64,000 nucleotides of DNA from Alicyclobacillus kakegawensis NBRC 103104 (GTDB taxonomy: Bacteria; Bacillota; Bacilli; Alicyclobacillales; Alicyclobacillaceae), in the NCBI RefSeq assembly GCF_001552655.1, contig NZ_BCRP01000004.1, positions 62,001 to 126,000 on the forward strand. Reading direction: 5' to 3'. This document shows, one piece after another, positions 1-64,000 of this stretch. Position numbers and translations under genes: made by a program. The number at the start of each line of letters is the position of its first letter. The stretch's first letter is position 1. Under the pieces are notes generated by a model. That model saw only the letters and a list, made by a program, of their open reading frames with translations, was not told the DNA's origin and made no database searches.

Positions 1-423
1 GCCGCCTTCGGACAAGGGTAGGATGGAAACCAGAAGCAGCGGCACCAAGAGTCCGCTGACCGCGTGCAGGACGGCCGAGGCTGCGCCCGGCCGGGCGGCG
101 CCGGCCTGCAGCACCAGCACGAGGCTGCGCAGCATCATCAAGGCCAGCGCTGCGGCCGCAGGCCACATCAGATTGGTCGCCACGAGCATGGCCGTGGCGG
201 GAAAGAACTCCACTACACACACCACGATGAGGATTAGGAACACGTGGATTATCGTCCACCTGAATGATGCCAGTTGGGAGCGCAGAATGAACAGCGCCTC
301 CCTGCGCTGGCGGAAATAGGCCCAGGCATACCAAATGCTGGAACCAAAATCAATGGCGGCAAACATGCCGTAAGCGAATACGCCCGCCCATATGAGAAGG
401 ATAATGAGAAAGGGTGAAGTCAT
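1..423 (-). CDS. Cytochrome bd oxidase subunit II-like membrane protein, N-terminal part
   Basis: The gene runs off the left edge of the window; 141 codons are visible. The ATG at 421-423 follows an AAGGAG-type site with good spacing. The translation is strongly hydrophobic, with about four membrane segments. The first contains AAIDFGSS, which resembles the conserved first helix of CydB-type quinol oxidase subunit II, a subunit of the terminal oxidase in the cytoplasmic membrane. The family assignment rests on this one motif and the hydrophobic pattern, so another polytopic membrane protein is possible. It is divergent from the transketolase gene. Confidence 0.5.
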   Translation of the reverse strand, partial: MTSPFLIILLIWAGVFAYGMFAAIDFGSSIWYAWAYFRQRREALFILRSQLASFRWTIIHVFLILIVVCVVEFFPATAMLVATNLMWPAAAALALMMLRSLVLVLQAGAARPGAASAVLHAVSGLLVPLLLVSILPLSEGG

Positions 424-617
424 CGTCCTGCTGCTCCTTCCACACATATAAGCCTACTCTCCCAAGCGCGCCAGAACCAGCCCCTGCCGGCGCAAGTGCT
501 GACGCTTTCGTGACCAGCCTGCGGCATGATTGTGAATGGATGTGCCGAACGCGGGCGCGTGGTATCATATAAATGAAGGGCGTCACACGCAAGTTGAACA
601 AAGGAGTGGATGTAGAA

Positions 618-2603
618 GTGGCATTTTCAGAGATAGACGAGCTTTCGGTCAAGACAATCCGCACCCTCTCCATTGATGCCATCGAAGCCGCGAATTCTGG
701 GCACCCCGGACTGCCGATGGGCGCGGCGCCGATGGCCTATGTGTTGTGGAGCCGCTACCTGCGCCACAATCCAAACAATCCTGCGTGGTTTAACCGGGAC
801 CGGTTTGTGTTGTCGGCCGGCCACGGATCGATGTTGTTGTACAGCCTGCTGCACCTGAGCGGTTACGATGTGAGCATTGAGGACCTGAAGCAGTTCCGCC
901 AGTGGGGATCAAAAACGCCGGGCCATCCGGAGTATGGACATACGCCGGGTGTGGAGGCGACGACGGGCCCGCTTGGCCAGGGAATCGCGATGGCGGTGGG
1001 CATGGCAATGGCTGAACGCTTCTTGGCTGCTCGCTTCAATCGCCCGGGACGGGAAGTGGTTGACCACTATACATACGTGCTGTGCGGCGACGGCGACCTG
1101 ATGGAAGGCGTGGCGACGGAGGCCGTCTCGCTCGCTGGCCATCTCGGGCTGAACAAGCTGATTGTCCTTTACGATTCCAACGACATCTCGCTGGATGGTC
1201 CGACCGATTGGTCGTTCACCGAGGACGTCAAGGGACGGTTTCAGGCGTGCGGCTGGAACGTCCTGCGGGTGGACGACGGCAATGACCTGGAGGAGATTTC
1301 CCGGGCGATTGCCAAGGCGAAGACCTCGACGGACAAGCCCACCCTGATTGAGGTCAAGACCGTGATTGGCTACGGCGCCCCCAACAAGCAGGGAACCTCG
1401 AAGGTGCACGGTTCCCCGCTCGGGAAGGAGGAAGCCCAGGCGGCCAAGCGGACCTACGGTTGGGAGTACGAAGACTTCCACGTGCCCGCCGAGGTGCGCG
1501 CACACTTCGCCCAGTTGGCGGAGACGGGCGCCCGTCTGGAGGCGGAGTGGAACGAGGCTTTTGAAGCGTATGGGCGCGAATTTCCTGATCTGGCGCAGCA
1601 GTTTGTCGACGCGCTGCACGGGCGGGTGAACGTCGATTGGGACAGCGTCCTGCCCGAATTTTCGGGGGCCGTGGCCACCCGCGACGCGTTCGGCAAGGTG
1701 GTCAACGCGGTGGCGCCGCACGTGCCGACGCTGTTGGGCGGATCGGCCGATTTGTCCGGCTCCAACAAGACCTTGATTGAGGGCGAGGCGCACTTCGGCC
1801 GCGCCGACTACGCCGGCAAGAACGTGTTTTACGGTGTGCGCGAGCACGCCATGGGCGCGGCGCTCAACGGCATCGCGCTGCACGGCGGGGTCATCCCGTA
1901 CGCGGGCACGTTCCTGGTCTTCTGCGATTACCTGCGCCCGTCCATTCGCCTGGCGGCGTTGATGAAGCAGCCGGTTCTGCACGTGTTTACGCACGACAGC
2001 ATCGCCGTCGGCGAAGACGGCCCGACGCATGAACCGATTGAACAGCTGGCTTCGTTGCGGGCCATTCCGGGCTATACCGTGTTCCGTCCGGCGGACGCTA
2101 CGGAGACCGCGCTGGCCTTCCGGTACGCGCTGGAACACCGTGACGGTCCGGTTGCCTTGGCACTGACGCGGCAGAAATTGCCGGTGTTGCCGGAGGTGAA
2201 GGAACACGCGAACGACTTTGCCCGCGGCGGCTACGTCCTGTATGAGCATGGCAGCAGCCCGCAGTTGATCCTGTTGGCCAGCGGCTCCGAAACGCACTTG
2301 GTCCTGGAAGCCGCGAAGAAATTGGCGACTGAGGGCGTGGCGGTGCGTGTCGTGAACATCCCCTCCATGGAACTGTTTGACCGCCAGGATGCGGCATACC
2401 GCGAGCAGGTTCTGCCCAGTGGCGTCAAGCGGCGCTTGGCCGTCGAGATGGCGCACCCGATGCCTTGGTACAAGTATGTTGGCAGCGAAGGCATCGTCTT
2501 TGGCATCGACCGGTTTGGTGCTTCGGCTCCTGGAGACGTGGTGGTTGAGAAGTACGGATTTACGTTGGACCATGTGGTGAGCTTGGCCAAAGAGTTGCTG
2601 TGA
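618..2603 (+). CDS. tkt: Transketolase
   Basis: Transfers two-carbon ketol units between sugar phosphates in the non-oxidative pentose phosphate pathway, using thiamine diphosphate, in the cytoplasm. The 661-residue product has the usual length. Visible landmarks are SGHPGLPMG near the N terminus, the cofactor-binding GDGDLMEG at 157-164, ADLSGSN, and [10 protein letters not shown] carrying the catalytic glutamate at about 409. The GTG at 618 is chosen because AAGGAG at 601-606 precedes it and the protein then begins [10 protein letters not shown] as in the family; an in-frame ATG at 573 has no such site. The window also encodes zwf and a 6-phosphogluconate dehydrogenase, as separate transcription units. 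Confidence 0.96.
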
Positions 2604-2617
2604 CAAACCAGGCCCGC

Positions 2618-2660
2618 AGGGGGCTGAGATGGGCGTCCGATACGCCTGCTCAGCCCCTTT
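2618..2660 (+). terminator. Hairpin terminator after tkt
   Basis: GGGGCTGAG (2620-2628) pairs with CTCAGCCCC (2649-2657) and is followed by TTT. The U tract is short. It lies between tkt and the convergent TetR gene. Confidence 0.6.
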
Positions 2661-2669
2661 GTCGTGCCA

Positions 2670-3281
2670 TCACAGCTTGTCCATGGGGACGTAGGGGGCA
2701 AGGTGGCTGCGGATACCCGCCAGGACAAATTCGCACAAACGCTGTTCAAAGGCCGGCCTGTCTGCGGGCGCGACCTCGGTCGTGGCATAAAACGCCATGT
2801 CGCCGACGAGGGCAATCAGCATCTTGACCGTCCAATCCAGGTGCGGCACGACGATCCCGTGGTGGCGGCGCTCCAGCGCCTCCACCAAGCGGGACCCGAA
2901 ACGGTCGTACATGGCGCGCTGCTTCGTCTCCACAAACGCCCTTCCGCCGCCGCAGTAGAAGACGGCGCCGAGGGAGGGATCATCCCCAAACAACCGGAAC
3001 ACCGCGTCCACCACGGCCAGGGTGCGCGCTTCGACCGACAGCTGCGCATCGGCCAGGATGGGGGCAATGCGCTCCCAGGCGGCGTTCACCGTCTCTTCAA
3101 ACAGATCGGAAAGCAGGTGTTCGAGGGAGGAAAAGTGGAGGTAAAAGGTGCCACGGGCCACGTTGCTGGCTTCAATGACATCGGCGATGGTGACGTTTTC
3201 GTACCCTTTCTCTTGAAACAACCGCTTGGCGGTGTTCAGGATGTGCCGATGACGTTCCTCTTTGGTCATGGGCTGGCGCAT
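2670..3281 (-). CDS. TetR-family transcriptional regulator
   Basis: A 203-residue DNA-binding repressor. The N terminus has the TetR helix-turn-helix (ILNTAKRLFQEKGYENVTI, then GTFYLHF), and the C-terminal two thirds is the ligand/dimer domain, whose ligand cannot be read from sequence. The ATG at 3279-3281 follows AAAGGA. A longer reading to 3347 would run into the upstream gene. It lies 16 bp downstream of the LysR gene on the same strand, and its ribosome binding site abuts that stop codon, so the two are probably co-transcribed. No obvious target gene is adjacent. Confidence 0.9.
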   Translation of the reverse strand: MRQPMTKEERHRHILNTAKRLFQEKGYENVTIADVIEASNVARGTFYLHFSSLEHLLSDLFEETVNAAWERIAPILADAQLSVEARTLAVVDAVFRLFGDDPSLGAVFYCGGGRAFVETKQRAMYDRFGSRLVEALERRHHGIVVPHLDWTVKMLIALVGDMAFYATTEVAPADRPAFEQRLCEFVLAGIRSHLAPYVPMDKL

Positions 3282-3297
3282 CGTGTTCGAGTCCTTT

Positions 3298-4182
3298 CTA
3301 GGCGTTCGCGCGTCCTTCGCTGTAGTAGGCGGAAACCACGTCGACAAAGCGGCGAATCAGCGGCTGCTCCGCCAGGTTGCGTGGGTACGCCAGATAGGTG
3401 GGGCGGACAAAGGCCGCGTCGCCGATGGAAATGACGGCGCAGCGCTTGGTCGCGGCGTCGTAGAGGGTGCGCCGCGGCAGCAGCGACACGCCCAATCCGT
3501 GTCCCACCATCGCCTTGACGCCGTCAAAACTGTCCAGTTCCATACGTACGTTCGGATAGACCTGCTGCTTGGCGAGCAGGCTCATCACCCGTTGCCGGAA
3601 CGGGGACGACGAGCGCCCGAAGGCGATGAACGGCTCTCCGGCCAGCATCCGCACACCGCGAAACCCGTGCACCAGGTAGTGATCCATTGGCGTTACCAAG
3701 TCAATCGGGTCGGGGGTAAACTCTTTCAGCACCACATTCGGATGGTAGATAGGTTCCCCGAGAAAGCAAAAGTCCACCTGATTCGCCAGCAGGGCGTCTT
3801 TCATTTCGTCGTACAATCCCATGCGCACCTTCAGGTGCACGCGCGTCTGCCGCAGCATGCGGGTCAGGCACTCCGGCACGTCGGTGGAAACGAAGGCGCG
3901 TCCAGACATGATGCGTAACACCGGGATTCGGGAACTGTCCGGGTTCATCATCTGCTGCTCCAGCGCCTGCATGCGTTCGGCCAGGGGCAGGAATCGCTCG
4001 CCGGCCGGAGTGAGTTTGACACCTCCCGCCTGGCGCTCGAACAGTTCGTAGCCAAGGGCTCGTTCGAGCCGCTGCAGCCGGGTGGTCACCGTGGATTGGG
4101 ACATGAACAGCTGTTCGGCGGTGCGCGAAATGGATCCGATGCGCGCAATCGCCAGAAACAGGGAGACGTCTTTGGTGTCCAC
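3298..4182 (-). CDS. LysR-family transcriptional regulator
   Basis: A 294-residue regulator. The N-terminal winged helix-turn-helix (SISRTAEQLFMSQSTVTTRL) is followed by a periplasmic-binding-protein-like effector domain. The start is set by the ribosome binding site: GGAGG lies 7 bases before the GTG at 4180-4182. An ATG two codons upstream overlaps the Shine-Dalgarno sequence and has almost no spacing. It is divergent from the M3 peptidase gene across a 246-bp intergenic region and is probably in an operon with the following TetR gene. LysR proteins often regulate the divergent neighbour, which makes the peptidase gene a possible target (inference). Confidence 0.92.
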   Translation of the reverse strand: MDTKDVSLFLAIARIGSISRTAEQLFMSQSTVTTRLQRLERALGYELFERQAGGVKLTPAGERFLPLAERMQALEQQMMNPDSSRIPVLRIMSGRAFVSTDVPECLTRMLRQTRVHLKVRMGLYDEMKDALLANQVDFCFLGEPIYHPNVVLKEFTPDPIDLVTPMDHYLVHGFRGVRMLAGEPFIAFGRSSSPFRQRVMSLLAKQQVYPNVRMELDSFDGVKAMVGHGLGVSLLPRRTLYDAATKRCAVISIGDAAFVRPTYLAYPRNLAEQPLIRRFVDVVSAYYSEGRANA

Positions 4183-4428
4183 GGGCATCCCTCCAGGTGG
4201 CTCGTCGGGTCTGGACGGTTCCAGATTTGAGGCTGCACATGTATTGTATACCACAATCCGCGCCCATCCACAGCCGCCGAGCAAGCTCGCTGTGCGCGGC
4301 GGACACCAGGAGGCTTATCGGTCCCTGTGCCGGGCGGCGGATTCGGCATGACACGGCGTCTGATTCTTGATACATTGAAAACAGCCGCTCGTATGGCGAC
4401 GGTCAGCCCAAGCAAGGGAGCGAGTTAC

Positions 4429-6219
4429 ATGGAGAATTCATGGAATCCGACATGGGATTTGGATGTCATTTTTCCTGGTGGGAGCAATTCGGTTCTGTTC
4501 AACCAGTTTCTCGACGCCCTGGTCGCCGATTTGCGGGACTTGTTGTCCCGGGCCAGGCAGTTGACACCACAGACGGACGCAGAGGGCTGGCTGGCTTTTC
4601 TGGATCCGTTCACAGACGCGTCGAAGCGACTCAGCGAGGCCGAGGCGTATGTCTCCTGTCTGACTGCCCAGGACGTCCACGATGAGCAGGCCAAGTTGCT
4701 GGAGGCGCGGGTAAACCAGGCGGCCGCTGTGCACGAATCCGTCTCGACGGTGTATGAACAGGTGCTAGGCCGCATCCCGGAGGACACATGGCAGCGTTTG
4801 CTGCGCCACGAGCGCTTGGCCGGCGTGGCGTTCCCGTTGTCCGAGGCGCGTGCACGGGCCGCCCGCAAACTGCCGGCCGAGCAGGAGGTGCTGATCTCGG
4901 ACCTGGCCGTGGACGGGTACCATGCCTGGGGGAACTTCTACTATTCCTTGATTGGACAAACGCTGATTCCCTATGAGGAAGATGGGAGGACGGTCCACCT
5001 GTCGGTCGGCCAAGCGAACAACAAGCTCCGCGACGGACAGCGCCGGGTGCGGGAGCAGGTGTTCACAAACTTCGAGCGGGCGTTTCAGGAAAAAGAGGAG
5101 CTGTACGCGCAGACGCTCAATCACTTGGCCGGATACCGCCTGGCAGTGTACAGAGCGCGCGGTTGGGATTCGGTGCTGGCGGAACCGCTGGACTACAACC
5201 GGATGCGGCCGGAGACCTTGGACGCGATGTGGGCGGCCATTGTCGACAACAAGGACGTGTTCGTCCAGGCGCTGTCCGCCAAGGCGAAGCTGCTGGGCTT
5301 AAGCCAGTTGTCCTGGCACGATGTCGATGCGCCGGTCGGATCAGAGGACAAGGTGTTCAGCCCGGACGAGGCGCGCGATTTTGTCGTCGATCACTTTGCC
5401 CGCTTCAGCCCGGATATGGCCGCATTCGCCAGGTCCTGCTTCGACAAGCGCTGGATAGAAGCGGAAGACCGGCCGGGCAAGCGCCCTGGCGGCTTTTGCA
5501 CCAGTTTTCCGGTGAGCGAACAGACGCGCATCTTCATGACCTTTTCCGGCACCGCGGACAACGTGTCCACATTGGCGCACGAACTGGGTCACGCGTATCA
5601 TCAGCACGTGATGCGCGGCGTGCCGTACCTGGCCAGCCGTTATGCGATGAACGTGGCGGAGACGGCCTCCACCTTCGCGGAGGCGATTGTGGTGGATGCG
5701 GCGTTGGCGGCGGCCACCGATGCACAGGCCAAACTGGCCATGCTGGATGCGAAAGTCACCCAGAGTGTCGCGATGTTCATGAACATCCACGCCCGGTTCC
5801 TGTTTGAGACTCGGTTTTATGAGCGACGGCGGCAGGGGATGGTCAGCGCTGCAGAACTGAACGAGTTGATGGAAGCGGCCCAGCGCGAAGCCTACTGTGG
5901 GACGCTCGGGCAGTACCATCCGCGATTCTGGGCGGCGAAGTTGCATTTTTACATCACCGAAGTGCCGTTCTACAACTTCCCCTACACGTTCGGCTACCTG
6001 TTCAGCACCGGGATCTACGCCCGCGCGCAGCAGGAGGGCCCCGGGTTTGCGGCCAAGTACGTGGACCTTCTGCGCGACACCGGCCGCTTGAGCACGGAAG
6101 ACCTCGCCGCCAAACACCTTGGGGTGGATTTGACGAAACCCGATTTTTGGCAACAGGCGCTGCAGCAACTCAAGGCGGACGCGCTCGCCTTCATTGCGGC
6201 GGCTGACGCGGCGTCCTGA
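4429..6219 (+). CDS. pepF: M3-family oligoendopeptidase (PepF-like)
   Basis: A cytoplasmic zinc metallopeptidase that degrades oligopeptides. The 596-residue product carries HELGH at 384-388, the two zinc-ligand histidines plus catalytic Glu, followed by the downstream glutamate region ETASTFAEA, as in M3/oligopeptidase F proteins. The length suits the PepF branch. The ATG at 4429 is chosen because AAGGGAG ends 8 bases upstream and the protein then begins MENSWNPTWDLD, typical of the family. It is divergent from the LysR gene. Confidence 0.93.
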   Translation: MENSWNPTWDLDVIFPGGSNSVLFNQFLDALVADLRDLLSRARQLTPQTDAEGWLAFLDPFTDASKRLSEAEAYVSCLTAQDVHDEQAKLLEARVNQAAAVHESVSTVYEQVLGRIPEDTWQRLLRHERLAGVAFPLSEARARAARKLPAEQEVLISDLAVDGYHAWGNFYYSLIGQTLIPYEEDGRTVHLSVGQANNKLRDGQRRVREQVFTNFERAFQEKEELYAQTLNHLAGYRLAVYRARGWDSVLAEPLDYNRMRPETLDAMWAAIVDNKDVFVQALSAKAKLLGLSQLSWHDVDAPVGSEDKVFSPDEARDFVVDHFARFSPDMAAFARSCFDKRWIEAEDRPGKRPGGFCTSFPVSEQTRIFMTFSGTADNVSTLAHELGHAYHQHVMRGVPYLASRYAMNVAETASTFAEAIVVDAALAAATDAQAKLAMLDAKVTQSVAMFMNIHARFLFETRFYERRRQGMVSAAELNELMEAAQREAYCGTLGQYHPRFWAAKLHFYITEVPFYNFPYTFGYLFSTGIYARAQQEGPGFAAKYVDLLRDTGRLSTEDLAAKHLGVDLTKPDFWQQALQQLKADALAFIAAADAAS

Positions 6220-6271
6220 ACGACGCTTGTGGGGTGAACGATGCATGGGCAAGGCGCGGATCTGATGCCTG

Positions 6272-6302
6272 GGCCAGGGGCGCTGTCGTGGCGTCCCTGG
6301 CC
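6272..6302. terminator. GC-rich hairpin between pepF and thiG
   Basis: GGCCAGGG (6272-6279) is complementary to CCCTGGCC (6295-6302), in the convergent interval between pepF and thiG. There is no T tract on either strand, so a role as bidirectional terminator is only plausible. Confidence 0.35.
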
Positions 6303-6345
6303 TACGGCCTACTGTCCCTCGCAGGCTTCACTTGAAGAACCGGGG

Positions 6346-7137
6346 TCAAGGCGCCGCGGCCTGGCCGATGAGCCCGCTCGTCGGGCTGCTCGGCGAGGCC
6401 GTATCCGATTTTGGGATTCTTCCGGCCAACCGGCCCATGCGCCCAGATTCCACCGCCATGGCCATCGCACGCGCCATGGCCACCGGATTGCCCGCTTTGG
6501 CGATGGCCGTGTTGACGAGCACCGCATCCGCGCCGAGTTCCATCGCCAGCGCTGCGTCCGACGGGGCGCCGATGCCCGCGTCGACGACCACCGGCACGCG
6601 TCCCGCGACGGCTTCGATGATGCGCTCGATACGCTCTGGGCTCGGCAGTCCCTGTCCTGTGCCGATGGCCGATCCGAACGGCATCACAGCGGCGCATCCA
6701 ATCTCGACGAGGCGCCTGGCCACCGTGTGGTCATCGGTCGTGTAGGGCAGCACGACAAACCCTTCATTCACCAATTGCTGGGCGGCCTCCACGGTAGCGA
6801 CCGGGTCCGGCAGGAGTGTACCGTCGTCAGGGATGACCTCGAGTTTCACCCAGTTCGACAATCCAGCCGCCCGCGCCAGCCGTGCGGTTCGCACCGCCTC
6901 GTCAACCGTATGGCAGCCAGCCGTGTTGGGCAGCAGAAAGTGGTTATCCAGGTCGATGTAGTCCAACAGCGATTCTTCACGCCGGTCTAGGTTGACGCGG
7001 CGCACCGCGACGGTGACAATCTCGGCGCCGGAGGCCGACAGCGCCGCGCGCATTTCCTCCAACGTGCGGTATTTTCCGGTCCCAATCATCAGGCGCGAGC
7101 GGAAGCTGCGCCCGGCAATCGTCAGTGGCTGGTCCAT
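6346..7137 (-). CDS. thiG: Thiazole synthase
   Basis: Forms the thiazole phosphate moiety of thiamine from deoxyxylulose 5-phosphate, dehydroglycine and ThiS thiocarboxylate. The 263-residue TIM barrel contains [12 protein letters not shown] near the N terminus and the catalytic lysine, predicted at Lys98 in [11 protein letters not shown]. The phosphate-binding motifs [11 protein letters not shown] and [11 protein letters not shown] are also present. The ATG is preceded by AAGGAGG. It is the last gene of tenI-thiO-thiS-thiG, the same order as part of the Bacillus subtilis tenA-tenI-thiOSGFD operon. Confidence 0.97.
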
Positions 7138-7214
7138 GTTGTAGCCTCCTTGTCAGGTGTCGCCTCGGTTTGCCGCGGGCTCGCCGCCGCGGACCGTTGC
7201 CTGTCGGGTGTGGC

Positions 7215-7415
7215 TCAACCGCCGCCGACAAAGCGTACGATTTCCAGCGTGTCGCCTTCGGTCAAGGCGTGGCTGGCGAATTGATCCCGGTCGAGGATGC
7301 GACCGTTGCACTCGACGGCAATCCGCTCGCCGGCAAGGTCGAGGTGGGCAATCAGGTCGGCGATTGTCAGCGGCTCCGGGAGTTCGCGTGTCTGTCCGTT
7401 GATGGTCAGTCGCAT
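7215..7415 (-). CDS. thiS: Sulfur carrier protein ThiS
   Basis: A 66-residue ubiquitin-fold sulfur carrier. Its C-terminal diglycine (sequence ends FVGGG) is adenylated by a ThiF-type E1 enzyme and converted to the thiocarboxylate used by ThiG. The ATG at 7413-7415 follows a strong AGGAGG. It starts 4 bp after the thiO stop and 77 bp separate it from thiG. A longer in-frame reading into thiO has no ribosome binding site. Confidence 0.95.
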   Translation of the reverse strand: MRLTINGQTRELPEPLTIADLIAHLDLAGERIAVECNGRILDRDQFASHALTEGDTLEIVRFVGGG

Positions 7416-7419
7416 TCGC

Positions 7420-8547
7420 TCACCTCCTGCTCTGAGGCTCCTGGGGTAATACCGATTCCGGTGCAAACGCCCGCCACAGCTCCGGCAGCGGCTGGTGTGT
7501 CGCCAGCGCCGCGACGATGCGGGCGGTGATGGGCGAGAGCAGCACTCCATTGCGAAAGTGGCCGACGGCGACAATCACCTGCGGTAGGTGGGGCAGGCGC
7601 CCAATCATGGGTTCTCCTGTCGGCGATCCCGGCCGCAGCCCAGTCCAGGCGCGCTCGAACACGGCGTCGCTCAATCCGGGGGCCACTTCCGCCAATCCGT
7701 TCAGCAGAATGGCCAGGCCGCCCGCTGTCAGCTCGCGGTCGAAGCCGGCCCCGTGTTCCTCGGTCGCCCCGACGACGATGGTGCCGTCGCGCTTGGGAAC
7801 CAGGTAGACCGATTCCGTATGCACCGTGTGCGTCAGCCGGCCCCGGCGCGGACGGACTGCCAGAAGCTGCCCTTTGACCGGCCGGATGGGAAAGGGGACG
7901 TGCAGGCTGCTCAACAACGCGTGCGCCCAAGCCCCGGATGCGATTACCACCTGTTGCGCCCGAAAGGTCTCCTCCTGCGTGGTCACGCGTACCCCAGATC
8001 CGTCCGGGTCTATCCTCAGCACCTGCGCGCCTTCGCGCACCTGCGCCCGGCGCCTGGCCGCCTCCCCGACCGCCCGGGCCAACCGCGGCGCAGAGAGATT
8101 GCCATCTTCCGGCAGGTACAAGGCGCCCGCGGCCGGGGCCAGCAGGGGCTCCTGCGCGGCGAGTTGTTCCCGCGGCCACCACTCGCCGCTGCCCCCGTGT
8201 TCCTGCTGCCAGGTCAACTGCGCCTGCAGGCGGTCCGCGGCCTGCTCGTCCGCGGCCACCTGGAGGATGCCACTTTGCACCAGCTCGATGTCGATCCCGG
8301 TCTCGGCCAGCAGCGCCTCCGCCCATTTGGGATAGAGCCTGCGGCTTTCCAGGCAAAGTTGAAAGAACGACCCTGGGGCTTTGACTTCCAGCTGTGCGCC
8401 CAGCATGCCGGCCGCGGCGCTCGACGCTTCGCCTCCGAGACGGCCCCGTTCCAACAGCAGCACCGATTGACCATTCTGTCCAATCAGCCACGCGCAGCTG
8501 GACCCGATAGCGCCGCCGCCAATCACAATCGTGTCGTACGTGTTCAT
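7420..8547 (-). CDS. thiO: Glycine oxidase ThiO
   Basis: A FAD-dependent amine oxidase of the DAO fold that makes the iminoglycine precursor of the thiazole ring under aerobic conditions. The 375-residue product begins MNTYDTIVIGGGAIGSS, a dinucleotide-binding GxGxxG, and carries the family landmarks PVKGQLLAVRP and GLRPGSPTGEPMIG near the C terminus. The start codon overlaps the tenI stop (ATGA), indicating translational coupling. A longer ORF extending upstream in frame is an overlap with tenI. Confidence 0.94.
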   Translation of the reverse strand: MNTYDTIVIGGGAIGSSCAWLIGQNGQSVLLLERGRLGGEASSAAAGMLGAQLEVKAPGSFFQLCLESRRLYPKWAEALLAETGIDIELVQSGILQVAADEQAADRLQAQLTWQQEHGGSGEWWPREQLAAQEPLLAPAAGALYLPEDGNLSAPRLARAVGEAARRRAQVREGAQVLRIDPDGSGVRVTTQEETFRAQQVVIASGAWAHALLSSLHVPFPIRPVKGQLLAVRPRRGRLTHTVHTESVYLVPKRDGTIVVGATEEHGAGFDRELTAGGLAILLNGLAEVAPGLSDAVFERAWTGLRPGSPTGEPMIGRLPHLPQVIVAVGHFRNGVLLSPITARIVAALATHQPLPELWRAFAPESVLPQEPQSRR

Positions 8548-9254
8548 CCCCGTGCGCCTCCCAAGTTGCCGCCGCCGACCGGGACGTCCGGTCGCGGCAG
8601 TGGAAATGGGTGTTTGGGCTCCGTCTGTGAGCGAGCCATCGCGCGTTTGAGTTCGGCCGCCGCCTCCGCCGGATGAGGATGGTCGAGGACAGCGCCAATG
8701 ACAGCCACGCCGCTGCAGCCTGTGGCCAGGACCAGGTCGACGTTGCTTTTGTCGATGCCGCCGATGGCAATCACCGGGATCGACACGCTCTCCACAATGC
8801 GCCGCAGCTCCGCCAGGCCGCGGGGTGGGACACCAGGATGGGACTCGCTGGCGAACACGTGGCCAAAGGTGATGTAATCCGCCCCCTGTTCGGCGGCCGC
8901 TATGGCCGCCGCATAGCTGTGCACTGAGCAGCCAATCAGGCCGGGCCAACCGCTCTCCTTGACAACGCGGCGGACAGCCGCGACCGGCAGCGATTTTGCG
9001 GCCAGGTGGACTCCGTCGGCACCGAGGGCCATGGCCACGTCGAGGCGGTCATTGACGAGCAGAGCGGCCGACAACCGGGCTGCGGCGAGATCCCTCAACA
9101 GGGATTGGCAGTCCGCGTACGAGGGTCCGGCCGGCGCTTTTTTCTCCCGCCATTGAATGACGTCGGCGCCGCCGCGCACGCTCTCCACCAGGCTCTCGGC
9201 CAAGGGCAGGCGGGAGCGCTGCCGGTCGCTGACCACGTGCAGTACAGCCTTCAT
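8544..9254 (-). CDS. tenI: Thiazole tautomerase TenI (ThiE paralogue)
   Basis: A 236-residue TIM barrel of the ThiE/TenI family. The segment GCSVHSYAAA...ADYITFGHVF...GVPPRG matches TenI rather than ThiE: TenI has GHVF with a catalytic histidine (here His132), whereas thiamine phosphate synthases have a GPxFxTxTK segment. TenI aromatises the ThiG product. Position before thiO-thiS-thiG, as in Bacillus subtilis, supports this. The tail after residue 205 (PKHPFPLPRPDVPVGGGN) is low-complexity and unlike either family. A thiamine phosphate synthase role cannot be fully excluded. Confidence 0.83.
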   Translation of the reverse strand: MKAVLHVVSDRQRSRLPLAESLVESVRGGADVIQWREKKAPAGPSYADCQSLLRDLAAARLSAALLVNDRLDVAMALGADGVHLAAKSLPVAAVRRVVKESGWPGLIGCSVHSYAAAIAAAEQGADYITFGHVFASESHPGVPPRGLAELRRIVESVSIPVIAIGGIDKSNVDLVLATGCSGVAVIGAVLDHPHPAEAAAELKRAMARSQTEPKHPFPLPRPDVPVGGGNLGGARG

Positions 9255-9311
9255 CTCATCCCGCCTTTCTGCGTATCTGGATTCGGTCGCACACGGTCAG
9301 TGGGACAAACG

Positions 9312-9341
9312 AAAAAAGCCGCACCCAAAGAACGGGGCGGC
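9312..9341 (-). terminator. Intrinsic terminator in the tenI leader
   Basis: On the minus strand GCCGCCCC (9341-9334) pairs with GGG(T)GCGGC (9326-9318) around a short loop and is followed by six T (9317-9312). It lies about 57 bp upstream of the tenI start, within the leader, so it is a candidate attenuator. Smaller hairpins, such as AAACGC/GCGTTT (9364-9381), sit upstream. Confidence 0.65.
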
Positions 9342-9522
9342 GGGTCTCCACTCTGTACCCAACAAACGCAACCGGGCGTTTATGTATTTGGCGCTGTCAA
9401 GCCTCTTGGCTCTATCAGACTATCATGGGCATGCGACAGACGTCAAGACAATGGAGCGGGCAGCAAACGGGGACGGATTTGTGTACAATAGCGTCAATCA
9501 ATGACTGTGAGGGTGGCGACAG

Positions 9523-10548
9523 ATGGATTCGCGCTATTCGAGGCAGGTGTTGTTTCGTCCCATCGGCCCACAAGGCCAGGAGAGGTTGCGTGCCGCCAGA
9601 GTGGCGGTGGTCGGGCTCGGTGCACTCGGAACCCAGCTGGCTTCGCAGCTGACGCGCGCCGGCGTCGGGTATCTGCGGTTGATTGACCGCGACGTGGTGG
9701 AAGCCTCCAATTTGCAGCGCCAATCCCTCTATGACGAGGAGGACGCCGAGCTGGGCGCCGCGAAGGCGCTGGCGGCGCGGGAGAAACTGGCGCGGGCCAA
9801 CAGCGAGGTGGACATCGAGCCGGTGGTCACCGACCTCACGTGGCGCAACGCGGAGCGGCTGCTGTGCGACGTTGATCTCATCCTCGATGGCACTGATAAC
9901 TTCGAGGTGCGGTACCTGATAAACGACGTCTCGGTCAAGCACGGCATTCCCTGGGTGTACGGGGGTGCCGTGGCTTCCTATGGGACGACGGCCATGTTCC
10001 GTCCCGGCCACACTCCGTGCCTGGTCTGCCTGTTCGGGCCGGAGGGCGGGGGCGGACACGACACCTGCGACACGGTGGGGGTGATTGCCCCGGTCGTGAA
10101 CATGATCGCGTCCCTGCAGGTGGCAGAAGCGCTCAAGTACCTGACCGGAAACATCCAGGCGCTGACCGACAGCTTGACGCATGTGGATGTCTGGGCGGGG
10201 GAGTTTCGCGCTATCGCCTTTCCCGCCGCCAGAGCTGATTGTCCCTGCTGCGGACGGCGCGAGTTTCACTCCCTGGCCGCCCGCGAGGAGTCGCTGGCGG
10301 TGTCTCTGTGCGGCAGGCGGACGGTGCAGGTGAAACCGAGCCCGGGCGGCGCCGGCCAGAACCTGAATCTGTCCCGTCTGGCGGATAGGCTGTCCCCCCA
10401 CGGCCATGTCCACCACAACGCTCACCTGCTGCGCTGCGACCTGGGAAGTGTGCAGCTGAGCGTGTTCGCCGACGGCCGGGCGCTCATCCACGGTGTCGAG
10501 GACGTGTCCGTTGCCCGCCGCCTGTACGCCCAGTACATCGGCATGTAG
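9523..10548 (+). CDS. thiF: ThiF/MoeB-type E1-like adenylyltransferase
   Basis: Activates the C-terminal Gly-Gly of a sulfur carrier by adenylation. The 341-residue product has the nucleotide-binding GLGALGTQLA (31-40), the RxxxxxxGxxK/DxxN-type core (LILDGTDNFEVR) and a four-cysteine zinc site formed by CLVC (166-169) and CPCC (240-243). The final 90 or so residues are a poorly conserved extension. It is divergent from the thiazole operon, so ThiS is the likely partner. MoaD/MoeB function in molybdopterin synthesis is the alternative, and one enzyme may serve both; the window also encodes a molybdoenzyme at 61 kb. Confidence 0.88.
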   Translation: MDSRYSRQVLFRPIGPQGQERLRAARVAVVGLGALGTQLASQLTRAGVGYLRLIDRDVVEASNLQRQSLYDEEDAELGAAKALAAREKLARANSEVDIEPVVTDLTWRNAERLLCDVDLILDGTDNFEVRYLINDVSVKHGIPWVYGGAVASYGTTAMFRPGHTPCLVCLFGPEGGGGHDTCDTVGVIAPVVNMIASLQVAEALKYLTGNIQALTDSLTHVDVWAGEFRAIAFPAARADCPCCGRREFHSLAAREESLAVSLCGRRTVQVKPSPGGAGQNLNLSRLADRLSPHGHVHHNAHLLRCDLGSVQLSVFADGRALIHGVEDVSVARRLYAQYIGM

Positions 10549-10573
10549 CGGGCGGGACTCCAGCCGGGTGCGC

Positions 10574-11401
10574 TCAGGGCGCGGGCGCGTTCGCGGGGAC
10601 CGTGTTCGGGCGGGCCAGCACCCGCACCCACGGGCGGTCGTTTTCCCACGTAACCGCTACGGGGAGCCCGAACGCGTCGCTGAGCAAGCCTGCAGACAGA
10701 ACATCGCGGCTCGGCCCCTGGGCGAGGACACGGCCCTGCTGAAGCAGGAGGGTATGGGAGAAGCAGGGCAAGATCTCTTCCGTGTGGTGGGTCACGTACA
10801 CCAGCGTCGGGCCGTCGGGCTGCTCGCCGAGCCAGGCGATGGCGGCCAGCAGCTCCTCGCGCGTCGGCAAATCCAGTCCGGTGCACGGCTCATCCAGAAT
10901 CAACAGCCTGGGCTTGGCCATCCAGGCTCGCGCCAAGAGAACGCGCTGCTTCTCGCCCTGGCTGAGCACCTGGAACGGCTTGTCAGCCAGCGACTCGCAG
11001 CGAAACTGGCGCAGCAGCCCCATCGCCGTCTCCGCATCCGCCGCGTCGAATTTCTGCCACAGCCCGACCGACGCGTACTTGCCGCTGATGACAATCTGCA
11101 CAGCCGCGTCGCCGGCCGAGGCCGATTGGGCGATTTGCTCGGCCATGGACTGGCTGACCCAACCGATTTGCCGGCGCAGTTCCTGCACGGGGACGCGTCC
11201 CAAGCGCTGTCCCAATACCTCCACTTCGCCGCGCGAAGGCCAGATGTATCCGTTTATCATGCTGAGCAGGCTGGTCTTGCCTGATCCGTTGCGCCCCACG
11301 ACGGCCCAGTGTTCTCCGGCGCGGATGTTCCAGTCGACGTCCTGTATGATGGTATGCCCTTGCCGGCGCCAACTCACGCCGCGCATTTCCAGGATGTTCA
11401 T
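10574..11401 (-). CDS. ABC transporter ATP-binding protein (YlmA-like)
   Basis: A 275-residue cytoplasmic ATPase. Walker A GRNGSGKT lies at about 36-43, the signature is VLSQGEKQR, Walker B is LLILDEP, and the switch histidine region is VYVTHHTEE. No permease is adjacent, and overall it resembles the YlmA/ModF-type stand-alone ATPases of bacilli. The ATG at 11399-11401 has GGAG 8 bases upstream. It is convergent with thiF (25-bp gap) and has its own promoter upstream (11463-11490). Its partner and substrate are unknown. Confidence 0.88.
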   Translation of the reverse strand: MNILEMRGVSWRRQGHTIIQDVDWNIRAGEHWAVVGRNGSGKTSLLSMINGYIWPSRGEVEVLGQRLGRVPVQELRRQIGWVSQSMAEQIAQSASAGDAAVQIVISGKYASVGLWQKFDAADAETAMGLLRQFRCESLADKPFQVLSQGEKQRVLLARAWMAKPRLLILDEPCTGLDLPTREELLAAIAWLGEQPDGPTLVYVTHHTEEILPCFSHTLLLQQGRVLAQGPSRDVLSAGLLSDAFGLPVAVTWENDRPWVRVLARPNTVPANAPAP

Positions 11402-11462
11402 ATTCTCCACTCCGATGCTGGTTGGTCTGTCCCGAAAAACGATGGACATAAGAATGGGATTT

Positions 11463-11490
11463 ATTTTAGCAATTTTCGAGAGCGTGACAA
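11463..11490 (-). promoter_or_regulatory. Sigma-A-type promoter of the YlmA-like gene
   Basis: On the minus strand TTGTCA (11490-11485), a 16-bp spacer and TAAAAT (11468-11463), in an AT-richer stretch about 60 bp before the start codon. Confidence 0.6.
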
Positions 11491-11542
11491 GTCGTGGCCA
11501 ATCCGACGGCCGCAGTCGGGCCGGCCGCGACGGGGAGAAACC

Positions 11543-12292
11543 TCAGCCGCTGATGGACACGCGCAGGTAGCGGGGGAACCGCCACAGCGCCACAACCAGT
11601 CCGGCGGCGCCAAAGGCCAGCAGCACAGCCAAGGATTGAACAACGTCGGCGGTGTGCCCGCCGTGCGCCATCACCTGTTGGAACCCTTGCTGCGCCCAGT
11701 ATTGAGGCGTGAAGTGACTGAGCACGCGGGCGAAGTGGGGCAGCATGGACTCGGGCACCCACAGGCCACCGAGGGCCGCACCGCCCAGGGTGATGAGCAT
11801 GGTGATGCCGCGCCCGTGGTTCTCACCACGCGCCAGCAGGGACACGGCCAATCCGATGCCCGTCCCGCAGATGGCCAAGCACAGCACGATGACCGCCATG
11901 GCCAACAGGTTCCCCAGATGGACGTGGTAGACGAGATGGCCAAAGGCGAGCAGGACCGTGCACTGGATCAAGACGGTGATGATGGCCGGCACCCACATGC
12001 CAACCAGATAGGTCAGCGGCTGCAGCGGCGTGCTCATCAGCCGCGCCAGGATCCCCGATTCTTTTTCGCTCATGAACCGCCGCATCATGCTGAGGATGAT
12101 GAAAAAGACAAACATCACGGTATAACCGGGAACCACTTGGTCCAGCATGGCCGATTGAGCGCCGGCAGGCGCGGACCCGGAGAACACGGACCCGAATAAC
12201 GCGATGAAGAGCATGGGCAGAATGACCAGGAAGAACAGGTTGCCACGGCTCCTAAACAGCAGCTTGAGTTCTTTGCGGATGATGCTTCGCAT
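11543..12292 (-). CDS. ABC-2-type transporter permease
   Basis: A 249-residue integral membrane protein of the ABC-2 family with six predicted segments, starting at LFFLVILPMLFIALFG. It follows an ATPase gene by 33 bp and is the last gene of a five-gene operon on the minus strand (GntR, ATPase, permease, ATPase, permease). Members typically export drugs or cell-wall-active compounds; the substrate here is not evident. The segment ARLMSTPLQPLTYLVG is typical of the family. Confidence 0.88.
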   Translation of the reverse strand: MRSIIRKELKLLFRSRGNLFFLVILPMLFIALFGSVFSGSAPAGAQSAMLDQVVPGYTVMFVFFIILSMMRRFMSEKESGILARLMSTPLQPLTYLVGMWVPAIITVLIQCTVLLAFGHLVYHVHLGNLLAMAVIVLCLAICGTGIGLAVSLLARGENHGRGITMLITLGGAALGGLWVPESMLPHFARVLSHFTPQYWAQQGFQQVMAHGGHTADVVQSLAVLLAFGAAGLVVALWRFPRYLRVSISG

Positions 12293-12325
12293 ATCCGTTT
12301 GCCTCCTTTTGGTTGGGTGGGACAG

Positions 12326-13273
12326 CTAGTCGCGCAGCCGTGTCCCGGTCAATTTGAGGAACACCGATTCCAATGAGGGTCGCGCCATTTCCAAGGCGTG
12401 AATGGTCAGCCCCCGTTCTTCGGCCTGCTGCAACAGGAAGGCCATCACTTGTTGCCGATGCTCCGTTTCTATCCACCACCCGTGCTCTCGCCGCGACACC
12501 TGGCAGGGGTGAGGGAACGGCGGCAGCTGTTCAAACCCGTCCATCTGCACATAGACCGCCTTGGCGCCATATTGATTCCACAGCTGGACGAGCGGACCGG
12601 AGGTGACGACGCGTCCGTGGTCGAGGATGGCCACTTCGTCGCACAACGTCTCCGCCTCCTCCATGTAGTGGGTCGAATAAATGACAGTTGCCCCTTGTTG
12701 CACGAGCTCGCGCACCAATTCAAAGATGTGGTTGCGAGAGTGCGGGTCCACCCCCACGGTGGGCTCATCCAAGATGAGCAATTGGGGTTCGTGCAGGAGC
12801 GCCGCGGCGATGTTGATGCGGCGCTTCATGCCGCCGGACAGATTCTCCACCAGGTCTTTCCTGCGTTCGCTGAGACCGGTCTTGGCCAGCACCGCGTCGA
12901 TCCGCTCGTACAGTCGCGCCCCGCGCAGCCCGTACACTTCGCCAAAAAACATCAGGTTGTCGTGCACCGACAGCATTGGATACAGGGCAATGTCCTGCGG
13001 CACGTATCCCACGTGACGACGGACGGATCGCCCGTTTTGGGTCGCGTCCAGGCCCAGCACGTTCACAGAGCCAACATCCGGCTCCAGCAGACCGGCGACG
13101 ATTTTCATGGTCGTGGACTTGCCAGCCCCGTTGGGGCCGAGCAGTCCAAAACAGCAGCCGCGCGGCACGGCAAAGCTGACATCGGCCAGCGCCGTGGCCG
13201 GGCCGAACGACTTGCCCAGGTGGTCCACCTTCAACGCGCAATCCGTGTTTAAACCGGCAGGTGCAGTCATCAT
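12326..13273 (-). CDS. ABC transporter ATP-binding protein (DrrA/CcmA-like)
   Basis: A 315-residue ATPase with Walker A GPNGAGKS at about 46-53, signature NLSGGMKRR, Walker B LLILDEP and D-loop VGVDPHSR, plus a C-terminal domain typical of drug-export ATPases. The ATG at 13271-13273 has GGAGG 8 bases upstream; longer readings overlap the preceding permease gene. It pairs with the ABC-2 permease that follows. As the fourth gene of the GntR-led operon it is probably induced together with the first ATPase/permease pair. Confidence 0.92.
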   Translation of the reverse strand: MMTAPAGLNTDCALKVDHLGKSFGPATALADVSFAVPRGCCFGLLGPNGAGKSTTMKIVAGLLEPDVGSVNVLGLDATQNGRSVRRHVGYVPQDIALYPMLSVHDNLMFFGEVYGLRGARLYERIDAVLAKTGLSERRKDLVENLSGGMKRRINIAAALLHEPQLLILDEPTVGVDPHSRNHIFELVRELVQQGATVIYSTHYMEEAETLCDEVAILDHGRVVTSGPLVQLWNQYGAKAVYVQMDGFEQLPPFPHPCQVSRREHGWWIETEHRQQVMAFLLQQAEERGLTIHALEMARPSLESVFLKLTGTRLRD

Positions 13274-13298
13274 ACAGTTTTCCTCCATTCCTGCGTTT

Positions 13299-14045
13299 CT
13301 ACATCGCCAGCTGCTCATCGAGCAGGTAGGCGGCGAGGCGTATCAGGCCGTACGCCAGCACCCAGCTGCAGGCGATGGAGATGCACAGTGTAGGCGACAG
13401 CGACACATGCGGTACCCCATCCGAGTGAACCTGCAGGTAACGGTCATCCTGGCTGAAAATCAACCACCACAGGCCCGAGAACAAAATCCACGTCAGCGGC
13501 ATCGCCGGACGGGCCCGCGACTCGGCGAGTGCGCCGTAGACAACCCCAAACGCAGCCACGAATGGGCACACCGTAAGGGAAAGCCCCATCACTTTGAGCC
13601 CTGTAAGCAGGTAGCCGGCAGTGTAGCCAAGGTCCAGATGTCCGCTGACGAGCGCGGTGTACAGGCCAAAGAATGCCATCGCCATGTACGTCAAGGCATA
13701 GATGAAGACGCTGCGCACGACGGCCGCCACAAATTTGGCCGCGCTCAGGTGCAGCCGGGGGTAGGGCAGGGTCAGCCACCAGCCGACGGTGCCGTTTTTC
13801 CATTCAGTCACCATCGTGTTCACGGCGAGGCCAAAGCTAGTGAATGGCAGTCCGAACGCGACCCACCACACCGGTCCCAGGCGGTAATGACCGCCACGTC
13901 CATCATAGGTGGCCACGGCTAACAGGACCAGCGCAACGGCGGCCACGTAGGCAAGCCGCCACGCTCGCGGGATGGGCGTCCGGCGGCGCCTGCGGTGTTT
14001 GAAATCGTGTCGGACGAGCGCCCAGAATGTCGATTGTGCAGGCAT
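13299..14045 (-). CDS. ABC transporter permease, YtrC/D-like
   Basis: A 248-residue membrane protein with about six hydrophobic segments after a basic cytoplasmic N terminus (FKHRRRRRTPIPRAW). The conserved-looking MVTEWKNGTVGWWLTLPYPR loop follows the second segment, as in ABC-2-like permeases of YtrA-controlled operons. It starts 10 bp after the stop of the preceding ATPase gene. The partner is inferred from adjacency; the sequence itself does not identify a substrate. Confidence 0.8.
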   Translation of the reverse strand: MPAQSTFWALVRHDFKHRRRRRTPIPRAWRLAYVAAVALVLLAVATYDGRGGHYRLGPVWWVAFGLPFTSFGLAVNTMVTEWKNGTVGWWLTLPYPRLHLSAAKFVAAVVRSVFIYALTYMAMAFFGLYTALVSGHLDLGYTAGYLLTGLKVMGLSLTVCPFVAAFGVVYGALAESRARPAMPLTWILFSGLWWLIFSQDDRYLQVHSDGVPHVSLSPTLCISIACSWVLAYGLIRLAAYLLDEQLAM

Positions 14046-14055
14046 GGTTAACCTC

Positions 14056-14754
14056 CTATCGATACAGGGTCTGCATGGCAGAGTGCATAGACCCGTATTG
14101 GCGGCGCAGTTCGTCCGTGTCTCCGGAACGAATCACGCGCCCGGACTCAAGAAATACGGCGAGATCAAACAGCGCCTCCACCTCGTACAGCTCGTGCGTG
14201 CTGATGAGCACTGTGCGTTCGCCGTCGCTGACCCGGTCTATCAGCGCGTCGATGATTTTCTCCCGCGATACGGTGTCGATGCCGGTGAACGGCTCATCCA
14301 GGATGATCAGCGGCACGCGGCGAGCGATGCAGAGGATGAGCATCACGCGCGCCTCCTGCCCGCGCGACATGTCGCGCACCCGGCCATCCAGCGGCAGCTT
14401 CATGAACTCGGCCAGCCGAAGCGCCTCCTCCCGGGAAAATCCGGGCAAGAAGGTCTCCGCCCAGCGGAACGCCTGCTGCACCGTATGGTCCGAGTACCAA
14501 CGGGCCCGGTCGGGCAGGTACGCGATGTCGCGGTTGGTCCGCCAACCCGGTGCCTTACCGAACACCCGTACCCGCCCCGCGTCCGGCCGCACCAACCCGG
14601 TGATCATGCGAAACAGCGTCGATTTGCCGGATCCGTTCGGACCGAGCACTCCGACCACACGCCCGGCCGGGATGGTCAGGTCGAGTCCGTCCAGCGCCCG
14701 ATTGGCTCCATACCGTTTTTCGACCTGTTCACAGAGCACCGCCGTTTCGCCCAT
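14056..14754 (-). CDS. ABC transporter ATP-binding protein, YtrB-like
   Basis: A 232-residue ATPase: Walker A GPNGSGKS, Walker B LIILDEP, switch region LISTHELYE. The signature reads MSRGQEAR in place of LSGGQ, a common variant in the YtrB group. The ATG at 14752-14754 follows AAGGAGG. Its first 26 bp overlap the 3' end of the GntR gene, so translation is probably coupled. Position directly after a YtrA-type repressor matches the Bacillus subtilis ytr operon, which responds to cell-wall antibiotics. Confidence 0.9.
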   Translation of the reverse strand: MGETAVLCEQVEKRYGANRALDGLDLTIPAGRVVGVLGPNGSGKSTLFRMITGLVRPDAGRVRVFGKAPGWRTNRDIAYLPDRARWYSDHTVQQAFRWAETFLPGFSREEALRLAEFMKLPLDGRVRDMSRGQEARVMLILCIARRVPLIILDEPFTGIDTVSREKIIDALIDRVSDGERTVLISTHELYEVEALFDLAVFLESGRVIRSGDTDELRRQYGSMHSAMQTLYR

Positions 14755-15148
14755 GGACAGTCGCCTCCTTCTTCTTGGTGTGCAAACAGCGTTCAATCTC
14801 GTCCCAGGTGTAGCCGAGGCTTTGCATCTGGGCGACGAAGTCAGCCAGGAGCCGCTCTGCCAGTTCCCTGCGAAACTGCTGAACGCGCTCACGCGAGGTG
14901 GTGATGAAAGTGCCCTGGCCGCGCCGCGTTTCGGTCAACCCGTCGCGTTCCAACTCTTGGTAGGCGTGGCTGACGGTGTTCGGATTGACTTTCAGCGCAT
15001 GCGCCATCTCTCGTACAGAAGGAATCTTTTCTCCCAAAGCGATCTCTCCCTTGGCAATCGCGCTTCTCATTTGCTTTAGGATCTGCTCGTACAAAGGCTG
15101 GCTGAGGTCCAGGCGAAACGTCAATGAGCCAACCTGCCGTTCATCCAC
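14729..15148 (-). CDS. GntR-family repressor, YtrA subfamily
   Basis: A 139-residue regulator. It has an N-terminal winged helix-turn-helix (PLYEQILKQMRSAIAKGEI, then KIPSVREMAHALKVNPNTV) and a short C-terminal dimerisation helix rather than a large effector domain, which defines the YtrA subfamily. The start is a GTG at 15146-15148 with GGAGGG 7 bases upstream; a nearby ATG at 15142-15144 is out of frame. It heads the five-gene ABC operon and very likely represses it and itself through the inverted repeat at 15195-15219. Confidence 0.93.
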   Translation of the reverse strand: MDERQVGSLTFRLDLSQPLYEQILKQMRSAIAKGEIALGEKIPSVREMAHALKVNPNTVSHAYQELERDGLTETRRGQGTFITTSRERVQQFRRELAERLLADFVAQMQSLGYTWDEIERCLHTKKKEATVHGRNGGAL

Positions 15149-15194
15149 TCTTGTCCCTCCGATCCGTTTCGCTCCAGGTGCACCGCGTGGATGG

Positions 15195-15227
15195 AGTGTA
15201 TTATATCACTTAATACACTTGGGTCAA
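15195..15227 (-). promoter_or_regulatory. Promoter and operator of the GntR-ABC operon
   Basis: On the minus strand TTGACC (15227-15222), a 16-bp spacer and TATAAT (15205-15200) form a near-consensus sigma-A promoter. A perfect 9-bp inverted repeat, AGTGTATTA (15195-15203) and TAATACACT (15211-15219) with a 7-bp centre, covers the spacer and the -10. A YtrA-type repressor bound there would block RNA polymerase. Confidence 0.85.
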
Positions 15228-15257
15228 TAGGGGATGAGTGTATACTCTCGCGCAGGA

Positions 15258-15285
15258 TGAAGAAAGGCGCCGCATCTGCGGCGCC
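15258..15285 (-). terminator. Terminator after mnmA
   Basis: A perfect 8-bp stem, GGCGCCGC (15266-15273) and GCGGCGCC (15278-15285), with a four-base loop. On the minus strand it is followed by TTTCTTC. It lies 29 bp past the mnmA stop. Confidence 0.85.
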
Positions 15286-15313
15286 TGGCGGGGAGAGGGA
15301 CAGGAAGCATCGG

Positions 15314-16498
<1,185 letters not shown>

Positions 16499-16544
16499 TC
16501 ACATGCGGACGGGCCCTGACGGTTGTGCCGTATCCGGCGCGAAA

Positions 16545-17018
16545 TTACGGAAACAGGTCCAGCAGTTCGGGCAGTGCGTGAATGATGTGCGTGGCCCCTT
16601 TGAGGTCGGCCGCGGACAGATGGAACGCGCAGCCCACCGATGGCAGTTTGTGTGCCGCTGCGGCGCGGATGTCCGACGGCCTGTCGCCAATCATGACCAG
16701 GTCGCGGCCAAAACGGGCGATGTGGGCGGCCAAGGTGTCGGCCTTGCTGCGGCCCTGAACCGTTTCCAGACACAGTGGATATGCAAACAAGGGACGCAGC
16801 CCTTCTTGGTCGAGCAGCTCATCCAGATACGCCTGGCTGCAGTTGCTGGCAACGGTCAGCGTGTAGCCACGCCGCTTGAGCGTCATGAGCACATCGCGGG
16901 CTTCTGGAAAAAGGCGGCTGGCGTCCTTGGCGCCGCCCTGTCCAGAGCCTGCGTGCTGTCTGGGCCAACGTGTAGAATCCACCAACGTGCCTTCCAGGTC
17001 GAACACCAGAGTCTTCAT
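16545..17018 (-). CDS. HAD-family hydrolase
   Basis: A small cytoplasmic phosphatase of 157 residues. Motif I is FDLEGTLVDS (Asp7), motif II VASNCS, motif III around RSKADT and motif IV MIGDRPSDI. The second acidic residue of motif I is Glu9 where the family normally has Asp, an unusual substitution. The substrate is not predictable; the layout suggests a phosphoglycolate-phosphatase-like member. It starts 10 bp after the mug-like gene and is probably co-transcribed with it. Confidence 0.83.
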   Translation of the reverse strand: MKTLVFDLEGTLVDSTRWPRQHAGSGQGGAKDASRLFPEARDVLMTLKRRGYTLTVASNCSQAYLDELLDQEGLRPLFAYPLCLETVQGRSKADTLAAHIARFGRDLVMIGDRPSDIRAAAAHKLPSVGCAFHLSAADLKGATHIIHALPELLDLFP

Positions 17019-17028
17019 AGGCCTCACT

Positions 17029-17613
17029 CTACCGCACGCGGGACGGATCGTCAAAGTGGACCGGTCTCTGCCTGGCTCTTTGCTGGCGCCAGCGCTGGGC
17101 AGCCTGCGCTAATTCCCGGTAGATGGCTGTCTGTTCGGAAAGGCGCATGCGGACCAGACCGCTGGTTGATGGAGCGACAAAGTCGCATACTCCGGGTATC
17201 AGCGAATCCGCTTGAAAGCCCCAGGGAACGGCCACTCCGCGGCGTCTCGGGAATTGGCGGAGAAACTGTTGATAGACCCCTTTGCCGACATAGCAGGCGA
17301 AGACGGGGCGGTACTGGCGCAGTTTTGCCGCCAGTATGCGGCCGCCTTCCGCAAATTCCTGCGCGCTGATGTCCGCCGCACATTTGCTGGGACGAGCCAC
17401 AATATTGGTAAAGCCATACTGGTAGTCGTCCAGCAGCGACGGGCTCTCCTCCGGCCGATACTGGCGCGCGGTCAGGCCAGAGAGGTATAGCACCCGGTAA
17501 AACCGGTTGTTGCGTCCCGCATAGTTGAATCCCCGCGCGGCGGAGGTCAGCGAAGGATTGAAGCCGATGAAGAGGACGACCATACCTGGCGCCAGCCGGT
17601 CGGTGATGGGCAC
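17029..17613 (-). CDS. mug: G/U mismatch-specific DNA glycosylase (Mug/TDG family)
   Basis: Removes uracil or thymine opposite guanine. The 194-residue product has the TDG/Mug active-site region LFIGFNPSLTSA, with the conserved asparagine at about 19, followed by GFNYAGRNNRFYRVLY, closely resembling Escherichia coli Mug, and a C-terminal APSTSGL motif. The GTG at 17611-17613 is chosen because AAGGAGG precedes it by 7 bases; the upstream in-frame ATG (17629-17631) overlaps that site. It is divergent from the 6-phosphogluconate dehydrogenase gene. Confidence 0.85.
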   Translation of the reverse strand: MPITDRLAPGMVVLFIGFNPSLTSAARGFNYAGRNNRFYRVLYLSGLTARQYRPEESPSLLDDYQYGFTNIVARPSKCAADISAQEFAEGGRILAAKLRQYRPVFACYVGKGVYQQFLRQFPRRRGVAVPWGFQADSLIPGVCDFVAPSTSGLVRMRLSEQTAIYRELAQAAQRWRQQRARQRPVHFDDPSRVR

Positions 17614-17692
17614 AGGCGTCCCTCCTTCCATTTCTTCACTTGTTCATTGTCGGCCATCCCGATGCGGCCGTCAATGGAGCGGCATGGAGGGT

Positions 17693-17720
17693 TTGGCGCC
17701 CGGACGGGGAGTGGTACAAT
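17693..17720 (+). promoter_or_regulatory. Promoter of the 6-phosphogluconate dehydrogenase gene
   Basis: TTGGCG (17693-17698), 16-bp spacer, TACAAT (17715-17720), 37 bp before the start codon. Confidence 0.5.
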
Positions 17721-17757
17721 AGATTCCAGCCGGAGTGGAGAAAGGAGACATTCACCT

Positions 17758-18654
17758 ATGAAAGTGGGGCTGTTGGGCCTCGGCAAGATGGGGTATAACT
17801 TAGGCTTGAACCTGATGGACCATGGTCACCAGGTGGTGGCGTACGACGTTTCGCCGGAAGCCAGGCAGCGGATGAGAGAGGCCGGCGGTGACACGGTCGC
17901 GTCGCTGCAGGAAGTGGTGGCGAAACTGCCGGTCCCGCGCATCATTTGGATTATGGTGCCGCACCAGTTTGTCGACGACGTCCTGGACGAACTGAAGTCT
18001 CAACTCGCATCCGGCGATATCGTCATTGAGGCGGGAAACTCCCATTACAAGGATTCTCTGCGCCGGGCTGAAGAGTTTTCACGGGCAGGCATGCACTTCT
18101 TCGACGTCGGCACATCCGGCGGCATGGAGGGGGCGCGCCATGGGGCCTGCTACATGATTGGCGGGGATCCCGACGTGTTTGCCACGATAGAACCGTTGTT
18201 TCGCGATACCGCGGTGCCAGGGGGGTACCTGTACACTGGCCGGGCGGGCAGCGGGCATTACGCGAAGATGGTGCACAACGGCATTGAGTACGGGATGATG
18301 GCCGCGATTGGGGAAGGCTTTGAGGTGCTGGAAAAAGGCCCGTTTGAATACAACTACGCGGAACTGGCGCGCGTCTGGTCGCACGGCTCCGTGATTCGCG
18401 GCTGGCTGATGGAGCTGACGCAGAGCGCCTTCGAGAAGGACCCGAAGCTGGCGTCCATCCGGGGCGTGATGCACTCTTCCGGGGAGGGCAAATGGACGGT
18501 GGAGGAAGCGCTGGACCTGCAGGTGGCGGCGCCGGTCATCGCGCTGTCGCTGTTGATGCGCTACCGTTCACTCTCTGATGACACCTTCACCGGCAAGGTG
18601 GTCGCCGCGCTGCGCAACGAGTTTGGCGGCCACGCTGTGGAAAAGGCGAACTGA
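17758..18654 (+). CDS. gnd: 6-phosphogluconate dehydrogenase (decarboxylating), short form
   Basis: Oxidises and decarboxylates 6-phosphogluconate to ribulose 5-phosphate. The 298-residue product belongs to the short, YqeC-like branch rather than the 470-residue GndA branch. It begins MKVGLLGLGKMG (GxGxxG), with the substrate motif DVGTSGGMEGA and the catalytic lysine/asparagine region GHYAKMVHNGIEYGMM. The ATG follows AAAGGAG. The short forms are usually NAD-linked (family knowledge). The upstream enzyme zwf lies 1.1 kb away on the other strand. Confidence 0.93.
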   Translation: MKVGLLGLGKMGYNLGLNLMDHGHQVVAYDVSPEARQRMREAGGDTVASLQEVVAKLPVPRIIWIMVPHQFVDDVLDELKSQLASGDIVIEAGNSHYKDSLRRAEEFSRAGMHFFDVGTSGGMEGARHGACYMIGGDPDVFATIEPLFRDTAVPGGYLYTGRAGSGHYAKMVHNGIEYGMMAAIGEGFEVLEKGPFEYNYAELARVWSHGSVIRGWLMELTQSAFEKDPKLASIRGVMHSSGEGKWTVEEALDLQVAAPVIALSLLMRYRSLSDDTFTGKVVAALRNEFGGHAVEKAN

Positions 18655-18696
18655 TGGGACGCGTCGGTCGGGCGCTGCGGAAGGGATGAATCCGGG

Positions 18697-18951
18697 ATGA
18701 TTATCGGCTTTGGTTTCGGACCTCCCTTGGTCAGTCTGCTTATGCTGATAGTGACTGCCGGCTTGAGCTATGGCCTGTATCGACTGTTCAGCCGCCGCGC
18801 TTGGGCCAGGGACCCCGAGCGGCGCCGCGAGCAGCTGCGCCGCTATTATCACGAACAGCGGCAGCTGGCGCGGCGCCTGTCCCGTGAATTCGACCTGACG
18901 GACGAAGAGATTGAAAAAAGAATCGAAGACGAAATCAACCGACGGTCGTGA
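18697..18951 (+). CDS. Small membrane-anchored protein
   Basis: An 84-residue protein with one N-terminal membrane segment (LVSLLMLIVTAGLSYGLYRLF). A highly charged, probably helical tail follows (REQLRRYYHEQRQLARRLSREF), ending in EEIEKRIEDEINRRS. It has AAGGG upstream and starts 43 bp after the gnd stop. Its stop codon lies inside a terminator hairpin, which supports it being a real last gene of the unit. I do not recognise the family. Confidence 0.65.
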   Translation: MIIGFGFGPPLVSLLMLIVTAGLSYGLYRLFSRRAWARDPERRREQLRRYYHEQRQLARRLSREFDLTDEEIEKRIEDEINRRS

Positions 18952-18967
18952 CCGCCGGTTGATTTTG
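18935..18967 (+). terminator. Terminator of the gnd unit
   Basis: CAACCGaCGG (18936 on) pairs with CCGcCGGTTG (ending 18961), followed by ATTTTG. It overlaps the end of the small membrane protein gene. Confidence 0.65.
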
Positions 18968-19022
18968 TGTCCACGTGCTTCAAATGCCCTCCGGGCATGA
19001 GAGTCATCGAACCAGGTTTGGG

Positions 19023-19679
19023 TCAAGGTTGGCCAGGTTCTTCTTCCAACAACAAGGCTCGTGCTGGCGCCGCGTCGATTCCGGTGAGCCGCAGCGGCGC
19101 GGCAACCAAAAGATAAGCTCCAGGTTTCACGTCGGCCAGGCGCAGACCTTCCAGGATGTGAATGCCTTTCTTTAGCAAAATTTTGTGCGTCTCGTGGCCT
19201 GGTTGGGCCCGCTCGATGCCGAGCGCGTCGATGCCGACGCCGGCCACACCCTTGTCGGCCAAAAACCGCGCCGCTTCCTCCGTGACATAGACAAACTCAA
19301 AGTTGAACTCGTTGTCAAACGAGTTTTGCGTCTTGAACAGGAGAAACTCTCCCGGCTGGATGTCACACTCGGCCAGATCATCGGCGCGCACGGCTTGCTT
19401 GACGTGAGTCAGGTCGAGGACGCGGCACGGGCGGATGAGATCGGCAATGGGCACGGTCTCAATCGTCGCCCCGCCCTCCACCATGTGCAGGGGGGCGTCC
19501 AGGTGGGTGCCGGTGTGCGCGTCGATGTGCAAGCGAGTTTCGTGGGTGGAACCGGTTTGAAAGTCAGACGTCGTTTCAAATTCAGGCTGCTTTTCAGGCT
19601 TGTTTTTGTACACGGGCATGCCGCGCTGGATGGGCATGCTGATGTCGTGAATTCGGAACCGAGTTTCGAGCAGAGACAA
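19023..19679 (-). CDS. Cyclase-family metal hydrolase (kynurenine formamidase-like)
   Basis: A 218-residue member of the cyclase family, which includes arylformamidase KynB. The metal-site motif DAHTGTHLDAPLH covers about residues 53-65 (His55, His59, Asp61). Members hydrolyse formyl-kynurenine, isatin or related cyclic amides; no tryptophan-catabolism genes are nearby, so the substrate is open. The start is a TTG at 19677-19679 with AAAGGA upstream. It follows zwf on the same strand with a 103-bp gap containing a hairpin. Confidence 0.85.
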   Translation of the reverse strand: MSLLETRFRIHDISMPIQRGMPVYKNKPEKQPEFETTSDFQTGSTHETRLHIDAHTGTHLDAPLHMVEGGATIETVPIADLIRPCRVLDLTHVKQAVRADDLAECDIQPGEFLLFKTQNSFDNEFNFEFVYVTEEAARFLADKGVAGVGIDALGIERAQPGHETHKILLKKGIHILEGLRLADVKPGAYLLVAAPLRLTGIDAAPARALLLEEEPGQP

Positions 19680-19746
19680 GGTCTCTCATCCTTTCACGGG
19701 GCATGGTCTGCATGCGCGTGCAAACGCGAGAATCGGAGCTGGACCC

Positions 19747-19766
19747 GGGGCGATGCTTATCGCCCC
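19747..19766 (-). terminator. Hairpin downstream of zwf
   Basis: A perfect 8-bp stem, GGGGCGAT (19747-19754) and ATCGCCCC (19759-19766), with a four-base loop, 16 bp past the zwf stop. There is no T tract, so it may act on message stability or be a weak terminator. Confidence 0.45.
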
Positions 19767-19782
19767 AGGGCCCAGCCGCCCG

Positions 19783-21390
19783 TTACAGATAGGTAGTGGC
19801 CTGGACGGTCTCCACGACCGTTGCCGGCTGGGGGCCGCCTTCCACCTGCTTGGGCGACGGCGTTGCCCGGTCTTCACCGGACACAGGCCACCAGGCAAAT
19901 CCGTCCTCCTGCAGCAGCGCGTCAGCGGCCACCGGACCTGGGCTGCCGGCCGCATACGGGTGCAGCGGCAGTTCGCTGTCTGTGGCGAACGCGTGGGCAA
20001 TCGGATCAACCCATTTCCAAGCGAGGGACACCTCGTCCCAGCGCGTGAAGAACGTCGAGTCGCCCCACATCGCGTCCAACAACAGGCGTTCATACGCCTC
20101 CGGGGATGCGTTGGTCTCCTGGCTGAACTCCATCTCAATCGGCAGCACCGTTTCGTCGGTGTCCGGGCGTTTGGCGTTCAGGTGCAGGGACATGCCCTCG
20201 GCCGGATTGACTCGGATAACCAGCCGGTTGGGACCGAGGTTCCCCGATTTGTTGAAGTACAGGTTCTTCGGCATCGAGCGGAACTGGATGACGATTTCGG
20301 TCGCCTTCGCGCTCAGGCGTTTGCCGGTGCGAATGTAGAATGGGACCCCTGCCCAGCGGAAGTTGTCGATGAACAACCGGGCCGCGACAAACGTCTCCGT
20401 TTGGGAGTCGCGGGCCACGCCGTGCTCCTCGCGGTAGGCAGGCACAGCTTGGCCTTTCATCCAGCCGCCCTGGTACTGGCCGCGGACGACGTTCTGACGC
20501 ACCTCTTCCTCGTCGTAGCGGCGCAGGGAGCGCAAGACCTTGACCTTTTCGTCGCGAATGGCCTCGGTCTTCAGCCGGCTGGGCGGTTCCATGGCGATCA
20601 TCATGACCATCTGTAGCATGTGGTTTTGCACCATGTCGCGCAGGGCGCCTGCGTTTTCGTAGTAGGACGCCCGGTCTTCGACGCCCACAGTCTCGCTCGA
20701 CGTGATCTGCACGCTGGCGATGGAGCGGTTGTTCCACACCGGCTCAAAAATCGAATTCGCAAACCGGATGACCTCGATGTTTTGCACCATCTCTTTGCCT
20801 AGATAATGGTCGATGCGGTAGATCTCGTCCTCCTCGAAGGCCTGTCGGAGTTGTTCGTTGAGCGCCTGCGCCGAGGCGAGGTCATGGCCAAACGGCTTTT
20901 CGATGATCAGCCGCTTCCAGCCTGGAGCACGGGTCAGCCCGGAGGCTTCAAGGTTGGTGGCTATCGGGGCGAAGAACTCGGGCGCCATGGCCAGGTAGTA
21001 CATGCGGTTCTTGGCGCCGAGCCCGAACCGCGCCTCGATTGCCTCCACGTGCTCTTTCAGGCGCACAAACTCCTCCGGCTTGCTCACGTCGACAGAGCAG
21101 TAGGAAAAGCGGTCGGCGAACGACTCGAACTGGTCATCGTCCTCCATCTTGTAGCGGGCATACTGGGAAAGCGAGTCCAACAGCAGTTGCCGCAGTCCCG
21201 CGTCATCCTTGCGCGAACGAGCCACGCCGACGACAGCGTATTTCTCCGGGAGTTGCTGATTGCGATACAGTGCATAAAGGGCGGGCAACAGCTTGCGCTT
21301 TGCCAGGTCACCCGTGACGCCAAACAGGATAAACACGTGTTCCGGCGGCCGGGCCGTTGTTTCGAATGAGTACGAAGGATTGTTCATCAT
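19783..21390 (-). CDS. zwf: Glucose-6-phosphate 1-dehydrogenase
   Basis: First enzyme of the oxidative pentose phosphate pathway, making 6-phosphogluconolactone and NADPH. The nucleotide motif FGVTGDLAKRKLLPALY lies near the N terminus, and the hallmark RIDHYLGKEMVQN contains the catalytic histidine region. At 535 residues it is longer than the usual 490-510; the excess is at the C terminus, after WPVSGEDRATPSPKQ. The start is one of two adjacent ATG codons (21385-21390) with GGAG 4 or 7 bases upstream. A longer reading to 21486 has no ribosome binding site. Confidence 0.96.
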   Translation of the reverse strand: MMNNPSYSFETTARPPEHVFILFGVTGDLAKRKLLPALYALYRNQQLPEKYAVVGVARSRKDDAGLRQLLLDSLSQYARYKMEDDDQFESFADRFSYCSVDVSKPEEFVRLKEHVEAIEARFGLGAKNRMYYLAMAPEFFAPIATNLEASGLTRAPGWKRLIIEKPFGHDLASAQALNEQLRQAFEEDEIYRIDHYLGKEMVQNIEVIRFANSIFEPVWNNRSIASVQITSSETVGVEDRASYYENAGALRDMVQNHMLQMVMMIAMEPPSRLKTEAIRDEKVKVLRSLRRYDEEEVRQNVVRGQYQGGWMKGQAVPAYREEHGVARDSQTETFVAARLFIDNFRWAGVPFYIRTGKRLSAKATEIVIQFRSMPKNLYFNKSGNLGPNRLVIRVNPAEGMSLHLNAKRPDTDETVLPIEMEFSQETNASPEAYERLLLDAMWGDSTFFTRWDEVSLAWKWVDPIAHAFATDSELPLHPYAAGSPGPVAADALLQEDGFAWWPVSGEDRATPSPKQVEGGPQPATVVETVQATTYL

Positions 21391-21504
21391 AGCTCTCCAT
21401 TTCCTTGCAGGATAGGGTGTGGATCTCTGTCTGTCATCATTATATTGTAACCATCTGTCAGGCCCGACACCAGCTTTGCTCGCCACGGGGGCTGTGTTCA
21501 GTCG

Positions 21505-21834
21505 TCAGGTTGTGACGTCGTCTACAAAGTGCATCACCCAGATCCCGCGCGGCCCTTGCCGCACCGGCTGGTACAGGGTGACGACATAACGGCAGGGGCC
21601 ATGTTGGACGCGGACGATGGCGTGCTGCAAACCAGATCCTGGATCCCGATATCGCTCGACAAACGTGTAGACGTCGTTGGGCCGAAAGCCGAGACTCTGG
21701 CTGCCGACCACCTGAGCCGTTCGAATCGGGTCGAGCCGCCACAGGTTGCGCCCCGCGTCCGCGCTGTGCTGGATGCGAGTGTAGTCTTCCCCAGGGATTT
21801 CAACGTGACCGGTCTTGACCTCCGGGCAGGGCAT
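21505..21834 (-). CDS. Hypothetical protein
   Basis: A 109-residue soluble protein of unknown family. The ATG at 21832-21834 follows AAGGAG with 10-base spacing, and codon use matches the neighbours. The sequence is polar, without a signal peptide or membrane segment, and ends in a beta-strand-like GIWVMHFVDDV. It sits upstream of zwf on the same strand, 114 bp away, and is divergent from the short-chain dehydrogenase gene. Confidence 0.65.
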   Translation of the reverse strand: MPCPEVKTGHVEIPGEDYTRIQHSADAGRNLWRLDPIRTAQVVGSQSLGFRPNDVYTFVERYRDPGSGLQHAIVRVQHGPCRYVVTLYQPVRQGPRGIWVMHFVDDVTT

Positions 21835-21921
21835 GGACAAATCACTCCTTAGCAAGGGCCGGCTCAACCGACCGTTTCAGAGCAGTGTATGACCGAGGCG
21901 ACGCGGTGGTTTGCCGGCAGT

Positions 21922-21950
21922 CTGACGTTGATTTTGAAAATTGGTATGAT
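21922..21950 (+). promoter_or_regulatory. Promoter of the short-chain dehydrogenase gene
   Basis: CTGACG (21922-21927), 17-bp AT-rich spacer, TATGAT (21945-21950), 22 bp before the start codon. Confidence 0.55.
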
Positions 21951-21972
21951 GGAAGCGGAGGAGGCGGTGGAA

Positions 21973-22761
21973 ATGGCGTTGCAAGGGAATCAACGTGTTG
22001 CTGTCATCACTGGAGCCAGCTCCGGGATAGGTGCGGCGAGCGCGCGGGCTCTGGCTCAAGCTGGGTTTCGCGTGGCCATGGGCGCTCGGCGTGTGGACCG
22101 GTTGCACGCGCTGGCTGCGGAGTTGGCGGAGGCGACCGGGGAACAACCGTTTGTCGGCGAGTTGGACGTCACCTCCGTCGCCTCCGCTGAACGGTTTGCG
22201 GAGGCGGTGTTGAGTCATTACGGGCATGTCAACGTCCTGCTCAACAACGCCGGTCTGGCGCGCGGCCGCACACCGGTCGCAGAGGCGCAGGACGACGCTG
22301 AGTGGGAGGAGATGGTCAACACCAACGTCCTCGGGCTGCTGCGCATGACGCGGCTGTTTCTGCCCACTCTCATCGACAGCGGCGACGGACACGTGATAAA
22401 CATCGGCTCTATCGCCGGAAGGGTGCCGTACGCGGGCGGATCGGCCTATTGCGGCAGCAAGTTCGCCGTCCGGGCCATCACCGAGGCGTTGCGCGAAGAG
22501 CTGTTAGGCAAGCCGGTGCGCGTGACCACGATAGACCCGGGTATGGTAAAAACCGAGTTCAGCATCGTTCGTTTTCACGGCGACAAGGAGAAGGCGGACG
22601 CCGTGTACGCCGGCATGACCCCGCTGGTGGCCGAGGATGTGGCGGAGTGTGTGTTGTTTGCGGCCACCCGGCCGGCGCACGTGAACATTGATGCGATAGT
22701 CGTGACCGCGCGGGACCAGTGCGGTCCGGTGAAAGTGGCACGCCGGGGAGACAGTGAATAA
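21973..22761 (+). CDS. Short-chain dehydrogenase/reductase (YdfG-like)
   Basis: A 262-residue classical SDR. The Rossmann motif TGASSGIG lies at about 13-20, followed by NNAG, and the catalytic Ser-Tyr-Lys in NIGSIAGRVPYAGG and SAYCGSKF. ARRVDRL after the second strand suggests NADP preference. The family includes YdfG-type serine/3-hydroxy-acid dehydrogenases; the exact substrate is unknown. The ATG at 21973 is chosen over upstream in-frame ATGs because of the GGAGG upstream and the promoter at 21922-21950. Confidence 0.9.
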   Translation: MALQGNQRVAVITGASSGIGAASARALAQAGFRVAMGARRVDRLHALAAELAEATGEQPFVGELDVTSVASAERFAEAVLSHYGHVNVLLNNAGLARGRTPVAEAQDDAEWEEMVNTNVLGLLRMTRLFLPTLIDSGDGHVINIGSIAGRVPYAGGSAYCGSKFAVRAITEALREELLGKPVRVTTIDPGMVKTEFSIVRFHGDKEKADAVYAGMTPLVAEDVAECVLFAATRPAHVNIDAIVVTARDQCGPVKVARRGDSE

Positions 22762-22827
22762 ACCGCTCTGGGGCTGGTGGGGCACCGCCGGCTTCGTTTG
22801 GATAAACACGAAAAGCAAATCCCGTTT

Positions 22828-22836
22828 TGTTATAAT
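22828..22836 (+). promoter_or_regulatory. Extended -10 promoter of the M32 carboxypeptidase gene
   Basis: TGTTATAAT (22828-22836) is a consensus extended -10 in an AT-rich stretch 46 bp before the start codon; no clear -35 is needed. Confidence 0.55.
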
Positions 22837-22882
22837 GGAAGAAAAATCCTGGTGCTGTCCGCGACAGAATGGAGTGGGGCGT

Positions 22883-24394
22883 ATGAGTCAGGAAATCGAA
22901 CACACCGTACAAGAGTTCCGACAATACGTACGGGAGATGGAACATTACCAAGAGGCGCTGGCCCTGATGTACTGGGACCTGCGCACAGGGGCGCCGAAGA
23001 AGGGAGCAGCGTTGCGTTCCGAGGCGATAGGCACGCTCTCGTCCGCTGTGTTTCGCATGAGCACGTCCGACCGGATGGAGGAGTTCCTGAATCGCCTCGA
23101 GGACCAGCGGGATGCGCTTGACCCGGTGACGCGGGCGATGCTGCGCGAATGTCGCAAGACGTTCGACCGGGCGCGCAAGATCCCGCCTGAACGCTATCAC
23201 GAGTACGTTGTCTTGGTCTCCAGGGCGGAATCGGTCTGGGAAGAAGCCAAGGACAAGGCCGACTTCGCCATGTTCCGTCCGTACCTGGAGCAGATTGTCG
23301 CCATGACGAATGAGTTTGTCGAGTACTGGGGCTATCGGGAGAACAAATACGACACCCTGCTTGACCAGTATGAGCCCGGTGTCACGGTGGCTCAGCTGGA
23401 TCCGCTGTTCGACACGCTGCGCCAGGAGACGGTCCAGCTGCTAAACCAGATTGTCGCCAGCGGCCGTCGTTTTGACGATGCGCGCTTTTACCGAGGCTAC
23501 GATGCGGCGCTGCAGCGCAAGCTCTCCCATTACCTGCTGGAGCAGATGGGGTACGATTTTGCCGCCGGACGCCTGGATGAAACCGTGCATCCGTTCCAGA
23601 TCAGCATCAATCGTTTCGATGCCCGCGTCACCACCAAGTTCCTGTCGCAGGACATGCGCAGCAATCTGTTCAGCACCATCCATGAAGGCGGCCACGCCTT
23701 GTACGAGCAAGGGGTGGCGGAGGAGCTGATTGGCACCGGACTGTGCTCCGGCGCCTCCATGGGGATTCACGAATCGCAGTCGCGCTTCTGGGAGAACATC
23801 ATCGGCCGATCCCGCCCGTTTTGGGAAGCCAACTACCGCTACATCCTCGAGCTGTTCCCGTCTCAATTCGCCGACATCTCGCTGGACGATTTCTACCGTT
23901 CGGTCAACGATGTGCGGCCGTCGCTGATTCGCATCGAGGCGGACGAGTTGACGTACAACCTGCACATCATGATTCGCTACGAAATTGAGAAAGGGCTTAT
24001 CAATGGGCAGATCCAGGTCGCCGACCTGCCCGCCGTCTGGCGCGACAAGATGCAGGAGTACCTGGGCGTGGTGCCCGAGAACGACGGGGAAGGGGTGCTC
24101 CAGGACGTACACTGGTCCGGTGGCAGCTTTGGCTACTTCCCCACGTATTCGCTCGGCAACATCTACGCGGCCCAGTTTGCCCACGCCCTGGCGCGGGACA
24201 TCCCCGATTATTGGGAGCAGGTGCGCAACCGCAACCTGTTGCCCATCAAGCAGTGGCTCAACGAGCATATTCACCGCAGCGGGAAGATGCTTGAGCCCAG
24301 CGAGATTGTGCGGAAGGTGACGGGCGAGGCGATTGACGCCAAGTATTTGATTCAGTACCTGAAGGACAAGTTCACGGCCTTGTACAACCTGTGA
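22883..24394 (+). CDS. M32-family metallocarboxypeptidase (YpwA-like)
   Basis: A cytoplasmic zinc carboxypeptidase of the Taq/YpwA type. The 503-residue product, the standard family length, has HEGGH at 267-271 and the family-specific GIHESQSRFWEN carrying the third ligand region. The ATG at 22883 follows GGAG by 8 bases and gives MSQEIEHTVQEF; upstream in-frame codons overlap the SDR gene. It is probably its own transcription unit. Confidence 0.94.
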   Translation: MSQEIEHTVQEFRQYVREMEHYQEALALMYWDLRTGAPKKGAALRSEAIGTLSSAVFRMSTSDRMEEFLNRLEDQRDALDPVTRAMLRECRKTFDRARKIPPERYHEYVVLVSRAESVWEEAKDKADFAMFRPYLEQIVAMTNEFVEYWGYRENKYDTLLDQYEPGVTVAQLDPLFDTLRQETVQLLNQIVASGRRFDDARFYRGYDAALQRKLSHYLLEQMGYDFAAGRLDETVHPFQISINRFDARVTTKFLSQDMRSNLFSTIHEGGHALYEQGVAEELIGTGLCSGASMGIHESQSRFWENIIGRSRPFWEANYRYILELFPSQFADISLDDFYRSVNDVRPSLIRIEADELTYNLHIMIRYEIEKGLINGQIQVADLPAVWRDKMQEYLGVVPENDGEGVLQDVHWSGGSFGYFPTYSLGNIYAAQFAHALARDIPDYWEQVRNRNLLPIKQWLNEHIHRSGKMLEPSEIVRKVTGEAIDAKYLIQYLKDKFTALYNL

Positions 24395-24513
24395 GCAGCG
24401 GTCGGCGGGCGCCACGTCGCGCGTCCAGCGAACGGCCACTGTTTTGACTTTGCCGGTCCCCTGTACTAGAGTCATTGATGTTGACTGATCATCAAGGTGA
24501 GGCATCTGAGAAC

Positions 24514-25815
24514 ATGGACAGAACGACAGTCGGGTCGGCGTGGGCGTCGCGGAGGCGCTGGTTGGTATTGACAAGCATCGCCGTTTCGTATCTGCTTGTA
24601 TTTACGCAGCGCACAGGGCCGGGCGTGATTTCCGACCAGTTGCAGTCTGAGTTTCACGTCTCGGCCGCCGTGCTCGGCACCATCACGAGCATCCAGTACC
24701 TGTTGTACATGCTGCTGCAGATCCCGGTGGGGCTGTACGGGGACAAGTCGGGTCCGGAGCGGATGCTGGTCTGCGGGGTGCTGTGCGACGGCGCCGGCAC
24801 GCTGTTGTTTGCTTCGGCCCACAGCTTTGGCTGGCTGCTGGCCGGACGGGCGATTGTCGGCTTGGGAGACGCGCTGATTTGGGTAAACATTGTCCTCATT
24901 CTTGGCAAGTGGTTTGCCAAAGGCCGGTTTGCTGCCGTGTTGGGCGTCGTCAATACGGCCGGAAACCTGGGCGCGTTGGTCACGAGCATCCCGTTGGCGG
25001 CGTGGATTGGGGTTGCGGGTTGGCACATCCCGTTCACCGTCATCGGTGCCCTCCTCCTGGCCGCCGGGGTGCTCAACGGGCTGGTGTTGATGGGTAAGGG
25101 TCCCGCACGGGCGGCGTCTGCCGCGTCATCCGCAAGCGTGCGTATGCAAAAGCTGCCCATCCGGCGCCTTTTGGCCGGAGTGGTGCGGGATCGGCTCGCT
25201 TGGTCGACGTTTTGTTGCCACTTTGGGGCGATGGGCACGTATCTGGCCATGGTCAGCCTGTGGGTGGTGCCGTTCTTCATGAACGTCTACCGGTTGTCCC
25301 GGGCGGAAGCGGCCTGGTTTACATTGATTGCCTTCATCGGCGCCCTGGTCGCCAGTCCGGTCATGGGTTGGGTGAGCGACCGGCTCCAGGATCGGCAGCG
25401 GCCGTATTTGGCCACGCAGACCTTGGCCGCCGCCTCGTGGCTTTCAGTCGTGCTTTGGCGGGGCGAACCGCCGCTCACGGTCAGTGGCGCGGTGATGTTC
25501 ATCGTGGGCTTTGGCTGCGGCAGCAGCCTGTTGACGTTTGCGGCCATCCGCGACCACGTGCACCCGGAGCGTGCCGGGGTCACGTCCGGTTTTGCCAACA
25601 CGGGCGGCTTTCTCAGCGCGGTACTGTTGCCGGTGTTGTTTGGGGCCGTGATGGACGCGGTCGGCGGCGCCGGGGAGGCCGGCACATCCGCCGCCCGGCA
25701 CGCGTATGCGGCCGCCTTTGTCTTGCCGACCGCGTTCTCCTTGGTCGGGGTATTCGGCAGCTTGCTGCTGCCGCGCGCTTCCCGGGTGCAATCCGAGGTG
25801 TCAAAGGCCGTGTGA
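24514..25815 (+). CDS. MFS transporter
   Basis: A 433-residue membrane protein with about 12 hydrophobic segments in two halves. The motif-A-like loop between segments 2 and 3 reads GLYGDKSGPERML, with another (GWVSDRLQDRQRP) in the second half. It belongs to the MFS, possibly the organic-anion or nitrate/sialate-type branch; the substrate is unknown. The ATG at 24514 is preferred because AAGGTGAGG precedes it, but in-frame TTG/ATG codons at 24475-24480 are possible. Confidence 0.88.
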   Translation: MDRTTVGSAWASRRRWLVLTSIAVSYLLVFTQRTGPGVISDQLQSEFHVSAAVLGTITSIQYLLYMLLQIPVGLYGDKSGPERMLVCGVLCDGAGTLLFASAHSFGWLLAGRAIVGLGDALIWVNIVLILGKWFAKGRFAAVLGVVNTAGNLGALVTSIPLAAWIGVAGWHIPFTVIGALLLAAGVLNGLVLMGKGPARAASAASSASVRMQKLPIRRLLAGVVRDRLAWSTFCCHFGAMGTYLAMVSLWVVPFFMNVYRLSRAEAAWFTLIAFIGALVASPVMGWVSDRLQDRQRPYLATQTLAAASWLSVVLWRGEPPLTVSGAVMFIVGFGCGSSLLTFAAIRDHVHPERAGVTSGFANTGGFLSAVLLPVLFGAVMDAVGGAGEAGTSAARHAYAAAFVLPTAFSLVGVFGSLLLPRASRVQSEVSKAV

Positions 25816-25911
25816 GGTGCGCCATGAAGGAGGGCCGCCTGCGTCAGGCTGCCGGTTTCGGCCTGGCGGCCAGCACAAGCGGGAATTTCTATGAGAGTGG
25901 GGCGAGGAAAG

Positions 25912-26247
25912 ATGCAGGCAATCGAGAGTATGGGGCAGTTTTTCACGCTCGTGCGCGAGAAAGATCCGACCGTCATGGTGTTTTCGGCCGATTGGTGTCC
26001 GGATTGTCGCTACATGGACACCTACATCGATGAGGTGGTGCGTGAGTACCAAGGCAAGTTCCGCTTTTACCATGTGGACCGCGACAAGTTTCTCGATCTG
26101 TGCGAGACGCTGGACGTGCTCGGCATCCCGAGCTTCATCGCCTATCGCGACGGCCAGGTCATAAGCCGCTTTGTCAACGGCAAACGCAAGACCAAGCAGG
26201 AGGTCACCGACTTCTTGGACGACGCCTGGGCGAAGCTGCAGGCGTGA
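25912..26247 (+). CDS. Thioredoxin-like protein
   Basis: A 111-residue thioredoxin fold with the redox motif WCPDC (cysteines at about 29 and 32) and the cis-proline loop GIPSF. CPDC replaces the classical CGPC, so it is probably a specialised thiol-disulfide protein. There is no signal peptide, so it acts in the cytoplasm. The ATG at 25912 has GAGG directly upstream; an in-frame ATG at 25891 is an alternative. It ends 19 bp before the flavoprotein gene and probably shares its transcript. Confidence 0.87.
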
Positions 26248-26266
26248 GCGGCGAGGGGGAGCAGAG

Positions 26267-27448
26267 TTGACAAGCGGCAACTGGTTCATCGAGACGCCGG
26301 AGCAGGCGCGGCGCCACGAGGTCATCCGCGCCCTGTCCGAGCAGTTCGCACAACGGGCCGCCCAGCATGATGCGGAGGCCAGCTTCCCGCATGAGAACAT
26401 CGAGGCGCTGCGCGACGCCGGCTACGTGGCGTGGACGACGCCGAAGGAGTTTGGAGGGCTGGAGATCTCCCTGTACGAGATGCTGTTGCATCAGGAACAG
26501 GTGGCGCGGGGGGACGGATCGACCGCTCTGGCGATTGGCTGGCACGTGGGCATGATGCTCAGCCTGCGCACCACACGGGCTTTTCCCGAGCCCTTGTTCG
26601 CGGAAGTCTGCCGCTCCGTCGTCGAGCGTGGGGCGCTCATCAACAGCTGCGCCAGCGAGCCGGCCACCGGCAGCCCGAGCCGGGGCGGACGCCCGCAGAC
26701 GACGGCGACGCCGGTAGCCGGCGGCTATCGCATCACCGGGCGCAAGACGTTCAGCACCTTGTCCCCGGCGCTGGATTGGGTGCTGATTACGGCAGGCATC
26801 GCAGGCAGCGAGGACGTGGGCGAGTTTTTGGTCACTGGCAAGGACATCCAGATTATCGAGACGTGGAACACCATGGGCATGCGGGCCACGGGCAGCCACG
26901 ACATTGTCCTGAAGGACGTGTTTGTGCCCGAGGAGCGGCTTATCAGCCGCCATCGGCCGGGCGAGACGTCCCGCCGTAACAGTGACGGCGGCGGCTGGAC
27001 GCTGCACATCCCGGCTTGCTATCTCGGTATCGCGCTGGCGGCGCGGGATTTCGCGGTACGCTACGCAGCGACCTATCAACCCAACAGCCTTCCGCATCCG
27101 ATTGCAAAGGTGGCGCACATTCAGGAGAAACTGGGGCAGATGGAGCTCAAACTGGTGGCCGCCCGCACCCTGATGTACGACATCGCCCGGCGCTGGGATG
27201 TGAGCGACGCGGCGACACGGCTGGCTTTGCGTCCGCAGTTGGGCGCGGTCAAGACGTTGGCGACCAACGCGGCGATTGAGGTGGTGGATCTGGCCATGCG
27301 CGTGGTCGGCGGCCGCAGCATTTGGCGTGATCTGCCGCTCGAACGGATGTACCGGGATGTGCGGGCCGGGCTGCACAATCCGCCGGCGGATGACATCACC
27401 TATCAGATGTTGGCCAACCAGGCGCTGGCCGAAGTGCAGCAGCTATAA
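26267..27448 (+). CDS. Acyl-CoA dehydrogenase-fold flavoprotein (YdbM-like)
   Basis: A 393-residue ACAD-family protein with the three-domain layout, including the FAD region ([24 protein letters not shown]). The C-terminal position that carries the catalytic Glu in medium-chain dehydrogenases (IYEGT) reads LHNPP here. It may therefore be a flavin oxygenase or a dehydrogenase with a displaced base, like the SfnB/DszC or YdbM branches. The start is a TTG at 26267 with GGGGGAG upstream; the longer ORF overlaps the thioredoxin-like gene. hemQ follows after 24 bp. Confidence 0.87.
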
Positions 27449-27472
27449 ATTCTGGATTGCGAGGTCAGGCGG

Positions 27473-28219
27473 ATGAGTGAAGCCGTAGAAACCCTGGACG
27501 GTTGGTATACCCTGCACGATTTTCGCAGCATCGACTGGGCTCTGTGGAAGACGGCGGACCCGACGGAGCGCGAGCTGGCCGTCGCCGAACTACTTCGGCT
27601 TTGCGCCGACTACGCGGCGGTAATCCCGGAAAAGAAGGGCGCTTACGGGCAGTACCAAGTCGTTGGGCAGAAGGCCGACCTGTTGTTCATCCACATGCGG
27701 CCGACGGTGGAGGAGCTGGCGGAAGTGGAGGCGCGGTTCAACAGGACCCGCTTCGCCGATTTTACGTCGCCCGCTTACAGTTACCTCTCTGTCGTCGAGT
27801 TGAGCGCCTACCTGGCCAAGCCGGGGGTGGACGTGGAGCACGATCCGTATCTGCAGAGCCGGCTCAAGCCGGAATTGCCGGCCACGCGCAACGTGTGCTT
27901 CTATCCCATGAGCAAGCGCCGCCAGGGCGCGGATAATTGGTACATGTTGTCCATGGAGGAACGGCGCGAACTGATGAAAAGCCACGGCCGCATCGGCCGA
28001 GAATATGCCGGCAAGGTGAAGCAGATCATCACCGGATCGACCGGATTGGACGATTGGGAGTGGGGGGTCACGCTGTTTGCGGACGATCCGCTCCAGTTCA
28101 AGAAACTGGTCTACGAGATGCGATTTGACGAGGCCAGTGCGCGCTTCGGCGAATTTGGGCCGTTTTTCGTCGGCACGCGCTTGGACAACCCCGGTTTGGC
28201 GCGGTTATTGCAAGTGTGA
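27473..28219 (+). CDS. hemQ: Coproheme decarboxylase HemQ
   Basis: Converts coproheme to haem b by two peroxide-dependent decarboxylations, the last step of the Gram-positive haem pathway. The 248-residue chlorite-dismutase-fold protein has CFYPMSKRR with the radical tyrosine at 144, and KSHGRIGREYAGK with the proximal haem histidine at about 171. TGLDDWEWGVTLF follows, all family hallmarks. The ATG follows GAGG. It is third in a probable unit with the thioredoxin-like and flavoprotein genes. Confidence 0.96.
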   Translation: MSEAVETLDGWYTLHDFRSIDWALWKTADPTERELAVAELLRLCADYAAVIPEKKGAYGQYQVVGQKADLLFIHMRPTVEELAEVEARFNRTRFADFTSPAYSYLSVVELSAYLAKPGVDVEHDPYLQSRLKPELPATRNVCFYPMSKRRQGADNWYMLSMEERRELMKSHGRIGREYAGKVKQIITGSTGLDDWEWGVTLFADDPLQFKKLVYEMRFDEASARFGEFGPFFVGTRLDNPGLARLLQV

Positions 28220-28257
28220 GCCGCCGTGCCCCGTGTAGGCCCGGCGGGCACAAGTTG

Positions 28258-29475
28258 TCACGTGGGCGGTTGTGACGAGGACTTGCGCGCGTGGATGGAG
28301 GCCAGCCTGGCGAACAGGCTGGCCTCCATCACGTCTACGCGTTGCTTCCATGAATTTGCGGCCAGAAACGATTCCCGCGCCGATCCTGTGCACCGTCTCT
28401 CTCCAGCCAGGATGCGCCGCAGCGCAGCCGCCGCTTCGTCCGGGGTCCGCGCCAACCACAAAAGGCGCGCGAGAGCGCCCGTTTCCCGATTGGGCGTGGC
28501 GATGACCTCGCGCCCGGCGGCGATATACTCGTAGACTTTCACTGGGTTGACGCCCTCGGTCAGCTCCGAGGCCCGGAAGCAAAACAATGTGGCGGCGAAT
28601 CCCGCCAAAAATCGGGGCAGATCCGGATACGGCTGAGGCCCGAGCAGGTGCACGTTGGGCCGTCGGTGCAGCCGCTTGACGTCGGTCAAAGCGGGCCCGA
28701 TGAGTACCAGCTGGCAGTCCGGGCAGAGAGCGGCCAGGGCTTCGATGTATGCCAGGTCCACCCAGGGCCCGATGCCGCCAATGAACCCCAGGCGAGGATG
28801 CGGGATGTCTCGCAGCAGAGGGTGGGGCTCCGCGGTTTCGGCGCGGCGAAAGTGTTCCACCTCGGCCGCGTTGGGTAGAATCTGGACGTCCGCGCGCCAT
28901 TGGCTGAGCCTGTCGGCCAGGTTGCGGGCGGTGGCGAACACGCTGTGGCTCCGCCGGGTTAGTTCTGCCTCAAGCTGCCGCACCAGAGTGGGATTGTGGG
29001 TGCCGGGAAAGGCGGCGTGGTCATCGGCGCAGTCGTAGATCACCGCCTGTGGCTGCAGAATCGGCACCAAGTCGGCGGCCGCCGGCAGGTAGCTGATGAG
29101 CGCGTCGGGGCGGCGCTGGACCTTCGCGATAGCGGCCGCCAAACGGCGCTGGTTGTACCGGTTCAATCCGCGCTGGCGCAGGCCCAGCGGCAGGATGGTC
29201 GGCGGCGCGAGGACACGCAGGGTGTGGCGCGCATCCACCGCAATCTGCCGCAATTGCGGGGTGACGCGCAGGTGTTTGCGGTCACTTGACCGGCGCAACG
29301 GGGCCAGCCACGTCACCGGCGGCTCCACGTACAGCACGTCCCACCCGCGCAGCGCCAACCCGCGGGCCATCTGCTGGTTGCGGGCGAACACCTCGTCCCA
29401 GCGCACCGCCGCGATGATGGTGACAAGGGGTGCCGACGCCGTGGCCAGGGGGATGTCGGGGCGGGATTGGTTCAT
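28258..29475 (-). CDS. Family GT-B glycosyltransferase (TuaH-like)
   Basis: A 405-residue cytoplasmic or membrane-associated glycosyltransferase. The N-terminal half has RNQQMARGLALRGWDVLYVE and YDCADD (ISYLPAAADL region). The C-terminal half has the nucleotide-sugar domain (FIGGIGPWVD, NPVKVYEYIAAGREVI with the conserved Glu). This arrangement matches TuaH-type cell-envelope transferases. Its ATG overlaps the stop of the CDP-alcohol phosphotransferase gene (ATGA), so the two are translationally coupled and probably build one glycolipid or glycopolymer. The 3' end contains a 16-bp perfect inverted repeat. Confidence 0.85.
   Translation of the reverse strand: MNQSRPDIPLATASAPLVTIIAAVRWDEVFARNQQMARGLALRGWDVLYVEPPVTWLAPLRRSSDRKHLRVTPQLRQIAVDARHTLRVLAPPTILPLGLRQRGLNRYNQRRLAAAIAKVQRRPDALISYLPAAADLVPILQPQAVIYDCADDHAAFPGTHNPTLVRQLEAELTRRSHSVFATARNLADRLSQWRADVQILPNAAEVEHFRRAETAEPHPLLRDIPHPRLGFIGGIGPWVDLAYIEALAALCPDCQLVLIGPALTDVKRLHRRPNVHLLGPQPYPDLPRFLAGFAATLFCFRASELTEGVNPVKVYEYIAAGREVIATPNRETGALARLLWLARTPDEAAAALRRILAGERRCTGSARESFLAANSWKQRVDVMEASLFARLASIHARKSSSQPPT
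28294..28330. repeat. 16-bp perfect inverted repeat inside the glycosyltransferase 3' end
   Basis: GATGGAGGCCAGCCTG (28294-28309) and its exact complement (28315-28330) are separated by GCGAA. The repeat lies in coding sequence about 36 bp before the stop, 75 bp from the convergent hemQ stop. There is no T tract. Confidence 0.9.
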
Positions 29476-30323
29476 ATCGGACCATCCCCCTCGTCCGCAC
29501 GCGCGGCGGCCGCGGTGTCCTCAGTCGATGGGGCGCAAGATGCGTTGGTCGTGGGCGCAGCGGCTGCGGCGCGGTGAAATTTGACAGCCGCGACCAGCGG
29601 CCGGTAGACGCACATAGCCAGGCCGAGGGTGGCCGAGAAGCAGAGAAACGCGTGCACGGCCCCGAAAGCGCCGAACACCAACAGGGCAAAGTATTGCTCC
29701 CCGATGTTGTAGGCACAAAAGGGAACGAAACGCCGCCAGCGGACGAGTCGTTGCCAGTCGATGCGCCCGGGCTTGGTCGCGCTGGCGCCGTGCCTCTGCA
29801 TAGCGGGTGCCGGCGTGAGCGAACCCGGTGCGGGCAGCGGATCTTTAGATCCGGGCTGGCGGAACATCGCTATTTGACCCAGGTATTCGAGCAGATACAG
29901 GCTGAACAGGGCAGCCATGGCGAACGCCCAGGCGTCGGATTGGGGATGCTGGCGCATCCAACCGTCTGCCAGCCCCAGGTATATCGCAAACTCCTTCATC
30001 CTGTCCGCCACCTGGTCGAGCCAGCCGCCGATGGGGGAAAATTGACGGCGCAGGCGCGCCAGCTGTCCGTCCGCACAATCCATCACGTAGGAAGCTTGGA
30101 CGAGTGCCAGGCCGGCGAAAAACCGGTCCGGGCGTCCTGCGGCCAGACCGGCACACCCGGCCAGGCAGATGGCCAGCGAAGCCAGCGTCAGCGTGTTGGG
30201 GGTGATGCGGGGCCAGCGCGCGACCACCCAGACCAGGCGTTGCGAGAGTGGGTAGTAGAGGGAGAGGGTCCAGACGTCCACCGGGCGTTTGGCGCACCGG
30301 TCAATCTCAGCCAAGGTTGGCAC
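29472..30323 (-). CDS. CDP-alcohol phosphotransferase family protein
   Basis: A membrane enzyme that condenses a CDP-activated alcohol with a second alcohol. The signature D-G-x2-A-R-x8-G-x3-D-x3-D is complete, spanning about residues 85-107 (DGQLARLRRQ, GGWLDQVADR). About six membrane segments follow. The N-terminal RPVDVWTLSLYYP, then TPNTLT, resembles inositol-phosphate-type (DIPP synthase-like) members more than PgsA. The GTG at 30321-30323 is chosen for its GGAGG 8 bases upstream; the ATG at 30366-30368 has no such site. It is coupled to the downstream glycosyltransferase. Confidence 0.85.
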   Translation of the reverse strand: MPTLAEIDRCAKRPVDVWTLSLYYPLSQRLVWVVARWPRITPNTLTLASLAICLAGCAGLAAGRPDRFFAGLALVQASYVMDCADGQLARLRRQFSPIGGWLDQVADRMKEFAIYLGLADGWMRQHPQSDAWAFAMAALFSLYLLEYLGQIAMFRQPGSKDPLPAPGSLTPAPAMQRHGASATKPGRIDWQRLVRWRRFVPFCAYNIGEQYFALLVFGAFGAVHAFLCFSATLGLAMCVYRPLVAAVKFHRAAAAAPTTNASCAPSTEDTAAAARADEGDGPI

Positions 30324-30419
30324 GCAATCCGCCTCCAGACGAGCAAGGCAAGGTGATTGACACTCCATCTGTCTAGTGGTATATTGAGCCAAACGAAAAA
30401 GTTTATACGGATGTTCAGC

Positions 30420-30543
30420 AACTCTTATCCAGAGTGGCGGAGGGACTGGCCCAATGAAGCCCGGCAACCACCGGAACGCAGCTGCAGTTTCGGAGAGGTG
30501 CCAATTCCTGCAGAGCACGTTTGTGTTCTGAGAGATGAGAGGA
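30420..30543 (+). ncRNA. SAM-I (S-box) riboswitch aptamer
   Basis: The conserved S-box core is visible: CTCTTATCcagagtggcgga at the 5' side of P1, GGCCCAATGAAGCCCGGCAACC, then GGTGCCAATTCC and the closing GAGAGATGAGAG, which pairs with the 5' side (30422-30429 with 30534-30541). It lies upstream of metX-hom and is followed by a strong terminator, the standard S-box OFF switch for methionine synthesis genes. Confidence 0.95.
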
Positions 30544-30570
30544 GCGCTGTGGATACATACATGTACCCGG

Positions 30571-30606
30571 GCGACCGCTCCTCTCGGAGCGGTCGCTTCT
30601 TTGTTC
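30571..30606 (+). terminator. SAM riboswitch expression-platform terminator
   Basis: An 11-bp perfect stem, GCGACCGCTCC (30571-30581) and GGAGCGGTCGC (30586-30596), with a TCTC loop, followed by TTCTTTGTTC. When SAM is bound, transcription should stop here. Confidence 0.92.
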
Positions 30607-30764
30607 TAGTCAGGTGGTCGGATACCGCGAGTTTCGCCGCATCCAGGAGCATCCATACGAGGTGGGGAGAGATGGGCGTGAGCGAGAAACAACGAGGGCT
30701 CGTGACGGAGGCTGAGGAAGGCGATTGCCGCCGGCAGGATATCGAGCAGACGAGGAAGGACGGC

Positions 30765-31919
30765 ATGGCCACCAACGGCCTTCGCCACCAAGCCGGGGTG
30801 GTGACCCTGCCTGAGTTCACATTCGAGTGCGGCCGCACGCTGGAACAGGTACGCATCGCTTTCGAAACCTGGGGGCAGTTGAGTCCACAGGGTGACAATG
30901 TGGTGGTGGTCTGCCACGCCTTGACGGGGGATGCGCACGCCGCGGCAGGATCGGAGGGAGCGGCCGGCTGGTGGGATGGTCTCATTGGGCCCGGCCGGCT
31001 GCTTGACACCCGGCGTTGCTTTGTCGTCTGCAGCAATGTCTTGGGCGGCTGCAGCGGTTCCAGCGGCCCGGCCAGCGCGGGCCCCGATGGACGTCCGTAC
31101 GCGCTCACTTTTCCTCTGGTGACGGTGCGCGACATGGTGCGGGCCCAGATGCGGCTGCTGGATGAGCTGGGCGTGCGGAAGGTCCGGCTCGTCATCGGCG
31201 GATCCCTCGGCGGGATGCAGGCCTGGGAGTGGCCCCTGCTCGACCCTGAGCGGGTTGAGCGCGCGGTCGTCATCGCCGCCGATGCCCACTTCTCCGCTCT
31301 GGCCATCGGTTACAACGAGGTGATGCGGCAGGCGATTGTGGGCGATCCCGCCTGGTGCCGAGGCAACTATTACGGTACCGGTGTTCGGCCCTCGCACGGG
31401 CTGGGGCTGGCCCGCGCGCTGGCGATGTTGACCTATCGCAGCGATGTCCTGTTTGAATCGCGGTTTCACCGGCGCCGGGTACTCGAGCGGGAATCCGAGT
31501 GTGTCCCTGCGCCGTTTCCGGAACCCAGCTGGACGCCCCAGGCGCAGGCGCTGGCCGCCTTCACGGAGCCGCAGTTCCAGGTGGAGTCTTATTTGCGCCA
31601 CCACGCGCAAAAATTGGACGCCCGTTTTGATGCCAACAGCTACCTGTACCTTACGCGGGCGATGGACTCCCACGACATCGGCCGCGGCCGCGGCGGATTG
31701 ACCGCCGCCCTGGCCCAGCTGCGGGCGCGGGTGACGGTGATTGGCATCGACACCGATTACCTTTATCCGGTTTCGGCCCTGGAGAGCACCGCCCAAGCGG
31801 CCACCGCAGCGGGAGCGTGGGTGGACCTGAAGGTGTTCCGGTCCGATTTTGGGCACGACGCGTTCTTGGCCGAAACGCAGCGGCTGGCAGAGGTTTTGAA
31901 AGGGGTGTGGCCAGGATGA
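30765..31919 (+). CDS. metX: Homoserine O-acetyltransferase
   Basis: Acylates homoserine with acetyl-CoA, committing it to methionine. The 384-residue alpha/beta-hydrolase-fold protein has the nucleophile elbow IGGSLGGMQ (Ser147), and near the C terminus IDTDYLYPV and GHDAFL carrying the catalytic Asp and His. The ATG at 30765 follows AGGAAGGA and gives a family-like N terminus. An in-frame ATG at 30672 with GGGGAG upstream would add 31 residues and cannot be excluded. It is controlled by the S-box riboswitch and overlaps hom by 4 bp. Confidence 0.95.
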   Translation: MATNGLRHQAGVVTLPEFTFECGRTLEQVRIAFETWGQLSPQGDNVVVVCHALTGDAHAAAGSEGAAGWWDGLIGPGRLLDTRRCFVVCSNVLGGCSGSSGPASAGPDGRPYALTFPLVTVRDMVRAQMRLLDELGVRKVRLVIGGSLGGMQAWEWPLLDPERVERAVVIAADAHFSALAIGYNEVMRQAIVGDPAWCRGNYYGTGVRPSHGLGLARALAMLTYRSDVLFESRFHRRRVLERESECVPAPFPEPSWTPQAQALAAFTEPQFQVESYLRHHAQKLDARFDANSYLYLTRAMDSHDIGRGRGGLTAALAQLRARVTVIGIDTDYLYPVSALESTAQAATAAGAWVDLKVFRSDFGHDAFLAETQRLAEVLKGVWPG

Positions 31920-32962
31920 ACAGATTCGAGCGGGCAGGCATCGGGCTTCTCGGCTGCGGCGTGGTCGGCGGCGGGGTTGTCGAGGCGCTGGACCGCAATC
32001 AGGATAAAATCTACGAACGCGCCGGTCGTCGAGCCGCAATTGAACGCATCGCCGTGCGTGACGTGACGAAACCCCGATCCGTCCGCTTGGCGCCAGAACT
32101 GCTTTGCGACGATTGGCGCTCCGTGGTGGCGCATCCGGGGACCGATGTGGTGGTGGAAGCGATGGGGGGCGTGGAACCGGCTCGGGTGGCCCTCTTGACC
32201 GCACTGGCGGCGGGCAAGCCGGTGGTCACCGCCAACAAACAGCTGCTGGCGCTGCATGGGCCGGAATTGCTGGCCACAGCGCGGGCAAACGGGGCGACGC
32301 TCCACTATGAGGCCAGCGTGCTGGCCGGCATCCCGGCCATCCATACGCTGCAAACTTACTTCCAGGCCAACCGGGTCCGCCGTCTGCGCGGGATTGTGAA
32401 CGGGACGTCCAACTTCATTCTGACGCGCATGGACACAGGAGCGAGTTTTTCCGCGGCTCTGGCGGAGGCGCAGGCGCTGGGGTACGCGGAGGCCGATCCG
32501 TCCCAGGACGTGGACGGCGACGACGCCTTGTACAAACTGCAGATTTTGATCTGGACGCTTTGCGGGGCGACGTTGCCGGAAACGGCCATCGTGAAACGGG
32601 GCATACGCGGGCTTACGGAGCGGGATGTCCAGCGCGCGGCGGCGCAGGGCAAACGCTGGAAGTTGGTGGCCGAGGCCGTGTTCGACGCGGCGGGGACGCC
32701 TGTATCGGCGGCGGTCGAACCACTGGCCGTCCCGCCTGAAGATCCGTTGTTCCACGTGGGCGGCGTGACGAACGCGCTGACCGTGGAGGGGGACCTGGTA
32801 GGAGAGGTCACCTTGATGGGGCCGGGGGCCGGCGCCCTGGCCACGGCCAGCGCCATCGTCGAGGATTTGGTCAAGTGCCTGCGGACGACAGCTTTGCCCG
32901 CGCATTCGCGTGGCGAGTCTGTTTGCGACCACCCGCTGGGGACTACGACGGTATCTGTTTGA
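31916..32962 (+). CDS. hom: Homoserine dehydrogenase, short form
   Basis: Reduces aspartate semialdehyde to homoserine. The 348-residue product has the Rossmann motif GLLGCGVVGGGV, the substrate region NGTSNFILTRM, and LGYAEADPSQDVDGDDA with the catalytic acidic/lysine cluster (KLQIL). It ends about 80-100 residues earlier than typical 430-residue enzymes because the C-terminal regulatory ACT domain is absent. The start overlaps the metX stop (ATGA), and the SAM riboswitch controls both genes. This looks like a methionine-dedicated copy. Confidence 0.95.
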   Translation: MNRFERAGIGLLGCGVVGGGVVEALDRNQDKIYERAGRRAAIERIAVRDVTKPRSVRLAPELLCDDWRSVVAHPGTDVVVEAMGGVEPARVALLTALAAGKPVVTANKQLLALHGPELLATARANGATLHYEASVLAGIPAIHTLQTYFQANRVRRLRGIVNGTSNFILTRMDTGASFSAALAEAQALGYAEADPSQDVDGDDALYKLQILIWTLCGATLPETAIVKRGIRGLTERDVQRAAAQGKRWKLVAEAVFDAAGTPVSAAVEPLAVPPEDPLFHVGGVTNALTVEGDLVGEVTLMGPGAGALATASAIVEDLVKCLRTTALPAHSRGESVCDHPLGTTTVSV

Positions 32963-33341
32963 AGACAATGTAGCCTTTCCGGCCATCCGCATCTACGTGC
33001 AGCTGTTGGGCTTGATAGGGACGGCCGGACAGGTGAATCTGCCCACTGGCTTTGTAATCGACGCCGTCCTTGTTCCGGGTGATTACGGATCCCGCTGGAA
33101 ACTCTCTGATGACATTTCCGCTCTTGAGCACCACCGCGTAGTGGCTCCCTGATTGGCGCGCGAGGCCCGCGTATTGGACGGCCTGCGGATTGACGTGGCT
33201 GGTCACGGGAATAGTCACGGTGCCGCCCTGGACCCGTGCGCTCTTGGGCAGGGGAACGTCAGGCGGCGTATGCAGACGGAAGGCGACAATGGCGGCGATG
33301 ATGAGAAGGGCAAACAGGATTTGTTTTTTCACGTCAACCAT
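32943..33341 (-). CDS. Membrane-anchored extracytoplasmic protein of unknown function
   Basis: A 132-residue protein with a short basic start and one hydrophobic segment (ILFALLIIAAIVAF), then a soluble domain with beta-rich character (VTIPVTSHVNPQAVQYAGLA, GYIVFKQIPS). It is probably exposed outside the membrane. The ATG at 33339-33341 has AAGGGGG directly upstream. Its 3' end overlaps the convergent hom gene by 20 bp. No domain recognised. Confidence 0.7.
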   Translation of the reverse strand: MVDVKKQILFALLIIAAIVAFRLHTPPDVPLPKSARVQGGTVTIPVTSHVNPQAVQYAGLARQSGSHYAVVLKSGNVIREFPAGSVITRNKDGVDYKASGQIHLSGRPYQAQQLHVDADGRKGYIVFKQIPS

Positions 33342-33435
33342 GTCCCCCTTGGCGCAGGCTCTGCGCTCCGCCCGCACCGGTCCCAGCAGGTGTCACTACG
33401 ACCACCTCGGGCCCGATAGGGGCGGCCCCAGCGCA

Positions 33436-34071
33436 TCAATCCCCAATGAGTTGAAGAAACTCGCGGCGGAGCTGCTCGTCTTTCGCGTAGACCCCGCGCG
33501 TGGCCAGCGTGCGGGTGCGTGACCCCGGCTTGCGCACGCCGCGGGCGCACATGCACAGGTGCTCCGCCTCCATCACCGCAATGACCCCGCGTGGTCGCAA
33601 CACCTCGTCCATAGTCGCGACGATTTGGTCGGTGAGTCGTTCCTGCACTTGCAGCCGCCGGCTGAGCACGTCGACCAAGCGGGCGATCTTGCTCAGGCCG
33701 ACAATCCTGTCCGACGGCAGGTACGCCACGTGAGCGGTGCCGAAAAACGGCAGCATGTGGTGTTCGCACAGGCTGTAGAAGACGATGTCCGAAACGACGA
33801 CCGGGCCTTCGCTGCGCTCCTCAAAGGTGGTGTTGAGAACGGCGGCCGGATTGATCCTCATGCCGGACAGCAGTTCTTCGTACATTTTGGCGACGCGAAC
33901 CGGCGTGTCAAGCAATCCGTCCCGCCCCGGGTCCTCGCCAATCAGGCGGAGGATTTCCCGCACGTGATGGGCGACAGCGGCTCGCCGCCGCTCCACTGGG
34001 GATTCTGCGCCTGCGGCGGGCCCGGCAGGGGATTCGGTATATGTGAAGGTGTTGAGTCCGGAATCGGTCAA
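33436..34071 (-). CDS. folE: GTP cyclohydrolase I
   Basis: Makes 7,8-dihydroneopterin triphosphate, the first step of folate synthesis. The 211-residue enzyme has the zinc ligands Cys102 and His105 in LCEHHMLPF and Cys173 in EHLCMCARGV, plus the GLSKIARLVDVLSRRLQVQE helix. It starts with TTG (34069-34071) preceded by AAAAGGAG. The first 30 residues are an unconserved leader. folB lies 9 kb away on the other strand, so folate genes are dispersed. Confidence 0.96.
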   Translation of the reverse strand: MTDSGLNTFTYTESPAGPAAGAESPVERRRAAVAHHVREILRLIGEDPGRDGLLDTPVRVAKMYEELLSGMRINPAAVLNTTFEERSEGPVVVSDIVFYSLCEHHMLPFFGTAHVAYLPSDRIVGLSKIARLVDVLSRRLQVQERLTDQIVATMDEVLRPRGVIAVMEAEHLCMCARGVRKPGSRTRTLATRGVYAKDEQLRREFLQLIGD

Positions 34072-34471
34072 GGTCGCTGTCTCTCCTTTTGACGGTACAC
34101 CCGCTCGCGCCGTGCTCGGCCGGCGCGGTCACGGTGGCGACGTGTAATAGGCTGTCCGAACGTGACACTGATTACTGATTACAGAGTAGATTTCATTATA
34201 CCATCAATCATACCATCAATCGCGTACAGCTGCCGGGGGAGGCGGCGGGCGTGGCCACGGGGCGCGGCAGACGGGAGACAGGGCCGGGCTGGATTGCGGC
34301 GGGCCGCGAAAATGGCTACCATTGAGAACGTCTTGTCTTTGGGTACAGCGACAAGCGGCGGCCACCAGGTTGTATCCGACAAGGGTCGTGCCTCGCAAGG
34401 GATGAACGCTGGAATCCTACAAATTTCTTGGCTGCACGCGGAAGACGCCGAGTGGGAGGGAATCTGGCATC
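34072..34471. other. Intergenic region between folE and pcrA
   Basis: 400 bp without a gene. The folE side is AT-rich and holds TATAAT on the minus strand within a perfect 12-bp tandem repeat (34198-34209, 34210-34221), plus a second small direct repeat ACTGATT x2 (34167-34180). The pcrA side has a possible promoter, TTGAGA (34322-34327), 16 bp, TACAGC (34344-34349), covered by the inverted repeat CTTGTC/GACAAG (34332-34355). Confidence 0.6.
34198..34221 (-). repeat. Tandem 12-bp repeat over the folE promoter
   Basis: On the minus strand GATTGATGGTAT occurs twice head to tail, and the second copy runs into a TATAAT -10 hexamer. It could be an operator or a slippage product. Confidence 0.75.
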
Positions 34472-36670
34472 ATGAGTGGTCATACACCTGCGTCTGCCGT
34501 TGTTTGCGGGGACGGGCCGTCACCGGCCGTATCCGACACAAGCCCGCTGCTCAAGGGCTTGAACAAGGAACAGCGCTTGGCCGTGACGACGACGGAAGGT
34601 CCCGTCCTGGTTGTGGCTGGTGCGGGCAGCGGCAAGACCAGTGTGCTCACCCGCCGCATCGCCTACCTGATGGAGGTGCGGCAGGTCCCGGTTCACCATA
34701 TTCTGGCTATCACGTTCACCAACAAAGCTGCCAAGGAGATGAAGGAGCGTGTCCGCGCGCTCGTGGGCGCGGGTGCGGACGACTTGTGGATGGGCACGTT
34801 TCACAGCATGTGTGTGCGCATCTTGCGGCGCGAGGCGGAGCGCATCGGCTATCCCACCACCTTCACCATCCTGGACGGCGATGATCAGCAGGCTTTGGTA
34901 CAACAGTCGATGCTGGACGCCAACTACGACTTGAAAAAATTTGACGCTCGCGCTGTGCAGGCGGTCCTCTCTCGATGGAAGAACGCCCTCCTTAGGCCGG
35001 GCCAGACCCCGTCTAAAAAGAAGGCCCAGACACAGGCGGAGGCGGTGGCCGCCGATGTGTTCGAAATCTACCAACAGCGCCTGTTTTCCGCCGGCGCCAT
35101 GGATTTTGACGACCTGATTGGAAACACGGTGGAACTCTTGCGCCAGCACCAGGATGTGCGGGAAAAGTACCAGGATAAGTTCCGCTACATTCACGTGGAC
35201 GAGTACCAGGACACCAATCACGCCCAATACCAGTTAGTGCGGCTGTTCGCCGAGAAGCACCGGAACATTTGTGTCGTCGGGGATTCGGATCAGGCCATTT
35301 ACGCGTGGCGCGGCGCGGATATTCGCAACATCCTGGAGTTTGAACGCGACTATCCGGAGGCCGCAGTCATCACCCTCGAGACCAATTATCGATCCACATC
35401 CATGATCCTGGACACCGCCAACGCACTGATTCGTCACAATCGCCGGCGTAAGGAGAAAACCCTCAGATCTGTCCATGGCCAGGGCGATCCGGTCGTCCTC
35501 TGTGCGCTCACCGACGGCGAGGACGAAGCCAAGTATGTCGCCGATCAAGTCTTGGCGCACGTCCGCGACGGCGGCAGCTACGGGGAGTGTGCGGTGTTGT
35601 ACCGAGCCAACGCCCAATCGCGCGCGATTGAAGAAGCGTTCATGGCGCACGCCATCCCGTACACCATCGTCGGCGGCCTGACCTTTTACGACCGGCGGGA
35701 AATCAAGGACATTCTCGCTTATTTGCGGGTGTTGACCAACCCGCGTGATGAGATTTCGCTGCTGCGCGTGATCAACAAACCCCGGCGGGGGCTGGGCGAG
35801 CAGACAATCGGCAAATTGCTCGAGTACGCGCATGGAGAAGGCCTGACGCTGCTTGAGGCCCTGGCCCACGGGCGTGAGGCTGGCTTGTCGGAGGCGGCAG
35901 CGGAGGCGGCCAAGCAGCTCTATGAGACCCTGCAGGAATTGATGCTCTGGATGGAAGGGATGCCGGTCAGCGAGTACCTGGCGGAGGTGCTGCACGCCAC
36001 AGGTTACCGGCAGATGTACGCGGAGAGTGGTAAGGCCGAGGACCAACAGCGCCTGGAGAACATCGACGAATTGTTCACGGTCACCCGCTCCTTTGACCGC
36101 CGCCGGCAGGGCACCCTCCTGGAGTTTTTGGCCGAGGTGTCCCTGCTGAGCGATGTGGACAAGGAAAAGGGCAAACCGGACAACAGCGTGCGGTTGATGA
36201 CGCTGCACGCCAGCAAGGGCCTGGAGTTTCCGGTGGTATTCATGATTGGCCTGGAGGAAGGGGTGTTTCCTCACGCCCGTTCGCTGGACGACGAGGAAGG
36301 GATTGAACAGGAGCGCAACCTGTGCTACGTCGGCATCACCCGCGCTATGCGCAAGCTCCACATCACGTACTGCACGGAGCGCACCTTATTCGGCCAGGCG
36401 AGCCTCAGGGAACCCTCCCGGTTTGTGGCCGAATTGCCAGACTCGACCGTTCGGCGCGTGAACCTGACGAATGCGGACTTATACGATTGGAAGATTGGAG
36501 ATCACGTCCGCCACCCGCAGTACGGGGAAGGCGTCGTGCTCGCGGTCAAGGAAGCCGGCGGAGAGCGGGCCGAGGCGGAACTGGAAGTGATGTTCCACCC
36601 GTCGGTCGGAATGAAGACATTCCCCAAGCGGTACGCGCGGCCTGTGCGTCAAGCGGCGCCCTCCCGCTAA
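34472..36670 (+). CDS. pcrA: ATP-dependent DNA helicase PcrA
   Basis: A superfamily 1A 3'-5' helicase for repair and replication-fork maintenance. The 732-residue product shows motif I GAGSGKTS, Ia ITFTNKAAKEMKERV, II VDEYQDTN, III GDSDQAIYAWRGAD, IV ETNYRS, V LMTLHASKGLEF and VI ERNLCYVGITRA. The C-terminal DWKIGDHVRHPQYGEGVV is the Tudor-like domain that contacts RNA polymerase in PcrA. The ATG has GGAGG 12 bases upstream and adds a 25-residue leader before LNKEQRLAV. No ligA is adjacent, unlike the usual pcrA-ligA operon. Confidence 0.96.
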   Translation: MSGHTPASAVVCGDGPSPAVSDTSPLLKGLNKEQRLAVTTTEGPVLVVAGAGSGKTSVLTRRIAYLMEVRQVPVHHILAITFTNKAAKEMKERVRALVGAGADDLWMGTFHSMCVRILRREAERIGYPTTFTILDGDDQQALVQQSMLDANYDLKKFDARAVQAVLSRWKNALLRPGQTPSKKKAQTQAEAVAADVFEIYQQRLFSAGAMDFDDLIGNTVELLRQHQDVREKYQDKFRYIHVDEYQDTNHAQYQLVRLFAEKHRNICVVGDSDQAIYAWRGADIRNILEFERDYPEAAVITLETNYRSTSMILDTANALIRHNRRRKEKTLRSVHGQGDPVVLCALTDGEDEAKYVADQVLAHVRDGGSYGECAVLYRANAQSRAIEEAFMAHAIPYTIVGGLTFYDRREIKDILAYLRVLTNPRDEISLLRVINKPRRGLGEQTIGKLLEYAHGEGLTLLEALAHGREAGLSEAAAEAAKQLYETLQELMLWMEGMPVSEYLAEVLHATGYRQMYAESGKAEDQQRLENIDELFTVTRSFDRRRQGTLLEFLAEVSLLSDVDKEKGKPDNSVRLMTLHASKGLEFPVVFMIGLEEGVFPHARSLDDEEGIEQERNLCYVGITRAMRKLHITYCTERTLFGQASLREPSRFVAELPDSTVRRVNLTNADLYDWKIGDHVRHPQYGEGVVLAVKEAGGERAEAELEVMFHPSVGMKTFPKRYARPVRQAAPSR

Positions 36671-36709
36671 CCCGTGCCGCCGGCGGGCCGCGCGTAGTCT
36701 CCTCCCCTT

Positions 36710-36737
36710 TTGTCTCCTTCCATTCCCATGCTACAAT
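36710..36737 (+). promoter_or_regulatory. Promoter upstream of the 36.8-kb membrane protein gene
   Basis: TTGTCT (36710-36715), 16-bp spacer, TACAAT (36732-36737), about 60 bp before the start codon. Confidence 0.55.
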
Positions 36738-36800
36738 GAAAAATGATTTGTCAATCGGGCAGGGAGGGCCGCCGGCCCTTCAGGCGGGTAGCAGGGGGAA

Positions 36801-37361
36801 ATGAAGTTGGTCTCTTGGTACGTGATTGGTGGCCTGTTGGTCGTGTTGATTGGATTGTACGCATGGTTGTTTTGGTGGACACGCAAACGGCAGAAGAAGT
36901 TTGAGTCCCAATACAATGCCGCCAAAGAGCGGCGTGAGGTTTTCGTCCTGCACAAACGGGTGGTTCGGGAAAGGCCGAAGACGGGCTGGTTTCGCTATAT
37001 TCCGGTCAAGACCTATCAGATCGTCGGAAGGGTCAATCTGTCTCAAGCGGTCCGCGGCATCCACATGTCGAAGATGCAGACCATCACGTTCCACACGACC
37101 AAAGATCAATACGATAAAGTTCAGCCAAACCACCGGTACAAAATGGACGTGGCCGGGAATTACATCGGCTATGTGGTGGCGCCGCCGGTCCTGCGGACGC
37201 GCGAACCGGGCGCCTGGAAGAAGTGGTTTCGCCGTGGCGGCAGGGGGCAAGGGGGCCAGTCCAAGCGGGCCGGAGTGGGCGCCAGCGGGCGGCCCACCCC
37301 GGCCGCCACGGCGAAGGGCAACTCGAGCGGATCGAAGGGTAAGGATAGGACGAAGCGATAA
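36801..37361 (+). CDS. Membrane-anchored protein of unknown function
   Basis: A 186-residue protein with one N-terminal membrane segment (YVIGGLLVVLIGLYAWLFWW), a basic linker, and a globular region of about 100 residues (FRYIPVKTYQIVGRVNLSQA, TITFHTTKDQYDKVQPN). A disordered Gly/Arg/Lys-rich tail follows from about residue 142. With the tail after a single anchor, the soluble part is probably cytoplasmic. The ATG follows AGGGGG. I do not recognise the family. A GNAT gene follows on the same strand. Confidence 0.7.
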   Translation: MKLVSWYVIGGLLVVLIGLYAWLFWWTRKRQKKFESQYNAAKERREVFVLHKRVVRERPKTGWFRYIPVKTYQIVGRVNLSQAVRGIHMSKMQTITFHTTKDQYDKVQPNHRYKMDVAGNYIGYVVAPPVLRTREPGAWKKWFRRGGRGQGGQSKRAGVGASGRPTPAATAKGNSSGSKGKDRTKR

Positions 37362-37442
37362 GACTTGCTTTGCGGCGATGGCATACGCCCGGTTGCTCGC
37401 ATAAGCTGCACGGAACACGCAATCGACAAGGAGGCGTGGACT

Positions 37443-38111
37443 GTGCAGGTACAGGGAATGCGGACAATGCGGGCGCAAGGGCCCAGGCGTCGCAGGCGCG
37501 GCAAGGGGCACGCGAAGGACGCCCCGAGCGCCCGCGCGCGGGCCCGACAGACTGGGGGACAAGGGGCGCGGCGTACGCCCAAGCTGGCGGAGACGGCCGC
37601 TCCCGCCCTGACCTTTCGGCCGCGCACGGAAGCGGACGATGAATACATTGTCCAACTGACGGAGGAACAGTTGGGAGAGGTCCATCAACAGGCGTTTGCA
37701 GAACCGTTCCCACGCGAGCAGTTTCGCCAGTACATCCAGTCAGGTGCCCCGACGACCGTGGTCGAGCACCGCGGCAAGCGCATCGGCTACTATTCTTACC
37801 TGATTGGTCCAGAGGGGAAAATGCACATCAGCGCGTTGGTCATTGACCGGTCCGAGCAATCGGATGGAGTCGGCACGGCGGTGATGGAGAAGCTGGAACA
37901 GGAAGCGGCGGCGCGGGGCGTCCACACGCTGGAGGTGTTCGTGCAGGCGAACAACGCGCGCAGCGTCGAGTTCACCCGCAAGCTGGGTTTCAACGAGGTG
38001 TTTCGTCTGCCGCCAAATACTATATGTTTCCAGAAGCGGATTGGTTCCGCAGCAGCTCCGCCGCGGCCGGGAGGGCTGGTGGGCGCTACCCCCAGCCCGC
38101 CGCCGATGTAG
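37443..38111 (+). CDS. GNAT-family N-acetyltransferase with a basic N-terminal tail
   Basis: A 222-residue protein. After about 55 residues of Arg/Ala-rich, probably disordered sequence (PRRRRRGKGHAKD), a GNAT domain runs from about 60 to 195. It contains the acetyl-CoA loop (ISALVIDRSEQSDGVGTAVM) and the typical NNARSVEFTRKLGF ending. The GTG at 37443 is set by AAGGAGG 8 bases upstream. A Pro/Gly-rich C-terminal tail is also unconserved. The GNAT part resembles RimI-like or amino-acid acetyltransferases; the substrate is unknown. Confidence 0.85.
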   Translation: MQVQGMRTMRAQGPRRRRRGKGHAKDAPSARARARQTGGQGARRTPKLAETAAPALTFRPRTEADDEYIVQLTEEQLGEVHQQAFAEPFPREQFRQYIQSGAPTTVVEHRGKRIGYYSYLIGPEGKMHISALVIDRSEQSDGVGTAVMEKLEQEAAARGVHTLEVFVQANNARSVEFTRKLGFNEVFRLPPNTICFQKRIGSAAAPPRPGGLVGATPSPPPM

Positions 38112-38182
38112 GCAGCCGTTAAGCCCACCCTGGGTCCGTGAGCCGAGGGTTCGGATAATAGCGGTGGCAGGGAGGGTTTAGG

Positions 38183-38800
38183 ATGCACCCAAATTCGCCG
38201 TCCACTAATCGCAGCACACGCCCGCGCTGCGCGTGGGCGACGACTGACTTGCTGGCTGAATACCACGACGAGGAGTGGGGGCGCCCCCCGACCACCGATG
38301 CGGGCTGGTTGGAAATGATTATTTTGGAGACGTTTCAAGCGGGGCTCAGCTGGCGCGTTGTGTTAGAGAAGCGGCAGGCCATGCGGGAAGCGTTCGGCCA
38401 GTTTCATCCCCATCGGGTGGCGGAGTTGACGGATGAGGATGTTGAGCACCTGCTCGCCAACCCGCGTCTCATTCGCAATCGCCGCAAGATCAAAGCGGCG
38501 ATTGCGAATGCGCGTATCGCGCAGCGCCTCGTTCGCGAGGCTGGATCCCTGTCTCATTTCTTCGCCGAACTCAAGCAGCTATCCGAAGAGACTGTGTATG
38601 ACCAGCTGCAGACAACCTTCGTCGGTGTCGGACCGGTCACTGCCCGCAGCATCGCTTACGCCACCGGACTGGTGACTCCTCCGCACGAGGAGGGGTGTTG
38701 GTTGGCGTCAACGGTCACGGACGCGCTGCGTGTCGAACAGCAGGGTGATGGTGTACAATCCAGCCAGCCCGACGATGACGTAGACGATGCGGCTCAGTAA
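38183..38800 (+). CDS. tag: DNA-3-methyladenine glycosylase I
   Basis: Excises 3-methyladenine from alkylated DNA. The 205-residue product has the zinc-snap ligands Cys16, His28, His168 and Cys172 (RCAWAT, EYHDEEWG, PHEEGCW), and the catalytic-site segment LETFQAGLSWRVVLEKR. The homologous part ends near residue 175; the last 30 residues (acidic, ending DDDVDDAAQ) read through sequence antisense to the convergent DUF378 gene and look non-native. GGAGGG precedes the ATG. Confidence 0.93.
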   Translation: MHPNSPSTNRSTRPRCAWATTDLLAEYHDEEWGRPPTTDAGWLEMIILETFQAGLSWRVVLEKRQAMREAFGQFHPHRVAELTDEDVEHLLANPRLIRNRRKIKAAIANARIAQRLVREAGSLSHFFAELKQLSEETVYDQLQTTFVGVGPVTARSIAYATGLVTPPHEEGCWLASTVTDALRVEQQGDGVQSSQPDDDVDDAAQ

Positions 38801-38908
38801 AGAATCAACGCCGCCGAATACGGCCGCCACCACGTCGAATTGAAACAGGCCCACCAGCAGCCAATTGATTGCACCGATGATGACCAGTACCCACGCCACC
38901 TTGCTCAA
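38708..38908 (-). CDS. DUF378 family small membrane protein (YuzA-like)
   Basis: A 66-residue protein of the DUF378 family with two membrane segments (VAWVLVIIGAINWLLVGLF, and IVYVIVGLAGLYTITLLF). The conserved GAINW and GLAGLY motifs are both present. It starts with TTG (38906-38908) preceded by a strong GGAGGT. It overlaps the 3' end of tag by 93 bp on the opposite strand. Function unknown in the family. Confidence 0.9.
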   Translation of the reverse strand: MSKVAWVLVIIGAINWLLVGLFQFDVVAAVFGGVDSLLSRIVYVIVGLAGLYTITLLFDTQRVRDR

Positions 38909-38986
38909 CTTTCCAGCACCTCCTCGAGCCCAGTATGTTCATCTCAGTCCGGCTTCATCCGAGCTATAGTCGGGGCGCGTTGGGAC

Positions 38987-39015
38987 TTGTCAAGGGAACG
39001 GGTGTGGGGTATGCT
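38987..39015 (+). promoter_or_regulatory. Promoter of the NifU-like gene
   Basis: TTGTCA (38987-38992), 17-bp spacer, TATGCT (39010-39015), 26 bp before the start codon. Confidence 0.65.
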
Positions 39016-39040
39016 GAGGGGTGAAACGGAGGGATGGGTC

Positions 39041-39274
39041 ATGGGTGATGTCGAACAGCGTGTGCGCGACGCACTGGACTCCATCCGCGAAGCCATCCAG
39101 CAGGATGGCGGCGATGTGGAGTTTGTTTCGTATGACGATCTGACAAAGACGGTGTTTGTCGCCCTGACGGGCCAATGCGTTGGCTGTCCGGCCAGTGTCA
39201 TGACCTTGAAACTGGGCGTGGAGCGGGCGATTAAGCAAGTGGCACCAGAGGTCGAAAACGTGGAAGCTTATTGA
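39041..39274 (+). CDS. NifU-like iron-sulfur scaffold (Nfu domain)
   Basis: A 77-residue stand-alone NifU C-terminal domain, which binds and transfers an iron-sulfur cluster as a dimer. The CxxC lies at 46-49 in GQCVGCPAS and the flanking LKLGVERAIKQ is typical. It resembles Bacillus subtilis YutM/YutI. The ATG follows GGAGGG; upstream in-frame sequence to 38840 lacks a ribosome binding site and lies before the promoter. It forms a monocistronic unit ended by tandem terminators. Confidence 0.93.
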   Translation: MGDVEQRVRDALDSIREAIQQDGGDVEFVSYDDLTKTVFVALTGQCVGCPASVMTLKLGVERAIKQVAPEVENVEAY

Positions 39275-39300
39275 GGCCCCGTCTGGGGGGCTTTTGTTTT
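39273..39300 (+). terminator. Terminator after the NifU-like gene
   Basis: AGGCCCC (39274-39280) pairs with GGGG(GG)CTT (39285-39292) around GTCT, followed by TTTTGTTTT. It starts at the stop codon. Confidence 0.85.
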
Positions 39301-39325
39301 GGCCATGCTGGATACGGGAGAGAGA

Positions 39326-39349
39326 GCGGTGCTTGCGCACCGCTTTTTT
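39326..39349 (+). terminator. Second terminator, upstream of the pseudouridine synthase gene
   Basis: GCGGTGC (39326-39332), TTGC loop, GCACCGC (39337-39343), then six T (39344-39349). Being a strong terminator only 35 bp before the next coding region, it could also attenuate that gene. Confidence 0.88.
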
Positions 39350-39383
39350 CCGGTCATCTCGACCGCTGCGGTGGAGAGGGGGA

Positions 39384-40412
39384 TTGCGGTTGGATGTCCA
39401 GGTGCAGGGCGATATGCTCGTCATTCAACCAGATAGGCGTGTCGTCGGCAGCCAAGTGGCCAGCCTTCTGACCACAGCCCTGGCCCTGCCCGATAGATTT
39501 GTCCGCACCTTGTTCCATCAGCAGCGGGTGCTTCTAGGCGCTGTCCCGGCGACGCCGGTTGACCTTGTCGGCAAGAGTAAATTGCGCCTCAAGGGCGGCG
39601 TGGTAGAGCCGTACGGGGTCGACGGCTGGCAGGCGTCGCCGATAGCCGAGGTGCTGCACGCGGATGACCACCTGTTTGTCGTCAACAAGCCGCCGGCAAT
39701 CCTGGTCCACCCGGGCGGCCCGGAGGATGCAGACACGTTGGCGCACCGGGTGGCGCACTGGTTGCATGCGCAAGGCTTGGAACGCAAAGTGCGGCACGTG
39801 CACCGATTGGACGAAGGCACCAGCGGTTGCATCCTGTACGCGGCGCATGCGTACGCGGCGCGCGCTCTTGATCACGCATTGGCAAACAAGCGGGTTGAGC
39901 GTACGTATCTGGCGCTGGTGCACGGGCGCCTCCCGCAGGGTCGAGGCCGGATTGAACTGCCCATTGGGCGGGACCGGCACGTGGCGGGGAGGCATCGCGT
40001 CACGCAGAACGGCCTACCGGCTGCGACGGAGTACCAGGTATTGCGTGAACACGCGCAGCGCGGGCATACGTTTTCCTTGGTCGCGTGCCGGTTGCAGACC
40101 GGCCGCACGCACCAGATCCGCGTCCACCTGAGTCATCTCGGCTGTCCCATCGTCGGCGACACGCTGTACGGCGGCCGGCGGATGCTGGGATGGAGACAGG
40201 AGACGAGCGGGATCGCACTGCACGCGGCGCAGCTGTCGTTGTCCCACCCGTACACAGGTGAGCGAGTGGCCGTCCGTGCGGACCTGCCGGTATCCTGGCG
40301 GAGCGTCCTGCCGTGGTTTGCGCGAGCGATGGCAGAGACAGCGGGTGCCGAGAGGGGGGATGGCGGGTGGCCCTCCATCCCACGCGCCACCGCAAGGGAA
40401 ATCGAATCGTGA
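39384..40412 (+). CDS. RluA-family pseudouridine synthase
   Basis: Isomerises uridine in rRNA or tRNA. The 342-residue product has the RluA catalytic motif HRLDEGTSGCILYA with the catalytic Asp, plus LVHGRL, CRLQTGRTHQIRVHL and GDTLYGG. About 85 N-terminal residues (VDLVGKSKLRLKGG) form a divergent S4-like region. The TTG at 39384 has GGAG upstream; a TTG two codons later is equally possible. It overlaps yihY by 4 bp. Its length suits the YlyB/YhcT/YjbO group; the target base is unknown. Confidence 0.93.
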   Translation: MRLDVQVQGDMLVIQPDRRVVGSQVASLLTTALALPDRFVRTLFHQQRVLLGAVPATPVDLVGKSKLRLKGGVVEPYGVDGWQASPIAEVLHADDHLFVVNKPPAILVHPGGPEDADTLAHRVAHWLHAQGLERKVRHVHRLDEGTSGCILYAAHAYAARALDHALANKRVERTYLALVHGRLPQGRGRIELPIGRDRHVAGRHRVTQNGLPAATEYQVLREHAQRGHTFSLVACRLQTGRTHQIRVHLSHLGCPIVGDTLYGGRRMLGWRQETSGIALHAAQLSLSHPYTGERVAVRADLPVSWRSVLPWFARAMAETAGAERGDGGWPSIPRATAREIES

Positions 40413-41311
40413 TGTTCTGGCGCTTTGGCGAGGAGACAGCCAGTTCTCCGGGGTCGCCGGCGTTTCACAAGGTTGTGGGCCGCTTTCTGTGGCGCCTGGT
40501 GCTGTCCGTGGCCCAGCATGATATCGCGTCGCTCGCGGCGGTGATTGCGTTTTACGCCTTCTTTTCCCTGTTTCCGCTCCTGTTGTTGGTCATCTACGGG
40601 GCGAGCTTGCTGCTGCCGCACGTGCAGGTAGAGAAAGTGATTGAGTTGTTTGTCACGCCGTACTTCCCGGCCTGGCCGCGCGATTACATCACCAGCAATC
40701 TGCCGCACCTGACGCGGGTGGGGGTCAACGTCGGCATCGTCAGCGCCATCATCCTCACCTGGTCTGCCACCAGTGGATTCATCGCTGTGCAGCAGGCGTT
40801 GGACGTGGTCTGGAATTCGCAGCAGCGCTCGTTTGTCAAGCGCCGTTTGATTGCCTTCGCCATGTTGCTGATTCTGCTGTTGCTCACCCTGGGCTCGGAG
40901 GTTGTGATGGCGCTGACGCCGCTCGTCAAGTATGCGCTGGTCAAGCACGCCGCATTCTTGGACTGGGTCAAGTTGGTGCACGGCGTCTCGCGGGTTCTGT
41001 TTCCGCTCTCGTTGTTCGTGGGTTGTCTGATCGTCTACCGTTACCTGCCGTCCCGACAAAGGCACTTTGTCTACCTGGTGCCCGGGGCCTTGGTGACGAC
41101 CGTGGCGGTGGACGCGGGCCGCGCCGTGTTCACGTGGTATGCCTCCCACCTGGTCATGTACCAGCTGATTTACGGTACGCTGACGGTGGTCATGCTCGTC
41201 ATTCTGTGGATGTATTTGGCCAGCTTGGCGATGCTATTCGGGGCCGAGGTGTCGGCCACCCTGCAGGCTATAGACGACGAACTGCAGACGGACGAAGATG
41301 AACACCGTTAA
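40409..41311 (+). CDS. YihY/BrkB family membrane protein
   Basis: A 300-residue inner-membrane protein with six hydrophobic segments and the family motifs DIASLAAVIAFYAFFSLFP near the N terminus and LTWSATSGFIAVQQALD. It was historically called ribonuclease BN, but the family function is not established. The GTG at 40409 overlaps the preceding stop (GTGA) and has AAGGG 10 bases upstream; an ATG at 40412 is an alternative. It is coupled to the pseudouridine synthase gene. Confidence 0.93.
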   Translation: MMFWRFGEETASSPGSPAFHKVVGRFLWRLVLSVAQHDIASLAAVIAFYAFFSLFPLLLLVIYGASLLLPHVQVEKVIELFVTPYFPAWPRDYITSNLPHLTRVGVNVGIVSAIILTWSATSGFIAVQQALDVVWNSQQRSFVKRRLIAFAMLLILLLLTLGSEVVMALTPLVKYALVKHAAFLDWVKLVHGVSRVLFPLSLFVGCLIVYRYLPSRQRHFVYLVPGALVTTVAVDAGRAVFTWYASHLVMYQLIYGTLTVVMLVILWMYLASLAMLFGAEVSATLQAIDDELQTDEDEHR

Positions 41312-41760
41312 CGGCTGGCGGCACCGCACACCACCCGCGGGCGGACGCCCACCCGCACATTGCCGCGCAGGGCGGAGGACACCATGCAGGTTAATTCTGC
41401 GTGTTCCGCAAGCCGCAGGATGCGCCGCTCGTCCTGCAAATCGGGCACGTAGACTGTCGCCAGGTGAACGATGCGGTCGTACCTTAGCCCGCCCTCATTC
41501 TCCACATACCCTGTGCTCTCTACCTCAATCCGATGATAGGCGATCTGGCGGTTTTGCAGCAGGATGGCGAGGGTCAGCAGATAGCAGCTGGCCGCCGCGG
41601 ACAAGAGCAGTTCTTCGGGATTGGTGCCGACTCCGCAGCCGCTCAGGTTTCCCGGCATGCTGAATTGTATCGTCGTCTCGTCGCCGAGTTGCAGCGCGCC
41701 GACCCCGTCTCTATCGCCGGCCCACTGTCCTGATACTGTGTAGGTGAGTCGTTCGGTCAC
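41308..41760 (-). CDS. OsmC-family peroxiredoxin
   Basis: A 150-residue OsmC/Ohr-fold thiol peroxidase. Cysteines at about 59 (SAAASCYLLTLAI) and 125 (AELTCMVSSAL) match the two catalytic cysteines of the family. It detoxifies organic hydroperoxides in the cytoplasm (family knowledge). The start is a GTG at 41758-41760 with GGGGAG upstream. It overlaps the yihY stop by 4 bp convergently. A 20-bp palindrome 33 bp upstream (41793-41812) is a likely operator. Confidence 0.88.
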   Translation of the reverse strand: MTERLTYTVSGQWAGDRDGVGALQLGDETTIQFSMPGNLSGCGVGTNPEELLLSAAASCYLLTLAILLQNRQIAYHRIEVESTGYVENEGGLRYDRIVHLATVYVPDLQDERRILRLAEHAELTCMVSSALRGNVRVGVRPRVVCGAASR

Positions 41761-41792
41761 TGCGCATTTCTCCCCTTGGCTTTCGGCCGAAA

Positions 41793-41812
41793 TATATAGA
41801 ATGTTCTATATA
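41793..41812 (-). promoter_or_regulatory. 20-bp palindromic operator candidate of the osmC-like gene
   Basis: TATATAGAA (41793-41801), TG, TTCTATATA (41804-41812): a perfect dyad in an AT-rich island of otherwise GC-rich DNA, 33 bp before the start codon. Its size and symmetry suit a MarR/OhrR-type dimer. Confidence 0.7.
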
Positions 41813-41874
41813 CATTCTACCGCGCTTCACGAGCAATTTCCATGCCTGGATACGAGGAGCCCGTAGGATCGTGT

Positions 41875-42789
41875 ATGATGGGCAGAGAATGGCGTCGATT
41901 GGACGAAACTCGCGCCCATCCTGTCGGAAAGTTGGGATGTCCTTTGATCAGTGTCGTGATTGCCACACGCAATCGGCTGCCCCATCTGCGGGCCTGCCTG
42001 CGCGCGATTGCCCGGCAAGCCGTGGTGACACCCGTGCAGGTGTGCGTGGTCAATGACGGTGGCGCCAGCGTCGCTCCGGTGGTCGAACAGGTCCAGCGTG
42101 AGCATCCGCACATTCAGTTCTGGTTTCACGACCTTGCCGAGCATCGCGGGCAGGTTCACGCACGCCGCCTGGCCATCACGGCCGCACGGGGTGAGTTCAT
42201 CGCCTTTTGCGATGACGACGATCGCTGGCTGCCCAACCACCTCTCCTCCCTGTGGTCTCTGCTTCAGTCCAGTGACGCCGTATGGGCGCATACCGATGCA
42301 GAGCTGGTCGAGGTGCGCCGCCGCGGCGGCCGGATTGAAGTCGGCGATCGTTTTGCATTTGCCTGGAAGCGTGCGGATCTTCTCTTGCGCCGGTACAATC
42401 CGTTGCTTCCTTCGACCGTTTTGTACAAGAAGGCCGCCCACCTGCGGCTGGGAGGGCTGGACGAATCGATGGGGGATTATTGGGACTGGGATTTTTGGTT
42501 GCGCCTGAACAAGCTATCAAGACCCCTGCGGGTCCCGGTGGCCACAGTGTTGTACGGGCTGGACGCCGACGGCGGCCAGGCATCCTTTAGCCCGGACAGC
42601 ATGCGCCCGTACCTGACGGCGCTGACCGACAAACACGGCTTGGGCGAGCTGCCGACGATGAACTTTCGCATGATGCTGGATCAGCCGGACCTGGCGCCGT
42701 ACCGGGCCCAGACGCGCATCCTCTGGGATGGAGATCCAGGGCTTTGGGACACGGGCGAAGCGCAGACGGGAGAGGGATGCAATGGATGA
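41875..42789 (+). CDS. Family 2 glycosyltransferase
   Basis: A 304-residue GT-A enzyme. The N-terminal LISVVIATRNRLPHLRACL and nucleotide-sugar motifs VVNDGG and FCDDDDRWLPNH (the DxD-like site) are typical of GT2. The C-terminal half has the acceptor region with ESMGDYWDWDFW. There are no membrane segments. The start is uncertain: adjacent ATGs at 41875 and 41878 have AGGA upstream, and an ATG at 41842 is also in frame. It overlaps folB by 8 bp, an unexpected partner. The acceptor is unknown. Confidence 0.87.
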   Translation: MMGREWRRLDETRAHPVGKLGCPLISVVIATRNRLPHLRACLRAIARQAVVTPVQVCVVNDGGASVAPVVEQVQREHPHIQFWFHDLAEHRGQVHARRLAITAARGEFIAFCDDDDRWLPNHLSSLWSLLQSSDAVWAHTDAELVEVRRRGGRIEVGDRFAFAWKRADLLLRRYNPLLPSTVLYKKAAHLRLGGLDESMGDYWDWDFWLRLNKLSRPLRVPVATVLYGLDADGGQASFSPDSMRPYLTALTDKHGLGELPTMNFRMMLDQPDLAPYRAQTRILWDGDPGLWDTGEAQTGEGCNG

Positions 42790-43150
42790 AATCCGCTTGA
42801 CGGGCATGCACTTCTACGGTTATCACGGCGCGCTGGCGGAAGAGCGCAAACTGGGGCAGCGGTTTACGGTGAATCTGGTGCTCTCGCTCGACCTCGAAGC
42901 GGCCGGCAGGTCCGACATGATAGCGGAGACGGTGGATTATGCGGCTGTCTACGGCGACGTCAAACAGGTGGTGGAAGGGCCACCGGCACGCCTGATTGAA
43001 AGCGTGGCTGAGCGTATTGCCAAGTGCATTCTGGAGCGGTACCGACGCGTGCGCGCGGTGCGTGTGGAGGTGGAAAAACCGGGAGCGCCCATCCCGGGCG
43101 TCTTCGACGCCGTAACGGTGTGCATCGTGCGCACCCGCGCCCAGTCTTAA
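42782..43150 (+). CDS. folB: Dihydroneopterin aldolase
   Basis: Splits dihydroneopterin to hydroxymethyl-dihydropterin and glycolaldehyde in folate synthesis. The 122-residue product has FYGYHGALAEE with the conserved Glu (about 20), VDYAAVY, and the catalytic lysine at about 99 in EVEKPGAP. The ATG follows GGGAGAGGG and overlaps the GT2 gene by 8 bp. Its stop codon TAA shares two bases with the stop of the convergent ytpB gene. folP and folK are not in the window. Confidence 0.95.
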   Translation: MDEIRLTGMHFYGYHGALAEERKLGQRFTVNLVLSLDLEAAGRSDMIAETVDYAAVYGDVKQVVEGPPARLIESVAERIAKCILERYRRVRAVRVEVEKPGAPIPGVFDAVTVCIVRTRAQS

Positions 43151-44193
43151 CGGATGCGGCGATACAACTGGCAGGCGCCGTAGAACATCCAGGTGCGCGG
43201 ACCGGACAGCAGGACCAGGCGCCGCAGCGGGCGCACGACGGGATTCTGGCGGGCCTTGGCGTCGGATAAGTACATCGCCAAAAGCCCACAGACGATGTGC
43301 TGGTGCAGACGTCCGCCGATGCGCCGCGCCGACTCATGGCTCTCTCGAACGAAGCGTCGCAGCCTGGCGTAAGCCTCCTGCCAGGACGGGTAGCAGGCGA
43401 TAAAGTTGAAATCGCCGTGTTCGTCGTCTTCCGCTAGGTCAATCCAGTAATCGAGCAGAATGTGCAGCCCGCATACCCATGGGAAATAGCTGTCCAACAA
43501 GGATTGAGCCGCGGTCTCCGTGATGGGGCGCTGCGAGGCCGCAAACAGCGCGAAGACCCCAAGGGTCGATCCGGCCGCTGCGCCGAATTCCCACCAATGG
43601 ACTTCGGGATAGTGTCTCTGATGCTGGCTGAACCAGTCCATCAGGCGCTGTCGGCGCAGATTGGGAGTTATGTGTTTGTATTGCTGCAGTTCGCAGTACC
43701 TATCCACCAGCCACATGACGTGGTCCTGGGCCACACGGTAGCCAGGCAAGCGCTCAATCTCCCGCTGGCAGGTGCGGACGAGCGCCTGGAGGTACCCGCC
43801 GTCGTCTTCTGCCTGGTCGTAATATGCTCGCACCGGCGCGCCGGGCACAACGGCGTCACGCATGGCTTGGTGAAGGGCGGTAAAACGGTCTTCATTCCAC
43901 TCCCCGGTGCGGTCGCACAGGTTGTCCAGGTAGTCGCTGATGGTCTGCAGGGCCACGATGAGCCGGACCAGGTCGGCCGGTCCGCTGGGGGCCAGCGCCG
44001 CGTACACGCAGCCGCCGTCGGCATGAAACCGTTTATCGCGCAGGCTGGCCAGCGCTTGCCTGCGCAACTCTACGTCCGGGATCGCGAGCGCGCTGCCGGT
44101 CCAGTGCAGGATTTCCTGCCGGGCTCGCGGCAGGACGCGCGAGAACAACTGGTACAGGAAGCGGGGACTCGCTTCAGCCAGGATTTGCAGCAT
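43147..44193 (-). CDS. ytpB: Tetraprenyl-beta-curcumene synthase (YtpB, DUF2600)
   Basis: A class I-like large terpene cyclase that in Bacillus subtilis converts C35 heptaprenyl diphosphate to tetraprenyl-beta-curcumene, the sesquarterpene precursor. The 348-residue product has the acidic motif ISDYLDNLCDRTG, typical WWEFGAAAGSTLG, and a second acidic cluster DYWIDLAEDDEHGD. The ATG at 44191-44193 has GGGGGG 5 bases upstream; a GTG two codons earlier overlaps that site. In Alicyclobacillus-type organisms the product feeds squalene-hopene cyclase. It ends on the folB stop. Confidence 0.93.
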   Translation of the reverse strand: MLQILAEASPRFLYQLFSRVLPRARQEILHWTGSALAIPDVELRRQALASLRDKRFHADGGCVYAALAPSGPADLVRLIVALQTISDYLDNLCDRTGEWNEDRFTALHQAMRDAVVPGAPVRAYYDQAEDDGGYLQALVRTCQREIERLPGYRVAQDHVMWLVDRYCELQQYKHITPNLRRQRLMDWFSQHQRHYPEVHWWEFGAAAGSTLGVFALFAASQRPITETAAQSLLDSYFPWVCGLHILLDYWIDLAEDDEHGDFNFIACYPSWQEAYARLRRFVRESHESARRIGGRLHQHIVCGLLAMYLSDAKARQNPVVRPLRRLVLLSGPRTWMFYGACQLYRRIR

Positions 44194-44326
44194 GGGCACC
44201 CCCCGATTGTCGTGCGGCGCCCATCTCGAAGCGCCGCCCTTCAGGCGCTCAGCTTAGGATGCCCCAAGATCCCGGTGTCGAGCCGATGCCTGTATGCGCT
44301 GCCTGCCCAGCCGCTCGTTCCTCCGC

Positions 44327-44680
44327 TTATTGCATCAGCATGCGGCCGATGCGGATGGCTGCATCTGCGGCCCGGCGCGCGGTCTGGCGATTGAGCCAGT
44401 GCGACGTGTTGACGGCGGGCCACGCTGGTCCCCAATCAGGCTGGGCGTTTACGGGCGCACCCTGATGGGGTGTGGCGTGGCCGGATGCCACAGGATGGTG
44501 TTCACTCGGTGTCGACGTTTTGGATGCAGGCGGCCGTCCCCCCGGCAGACCGGTTGCTGGCGCCATCAGGCCGCGCCGCTTGGCGCCGTTGTACACCATG
44601 GTCAGCATTTCCCGCACTCGTTCGTCCTTTGCCACCTCGAACGCCAAAGACCCGACCTTGACCAGTGTGTCCAAGCGCAT
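44327..44680 (-). CDS. Small hypothetical protein upstream of ytpB
   Basis: A 117-residue protein. It has a helical N-terminal part (LVKVGSLAFEVAKDERVREM), a Pro/Ser/His-rich probably disordered middle, and a C-terminal basic amphipathic helix (ARRAADAAIRIGRMLMQ). The ATG at 44678-44680 has GGGAGGGGG upstream. It is in the same direction as ytpB, 133 bp upstream, and divergent from the dynamin-like genes. No known family; the ends look like membrane-surface helices (inference). Confidence 0.6.
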   Translation of the reverse strand: MRLDTLVKVGSLAFEVAKDERVREMLTMVYNGAKRRGLMAPATGLPGGRPPASKTSTPSEHHPVASGHATPHQGAPVNAQPDWGPAWPAVNTSHWLNRQTARRAADAAIRIGRMLMQ

Positions 44681-44870
44681 GGGAACGCACCCCCTCCCGG
44701 CATCACCGCGTGGCTGGCTGCACCAACGCATCTGCAACAGGGTATGCGCGGGCGGCGGGGGATGGCAGGACGGTTGTCTGTGGGCGCGGATTGCACAGCA
44801 GACGGGTGTTTCCATGGCACGCCGGGGCGACCTGTGATACCTTGAAGGAGTTGAAGTGGAGGAGAAGCCG

Positions 44871-46433
44871 ATGACCAGAGGAATGCAAAGGCTGCGTGCC
44901 CGCGTGGAAGCGGCCGGGGACGTCGCCACGGCAGAGAAATTGGTCCAGTTGGCGGCCCGGGCGGAGGTGCCGGAGCAGGTGGTGATAGCCTTTGTGGGAT
45001 TGTTTTCCGCCGGCAAGTCCAGCCTCATCAATCACCTGTGCGGAAGTCCCGCCATGGCCACGGGCGCGGTGCCCACGACCGCCCAGGTGACTGGGGTGGA
45101 ACTGCCGGGTACGGAGGGACGTGTGCGGCTGTTGGACACGCCAGGAATTGATTCGACTGACGACGCACATCAACAAGCCACGCAAGCGGCGCTGTATCAG
45201 GCCGACGTGGTGTGCCTGGTGATGGACTACCAACACGTCGAGAGCGACGCCAACCTGGAATGGGCGTATCAATTGTCCGGCAGCGGCAAGCGCCTGGCGC
45301 TGATTGTCAATCAAATCGACAAGCACCTGGAGTGGGAGATCCCGTTTGCAACGTTTGTGGAGCGGATACAAACCACCTTGACGGATTGGGAGATCGAGTA
45401 TGAGCGATTGTTTTTTGTCAGTTCCCGCAACCATCCGTCCAACCAGGTGGAGGATTTGCGACGCTGGCTGGCGGAACTGGCCGACGGCGCGAGCCAGTCG
45501 CAACTGGAGCACCGGGCGCTCGAACTCATCGAGGAGCACTTGAATTGGAGGTACAGCGCCATCCAGCAACAACACGCAATGGCTGTCCGCAAAGTGTTGG
45601 CGTTGCCGCCCGAGGTGGATGTCTCGCGTGAGGTGGACGTCTCGGTCCGGCTGGGACAGCTGCACTTGCAACTCTCCCAGGTCCAGCAGAAAATTCAAGA
45701 GGGACAAGATGCGTTGGCGGATACGTCTGAGCAGTTCCTGTCGCGATTGTTGCGAGAGATTGAACTGGCGCAGGTGGCTCCCTACGAGACCACGGAAAAA
45801 GGGCGCTTGTTTGTCGAGAGCCTGCGGCCCGGTTTTCGTGTCGGCTGGCTGCGCAGCGCGGAGCGCACAGCAGCGGAGCGCCAACGGCGGTTGGCCGCTT
45901 TTCGCGCCGATTTGACCGAGCGGTCCGAGAAGTACCTGTTGTGGCCGGTGCAGACTCACCTGCGCGAGTTTGCCGCCGCGGCCCGGTGGGCGGACGATGA
46001 GACCAAGGCCGCGGTGGACAACCTGCGCGTGTCCATTGAGGACGAATGGTTGCGCCAGTTGGTCCGCCAAGGCGCGCTCGTCTCCGAGCAGTACCCGTAC
46101 CAGTATGTGAAAGACGTGGTGGGGGCGCTCCGGGCGGACGTCCGCGCCCAGGTCAAGGCGCTCGTGGAGCGCTGGCAGCAACAGGCTGTCGCGAAACTCA
46201 ACGAGGAGGTCCGGGATTTGCGGCGGGAAGGGGAGACCCTGACGGAGAAGATAGCCGTCCTGGAGGCATGGCAGGCGCTGTGCGCGGAGCGCGCCGAAGC
46301 GGCGCGCGAGCTGCGCGGCCTGTTGGACGATCCGCCCGCAGCTCTGACCCACAGCGAGTCCGCGGATGGCGCTCTGTCGTCCGCTTCCGATACGGTCTCA
46401 CACCCTGATGCGGAGGTGCGAATTCGCGTATGA
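44871..46433 (+). CDS. Dynamin-like GTPase, first of a pair (DynA N-terminal-half-like)
   Basis: A 520-residue bacterial dynamin. The G domain has G1 GLFSAGKS (43-50), the G2 threonines in VPTTAQVTG, G3 LLDTPG (ending about 92) and G4 NQID (147-150). Long helical stalk-like segments follow, up to RDLRREGETLTEKIAVLEAW. Such proteins tubulate or fuse membranes. The ATG has GGAGGAG upstream; a GTG at 44856 also has AAGGAG. The downstream dynamin gene overlaps by 4 bp, so the two are coupled and resemble the two halves of Bacillus subtilis DynA. Confidence 0.9.
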   Translation: MTRGMQRLRARVEAAGDVATAEKLVQLAARAEVPEQVVIAFVGLFSAGKSSLINHLCGSPAMATGAVPTTAQVTGVELPGTEGRVRLLDTPGIDSTDDAHQQATQAALYQADVVCLVMDYQHVESDANLEWAYQLSGSGKRLALIVNQIDKHLEWEIPFATFVERIQTTLTDWEIEYERLFFVSSRNHPSNQVEDLRRWLAELADGASQSQLEHRALELIEEHLNWRYSAIQQQHAMAVRKVLALPPEVDVSREVDVSVRLGQLHLQLSQVQQKIQEGQDALADTSEQFLSRLLREIELAQVAPYETTEKGRLFVESLRPGFRVGWLRSAERTAAERQRRLAAFRADLTERSEKYLLWPVQTHLREFAAAARWADDETKAAVDNLRVSIEDEWLRQLVRQGALVSEQYPYQYVKDVVGALRADVRAQVKALVERWQQQAVAKLNEEVRDLRREGETLTEKIAVLEAWQALCAERAEAARELRGLLDDPPAALTHSESADGALSSASDTVSHPDAEVRIRV

Positions 46434-48538
46434 GGGAGATCCACAACTCAACCCGGTCTGCACCGGACACGACGGTGGACGGGTTGCGACGCATGGTCGC
46501 CTCGCTTGCCGAACGCCTGTCCCGCCTCCCCTACACCGAGGGGTGGCGCCGCGAGCTGGCTGATCTCGAGGGGCGTCTGCTGCGGGAGGAGCAGCTGGTG
46601 GCTGTGTTTGGCGCTTTTTCCACCGGCAAATCGAGCTTGATCAATGCGGTGCTGGGAGAGCCCGTGCTGGTCGTTTCGCCCAACCCAACCACGGCGGCGA
46701 TCACGGAACTGCGTTTTGCCCCGGCGTCTGGGCAAGACGCTCGCCCGCAAGGCGGCGGCCTGGTCGCCGGGGAGCCGGGCGCGCCATCGCCGGCGGTCCC
46801 TGCCCCAGCGGACGCGGAGGGAGGAACGGTGGCGCGGGTTGAGGCCAAAACGGAGGCGCAGATGTGGGATGACGTATCGCTGGCCTTGGCCGCCCTCCAG
46901 CGCCAGGCGGATGGGTTGGCGGGGGCGGCCGAGCTGGCGAAGTCGCTCAAGCCGAAGGACGTGCCGAGCGGCCGCCGCAAGACGTTGTCATTCCTCAAGG
47001 CATTTGCCGCCGGTTATGAGGAACTGGCTGACCGGTTGGGCCGCACATGGACCCTGCCGGCAGCCGATGCGAGCCGCCTGTGCGCGGAAGAACGGTACGC
47101 CTGTTTTGTTCAGCGGGTGCAGTTGTGGCATCCATCGGCATCGCTCGCCGGTCGGCTGCCGCGTGGGCTCGTGTGGGTAGACACCCCGGGGGTGGACTCG
47201 GTGCACCGGCGCCACACCGATGTCGCATTCCAATACATGCGGCTGGCGGACGCCATCGTGTTCGTCTTGTATTATACGCACGCGCTGTCCCGAGCCGAAA
47301 AAGACTTTCTCCTGCAACTGGCTGAGGTCCAGGACTTGGTTGGCGCGGACAAGCTGTTCGTGGTCATCAACGCCGTGGACTTGGCTCAGTCCGAGGAAGA
47401 ACGACAAGCGGTGCGCGAGCGGGTGCTGGAGGAGCTGCGTCAATTGGGCATCCGTCAGCCTCGCATCTACGAGGTGTCCAGCCAACTCGCCTATGCGGCT
47501 CGCCAACTGCAGCGGCAACCGGACAATCCGGCCATCGTCGAACTCTTGCGCACCCGCCTCGGAGAGTCTGCGCCGCCGGATGCACCCGCGCTGCTTGAGC
47601 AGTCCGGGGTGCCCACGTTGGAGCGGGACCTGAGCGGCTTTTTGACCACCCAGGCGCGAGAGATGGCCGTGGACGCCGTCGTCCGCACTCTGCGCAGTCT
47701 AGAGTCTCGGGTGGCGGCCCGCATCGAGCAGGTGAGAGCGGCGGAGGCGGCGTCGGAACACGACCGTCAGGAGCTCGCGGCGCGGCGGCGGGCCATTTGG
47801 GAAGAGATGGAGCGTATGGGCGAGGCGCTGGATGCAGGCCAGGACGAGCCGTCCCGCAGGCTGCGCCAAGAAGCGCAGGAACTGGTTTTCCATGCAGGCG
47901 AACGGATTCGCTTCCGCTTCACTCAGTTGTTCCGCGAGGCGTTCTATCCCGGTCGCTTTCAAGGCCTCACCCGAGCCTCAGATGCCCTGCAGGCCGCCTT
48001 GCAGGAGCTGGTGGAATCGCTACGGCGGCAGGTGGAGATGGAGTGCCGCACCCTGGCCCTGCGCCTGGGGACCTATGCAGAACAATTATACACACGGGAG
48101 CGGGCGGCGCTGGCCAGGGATTTGGAGGCCGTTGGCCGCGCTGATGTGGCTGACGGGCTGCCGGACGCGGCGCTTGTGTCCCTGGCTGACCAGGCGTACC
48201 GGTCTCGGCTCGATGCCGAGCCGCTGATTCCTTATCTGAAGGGGTTTCAATCGGCCAAATCGTTTTTCGAGGGCGGCGGGCAGGACGCGATGCGCCAAGG
48301 GATGGCCGAGGCGGCAGCCGATGCGGTGCGGGAGGACCTGGCCAATTTGACCGGCCCGATGACTGACGCCGCTGTGCTCGCTCTCCAGCGCCAGTATCGG
48401 GCCCTGGTGGCTGCCGTGCTCAACTCTCCCTGCACAGCCGACGACTCGCGGGCGGAGCGCGAGCCGTTGGAGGCGTGGGAAGGCCTGGCGGACGATTTGC
48501 GGCGCGCGCTCGCGGCTCAACTGGCGGCGCACGCGTGA
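46430..48538 (+). CDS. Dynamin-like GTPase, second of a pair (DynA C-terminal-half-like)
   Basis: A 702-residue dynamin. G1 GAFSTGKS (61-68), G2 NPTTAAITE, G3 WVDTPG (ending about 254) and G4-like NAVD are present. G2 and G3 are separated by a long insert (about 100-240), as in the second domain of DynA-type proteins. The rest is helical, with a possible membrane-contact paddle near LIPYLKGFQSAKSFF. It starts on the stop of the first dynamin gene (ATGA). Combined length is about 1,220 residues, close to the fused 1,193-residue DynA. Confidence 0.9.
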   Translation: MREIHNSTRSAPDTTVDGLRRMVASLAERLSRLPYTEGWRRELADLEGRLLREEQLVAVFGAFSTGKSSLINAVLGEPVLVVSPNPTTAAITELRFAPASGQDARPQGGGLVAGEPGAPSPAVPAPADAEGGTVARVEAKTEAQMWDDVSLALAALQRQADGLAGAAELAKSLKPKDVPSGRRKTLSFLKAFAAGYEELADRLGRTWTLPAADASRLCAEERYACFVQRVQLWHPSASLAGRLPRGLVWVDTPGVDSVHRRHTDVAFQYMRLADAIVFVLYYTHALSRAEKDFLLQLAEVQDLVGADKLFVVINAVDLAQSEEERQAVRERVLEELRQLGIRQPRIYEVSSQLAYAARQLQRQPDNPAIVELLRTRLGESAPPDAPALLEQSGVPTLERDLSGFLTTQAREMAVDAVVRTLRSLESRVAARIEQVRAAEAASEHDRQELAARRRAIWEEMERMGEALDAGQDEPSRRLRQEAQELVFHAGERIRFRFTQLFREAFYPGRFQGLTRASDALQAALQELVESLRRQVEMECRTLALRLGTYAEQLYTRERAALARDLEAVGRADVADGLPDAALVSLADQAYRSRLDAEPLIPYLKGFQSAKSFFEGGGQDAMRQGMAEAAADAVREDLANLTGPMTDAAVLALQRQYRALVAAVLNSPCTADDSRAEREPLEAWEGLADDLRRALAAQLAAHA

Positions 48539-48611
48539 GCGGTTCTGGCTGATCGCGAATCATTTTCCGATCCCGGCCGTTTACGGTATGATGAGCGCAG
48601 GAGGGATACAC

Positions 48612-49817
48612 GTGTCGGGATCATGGGATGGGTTTGACGATTGGGAATCGCCTCGCCCTCGCCGGCGCTGGGGCTGGTTTTTCTCCAGCCTGTTGGCCGC
48701 CTATGTCGTGGGAGTTGCCACGGCGGGATTTTGGATTGCGGGCAACCGTGTTGGCGACGGCGGCGGGGCCGCGCCATCCACACAAATGGGAAATCAGGCG
48801 GGCGGATCGAACGGGGGGGCACAGTACCTGCCACCTGAAGTGGGAGAAGCGAATGTGGTGACCCGCATCTATAACAACGCCCGCGACAGTGTCGTGACCA
48901 TCACCTCCATACAGTCGAAATCAAGCAAATCCCAGCCACAGGCGGATGTGGGCACGGGGTTTCTCATCGATGACCAAGGGGATTTCGCGACCAACAACCA
49001 CGTGGTGAACGGCCAGAAAATGGTTGCTGTCACGATAGGCAAAAGGACGTACAAAGGCGTCGTGATAGGAACAGATGCCTTGGACGACCTGGCGGTGGTC
49101 CGTGTCAGCGGTATCTCCGGCCTGCGGCCGCTGCCGCTGGGCTCGGCCCAGAATCTGCAGCCGGGCCAACTGGTGGTGGCGATTGGCAATCCGTTCCAAC
49201 TGACCAGCAGCGTTACGGCCGGGATTGTCAGCGGGCTGGACCGGTCCATGCCGACCGAGGATGGACACGTGTTGAGCGGCTTGGTGCAGACAGACGCCGC
49301 GCTCAACCCGGGCAACTCGGGCGGGCCGTTGCTTAACGCCGAGGGGGATGTTATCGGCATCAACACGGCTATTGAGAGTCCGGTCGAGGGCTCGGTCGGG
49401 GTGGGGTTTGCAATCCCGATTGACCGCCTGCGGCAGGTGCTGCCGCGCTTATTGTCCGGCCAACCGGTGCAGCATCCCTGGCTGGGTATCAGCGCCCTGG
49501 ACATTGATCCGACTGTACAGGCTGAGTTCCACCTTCCTGTCTCCACCGGCGTGCTGGTGATGCAGGTGACCAAGGGGGGGCCGGCGGCGAAGGCCGGCAT
49601 CCATGGGGACACAAGCGCCAACCCGAGCAAGAAACCGAAAGGGGACGGCGACATCATTGTGTCTGTGAACGGCAAATCCGTTGGCTCGGTGGCGGACCTG
49701 ACAACCGCTATCTCCCAGTACAAAGTCGGGACGAAAGTGAACCTGGGCGTCATCCGCGGTCACCGTTCCCTGACCGTCCCGGTCACGCTTGGCACATGGC
49801 CGAGCAGTCAACAGTGA
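48612..49817 (+). CDS. HtrA-type membrane-anchored serine protease
   Basis: A 401-residue DegP/HtrA-family protease facing the cell exterior. A single membrane anchor (about 20-43) is followed by a Gly/Ser-rich linker. The trypsin-like domain carries His130 (NNHVV), Asp159 (DDLAVV) and Ser236 (NPGNSGGPL), and a PDZ domain lies from about 290 to 395 (PWLGISALD, GDIIVSVNGKSV). The GTG at 48612 has AGGAGG 7 bases upstream; in-frame ATGs at 48588-48593 lie over the -10-like TATGAT. It degrades misfolded secreted proteins (family knowledge). Confidence 0.95.
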   Translation: MSGSWDGFDDWESPRPRRRWGWFFSSLLAAYVVGVATAGFWIAGNRVGDGGGAAPSTQMGNQAGGSNGGAQYLPPEVGEANVVTRIYNNARDSVVTITSIQSKSSKSQPQADVGTGFLIDDQGDFATNNHVVNGQKMVAVTIGKRTYKGVVIGTDALDDLAVVRVSGISGLRPLPLGSAQNLQPGQLVVAIGNPFQLTSSVTAGIVSGLDRSMPTEDGHVLSGLVQTDAALNPGNSGGPLLNAEGDVIGINTAIESPVEGSVGVGFAIPIDRLRQVLPRLLSGQPVQHPWLGISALDIDPTVQAEFHLPVSTGVLVMQVTKGGPAAKAGIHGDTSANPSKKPKGDGDIIVSVNGKSVGSVADLTTAISQYKVGTKVNLGVIRGHRSLTVPVTLGTWPSSQQ

Positions 49818-49823
49818 ACCCCC

Positions 49824-49917
49824 GAGAGCCGACGGTCTTCCTGGCTCTCAGATGGTCCAGAGCATAAGCCTGGTGCCACGCCTGCTCGTCGCAAGGCCCC
49901 TGCCAACGGCAGGGGCC
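49824..49917. terminator. Hairpins between htrA-like and yfhO-like genes
   Basis: GAGAGCC/GGCTCTC (49824-49849) follows the protease stop. A perfect 10-bp stem, GGCCCCTGCC/GGCAGGGGCC (49895-49917) with a 3-base loop, follows the convergent YfhO gene. Neither has a T tract. Confidence 0.5.
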
Positions 49918-49923
49918 AAGCTG

Positions 49924-52410
49924 TCAGGGCCGTTTTCGCGCGCTCGCCACCCCGATGGACAAACCGGAAATGAGCAGGCCGGCTGCCGCTGACGCCAGGC
50001 TTGGCCGCCACATGAGCGGGCGGTAGGTGAGGACGATGCGGTGGCGGCCCGGTCCGACCTTGACCGCCGTGAGCACACCGTCCACACGCTTGATGGAAGC
50101 CGACCGTCCATCCACCGTCGCATGCCAGTTCGGATCGAACATTTGCGAGAGGACAAACCAGCCGGACGATGGGGCGTCGACCTGCCACACTTGCCGGTTG
50201 AGACCCCACTTTACGCGGTGTGCCGTTTCCGCCTGCCATCCCGGGTACCACTCTGGTCGTCGGGCAAACCATGCCGGCGCCACCGGATCTGGGTTTTTCC
50301 AGATGGTCTGGCCGTGCGCACTGAACACCGGTGTCCATGGTTGTGGAGACAACGTGACACCGACGTTCTCCCGGACGGGCGCTCGTCCGCTCCCCAGGAC
50401 GACAAGCGAACCGAGGGGCACATTGGCGTTCCACGATTGGTTGACAACAGACACCTTCGTTTGCACGGTGCGCGGCCAATCGCGGGGAAGGTCTATCAGG
50501 TATTCCGATGCGGGCAAGCCGCGAATCCAGTACGTTTTGGACCGACCTGCAGCGGTCACGGTCACCGACAACCAGGTCTGTTCTATCCAGGCGTAGCTTG
50601 GCGCATAGGGCGGGCGGCGCAACTGTATGGCCAGAGATTTGGTCCCTGGAGGCAGGGCGGGTAGAACGCCGGACCACTGCGTCGGATGCCCTGGTTTTTC
50701 CGTTTGGAACGGGGTGTAGCCGGACGCAGCGACGATGTAGCGCACGCCCAGGCTGTCTGCCAAGGCTCTGGGTTGGTTCAAGAAGACGGTGTCCGTCCAA
50801 GTCAGGCCGACATGGTTGGAGTACCATGCGGGCTCCAGGGAGTCGTAACCGTTCACCATCGGCAATCGGCGGGACAATCCCTCGTCCAGTTCCACATCGG
50901 TCTCCCCCAGGGACACGATGCGCGGAAATCCAACGGAACTTGAGGTGTGGTGCGCCAACCAGGTGACGATAGGGCTCGGGGAGGTGTACGGGGCCGCCTT
51001 GGCATTGACAATTGTGGCTGTGAGAGAGGCGTGCAGGACTGCGCTTGCGGCCGCCGCCAGAGACGCGGTACGCGCCAACGGGGCTGTCAGGCTCGCAACT
51101 CCGGCGATGGCGAGGACCGTCGCCAGCGGCGTCAGCACGGATAAAACCGGCGCCTGGCTCAATGGGCCTGCCAGTCGGCTCGCGATCAGGGCGCTGGCGC
51201 AGACGAGGCACACATAGCGCACAGCGCGTCCAAACCAGGGGCGGTGCGCAGGTGATTGCCACAAACGAAGACCCACGGCGCACAAAAGACTGAGGTAAAA
51301 ATCGGTGAGGCCGATATACCGGGCCGGGACGCGGAACAAATCGAACCCAGGCAGGTGGGTGAGCGCCCAGAAGAAAGGTCCGTTTCCGCCCAAAGCGAGC
51401 AGGCTGGTAACAACAGCTCCCACTGTCCATTCGGGCACGTCCATGCCCTGGCGCCAACCGGCGCAGGCGGCGGCCAGGGCGAATAGGAAGCCAACCAGCC
51501 CGATGGTGCACCAACTCTCCCAAAACTGCAGACCGAACATTCGCTCGAACGCCATGGCCGAAAAGTGGGACCCGCTCCAGCCTCCGCCCGCCGTATCCGG
51601 CGCTATCCATTGCAAGAAGGCCCACGGCGACAATGAGCCTTGAAGCAGGAAGGACGCCCCGGCGTGGGCACGGTCTGAGTACAGCATAAGGTCCAAGGTG
51701 TTGGCCCATTGGGGGGCCGAGAGCAGGGCCGCGAGTGTCAAAGCGCCTAGCCACGCCAGCCAGACCTGGCGGCGATAGGGGCGAAGGTGAAACGCGGCGT
51801 CGATGAGCAGCACGATGGCGGTGTAGAACACCATCTGCGGATGGCCTGCATACACCTCCAGGGCGAGAACTGTCGCCAAAGCGACGACGTGGACGGCGGT
51901 TGGCCGATTCCAGAGCCTCCGCTGCGAGAGCGTCACCAATGGAAGAAAGGCCAAGGTGTCGAACATTTGTGTATGCACCTGATGTCCGACAAAGAAGCCG
52001 CAGGCGGCAAAGCACAACGCGCCGGCGACCGACGGCAGGCGCCGCCGGGTCAGGTCATAGGCGAGCGCGTACATGCCGACAGCGCACAGCGCCGCATGCA
52101 TCACGGTGGATATTGTCAACGCCTTGGCCACGGGCAGCAGCAGATAGATCACGTTGGGGAGGTAGAGCGGCCCCGACTGGCCAGCGGCCAAGAACGGTTG
52201 ACCGGCGAAGCTGAAGGGGTTCCACAGCGGAACCTGAAGGTGTTGGTACGCCCAGGCCAAGAACATGCGCTGCGGCGCGTTCAGGTGGCTGAGGTCGTCC
52301 AGCGCCGGTTGTCCCGGTGTGGCCCAGTTTGGAAACGCCAGCAGCACACCCGCGAGCACGAGCAGGATAGAAGGACCATGCCGACGTGTGCGCGCAAGCG
52401 TCGTGTTCAT
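49924..52410 (-). CDS. YfhO-family large membrane protein
   Basis: An 828-residue polytopic protein: about a dozen membrane helices in residues 1-500, then a beta-rich extracytoplasmic domain (about 500-790), then one last helix (LASAAAGLLISGLSIGVA). Landmarks DDLSHLNAPQR, WNPFSFAGQPFLA and FDLFRVPARYIG fit the YfhO family, GT-C-like proteins linked to glycosylation of lipoteichoic acid or other surface polymers. The ATG follows AAAGGGGGG. It is divergent from a teichoic-acid-type glycosyltransferase, which supports an envelope role. Confidence 0.9.
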   Translation of the reverse strand: MNTTLARTRRHGPSILLVLAGVLLAFPNWATPGQPALDDLSHLNAPQRMFLAWAYQHLQVPLWNPFSFAGQPFLAAGQSGPLYLPNVIYLLLPVAKALTISTVMHAALCAVGMYALAYDLTRRRLPSVAGALCFAACGFFVGHQVHTQMFDTLAFLPLVTLSQRRLWNRPTAVHVVALATVLALEVYAGHPQMVFYTAIVLLIDAAFHLRPYRRQVWLAWLGALTLAALLSAPQWANTLDLMLYSDRAHAGASFLLQGSLSPWAFLQWIAPDTAGGGWSGSHFSAMAFERMFGLQFWESWCTIGLVGFLFALAAACAGWRQGMDVPEWTVGAVVTSLLALGGNGPFFWALTHLPGFDLFRVPARYIGLTDFYLSLLCAVGLRLWQSPAHRPWFGRAVRYVCLVCASALIASRLAGPLSQAPVLSVLTPLATVLAIAGVASLTAPLARTASLAAAASAVLHASLTATIVNAKAAPYTSPSPIVTWLAHHTSSSVGFPRIVSLGETDVELDEGLSRRLPMVNGYDSLEPAWYSNHVGLTWTDTVFLNQPRALADSLGVRYIVAASGYTPFQTEKPGHPTQWSGVLPALPPGTKSLAIQLRRPPYAPSYAWIEQTWLSVTVTAAGRSKTYWIRGLPASEYLIDLPRDWPRTVQTKVSVVNQSWNANVPLGSLVVLGSGRAPVRENVGVTLSPQPWTPVFSAHGQTIWKNPDPVAPAWFARRPEWYPGWQAETAHRVKWGLNRQVWQVDAPSSGWFVLSQMFDPNWHATVDGRSASIKRVDGVLTAVKVGPGRHRIVLTYRPLMWRPSLASAAAGLLISGLSIGVASARKRP

Positions 52411-52618
52411 GGTTGCCCCCCTTTGCTGTGCACTCTGGAACCTATCTTACCAAGAAACCGAGGTTCATTGTCCAGTCCCTGCCAATCGTCTCACCGTTTT
52501 CCTTTCCGCTTATCCCCTTTTGAATTCCTGTTGAGATTGGCGTCGTAGGCTGGTTCTGGCTGTACTGCACGGTGGTGCAGAAAACCGGGACGGATCCGTC
52601 CAAGTGAGGGAGTCTGTC

Positions 52619-54229
52619 GTGAGCCAGACAAAGACCTATCGGGTGTTCATGCTGATGCATGGAGTCCGCGTCGAAACCGGCGGCATGACGCGAGTGATGC
52701 TGAATCGTTCCAAAATGTTGAGCGAAATGGGCCACCACGTGGATTTGGTTACCCTGGATGAGGGGGACTACATCGGCATCCGCCAGCGGTTGCGCGAGCT
52801 GGGACGACTTGGGCCGCGGGTGGGCATCATCAATCTTTATGAGGACTATCGAACACGCATGAGTCGCCCCGGTTGGAGGTTGACACGCTGGCGGTATCGG
52901 CGGGCAAAACGCTTAGCGGAACGCGGCTTTCGCGTACGCCGAGAGGAAACTGGGCAAGGCGTCACAGCTCACTATTATCGCGATGGGCGCATGGTCAAGA
53001 GCAAACAGTGGAATAAGTCTGGGCGCTTGACAACCATGGTTTATTACGATGCAAAGGAGCGTCCCGTCCTGCGTCTCCTGTACAATCGGCAAGGGTTTGC
53101 AGCCGTCCGCCAACATCTCCATCCAGAGCTTGGCCAGCCCAGCAAGGTGGAGTATTGTACGGCTGATGGGTTTGTGTTCTTGACCCGCTGGTACATGCCC
53201 GAGAACGGGCAAATGGCTGCAATCACGCTGTATGACCGATTCACGGGGGAGGAACGGCTGTTTCGGGATGAATTTTCGTTTCATGTCGCCTGGCTAAACG
53301 ACCTGTGCCGGCGCCAGGCCACACGTCCGTTCCTGATCTGCGATGGCATCGGGTCCGCTCCTAAGGTTCTGGCGATGGACGGAGATGCCTGCTACCGCAT
53401 CTATCCCACCCATTCGACGCACCTGAATGCGCCGTACACATTCGGCAGTCCGGTGAAGAAGAGCTATCAACCGATCCTCGATCACCTGCACGAACTGGAT
53501 GCGCTAGTTGTTCCCACCAGGTCGCAGTACGACGATGTCGTTCGTCAGTACGGCCAACGTGACAACGTGTTTGTGATTCCACACTCGGTCACGCCCATGC
53601 AGGACATGCTGTTGGAGCGGGACACCAAGACCGTGGTCATGGTGTCCCGCTTGAATCCCGAGAAGGCGATTGAGGAGGCCATTCAGGTCTTTGCGCGCGT
53701 CATTCAGGCCGTCCCAGAGGCCCGTCTGGAGATCTACGGAGAGGGACCATGCCGAGCGGACCTGCAAAAATGGATTGACGACCTGGGCTTGCGCGACAAG
53801 GTGCGTTTGATGCACTACGTGACGCAGGTGGAAAAGGTTTTTCGCAAAGCTTCGGTAATGCTGTTGACGTCCAAGTTTGAGGGTTTCTCCCTGGTCATCC
53901 TCGAGTCGATGTGGAACAAGACGCCGGTCGTCAGCTACGACATCAACTACGGACCGCGAGACATCATTCGCGACGGCGAAACCGGGTATTTAGTCCCGCC
54001 GGGGGACAGAGAGCAGTTGGCCCAACGTCTGTCGGAGCTGCTCCTGCATCCTGAGCGCGCTCAGGCGATGGGGGAGCGAGCCCGCATGGAAATCCAAACC
54101 CGCTATGCGGAACAGGTCATCGGACCGCTCTGGGAACGATTGTTTGCGGCTTTGGAGCGGTCCCGCACCTTCGAGACGAGTCCGGCCTGGGAACCCGTGG
54201 TCGCGCCGCTGCGGCAGAAGGAAACCTGA
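52619..54229 (+). CDS. TagE/TarM-like poly(polyol-phosphate) glycosyltransferase
   Basis: A 536-residue GT4 enzyme. A GT-B N terminus (LMHGVRVETGGMTRVMLNRS) is interrupted by an insert of about 130 residues of antiparallel repeats (HYYRDGRMVKSKQWNKSGR, ITLYDRFTGEERLFRDE). Such beta inserts characterise TarM/GtfA-type trimeric enzymes. The C-terminal half holds VSRLNPEKAIEEAI, IYGEGP and SKFEGFSLVILESM. It probably glycosylates wall teichoic acid. The GTG at 52619 has GAGGGAG 6 bases upstream; a GTG at 52604 is in frame. The TagG-like gene follows 19 bp later. Confidence 0.87.
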   Translation: MSQTKTYRVFMLMHGVRVETGGMTRVMLNRSKMLSEMGHHVDLVTLDEGDYIGIRQRLRELGRLGPRVGIINLYEDYRTRMSRPGWRLTRWRYRRAKRLAERGFRVRREETGQGVTAHYYRDGRMVKSKQWNKSGRLTTMVYYDAKERPVLRLLYNRQGFAAVRQHLHPELGQPSKVEYCTADGFVFLTRWYMPENGQMAAITLYDRFTGEERLFRDEFSFHVAWLNDLCRRQATRPFLICDGIGSAPKVLAMDGDACYRIYPTHSTHLNAPYTFGSPVKKSYQPILDHLHELDALVVPTRSQYDDVVRQYGQRDNVFVIPHSVTPMQDMLLERDTKTVVMVSRLNPEKAIEEAIQVFARVIQAVPEARLEIYGEGPCRADLQKWIDDLGLRDKVRLMHYVTQVEKVFRKASVMLLTSKFEGFSLVILESMWNKTPVVSYDINYGPRDIIRDGETGYLVPPGDREQLAQRLSELLLHPERAQAMGERARMEIQTRYAEQVIGPLWERLFAALERSRTFETSPAWEPVVAPLRQKET

Positions 54230-54248
54230 CCGAAATGGGGGAAGCCGT

Positions 54249-55055
54249 ATGTCGTCAACCATCATGGTGGTCCGCGAGCACTGCCGCAACCTTTACCTGA
54301 TTCGCCGCCTGTCGATGTTTGAGTTCAAAACCGAGTATACCAACGCGTATCTGGGGGTGTTGTGGGAGGTCATCAATCCGCTGATTCAAATCGCCATTTA
54401 CTGGTTTGTATTCGGCATCGGCATCCGGCGCGGCCACAGCGTCGACGGCGTGCCTTACTTTATTTGGATGCTGTCGGGCATGGTGGTATGGTTTTTCTTC
54501 AACGCGGCAGCCATGCAGGGGACACGGGCACTGCACACACGTTTGCAGACGGTGGCGCGTATGAGTTTCCCGATAAGTGTGGTGCCCACGTTCGTCATTG
54601 TCAGGCACTTGTATCAACACTGGATCTTGTTGGCTATTGTTCTTGTCATCTTTACCTGGACTGGACATGGGCCGACGCTGTATCTGGTACAGTTGGGCTA
54701 CTTCATGTTTGCTCTGTTGGCGCTCTTGGTGTCCATATCGCTGTTGACCTCGACCCTGGCGACCATAGTTCGGGATGTACAGCAGATTGTCCAGTCGATT
54801 CTGCGTGTGCTTCTGTACCTGACCCCGCTTTTGTGGCCATCCGACCACCTACCGGGGGTGCTGCGTGACGCGATGCTGCTCAACCCGCTGGTCTATGTCG
54901 TGGAGGGCTACCGGGCGGCGCTGCTCGGGACCTCCTGGTACTGTCTGGTGCACCTGAAATACACACTGTATTTCTGGCTGTTCATCGCGTTCGCCTGGGT
55001 CATTGGGGCGCGCGTACATATGAAGCTTCGCCAGCGGTTGATGGATTACGTCTAA
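54249..55055 (+). CDS. tagG: Teichoic acid ABC exporter permease (TagG-like)
   Basis: A 268-residue ABC-2 permease with six membrane segments. The N-terminal FKTEYTNAYLGVLWEVINPL and C-terminal NPLVYVVEGYRAALLG are hallmarks of TagG/RfbA polysaccharide exporters. The ATG follows GGGGGAAG. The ATPase subunit TagH is not next to it; downstream lies sigK on the other strand. The product should pair with a TagH encoded elsewhere. Co-transcription with the TagE-like gene is likely. Confidence 0.92.
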   Translation: MSSTIMVVREHCRNLYLIRRLSMFEFKTEYTNAYLGVLWEVINPLIQIAIYWFVFGIGIRRGHSVDGVPYFIWMLSGMVVWFFFNAAAMQGTRALHTRLQTVARMSFPISVVPTFVIVRHLYQHWILLAIVLVIFTWTGHGPTLYLVQLGYFMFALLALLVSISLLTSTLATIVRDVQQIVQSILRVLLYLTPLLWPSDHLPGVLRDAMLLNPLVYVVEGYRAALLGTSWYCLVHLKYTLYFWLFIAFAWVIGARVHMKLRQRLMDYV

Positions 55056-55097
55056 TACCGGTCTTTTGCCGGTCTGTGCCGTGACCTCCCCGACATA

Positions 55098-55146
55098 GCC
55101 CAGGCGGCGGGAGGAGGTTGACTCCGGCGCCTGGGCCGATGCAAAC
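55098..55146. terminator. Long hairpin between tagG and sigK
   Basis: GCCCAGGCGgCGGGAG (55098 on) pairs with CTCCGGCGCCTGGGC (ending 55146), giving about 15 base pairs around an 8-base loop. It lies between convergent genes; there is no T tract. Confidence 0.5.
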
Positions 55147-55169
55147 GGCGGCAAGTGCGACGAGAGATG

Positions 55170-55922
55170 TTAGGGGTGTCGTGTACCGTCGGACGGTGGC
55201 CGATAGACAAACGGCCGCCGCTTGCGTTGCCCGGTGAACGATTGGTGGAACATCTTCAGGAGTGCCCGTTTTTCTAGCCGCGACACGTACGAGCGGGAAA
55301 TGCCCAGTTCTTCCGCCACCTCATTTTGCGTCCATTCGCGGCCGTCAGCCAAGGCAAACCGCAGTTCAATCACCTTCCGCTCGCGCTCATCGAGGATATC
55401 CATCAGCTTCATCATGTTGCGAATCTCTATCCGTTTGTTGACCTCTTCCTCGGTCTCATCCGCCTCCGAGCCGAGAACATCCGAGATTGTGATTTCGTTG
55501 CCCTCTTTATCCGTTCCGATGGGGCTGTAAAGGGATACATCCTTGCGCGTCTTCTTGAGCGCCCGCAGCTGCATGAGGATTTCGTTTTGAATACAGCGCG
55601 CTGCATACGTTGCAAACTTCGTGCCTTTCGCCGGTTGATACGTTTCGACAGCCTTGATCAGGCCGACAGTGCCGATGGAGATCAGGTCGTCGTGGTCGAT
55701 GCCGGAGGAGTCAAATTTCTTGGCGACATGGGCCACCAGGCGCAGGTTGTGCTCAATCAGGACCTGGTACGCCTCGCGGTCCCCCTGTCGCCACCGTTCG
55801 AAATAGGCTTGTTCTTCTTCTTTGGACAATGGTTGTGGGAACGACTGGCTGACGTAGCCGGTCGCCAGTGTGAGGTCACGCATGCAGGAAAGGGCGCCAT
55901 AGGCTAAAGACAGCAATCGCAC
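55170..55922 (-). CDS. sigK: Sporulation sigma factor SigK (pro-sigma-K)
   Basis: The late mother-cell sigma factor. The 250-residue protein has an N-terminal hydrophobic pro-peptide region, then FPQPLSKEEE as at the start of mature sigma-K. Region 2 reads LIEHNLRLVAHVAKKF and DLISIGTVGLIKAVETY, with KGTKFATYAARCIQNEILM. Region 4 has ELGISRSYVSRLEKRALLKM. The gene is intact, with no skin-type insertion. The start is a GTG with GGAGG 4 bases upstream (a TTG two codons later is possible). Expression is predicted from the sigma-E/K promoter at 55955-55982. Confidence 0.95.
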   Translation of the reverse strand: MRLLSLAYGALSCMRDLTLATGYVSQSFPQPLSKEEEQAYFERWRQGDREAYQVLIEHNLRLVAHVAKKFDSSGIDHDDLISIGTVGLIKAVETYQPAKGTKFATYAARCIQNEILMQLRALKKTRKDVSLYSPIGTDKEGNEITISDVLGSEADETEEEVNKRIEIRNMMKLMDILDERERKVIELRFALADGREWTQNEVAEELGISRSYVSRLEKRALLKMFHQSFTGQRKRRPFVYRPPSDGTRHP

Positions 55923-55954
55923 GACACCTCCGCGCGTGGGGCTCAGGATGGATC

Positions 55955-55982
55955 AGTGTATGCCGCAAGTGCGGGGGAGGTT
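55955..55982 (-). promoter_or_regulatory. Sigma-E/sigma-K-type promoter of sigK
   Basis: On the minus strand AACC (55982-55979), a 16-bp spacer and CATACACT (55962-55955) fit the sigma-K consensus mACm-N16-CATAnnnTA and the related sigma-E -10. The dyad CCGCACTTGCGG (55974-55963) abuts the -10. A near-copy lies at 58436-58464. Confidence 0.8.
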
Positions 55983-56208
55983 TGGGCGATTGTTCAAGGT
56001 TCGATATCCGGTTTCACAATCAGCGTCATCTACGCTCCGCTTGAACATTCTCACTTACTTTATATCAGTTAGTATCACACGTGTAATAAGATTAAAATAA
56101 ACTCACTACTTCATCAATAGACTGTCTCAATCTAGAATAAAAACGCCGCTTGCATGAAATGCCTGGCGGTAATATAACCAATTCCATTTGAAGGTAGGGA
56201 GTTTCCGT

Positions 56209-57225
56209 ATGGAATACCGTTTGTTGGGCAGAACAGGATTAAAAGTAAGCGAATTGTGTCTCGGAGCCATGACGTTTGGTCGTGAGGCCAGCGAAACGGA
56301 AAGCCATCGTATGCTGGATCGCTTTGTTGAAGCCGGTGGTAACTTCATCGACACGGCCAATGTATACAGTCGGGGCATTTCTGAAGAGATTGTCGGGCGT
56401 TGGCTCAAGGGAAAAGACAGAAGTGATTTCGTGATTGCCACGAAAGTGCGGTTTGCCATGGGTGACGGCCCTAACGACATTGGCCTGACACGCAAGCATA
56501 TCATGGATGCAGTTGAGGCCAGTCTGCAACGCTTGGGGACCGACTACATTGATTTATATCAGGTTCATGCTTGGGATCCCCTGACTCCCATCGAGGAAAC
56601 GCTGAGCGCGCTTAACGACCTGGTGCACAGGGGGTACGTCCGTTACATTGGAGCCAGCAACTTCCGCGCCTGGCAGCTGCAGAAGGCAATTTACACCAGT
56701 CGCATGCATGGCTGGGCCAGCTTTGTTTCGCTCCAGCCTCAGTATAACCTGTTGTGTCGAGCCACAGAGTTTGAACTCCTGCCGTTGGCCGAAGCCGAAG
56801 GACTAGGGGTGATTCCTTGGAGTCCTCTGCGGGGTGGTTGGTTGAGCGGCAAGTTCCGCCGAGGGATGACCGAACCTCCCGCTAATACCCGCATTGAACA
56901 GGCGGACAAGCACGGTTGGGGTGAAGCCTGGAGCAAGTACAACAACGAGACTACCTGGAAGGTAATAGACACCCTTCTCTCGGTCGCACGGGAGGCTGAA
57001 AAATCTCCGGCTCAAGTGGCTCTCAACTGGCTGCTCAGTCGTAAGGCTGTAACGGCTCCGATCATCGGGGCCCGTACGATGGAGCAATTGGAAGACAATT
57101 TGGGTGCAAGTGGTTGGCGTCTCACCCCCCAACAGATAGAAAAATTGGACGAAGCCAGCCACCTCCCCGTCTCGTACCCTTATGACGAAGGAGCCGAGCA
57201 GCAGCAGCGGTCGGGCCGGATGTAA
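56209..57225 (+). CDS. Aldo/keto reductase
   Basis: A 338-residue NADPH-dependent oxidoreductase of the AKR superfamily. The catalytic Asp and Tyr lie in FIDTANVYS, Lys in IATKVRF and His in [11 protein letters not shown]; the cofactor loop is [17 protein letters not shown]11/12-like (YghZ/general stress type). The ATG has AGGGAG 7 bases upstream. The gene and its AT-rich upstream region (about 56.0-56.2 kb) are clearly less GC-rich than the flanking genes, and a broken superoxide dismutase gene follows, suggesting an acquired segment. Confidence 0.93.
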
Positions 57226-57256
57226 GCGAATCCAGCGGAGTCCATCAGGGGGCTAA

Positions 57257-57687
57257 CCACGCTTTCCATCGCGCATCGACGAAGGGGAACGCCACATTGA
57301 AGTTCGTGCCCTAAAGCGCGGCGAAAGCTTTGTCCTCAACGGATCCAAACTGCACGAACTGTGCTTCGAACAATTGGGCGGCAAGGGCGGTACTCCGTCC
57401 GAGGCTGGGCCATTCTGGCCCATGACCTGGTCCGAAACGAACTCTTCATTTACATCACGGATGACCAACAGGATGGGCACGTGATTCAGTCCACACCCAT
57501 TCTGCCGATGGATGTATATGAGCACGCATACTACATCAATTATGGCACCAATCGAAGCGAGTATATCACAGCGTCTTTTGAAAAACTTGGACTGGTCCGT
57601 CGTGGACACACAGTTCCCATGTCCGTGACGGACCAGTCCACGTCTTCACACCCGTTTCTCTCCGCAGCGGCAGATCATTGCCCGTGA
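57257..57687 (+). pseudogene. Decayed Fe/Mn superoxide dismutase gene
   Basis: Two pieces of one SOD-like protein lie in different frames. The frame of 57299 encodes EVRALKRGESFVLNGSKLHE, then LGGKGGTPSE. The frame of 57361 encodes RGWAILAHDL, then STPILPMDVYEHAYYINYG, which retains the Asp and His metal ligands of the SOD C terminus. The 30 or so residues expected between them are missing at about 57395-57400, with a frame change. No start codon or N-terminal ligand domain is seen upstream. This fits a remnant with an internal deletion and a lost 5' end. Confidence 0.85.
57580..57639 (-). terminator. Long terminator hairpin after the LysM-CAP gene
   Basis: A 13-bp perfect arm pair (57589-57601 and 57627-57639) plus an inner 5-bp pair (GGACA/TGTCC) form a long stem. 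On the minus strand it is followed by AAGTTTTT, so it terminates the LysM-CAP gene. It overlaps the superoxide dismutase remnant. Confidence 0.8.
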
Positions 57688-58307
57688 CCGATAAACTCTT
57701 GTACCCACACCCCGTGGTCGTATGCGACACCGATGGTGTCGAAGTGGGCATTCAAGATGTTCGCGCGATGCCCAGGGCTGTTCATCCAATCCTGCATGAC
57801 CTGTTGCGGGCTGGTTTGACCCTCCGCGATGTTTTCGCCTGCGTATGTGAAGGAGAATCCTTCCTTCTGCATCATGTCAAATGGCGATCCGTACGTCGGT
57901 GAAATATGGCTGAAGTAGTGGTTCTGGTACATGTCGGAGGCTTTCTGCATGGCCAGCGCGGACAGCTTGGCGCTGACCGTCAACGGTTTCAGCCCTGCTT
58001 TGGCTCGCGCCTGATTCACGAGGTTGGCAACCTCAGTTGCATACTGCTGTTGTATCGAAGGGCTGGAAGACGTCTGGCCGGAAGCAGGCAGCTGAATCTT
58101 TTCTCCCACCCATATCGAGTTTGGATTCTGGATCTGCGGATTGGCCTGAATCAGGCTGCTCAGACTGACTCCGTGGCTGTGCGCGATTTGCCACAGGGTA
58201 TCGTTGGGGCGAACCACATATGTGGCGGACGTCGAGGCGTAGGCCGATGTTCCAAACATCACCAGGGCGGCGATGGACGCGGCAGTAGCAAGCAATGGCT
58301 TTTTCAT
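57675..58307 (-). CDS. Secreted LysM-CAP domain protein
   Basis: A 210-residue exported protein. It has a signal peptide (MKKPLLATAASIAALVMFGTSAYA), a LysM peptidoglycan-binding domain (about 30-75, YVVRPNDTLWQIAHSHGVSL), then a CAP/SCP domain (about 85-210). The CAP histidines and acids lie in ASDMYQNHYFSHISP, AGENIAEGQ and NSPGHRANILN, as in YkwD-type proteins. The ATG at 58305-58307 has GGAG 8 bases upstream. LysM-CAP proteins are common in spore coats or cortex. The region 58436-58464 resembles the sigK promoter, supporting sporulation control (inference). Confidence 0.9.
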   Translation of the reverse strand: MKKPLLATAASIAALVMFGTSAYASTSATYVVRPNDTLWQIAHSHGVSLSSLIQANPQIQNPNSIWVGEKIQLPASGQTSSSPSIQQQYATEVANLVNQARAKAGLKPLTVSAKLSALAMQKASDMYQNHYFSHISPTYGSPFDMMQKEGFSFTYAGENIAEGQTSPQQVMQDWMNSPGHRANILNAHFDTIGVAYDHGVWVQEFIGHGQ

Positions 58308-58762
58308 CCGGCATACTCCTCTCAGGTGGATTCGACATGTTACGTTCATGGTAACCGCCGTCTCTCCAAATTCCTACCAGCAATATCAGGAAGAACAAAC
58401 ATTCTCAATAGGTCCCCCGATTTCGACATGTGCTTGGAAGGATCTGTGTATGCCGCAACTGCGGCGAAGCAGTTGCGGCGAAAGTGCGCGCTTGCTTACG
58501 GCACGTTGGGCCGCGCCGCGTTCACGGCTGGCCGTAGCCGGTAACACATGGGGATGGGCACACTTATCTGGGTCTTCTTCTGTCGATCTTGTAAGAGAAA
58601 CGGGGACACTGTGAAATTCCCGACGCCAGCGGCAGGAATTCCGCGATACACGTCGAAATAAGACACCCGTGGCTTCATTCGTGGGATGTTCAGTATGCGT
58701 CCGCACGTGCGAGGAGGCATAGGAACGGTCAGAAAAAACTCTTGGGTGAAGGGGTTGGCGTC
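58308..58762. other. Divergent intergenic region between LysM-CAP and NlpC/P60 genes
   Basis: 455 bp without a gene. It contains the sigK-promoter-like block (58436-58464) for the minus-strand gene and an 11-bp perfect inverted repeat GCCGCAACTGC/GCAGTTGCGGC (58452-58462, 58469-58479). About 280 bp of leader precedes the NlpC/P60 gene, and I see no recognisable riboswitch in it. Confidence 0.6.
58436..58464 (-). promoter_or_regulatory. Sigma-E/K-like promoter block, near-copy of the sigK promoter
   Basis: This block differs from 55946-55974 at only 3 of 29 positions. On the minus strand it reads CCGCAGTTGCGG (58464-58453), directly followed by CATACACA (58452-58445) and GATCC. A second dyad half-copy lies just upstream. 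The -10 is about 140 bp before the LysM-CAP start codon; the -35 is poor (AACT at 18 bp). Confidence 0.6.
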
Positions 58763-59983
58763 TTGCGGTTGCGCAAACAGCTGATGGTTTCCCTGAGTGG
58801 CGCTTTGGTGGCCGTGTCCGTGTTGGTTCCGCAGGTGAAGGCAGACAATCTGAGCGATAAGCAGCAGCGGCTCAACCAATTGCGGTCTCAGGCGGACCAG
58901 GTATCCAGCGAAATCGCCCGCCAGCGGGCCAAGGCGAATGCGATTCAAAGCAAGATCGACGATTATCAGGCACATATCGATTCGATGAACCAACAGATTG
59001 AAGCGAGCCAGCGCCAGGTCGATGAAATCCGCGGCAAGTTGGATCGACTCATGAATCAGATGGCGCAGAACCAGAAACAGTTGACGGAAGATAGGCAAAA
59101 GTTGAGAGAGATGCTTCGAGCCGCTTATGAGTATGGTCAAGTCCCCTATTTGCAGGTCCTCTTCAAGGCCACTTCGTGGGATGATCTCTTGACGCGGTTG
59201 CAGGCGCTTTCTCAAGTCTCTCGCACCGAGAAGCAGTTGGCCGACCAAGTGGCGGCATTGCAGGCGCAGTTGCAGGAGCAGCAGCGTGCTCAGGAAGCTT
59301 CCTTCCAGCAGTTGAAGTCCAAGGTACAGCGGTTGCAGGAATTGCGCGATCAAAATCTCGCCTTGCAAAATGAGCAAAAGCAATCCCTGTCCATAGTCAG
59401 CCGCGGTCTGGACCTGCAAGAGCTGCGCCGCGCCCAGTTGCAGGATCAAATCGGCATGACGCAGAGTGAAATCCAGGAATTGAAGCAGGAGGCGCAGCGG
59501 TCAGCAGCCGAGGCGTCCGCTTCGTCCGCACCAGCGACCGGCGGGAATTCTGCAGGGGGCGGTGGGGCGTCCCAGACACCGGCGCCGACGACCAGTACTG
59601 AATTGCCGTCGGGGAATGGGAGCGAGATCGCCGTCTATGCCGAGTCGTTCATCGGTCACCGTTATGTTTGGGGAGCTGCGGGTCCAAATTCCTTCGATTG
59701 CTCCGGACTGGTCATGTACGTGTACAACCGATTCGGTATCAGCCTGCCACACTCGTCGTACGCCCAATTTGGCATGGGGACGCCGGTCGCCAAGTCCGAC
59801 TTGCGGGCAGGCGATTTAGTGTTCTTCAGCACCGACGGTGGCGGGGCGTCCCATGTGGGCATCTACATTGGCAACGGTGAGATGGTGAGCGCGCAATCGC
59901 CGAGCAGCGGTGTCAGGGAGGCTAATATTACCTCTGGATATTGGGCCAATGCGTACATAGGCGCCCGGCGCATCGTACACTGA
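58763..59983 (+). CDS. Coiled-coil NlpC/P60 peptidoglycan hydrolase (CwlO/PcsB-like)
   Basis: A 406-residue secreted endopeptidase. Its signal peptide includes SGALVAVSVLVPQVKA. A long coiled coil (about 30-250) is Gln/Arg-rich, with a hinge at AAYEYGQVPYLQVLFKA; a Ser/Gly/Thr-rich linker and an NlpC/P60 domain follow. The catalytic Cys313 is in FDCSGLVMY and His364 in SHVGIYIG. This layout matches CwlO/PcsB-type elongation or division hydrolases. The TTG at 58763 has AAGGGG 8 bases upstream; an earlier in-frame TTG lacks a site. Confidence 0.92.
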   Translation: MRLRKQLMVSLSGALVAVSVLVPQVKADNLSDKQQRLNQLRSQADQVSSEIARQRAKANAIQSKIDDYQAHIDSMNQQIEASQRQVDEIRGKLDRLMNQMAQNQKQLTEDRQKLREMLRAAYEYGQVPYLQVLFKATSWDDLLTRLQALSQVSRTEKQLADQVAALQAQLQEQQRAQEASFQQLKSKVQRLQELRDQNLALQNEQKQSLSIVSRGLDLQELRRAQLQDQIGMTQSEIQELKQEAQRSAAEASASSAPATGGNSAGGGGASQTPAPTTSTELPSGNGSEIAVYAESFIGHRYVWGAAGPNSFDCSGLVMYVYNRFGISLPHSSYAQFGMGTPVAKSDLRAGDLVFFSTDGGGASHVGIYIGNGEMVSAQSPSSGVREANITSGYWANAYIGARRIVH

Positions 59984-60120
59984 CAGGTGCGGGTGACCGT
60001 TGCGCTGGATGGAAACAGCTCAGCGGGAAGGCAACCCAAACCGTGTGGTGATGCCTCTTTTCATCAGGAGACAGGGACGCGTCTTGGCATCCGTTGATGG
60101 AGGCCGAGGCGCGTTGTCTT

Positions 60121-60768
60121 CTAGCTCATGGCGAGGGCATGGGCCAGGTGTTCCGCAATCATCCGGTGGCCGGCATCGTTGGGATGAATCGGCAGCACCG
60201 GACTGGCCAAGGCGTCTTCAATCCTTCCAGACCTGTAGCCTGCGATGAATGCCTGTTGCCGGCCGGAAAACCATGCGTGCACAGGCATCAACTCGGCACC
60301 GGCGGTTGCGGCGACTTGTTTTGTGGTGTGATTCAGTTTGCCGATAGCGTCCCTGGCCAGCGGGGAGTTCGGAAATGGGTTGTACTGCGTGCAGACCAGA
60401 ATCCGGGCGTTGCTGACCTTGCGAATGAGACGGCAGAGAAATGCCAGGTCTTTCGCGTAGGCTGTGAGTGCTTTGGCCACGATGGTTGACGGGGCTCCCC
60501 GCAGCATGCGCAGACCGGCGTACGCCAGGTCATCTCCACCTATCCAAACCACTACCGCGTCCGATTGTCGCAGCGGCAGGATAGGGTTCTCCAGTACGGC
60601 AGCAGTCAGGGCGGCGCTCGTCCAACCGGGTTCCGCCAACACGTGGGCGACGACGGGGCGGCCTGTCTTACCAAGCAAGCTTGCGGTCAGTCCAGGATAG
60701 GCCCTGCCTGGCGACGTGGCGTCTCGCCCAGCTGTGATGGAGTCTCCGAGTGCGGTGAATCCGTGCAT
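60121..60768 (-). CDS. SGNH/GDSL-family hydrolase
   Basis: A 215-residue esterase/lipase-like protein. Block I is ALGDSITAG (Ser10), block III VWIGGDDLAYAG resembles GxND with Asp in place of Asn, and block V HPNDAGHRMIAEHLA holds the catalytic Asp-x-x-His. There is no signal peptide, so it is cytoplasmic. The ATG at 60766-60768 has GGAGG 7 bases upstream; a GTG one codon earlier is possible. It is similar in size to YpmR/thioesterase I-type enzymes; the substrate is unknown. Confidence 0.87.
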   Translation of the reverse strand: MHGFTALGDSITAGRDATSPGRAYPGLTASLLGKTGRPVVAHVLAEPGWTSAALTAAVLENPILPLRQSDAVVVWIGGDDLAYAGLRMLRGAPSTIVAKALTAYAKDLAFLCRLIRKVSNARILVCTQYNPFPNSPLARDAIGKLNHTTKQVAATAGAELMPVHAWFSGRQQAFIAGYRSGRIEDALASPVLPIHPNDAGHRMIAEHLAHALAMS

Positions 60769-60993
60769 CACATCACCTCCCCCTTGTATTGCATGTCAAA
60801 ATCCGTCCAGCGACACCGATAGATGGACCCTGTCCCCCATAACTGCACGGGAGACACACAAGAGTGATATGGTATAGTGGGGACGAGCGATGATGGGGTG
60901 GCGGGATTCGTGCGGTCCGGCTGATGTTCTGCGGCCAGGCAAGGGCGGATGAGGCTGTGGCGTCCTCGATGCAGAGAGAGGAGGCATGCGTGC

Positions 60994-61662
60994 ATGGAAG
61001 AAAATCAGCAGCGGCTACCCCCAGGTCAGTTCTTGACGGAAAAGTGGCCTGTCTTACATGCCGGCAGCGTGCCCAGTGTGGACCTAGAGACGTGGGATTT
61101 TCGCATCTTCGGCTTGGTCCGGGAACCCAAGCGGCTGACGTGGAACGAGTTCCGGAATCTGCCCGTGACCACGAGCACGTCGGATATCCATTGTGTCACC
61201 CAATGGTCGCGGTATGACAACCACTGGGAAGGGGTCTCCTTTCGCGACGTGATGGACCTCGTACAGGTGGATGCGGCCGCGAAATACGTGCTGGTGCACG
61301 GAGAGCAGGGCTATACCGCCAATCTGCCTCTGGAAGATTTGTTGCGGGAGGGGGTCCTCTTCGCCTACCGGCACGATGGCAGGGACTTGACGCCTGAACA
61401 CGGCTGGCCGCTGCGCCTGGTAGTGCCTCACCTCTACTTTTGGAAGAGTGTCAAGTGGGTGCGCGGCATCGAGTTTCTGCGCGAGGACGTGCCTGGATTT
61501 TGGGAGCAATACGGCTATCACCTGTACGGAGACCCATGGCAGGAACAGCGGTTTCGGGATGACCCGGAGTGGATGGGTACGGGCCCGACGACCGACGAAT
61601 ACTACCGGACTATTCGTTCACGGGTCCGTCGTGGCTTGGCGCCGCCGACGAGGGAACGCTGA
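60994..61662 (+). CDS. Sulfite-oxidase-type molybdopterin oxidoreductase (YuiH-like)
   Basis: A 222-residue protein consisting of the oxidoreductase molybdopterin-binding domain alone. The molybdenum-ligand cysteine is at about 67 in DIHCVTQWSR, and GWPLRLVVPHLYFWKSVKW is typical of the YedY/YuiH branch. There is no Tat signal or C-terminal dimerisation domain, so it appears cytoplasmic, like Bacillus subtilis YuiH. The ATG at 60994 has GAGGAGG upstream. It overlaps the convergent RNase Z gene by 53 bp. The substrate is unknown. Confidence 0.9.
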   Translation: MEENQQRLPPGQFLTEKWPVLHAGSVPSVDLETWDFRIFGLVREPKRLTWNEFRNLPVTTSTSDIHCVTQWSRYDNHWEGVSFRDVMDLVQVDAAAKYVLVHGEQGYTANLPLEDLLREGVLFAYRHDGRDLTPEHGWPLRLVVPHLYFWKSVKWVRGIEFLREDVPGFWEQYGYHLYGDPWQEQRFRDDPEWMGTGPTTDEYYRTIRSRVRRGLAPPTRER

Positions 61663-62566
61663 ACTCGCTGAAGTCGCAGGCCAATTCAGTGCGAGGGAAG
61701 ACCGAGCGGGCTTCCTCCAGCAGTTCTTGCTCCCGGTCAGGTTCGTAGCGAGAGCTCAGGTGCGTGAGTATGAGTCGCTGCACACGCGCCCGGCGCGCCT
61801 GTTCCGCCGCCTGGATGCCGGTGCTGTGGTGATGTGTCAAGGCCAGCGCTGCCTCCGCCTGCGCGTAAGTGGCTTCATGCACAAGCAAGTCTGCATCGGC
61901 CGCCAATTCCACCGTCTGCGGGCAGGGAAGGGTGTCGCCCATGATGGCAACGGTGCGGCCAGGCGCGGGCGGATCGACAAAATCAGGCCCATGCAGGATA
62001 CGCCCGTCTGCCAACCGCACCGTTTTCCCTTGTTTGATATCCTGGTACACAGGGCCTGGGCGCACTCCGAGCGCCTCCAGGGATTCACGACGCAGGCGGC
62101 CGGGCTTTGGCGGCTCGACGATCCGATAGCCATAGCAGGTCACGCCGTGGTTCAGCGCGCGCACGTGAACCGAAAAGCCGTCTGCCGCAAGCCGCTGGCC
62201 ATCGCGAAGTTCATGAACATTCAGCGGATAGGTCAGGTGCACCCCGCTCGCGGCCAGCGTGGCTTCTAGATAGTCGCCGAGGCCGGGAGGACCATACACG
62301 TGGAGCGGCCGCTCCGCGCTCTGGAAGGAACGGCTGGCCAGCAGCCCCGGCAAACCGTAAATGTGATCTCCATGCAGGTGGGTCACGAAGATGCGCGTCA
62401 GCTTGCTCAAGCGGATGGGGCTGGCCAAGACGCGATGCTGCGTACCCTCGCCGCAGTCAAACATCCAGACCTGACCAATTTCCGCTTCCAGGCGCAGGCA
62501 CAGGGAGCTGACGTTGCGCCGCTTGCTGGGCACCCCTGCGCCGGTGCCGAGAAAATACAGCCGCAT
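61610..62566 (-). CDS. rnz: Ribonuclease Z
   Basis: A zinc endonuclease that trims tRNA 3' ends. The 318-residue metallo-beta-lactamase-fold protein begins MRLYFLGTGAGVPSKRRNVS. It has the metal motif HLHGDH at 63-68, an exoloop-like segment (about 160-200), LVHEATY and LTHLSSRY. The ATG at 62564-62566 has GGAGGT 7 bases upstream. The C-terminal tail (SVPSSAAPSHDGPVNE) covers the 53-bp overlap with the convergent molybdoenzyme gene and is unconserved. Confidence 0.96.
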   Translation of the reverse strand: MRLYFLGTGAGVPSKRRNVSSLCLRLEAEIGQVWMFDCGEGTQHRVLASPIRLSKLTRIFVTHLHGDHIYGLPGLLASRSFQSAERPLHVYGPPGLGDYLEATLAASGVHLTYPLNVHELRDGQRLAADGFSVHVRALNHGVTCYGYRIVEPPKPGRLRRESLEALGVRPGPVYQDIKQGKTVRLADGRILHGPDFVDPPAPGRTVAIMGDTLPCPQTVELAADADLLVHEATYAQAEAALALTHHHSTGIQAAEQARRARVQRLILTHLSSRYEPDREQELLEEARSVFPRTELACDFSEFSVPSSAAPSHDGPVNE

Positions 62567-62637
62567 GATGGCACCTCCGGTCTCCGGCGGCAACCGGAAC
62601 GAAATCAATCCAACGCGATTGGATAAGGGGTGAAAGT

Positions 62638-63627
62638 ATGCCGACTGTCTACGTCACTCGCCGCTTGCCCGACGAGGTAATGAAACGCCTGCAGTCGTCT
62701 GTCCACGTCTCATTTTACCCGAATGACGCCGAGCCGGTTCCACGTGCTCGGCTGTTGGCCGACGTGGCGGGCGCCGACGGCATCATCAGCATGCTGACCG
62801 ACCGGGTGGACGCCGAGGTGATGGATGCGGCGGGACCTCAGTTACGGGTAATCGCCAACTTGGCGGTCGGATATGACAACATCGACGTGGCGGAGGCTGA
62901 ACGGCGTGGTGTCGTGGTCACCAACACGCCCGATGTCCTGACGGAGACCACCGCCGACTTGACTTTCGCCTTGATGATGGCCGCCGCCCGCCAGCTGCCG
63001 AGCGCCGAGCGGAGCCTGCGCGCTGGGCAGTGGCGAGCGTGGAGCCTGCTTTCTTACACCGGAGTCGATGTGTACGGCAAGTGCCTGGGGATTGTCGGCA
63101 TGGGACGCATTGGGGAAGCGCTGGCCCGGCGCGCCGCCGGGTTTGGCATGCACATCCTGTACTTCAACCGCCATCGCCGCCCACAGGCGGAACAGGCGTC
63201 AGGGGCGGCCTTTTGTCCATTTGACGAGCTTTTGGCCACGGCTGATTTTGTGGTCGCTCTGGCGCCGTTGACAGCCGAAACACGTGGCATGTTTGACCGG
63301 CGCGCCTTTGGCTTGATGAAGCGAACAGCCGTGTTTGTCAACACCGCCCGCGGCCCCATCGTCGATGAAGAGGCGCTCGTGGAGGCGTTGAGGCGGCGGC
63401 AGATCTTCGCAGCCGGACTCGATGTCTATGCCGAGGAGCCATTGCCGCCCGAGCACCCTCTGCTGGAGTTGGACAACGTGGTGCTGCTGCCGCATATCGG
63501 GTCCGCCAGCGTCGAAACGAGGCTGGCTATGGCCCACCTGGCGGTGGACAACATCCTGGCGGTGCTGGGCGGGCACGCGCCGCCGACGCCGGTCGTGACT
63601 CCGACCAACAGGCTCCCCCGCGCCTGA
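62638..63627 (+). CDS. D-2-hydroxyacid dehydrogenase (glyoxylate/hydroxypyruvate reductase-like)
   Basis: A 329-residue NAD(P)-dependent enzyme. The N-terminal catalytic domain has LAVGYDNIDV and TNTPDVLTE; the Rossmann motif is GIVGMGRIGEA. The catalytic Arg is in NTARGPIVDEEAL, Glu in YAEEPLPP and His in LLPHIGSAS. Overall it is closest to the glyoxylate reductase (GyaR/YvcT) group. NADP preference is suggested by the NRHRRP stretch after the second strand. The ATG follows GGGGTGAAAG. It is convergent with the isoaspartyl-dipeptidase-like gene. Confidence 0.93.
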   Translation: MPTVYVTRRLPDEVMKRLQSSVHVSFYPNDAEPVPRARLLADVAGADGIISMLTDRVDAEVMDAAGPQLRVIANLAVGYDNIDVAEAERRGVVVTNTPDVLTETTADLTFALMMAAARQLPSAERSLRAGQWRAWSLLSYTGVDVYGKCLGIVGMGRIGEALARRAAGFGMHILYFNRHRRPQAEQASGAAFCPFDELLATADFVVALAPLTAETRGMFDRRAFGLMKRTAVFVNTARGPIVDEEALVEALRRRQIFAAGLDVYAEEPLPPEHPLLELDNVVLLPHIGSASVETRLAMAHLAVDNILAVLGGHAPPTPVVTPTNRLPRA

Positions 63628-63633
63628 GGCCCA

Positions 63634-64000
63634 TCAGCAGCAGTACTGCCGTCGCCGGCTGAGGCGCTGGCGCTCGTGCGGATCCGGGAAGTCGTCCGGA
63701 TCGTCCTCGTCGGGGCTGACCATGTGGCGCCCTCGCTGTTTATCCTCCTTCCCGGCAGCCGGTTTGCTGCCGGGAGCCCCGGGGACGGCGGAGGCGTTTT
63801 CGAACGTCCCGAATACAACGGGCTTTCCATTCTCCACCACTTGTTGGCCCTTGGCGAACACGTGTTGGATTTGAAACTTCTCGTCGGTGAGAATGAGGTC
63901 GGCGTCCAGCCCGGCGCGGATCATTCCCTTGTGGCCCAGCTTCAGCACCCGCGCGACGTGCCGGGTGACGATGGAGACGGCTGTCTCTACCGGTATCTCC
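63634..64000 (-). CDS. iadA: Isoaspartyl dipeptidase-like amidohydrolase, C-terminal part
   Basis: Runs off the right edge; about 121 codons are visible. The end of an amidohydrolase barrel and its beta-sandwich is readable: TAVSIVTRHVARVLKLG, KGMIRAGLDADLILTD, then IQHVFAKGQQVVENGKPVVFGTFE. The last motif is typical of beta-aspartyl peptidase IadA, which cleaves isoaspartyl dipeptides from damaged proteins. After GTFE there is an atypical tail of about 55 residues, acidic then Arg-rich, ending in two cysteines. The active site lies outside the window, so another amidohydrolase is possible. Confidence 0.75.
   Translation of the reverse strand, partial: EIPVETAVSIVTRHVARVLKLGHKGMIRAGLDADLILTDEKFQIQHVFAKGQQVVENGKPVVFGTFENASAVPGAPGSKPAAGKEDKQRGRHMVSPDEDDPDDFPDPHERQRLSRRRQYCC

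Follow-up and report, generated by a model that had tools for sequence, protein, structure and literature searches.

A two-gene form of the dynamin DynA in Alicyclobacillus kakegawensis and its distribution among the Bacilli

The gene pair

The window analysed here, a stretch of 64,000 nucleotides from Alicyclobacillus kakegawensis NBRC 103104 (contig NZ_BCRP01000004.1), carries on its plus strand two adjacent genes for dynamin-like GTPases, ORF1 (44871..46433, 520 aa) and ORF2 (46430..48538, 702 aa). The first-pass annotation had given the pair a 4-bp overlap and a joint size of about 1,220 residues, and both figures are accurate: the stop of ORF1 and the start of ORF2 share the ATGA at 46430..46433, and the two products come to 1,222 residues. 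ORF1 starts with ATG, a GTG at 44856 being an alternative start, and its presumed ribosome-binding motif is the GGAGGAG at 44858..44864; the presumed motif of ORF2, GGAGGTG (46412..46418), lies within the 3' end of ORF1. Promoter scanning returned no site (0.7 expected), and terminator-like sites numbered five against 3.5 expected, counts that are uninformative.

The Dynamin_N domain (PF00350) is recognised in ORF1 at 73.2 bits and in ORF2 at 95.3 bits, against a Pfam cut-off of 27. In ORF1 we take GLFSAGKSS (44997..45023), DTPG (45135-45146) and NQID (45309-45320), and in ORF2 GAFSTGKSS (46610..46636), DTPG (47180-47191) and NAVD (47369-47380), to be the G1 (P-loop), G3 and G4 motifs. Alignments of 45 rows for each protein agree with the earlier claim that both keep the full set, G1 to G4: the core positions of G1 and G3 are invariant in both, as are the G2 threonines (T69 in ORF1; T87 and T88 in ORF2), while in G4 the aspartate is invariant and the asparagine the majority residue in ORF1, and both are invariant in ORF2. 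The pair is single-copy in the genome, where the sole further Dynamin_N signal reaches 24.1 bits, or 29.8 together with its neighbours in the same frame.

Searches against the DynA model NF052648 (1187 positions) gave 130-518 as the best stretch for ORF1 and 652-875 for ORF2, and the pair is therefore collinear with the fused protein. Each ORF reaches about 218 bits where the equivalog cut-off stands at 1600, and neither is thus a single two-headed polypeptide by this measure, although the same cut-off is missed by fused relatives too, in all but two of the 151 genomes of the class search. The LeoA/HP0731 family (NF041922) scores 24.5 and 14.5 bits, below its subfamily cut-off of 325 bits. PADLOC reported LeoA and LeoBC matches of 57-87 bits, which we took as general dynamin similarity.

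Orthology and predicted structure

A FastTree phylogeny of 54 loci separated the first (D1) and second (D2) halves of DynA completely and placed ORF1 with the former and ORF2 with the latter, as expected. A mixture-model tree to which eight other dynamins had been added recovered a D1 clade (31 rows) with support of 100 and a D2 clade (31 rows) with 99, the eight outgroup sequences grouping weakly (67), and in a careful 54-row tree of both halves the division received 100/100. The joint trees draw on 31 loci, namely 29 of the 54 FastTree loci together with L099 and L100, and leave out, among others, the rows flagged as long in the 54-locus set (L129, L130, L134 and L120) and in the 68-row set described below (L133, L134 and L075); the careful joint tree further omits L131, L103, L106, L113 and the eight outgroup rows. 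By these sequence phylogenies ORF1 and ORF2 are shown to be orthologous to the D1 and the D2 half of DynA, respectively, the placement that the first-pass annotation had called for checking.

AlphaFold2 models of the single chains were confident, with a mean pLDDT of 91.0 for ORF1 and 88.1 for ORF2. By structure comparison the ORF2 model has the fold of a dynamin-like protein: SynDLP aligns with 421 of its 702 residues at Z 27.9 and rmsd 4.5, C. jejuni DLP1 follows at Z 22.2, and mitofusins match as well, as does BDLP, at Z 19.9 and rmsd 6.2 over 547 residues. For ORF1, Foldseek ranked IniA and BDLP best, but the TM-scores by query length reached only 0.26-0.28; superposition on SynDLP left an rmsd of 19.4 over 395 residues and on IniA one of 38.1 over 368, and the VIA-align list consisted mainly of GTPase domains. 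Since the helical part of ORF1 agrees poorly with solved dynamins as a rigid body, only its GTPase fold is firmly matched; the mismatch may stem from the way the hinges are set or from a genuine difference. A conserved loop of ORF1, APYETTEKGR..F..G (45771..45860), falls between the long predicted helices 257-299 and 330-370, and from this position in the model it is a reasonable candidate for the membrane-binding tip.

Conservation of the pair and its junction

An order-level search covered 59 genomes and found a DynA match at 1e-30 in 45. In the window's own family, the Alicyclobacillaceae, both halves are present at this threshold in 38 of 41 genomes; two of the exceptions (G007 and G027) have the gene truncated where the contig ends, and the third (G012) gave no DynA match even at 0.001. 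All 38 junctions were read (the window and L035-L071), and every one of these members has adjacent dynamin-like genes on the same strand, in two frames. Both genes are under purifying selection (dN/dS about 0.2 each): in the comparison with the nearest relative, ORF1 has a dN of 0.062 and a dS of 0.271, and ORF2 a dN of 0.059 and a dS of 0.276. The nearest named relative among the best 80 of at least 575 is Alicyclobacillus shizuokensis (88% for ORF1). With D1 and D2 placements supported at 99-100 and two frames kept across the family, the earlier description of the locus as DynA in the form of two coupled genes can be retained.

Junctions were delimited by a script that favours starts with a ribosome-binding motif upstream. 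As picked, the family's genes overlap by 4 bases in 15 of 38 pairs and by 8 bases in nine; a strong ribosome-binding motif precedes the picked ORF2 start in at most 30 of 38, an upper figure because of this preference of the script. The frame of ORF2 relative to ORF1 takes all three values, in 20, 17 and one of the pairs. The two forms also differ in length between the GTPases. In fused loci the distance from P-loop to P-loop is 575-620 residues in 87 of 100 (range 505-691), whereas in split pairs the residues after the P-loop of ORF1 and before that of ORF2, with ORF2 starts as picked, sum to about 495-550 altogether, and to 538 in the window. The extra segment of the fused forms is a variable linker, and split and fused genes therefore differ by more than one stop codon.

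These data bear on whether a single gene has merely been interrupted by a recent frameshift or by an error in sequencing or assembly, for which a check at 46430 had been advised. Such a case apparently exists elsewhere: Paenibacillus sp. N3.4 (L167), one of the best 80 named loci, has two overlapping frames yet a linker of the fused type, looks like a frameshifted fused gene, and lies on a contig whose title gives a coverage of 6.8. The family, on the other hand, is split in 38 of 38 genomes, with differing relative frames and often a ribosome-binding motif, and the split pairs inspected are without the linker. An origin of the split by error is ruled out by this conservation, and we regard the chance of a broken gene as negligible.

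We also considered whether a fused polypeptide is made in addition, by stop read-through or programmed frameshifting where the two genes meet. Such recoding could draw on the four-base overlap and on pairs whose frames are in register with a single stop between them, as in A. mengziensis (L057/L160), the one such member of the family, and in seven loci of the families coded f23 and f37. Stop codon and relative frame nevertheless differ between relatives, no common slippery motif was seen by eye at the junctions read, and the linker of the fused forms is missing; programmed recoding is hence unsupported, and we consider it very improbable.

The surroundings are kept as well: the order folB, DUF2600 gene (minus strand), gene pair and htrA-type protease gene is found in 12 of the 13 named Alicyclobacillaceae loci, the sequence of the thirteenth (L158) ending inside ORF2. 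None of these neighbours (folB, DUF2600, htrA) had a match at E 1e-10 near the Brevibacillus pair (L225, about 4.3 kb upstream covered) or near the Aneurinibacillus locus L180. A frame further off in the window, 56188-57225, matches Brevibacillus L225. DUF2600 corresponds to the YtpB terpene synthase family, which is tied to membrane stress in B. subtilis.

Distribution of split and fused forms

The first-pass annotation implied that a two-gene DynA is rare, which did not hold, as several other lineages of the Bacilli are split too (families f2, f23, f36 and f37, and Brevibacillus). In the sister family f2 four of the six genomes with halves are split (L072, L073, L075 and L077, the last with its second frame truncated by the end of the contig) and two, of genus g19, are fused (L074 and L076). 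In f23, f36 and f37 every one of the 16 genomes with a class-search match is split (L078-L093). A further 41 loci (L094-L134), selected mostly as fused or doubtful, comprised 38 with one frame, including L102 with a truncated second half, two broken inside the gene (L098 and L101) and one at a contig end (L094). Among the best 80 of at least 575 named relatives, 62 are fused and the split forms are 12 Alicyclobacillaceae and Brevibacillus massiliensis; in four the sequence ends too early (L158, L181, L195 and L229), and Paenibacillus sp. N3.4 has been described above. At the level of the phylum, a search at 1e-30 found a match in 12 of 199 genomes, seven of them in the window's class. These sets are selections, and an overall rate of split to fused forms is therefore not given. 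At eight loci (L057 and L087-L093) open-frame lengths of about 1200 span an in-frame stop and reading of the DNA revealed split genes, so that unread survey rows were counted as neither fused nor split.

History of the fusion state

A concatenated tree of 68 rows requires at least seven changes between the fused and split labels, five of them forced by well-supported branches and one resting on the doubtful Paenibacillus sp. N3.4. A careful tree of 25 rows, chosen from the 68 without the split f2 row L075, requires five (5-95% bootstrap range 5), of which four are forced. The two-gene forms of f23, f36 and f37 sit among fused forms, and because split lineages are so placed the trait must have changed at least four times. 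Placing all split forms in a single group, which was specified once an earlier tree had been inspected, lowered the log-likelihood by 226.7 on the 25 rows and was rejected (p-AU 6.45e-47).

The direction of change depends on the root. D1 and D2 each served as the outgroup for rooting the other, and no third family was used. In the D2 half the Alicyclobacillaceae then branch first (all others together at 100/96), f2 second, followed by the mostly fused rest (100/98); in the D1 half the mostly fused rest is grouped (95/95), and the order of the Alicyclobacillaceae and f2 is unsupported. On this duplication root a split ancestor costs six changes and a fused one seven when N3.4 is dropped, seven against eight when it is kept, and five against seven when L133 and L134, both long rows, are removed as well. 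Attraction between fast-evolving rows may be a source of the rooted order. Given the small difference of six against seven and the dependence on the root, retention of the pre-fusion state by the Alicyclobacillaceae is a slight preference rather than a result.

The pair could instead have arisen when a DynA that was fused in the ancestor later came apart, and be no relic of the time before fusion, a tentative reading to which we allow somewhat less than an even chance. It fits the preponderance of fused forms outside the window's order (38 of the 41 loci L094-L134, a set mostly chosen as such) and among the best 80 named loci, the existence of later splits in f23, f36 and f37, and the rootings of the concatenated tree on its inner branches, 35 of 66 of which give a fused ancestor, with 25 giving a split one and six a tie. 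It fits less well with the branching order of the D2 half and the costs on the duplication root, and with the junctions themselves: where splits occur amid fused forms both frames are in register in seven of 16 cases, as against one of 38 in the window's family, although overlapping genes cannot be in register. We put at about even the chance of the fuller reading, in which the Alicyclobacillaceae would keep the pre-fusion pair, other Bacilli would have fused and re-split it repeatedly (at least four well-supported switches), and the covalent link would be dispensable. If true, such repeated fusion and splitting would mean that two dynamins need not be joined in one chain.

Discussion

We consider it highly probable that the locus encodes an unfused, operon-type DynA pair whose products would act as a membrane-remodelling heteromer; all that goes beyond orthology in this explanation we infer from DynA and other dynamin pairs. 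One message probably carries both genes, and the start of ORF2 would be coupled to the end of ORF1, as the overlap and the ribosome-binding motif suggest. Assembly of the chains would most likely involve both the GTPase domains and the helical bundles, non-covalent contact here taking the place of the variable linker of fused relatives. GTP hydrolysis would depend on both active sites, ORF1 would bind the membrane with the tip of its bundle, ORF2 would serve as a regulatory or bridging partner, and the complex might tether and fuse or repair the cytoplasmic membrane under envelope stress. It is plausible that separate chains form tunable heteromers. The models for this scheme come from PMC6162298, PMC6104087 and PMC8844932, according to which DynA of B. 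subtilis needs both of its GTPases loaded and functional, membrane is bound by D1 and weakly or not at all by D2, bacterial dynamin-like proteins mostly occur as adjacent pairs, and the C. jejuni pair is a 2:2 tetramer that tethers liposomes.

A shared operon alone is no proof of a complex, and the two dynamins might be independent homo-oligomers that merely share one. PMC6104087 names CrfC as the one departure from the rule that such complexes are heterotypic; ORF1 and ORF2, by contrast, are orthologous to halves of one two-headed protein, which lie side by side in 38 of 41 family genomes, the two partial ones being cut by a contig end, and we find independent action unlikely.

PMC8844932 traces DynA, a two-headed dynamin, to a gene fusion in Firmicutes, and the commentary PMC6162298 assigns it to a single gene there. 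The view of one two-headed gene in the Firmicutes has systematic exceptions, and the fusion state is changeable. No report of a split DynA was found in the titles and abstract openings searched, which cover few subscription journals. Separate chains allow each half to be purified, mutated and titrated alone. If the reading of a pre-fusion state with repeated switching is true, the lineages amount to a natural experiment on the role of the linker, and close split and fused pairs (g19 versus g17 and g18 in f2; f37 versus its fused f14 neighbour) could test the part of the linker in membrane fusion.

Several known systems invite comparison. Mycobacterial IniA, whose partner is IniC, was the top Foldseek match of ORF1, and Streptomyces DynA/DynB, compared by description, is a Gram-positive dynamin pair like that of the window; PMC6104087 gives these Streptomyces and mycobacterial proteins roles in division or drug tolerance. 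C. jejuni DLP1/DLP2 are likewise adjacent dynamin genes on one strand, and structure 5owv from that pair was among the Foldseek matches (chains A and B for ORF2, chain A for ORF1), a likeness of structure that lies outside the D1/D2 trees. PMC6104087 describes them as a heterotetramer with an assembly domain specific to Campylobacter. That pair couples through the assembly domain and an N-terminal helix, and no counterpart of either was identified among the whole-chain structure matches of the window proteins. The two-gene DynA of Brevibacillus, f2, f23, f36 and f37 shows the same division into D1 and D2, with the picked ORF2 start at -4 to +11 bases, and the f23, f36 and f37 pairs are set apart from that of the Alicyclobacillaceae by fused lineages in the tree. 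DynA of B. subtilis (NF052648) likewise has two dynamin GTPases, arranged in the order of the window pair and each orthologous to one window protein, but is one chain with a linker, where the window has two chains without it, at about 218 bits each against 1600. Dynamin genes side by side are ordinary in bacteria, and what is new, relative to the literature covered, is a two-gene DynA in the Firmicutes with repeated switching between the two forms.

Reading frames around the dynamin pair

Upstream of the dynamin pair, and divergent from it, is a short frame on the minus strand (44327-44680) which begins MRLDTLVKVGSLAFEVAKDERVREMLTMVYNGAKRRGL... and is probably a small gene; no Pfam match was found for this minus-strand frame. 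Downstream of htrA, also on the minus strand, lies a gene for a YfhO-type membrane protein (49924-52410). Among the 13 named Alicyclobacillaceae loci, which come from the best 80 of at least 575 relatives, partial matches to the short frame occur upstream of the pair in 12, and a match to the YfhO-type gene occurs near the pair in six.

Split and fused DynA genes in other genomes

At the locus of A. mengziensis (L057), of the window's own family, and at loci L087-L093 of families f23 and f37, the two dynamin frames are in register with one stop codon between them; the open-frame length from the survey bridges this stop codon, and split genes can thus pass as fused in such surveys. Fused DynA is also found outside the window's class, in family f90 (L099 and L100), where the P-loop of the D1 half has the unusual form GH[IV]SGGKS. 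In the joint D1/D2 trees the f90 DynA is placed among Bacilli, which suggests that the gene was transferred. Two genomes, G092 and G156, each carry two differing fused DynA genes (L110 and L111; L119 and L120, respectively), and L111 and L120 cluster in the concatenated 68-row tree. Within family f2, DynA is fused through a long linker in genus g19 (L074 and L076) whereas it is split in genera g17 and g18; this contrast provides a close natural pair for a test of the linker.
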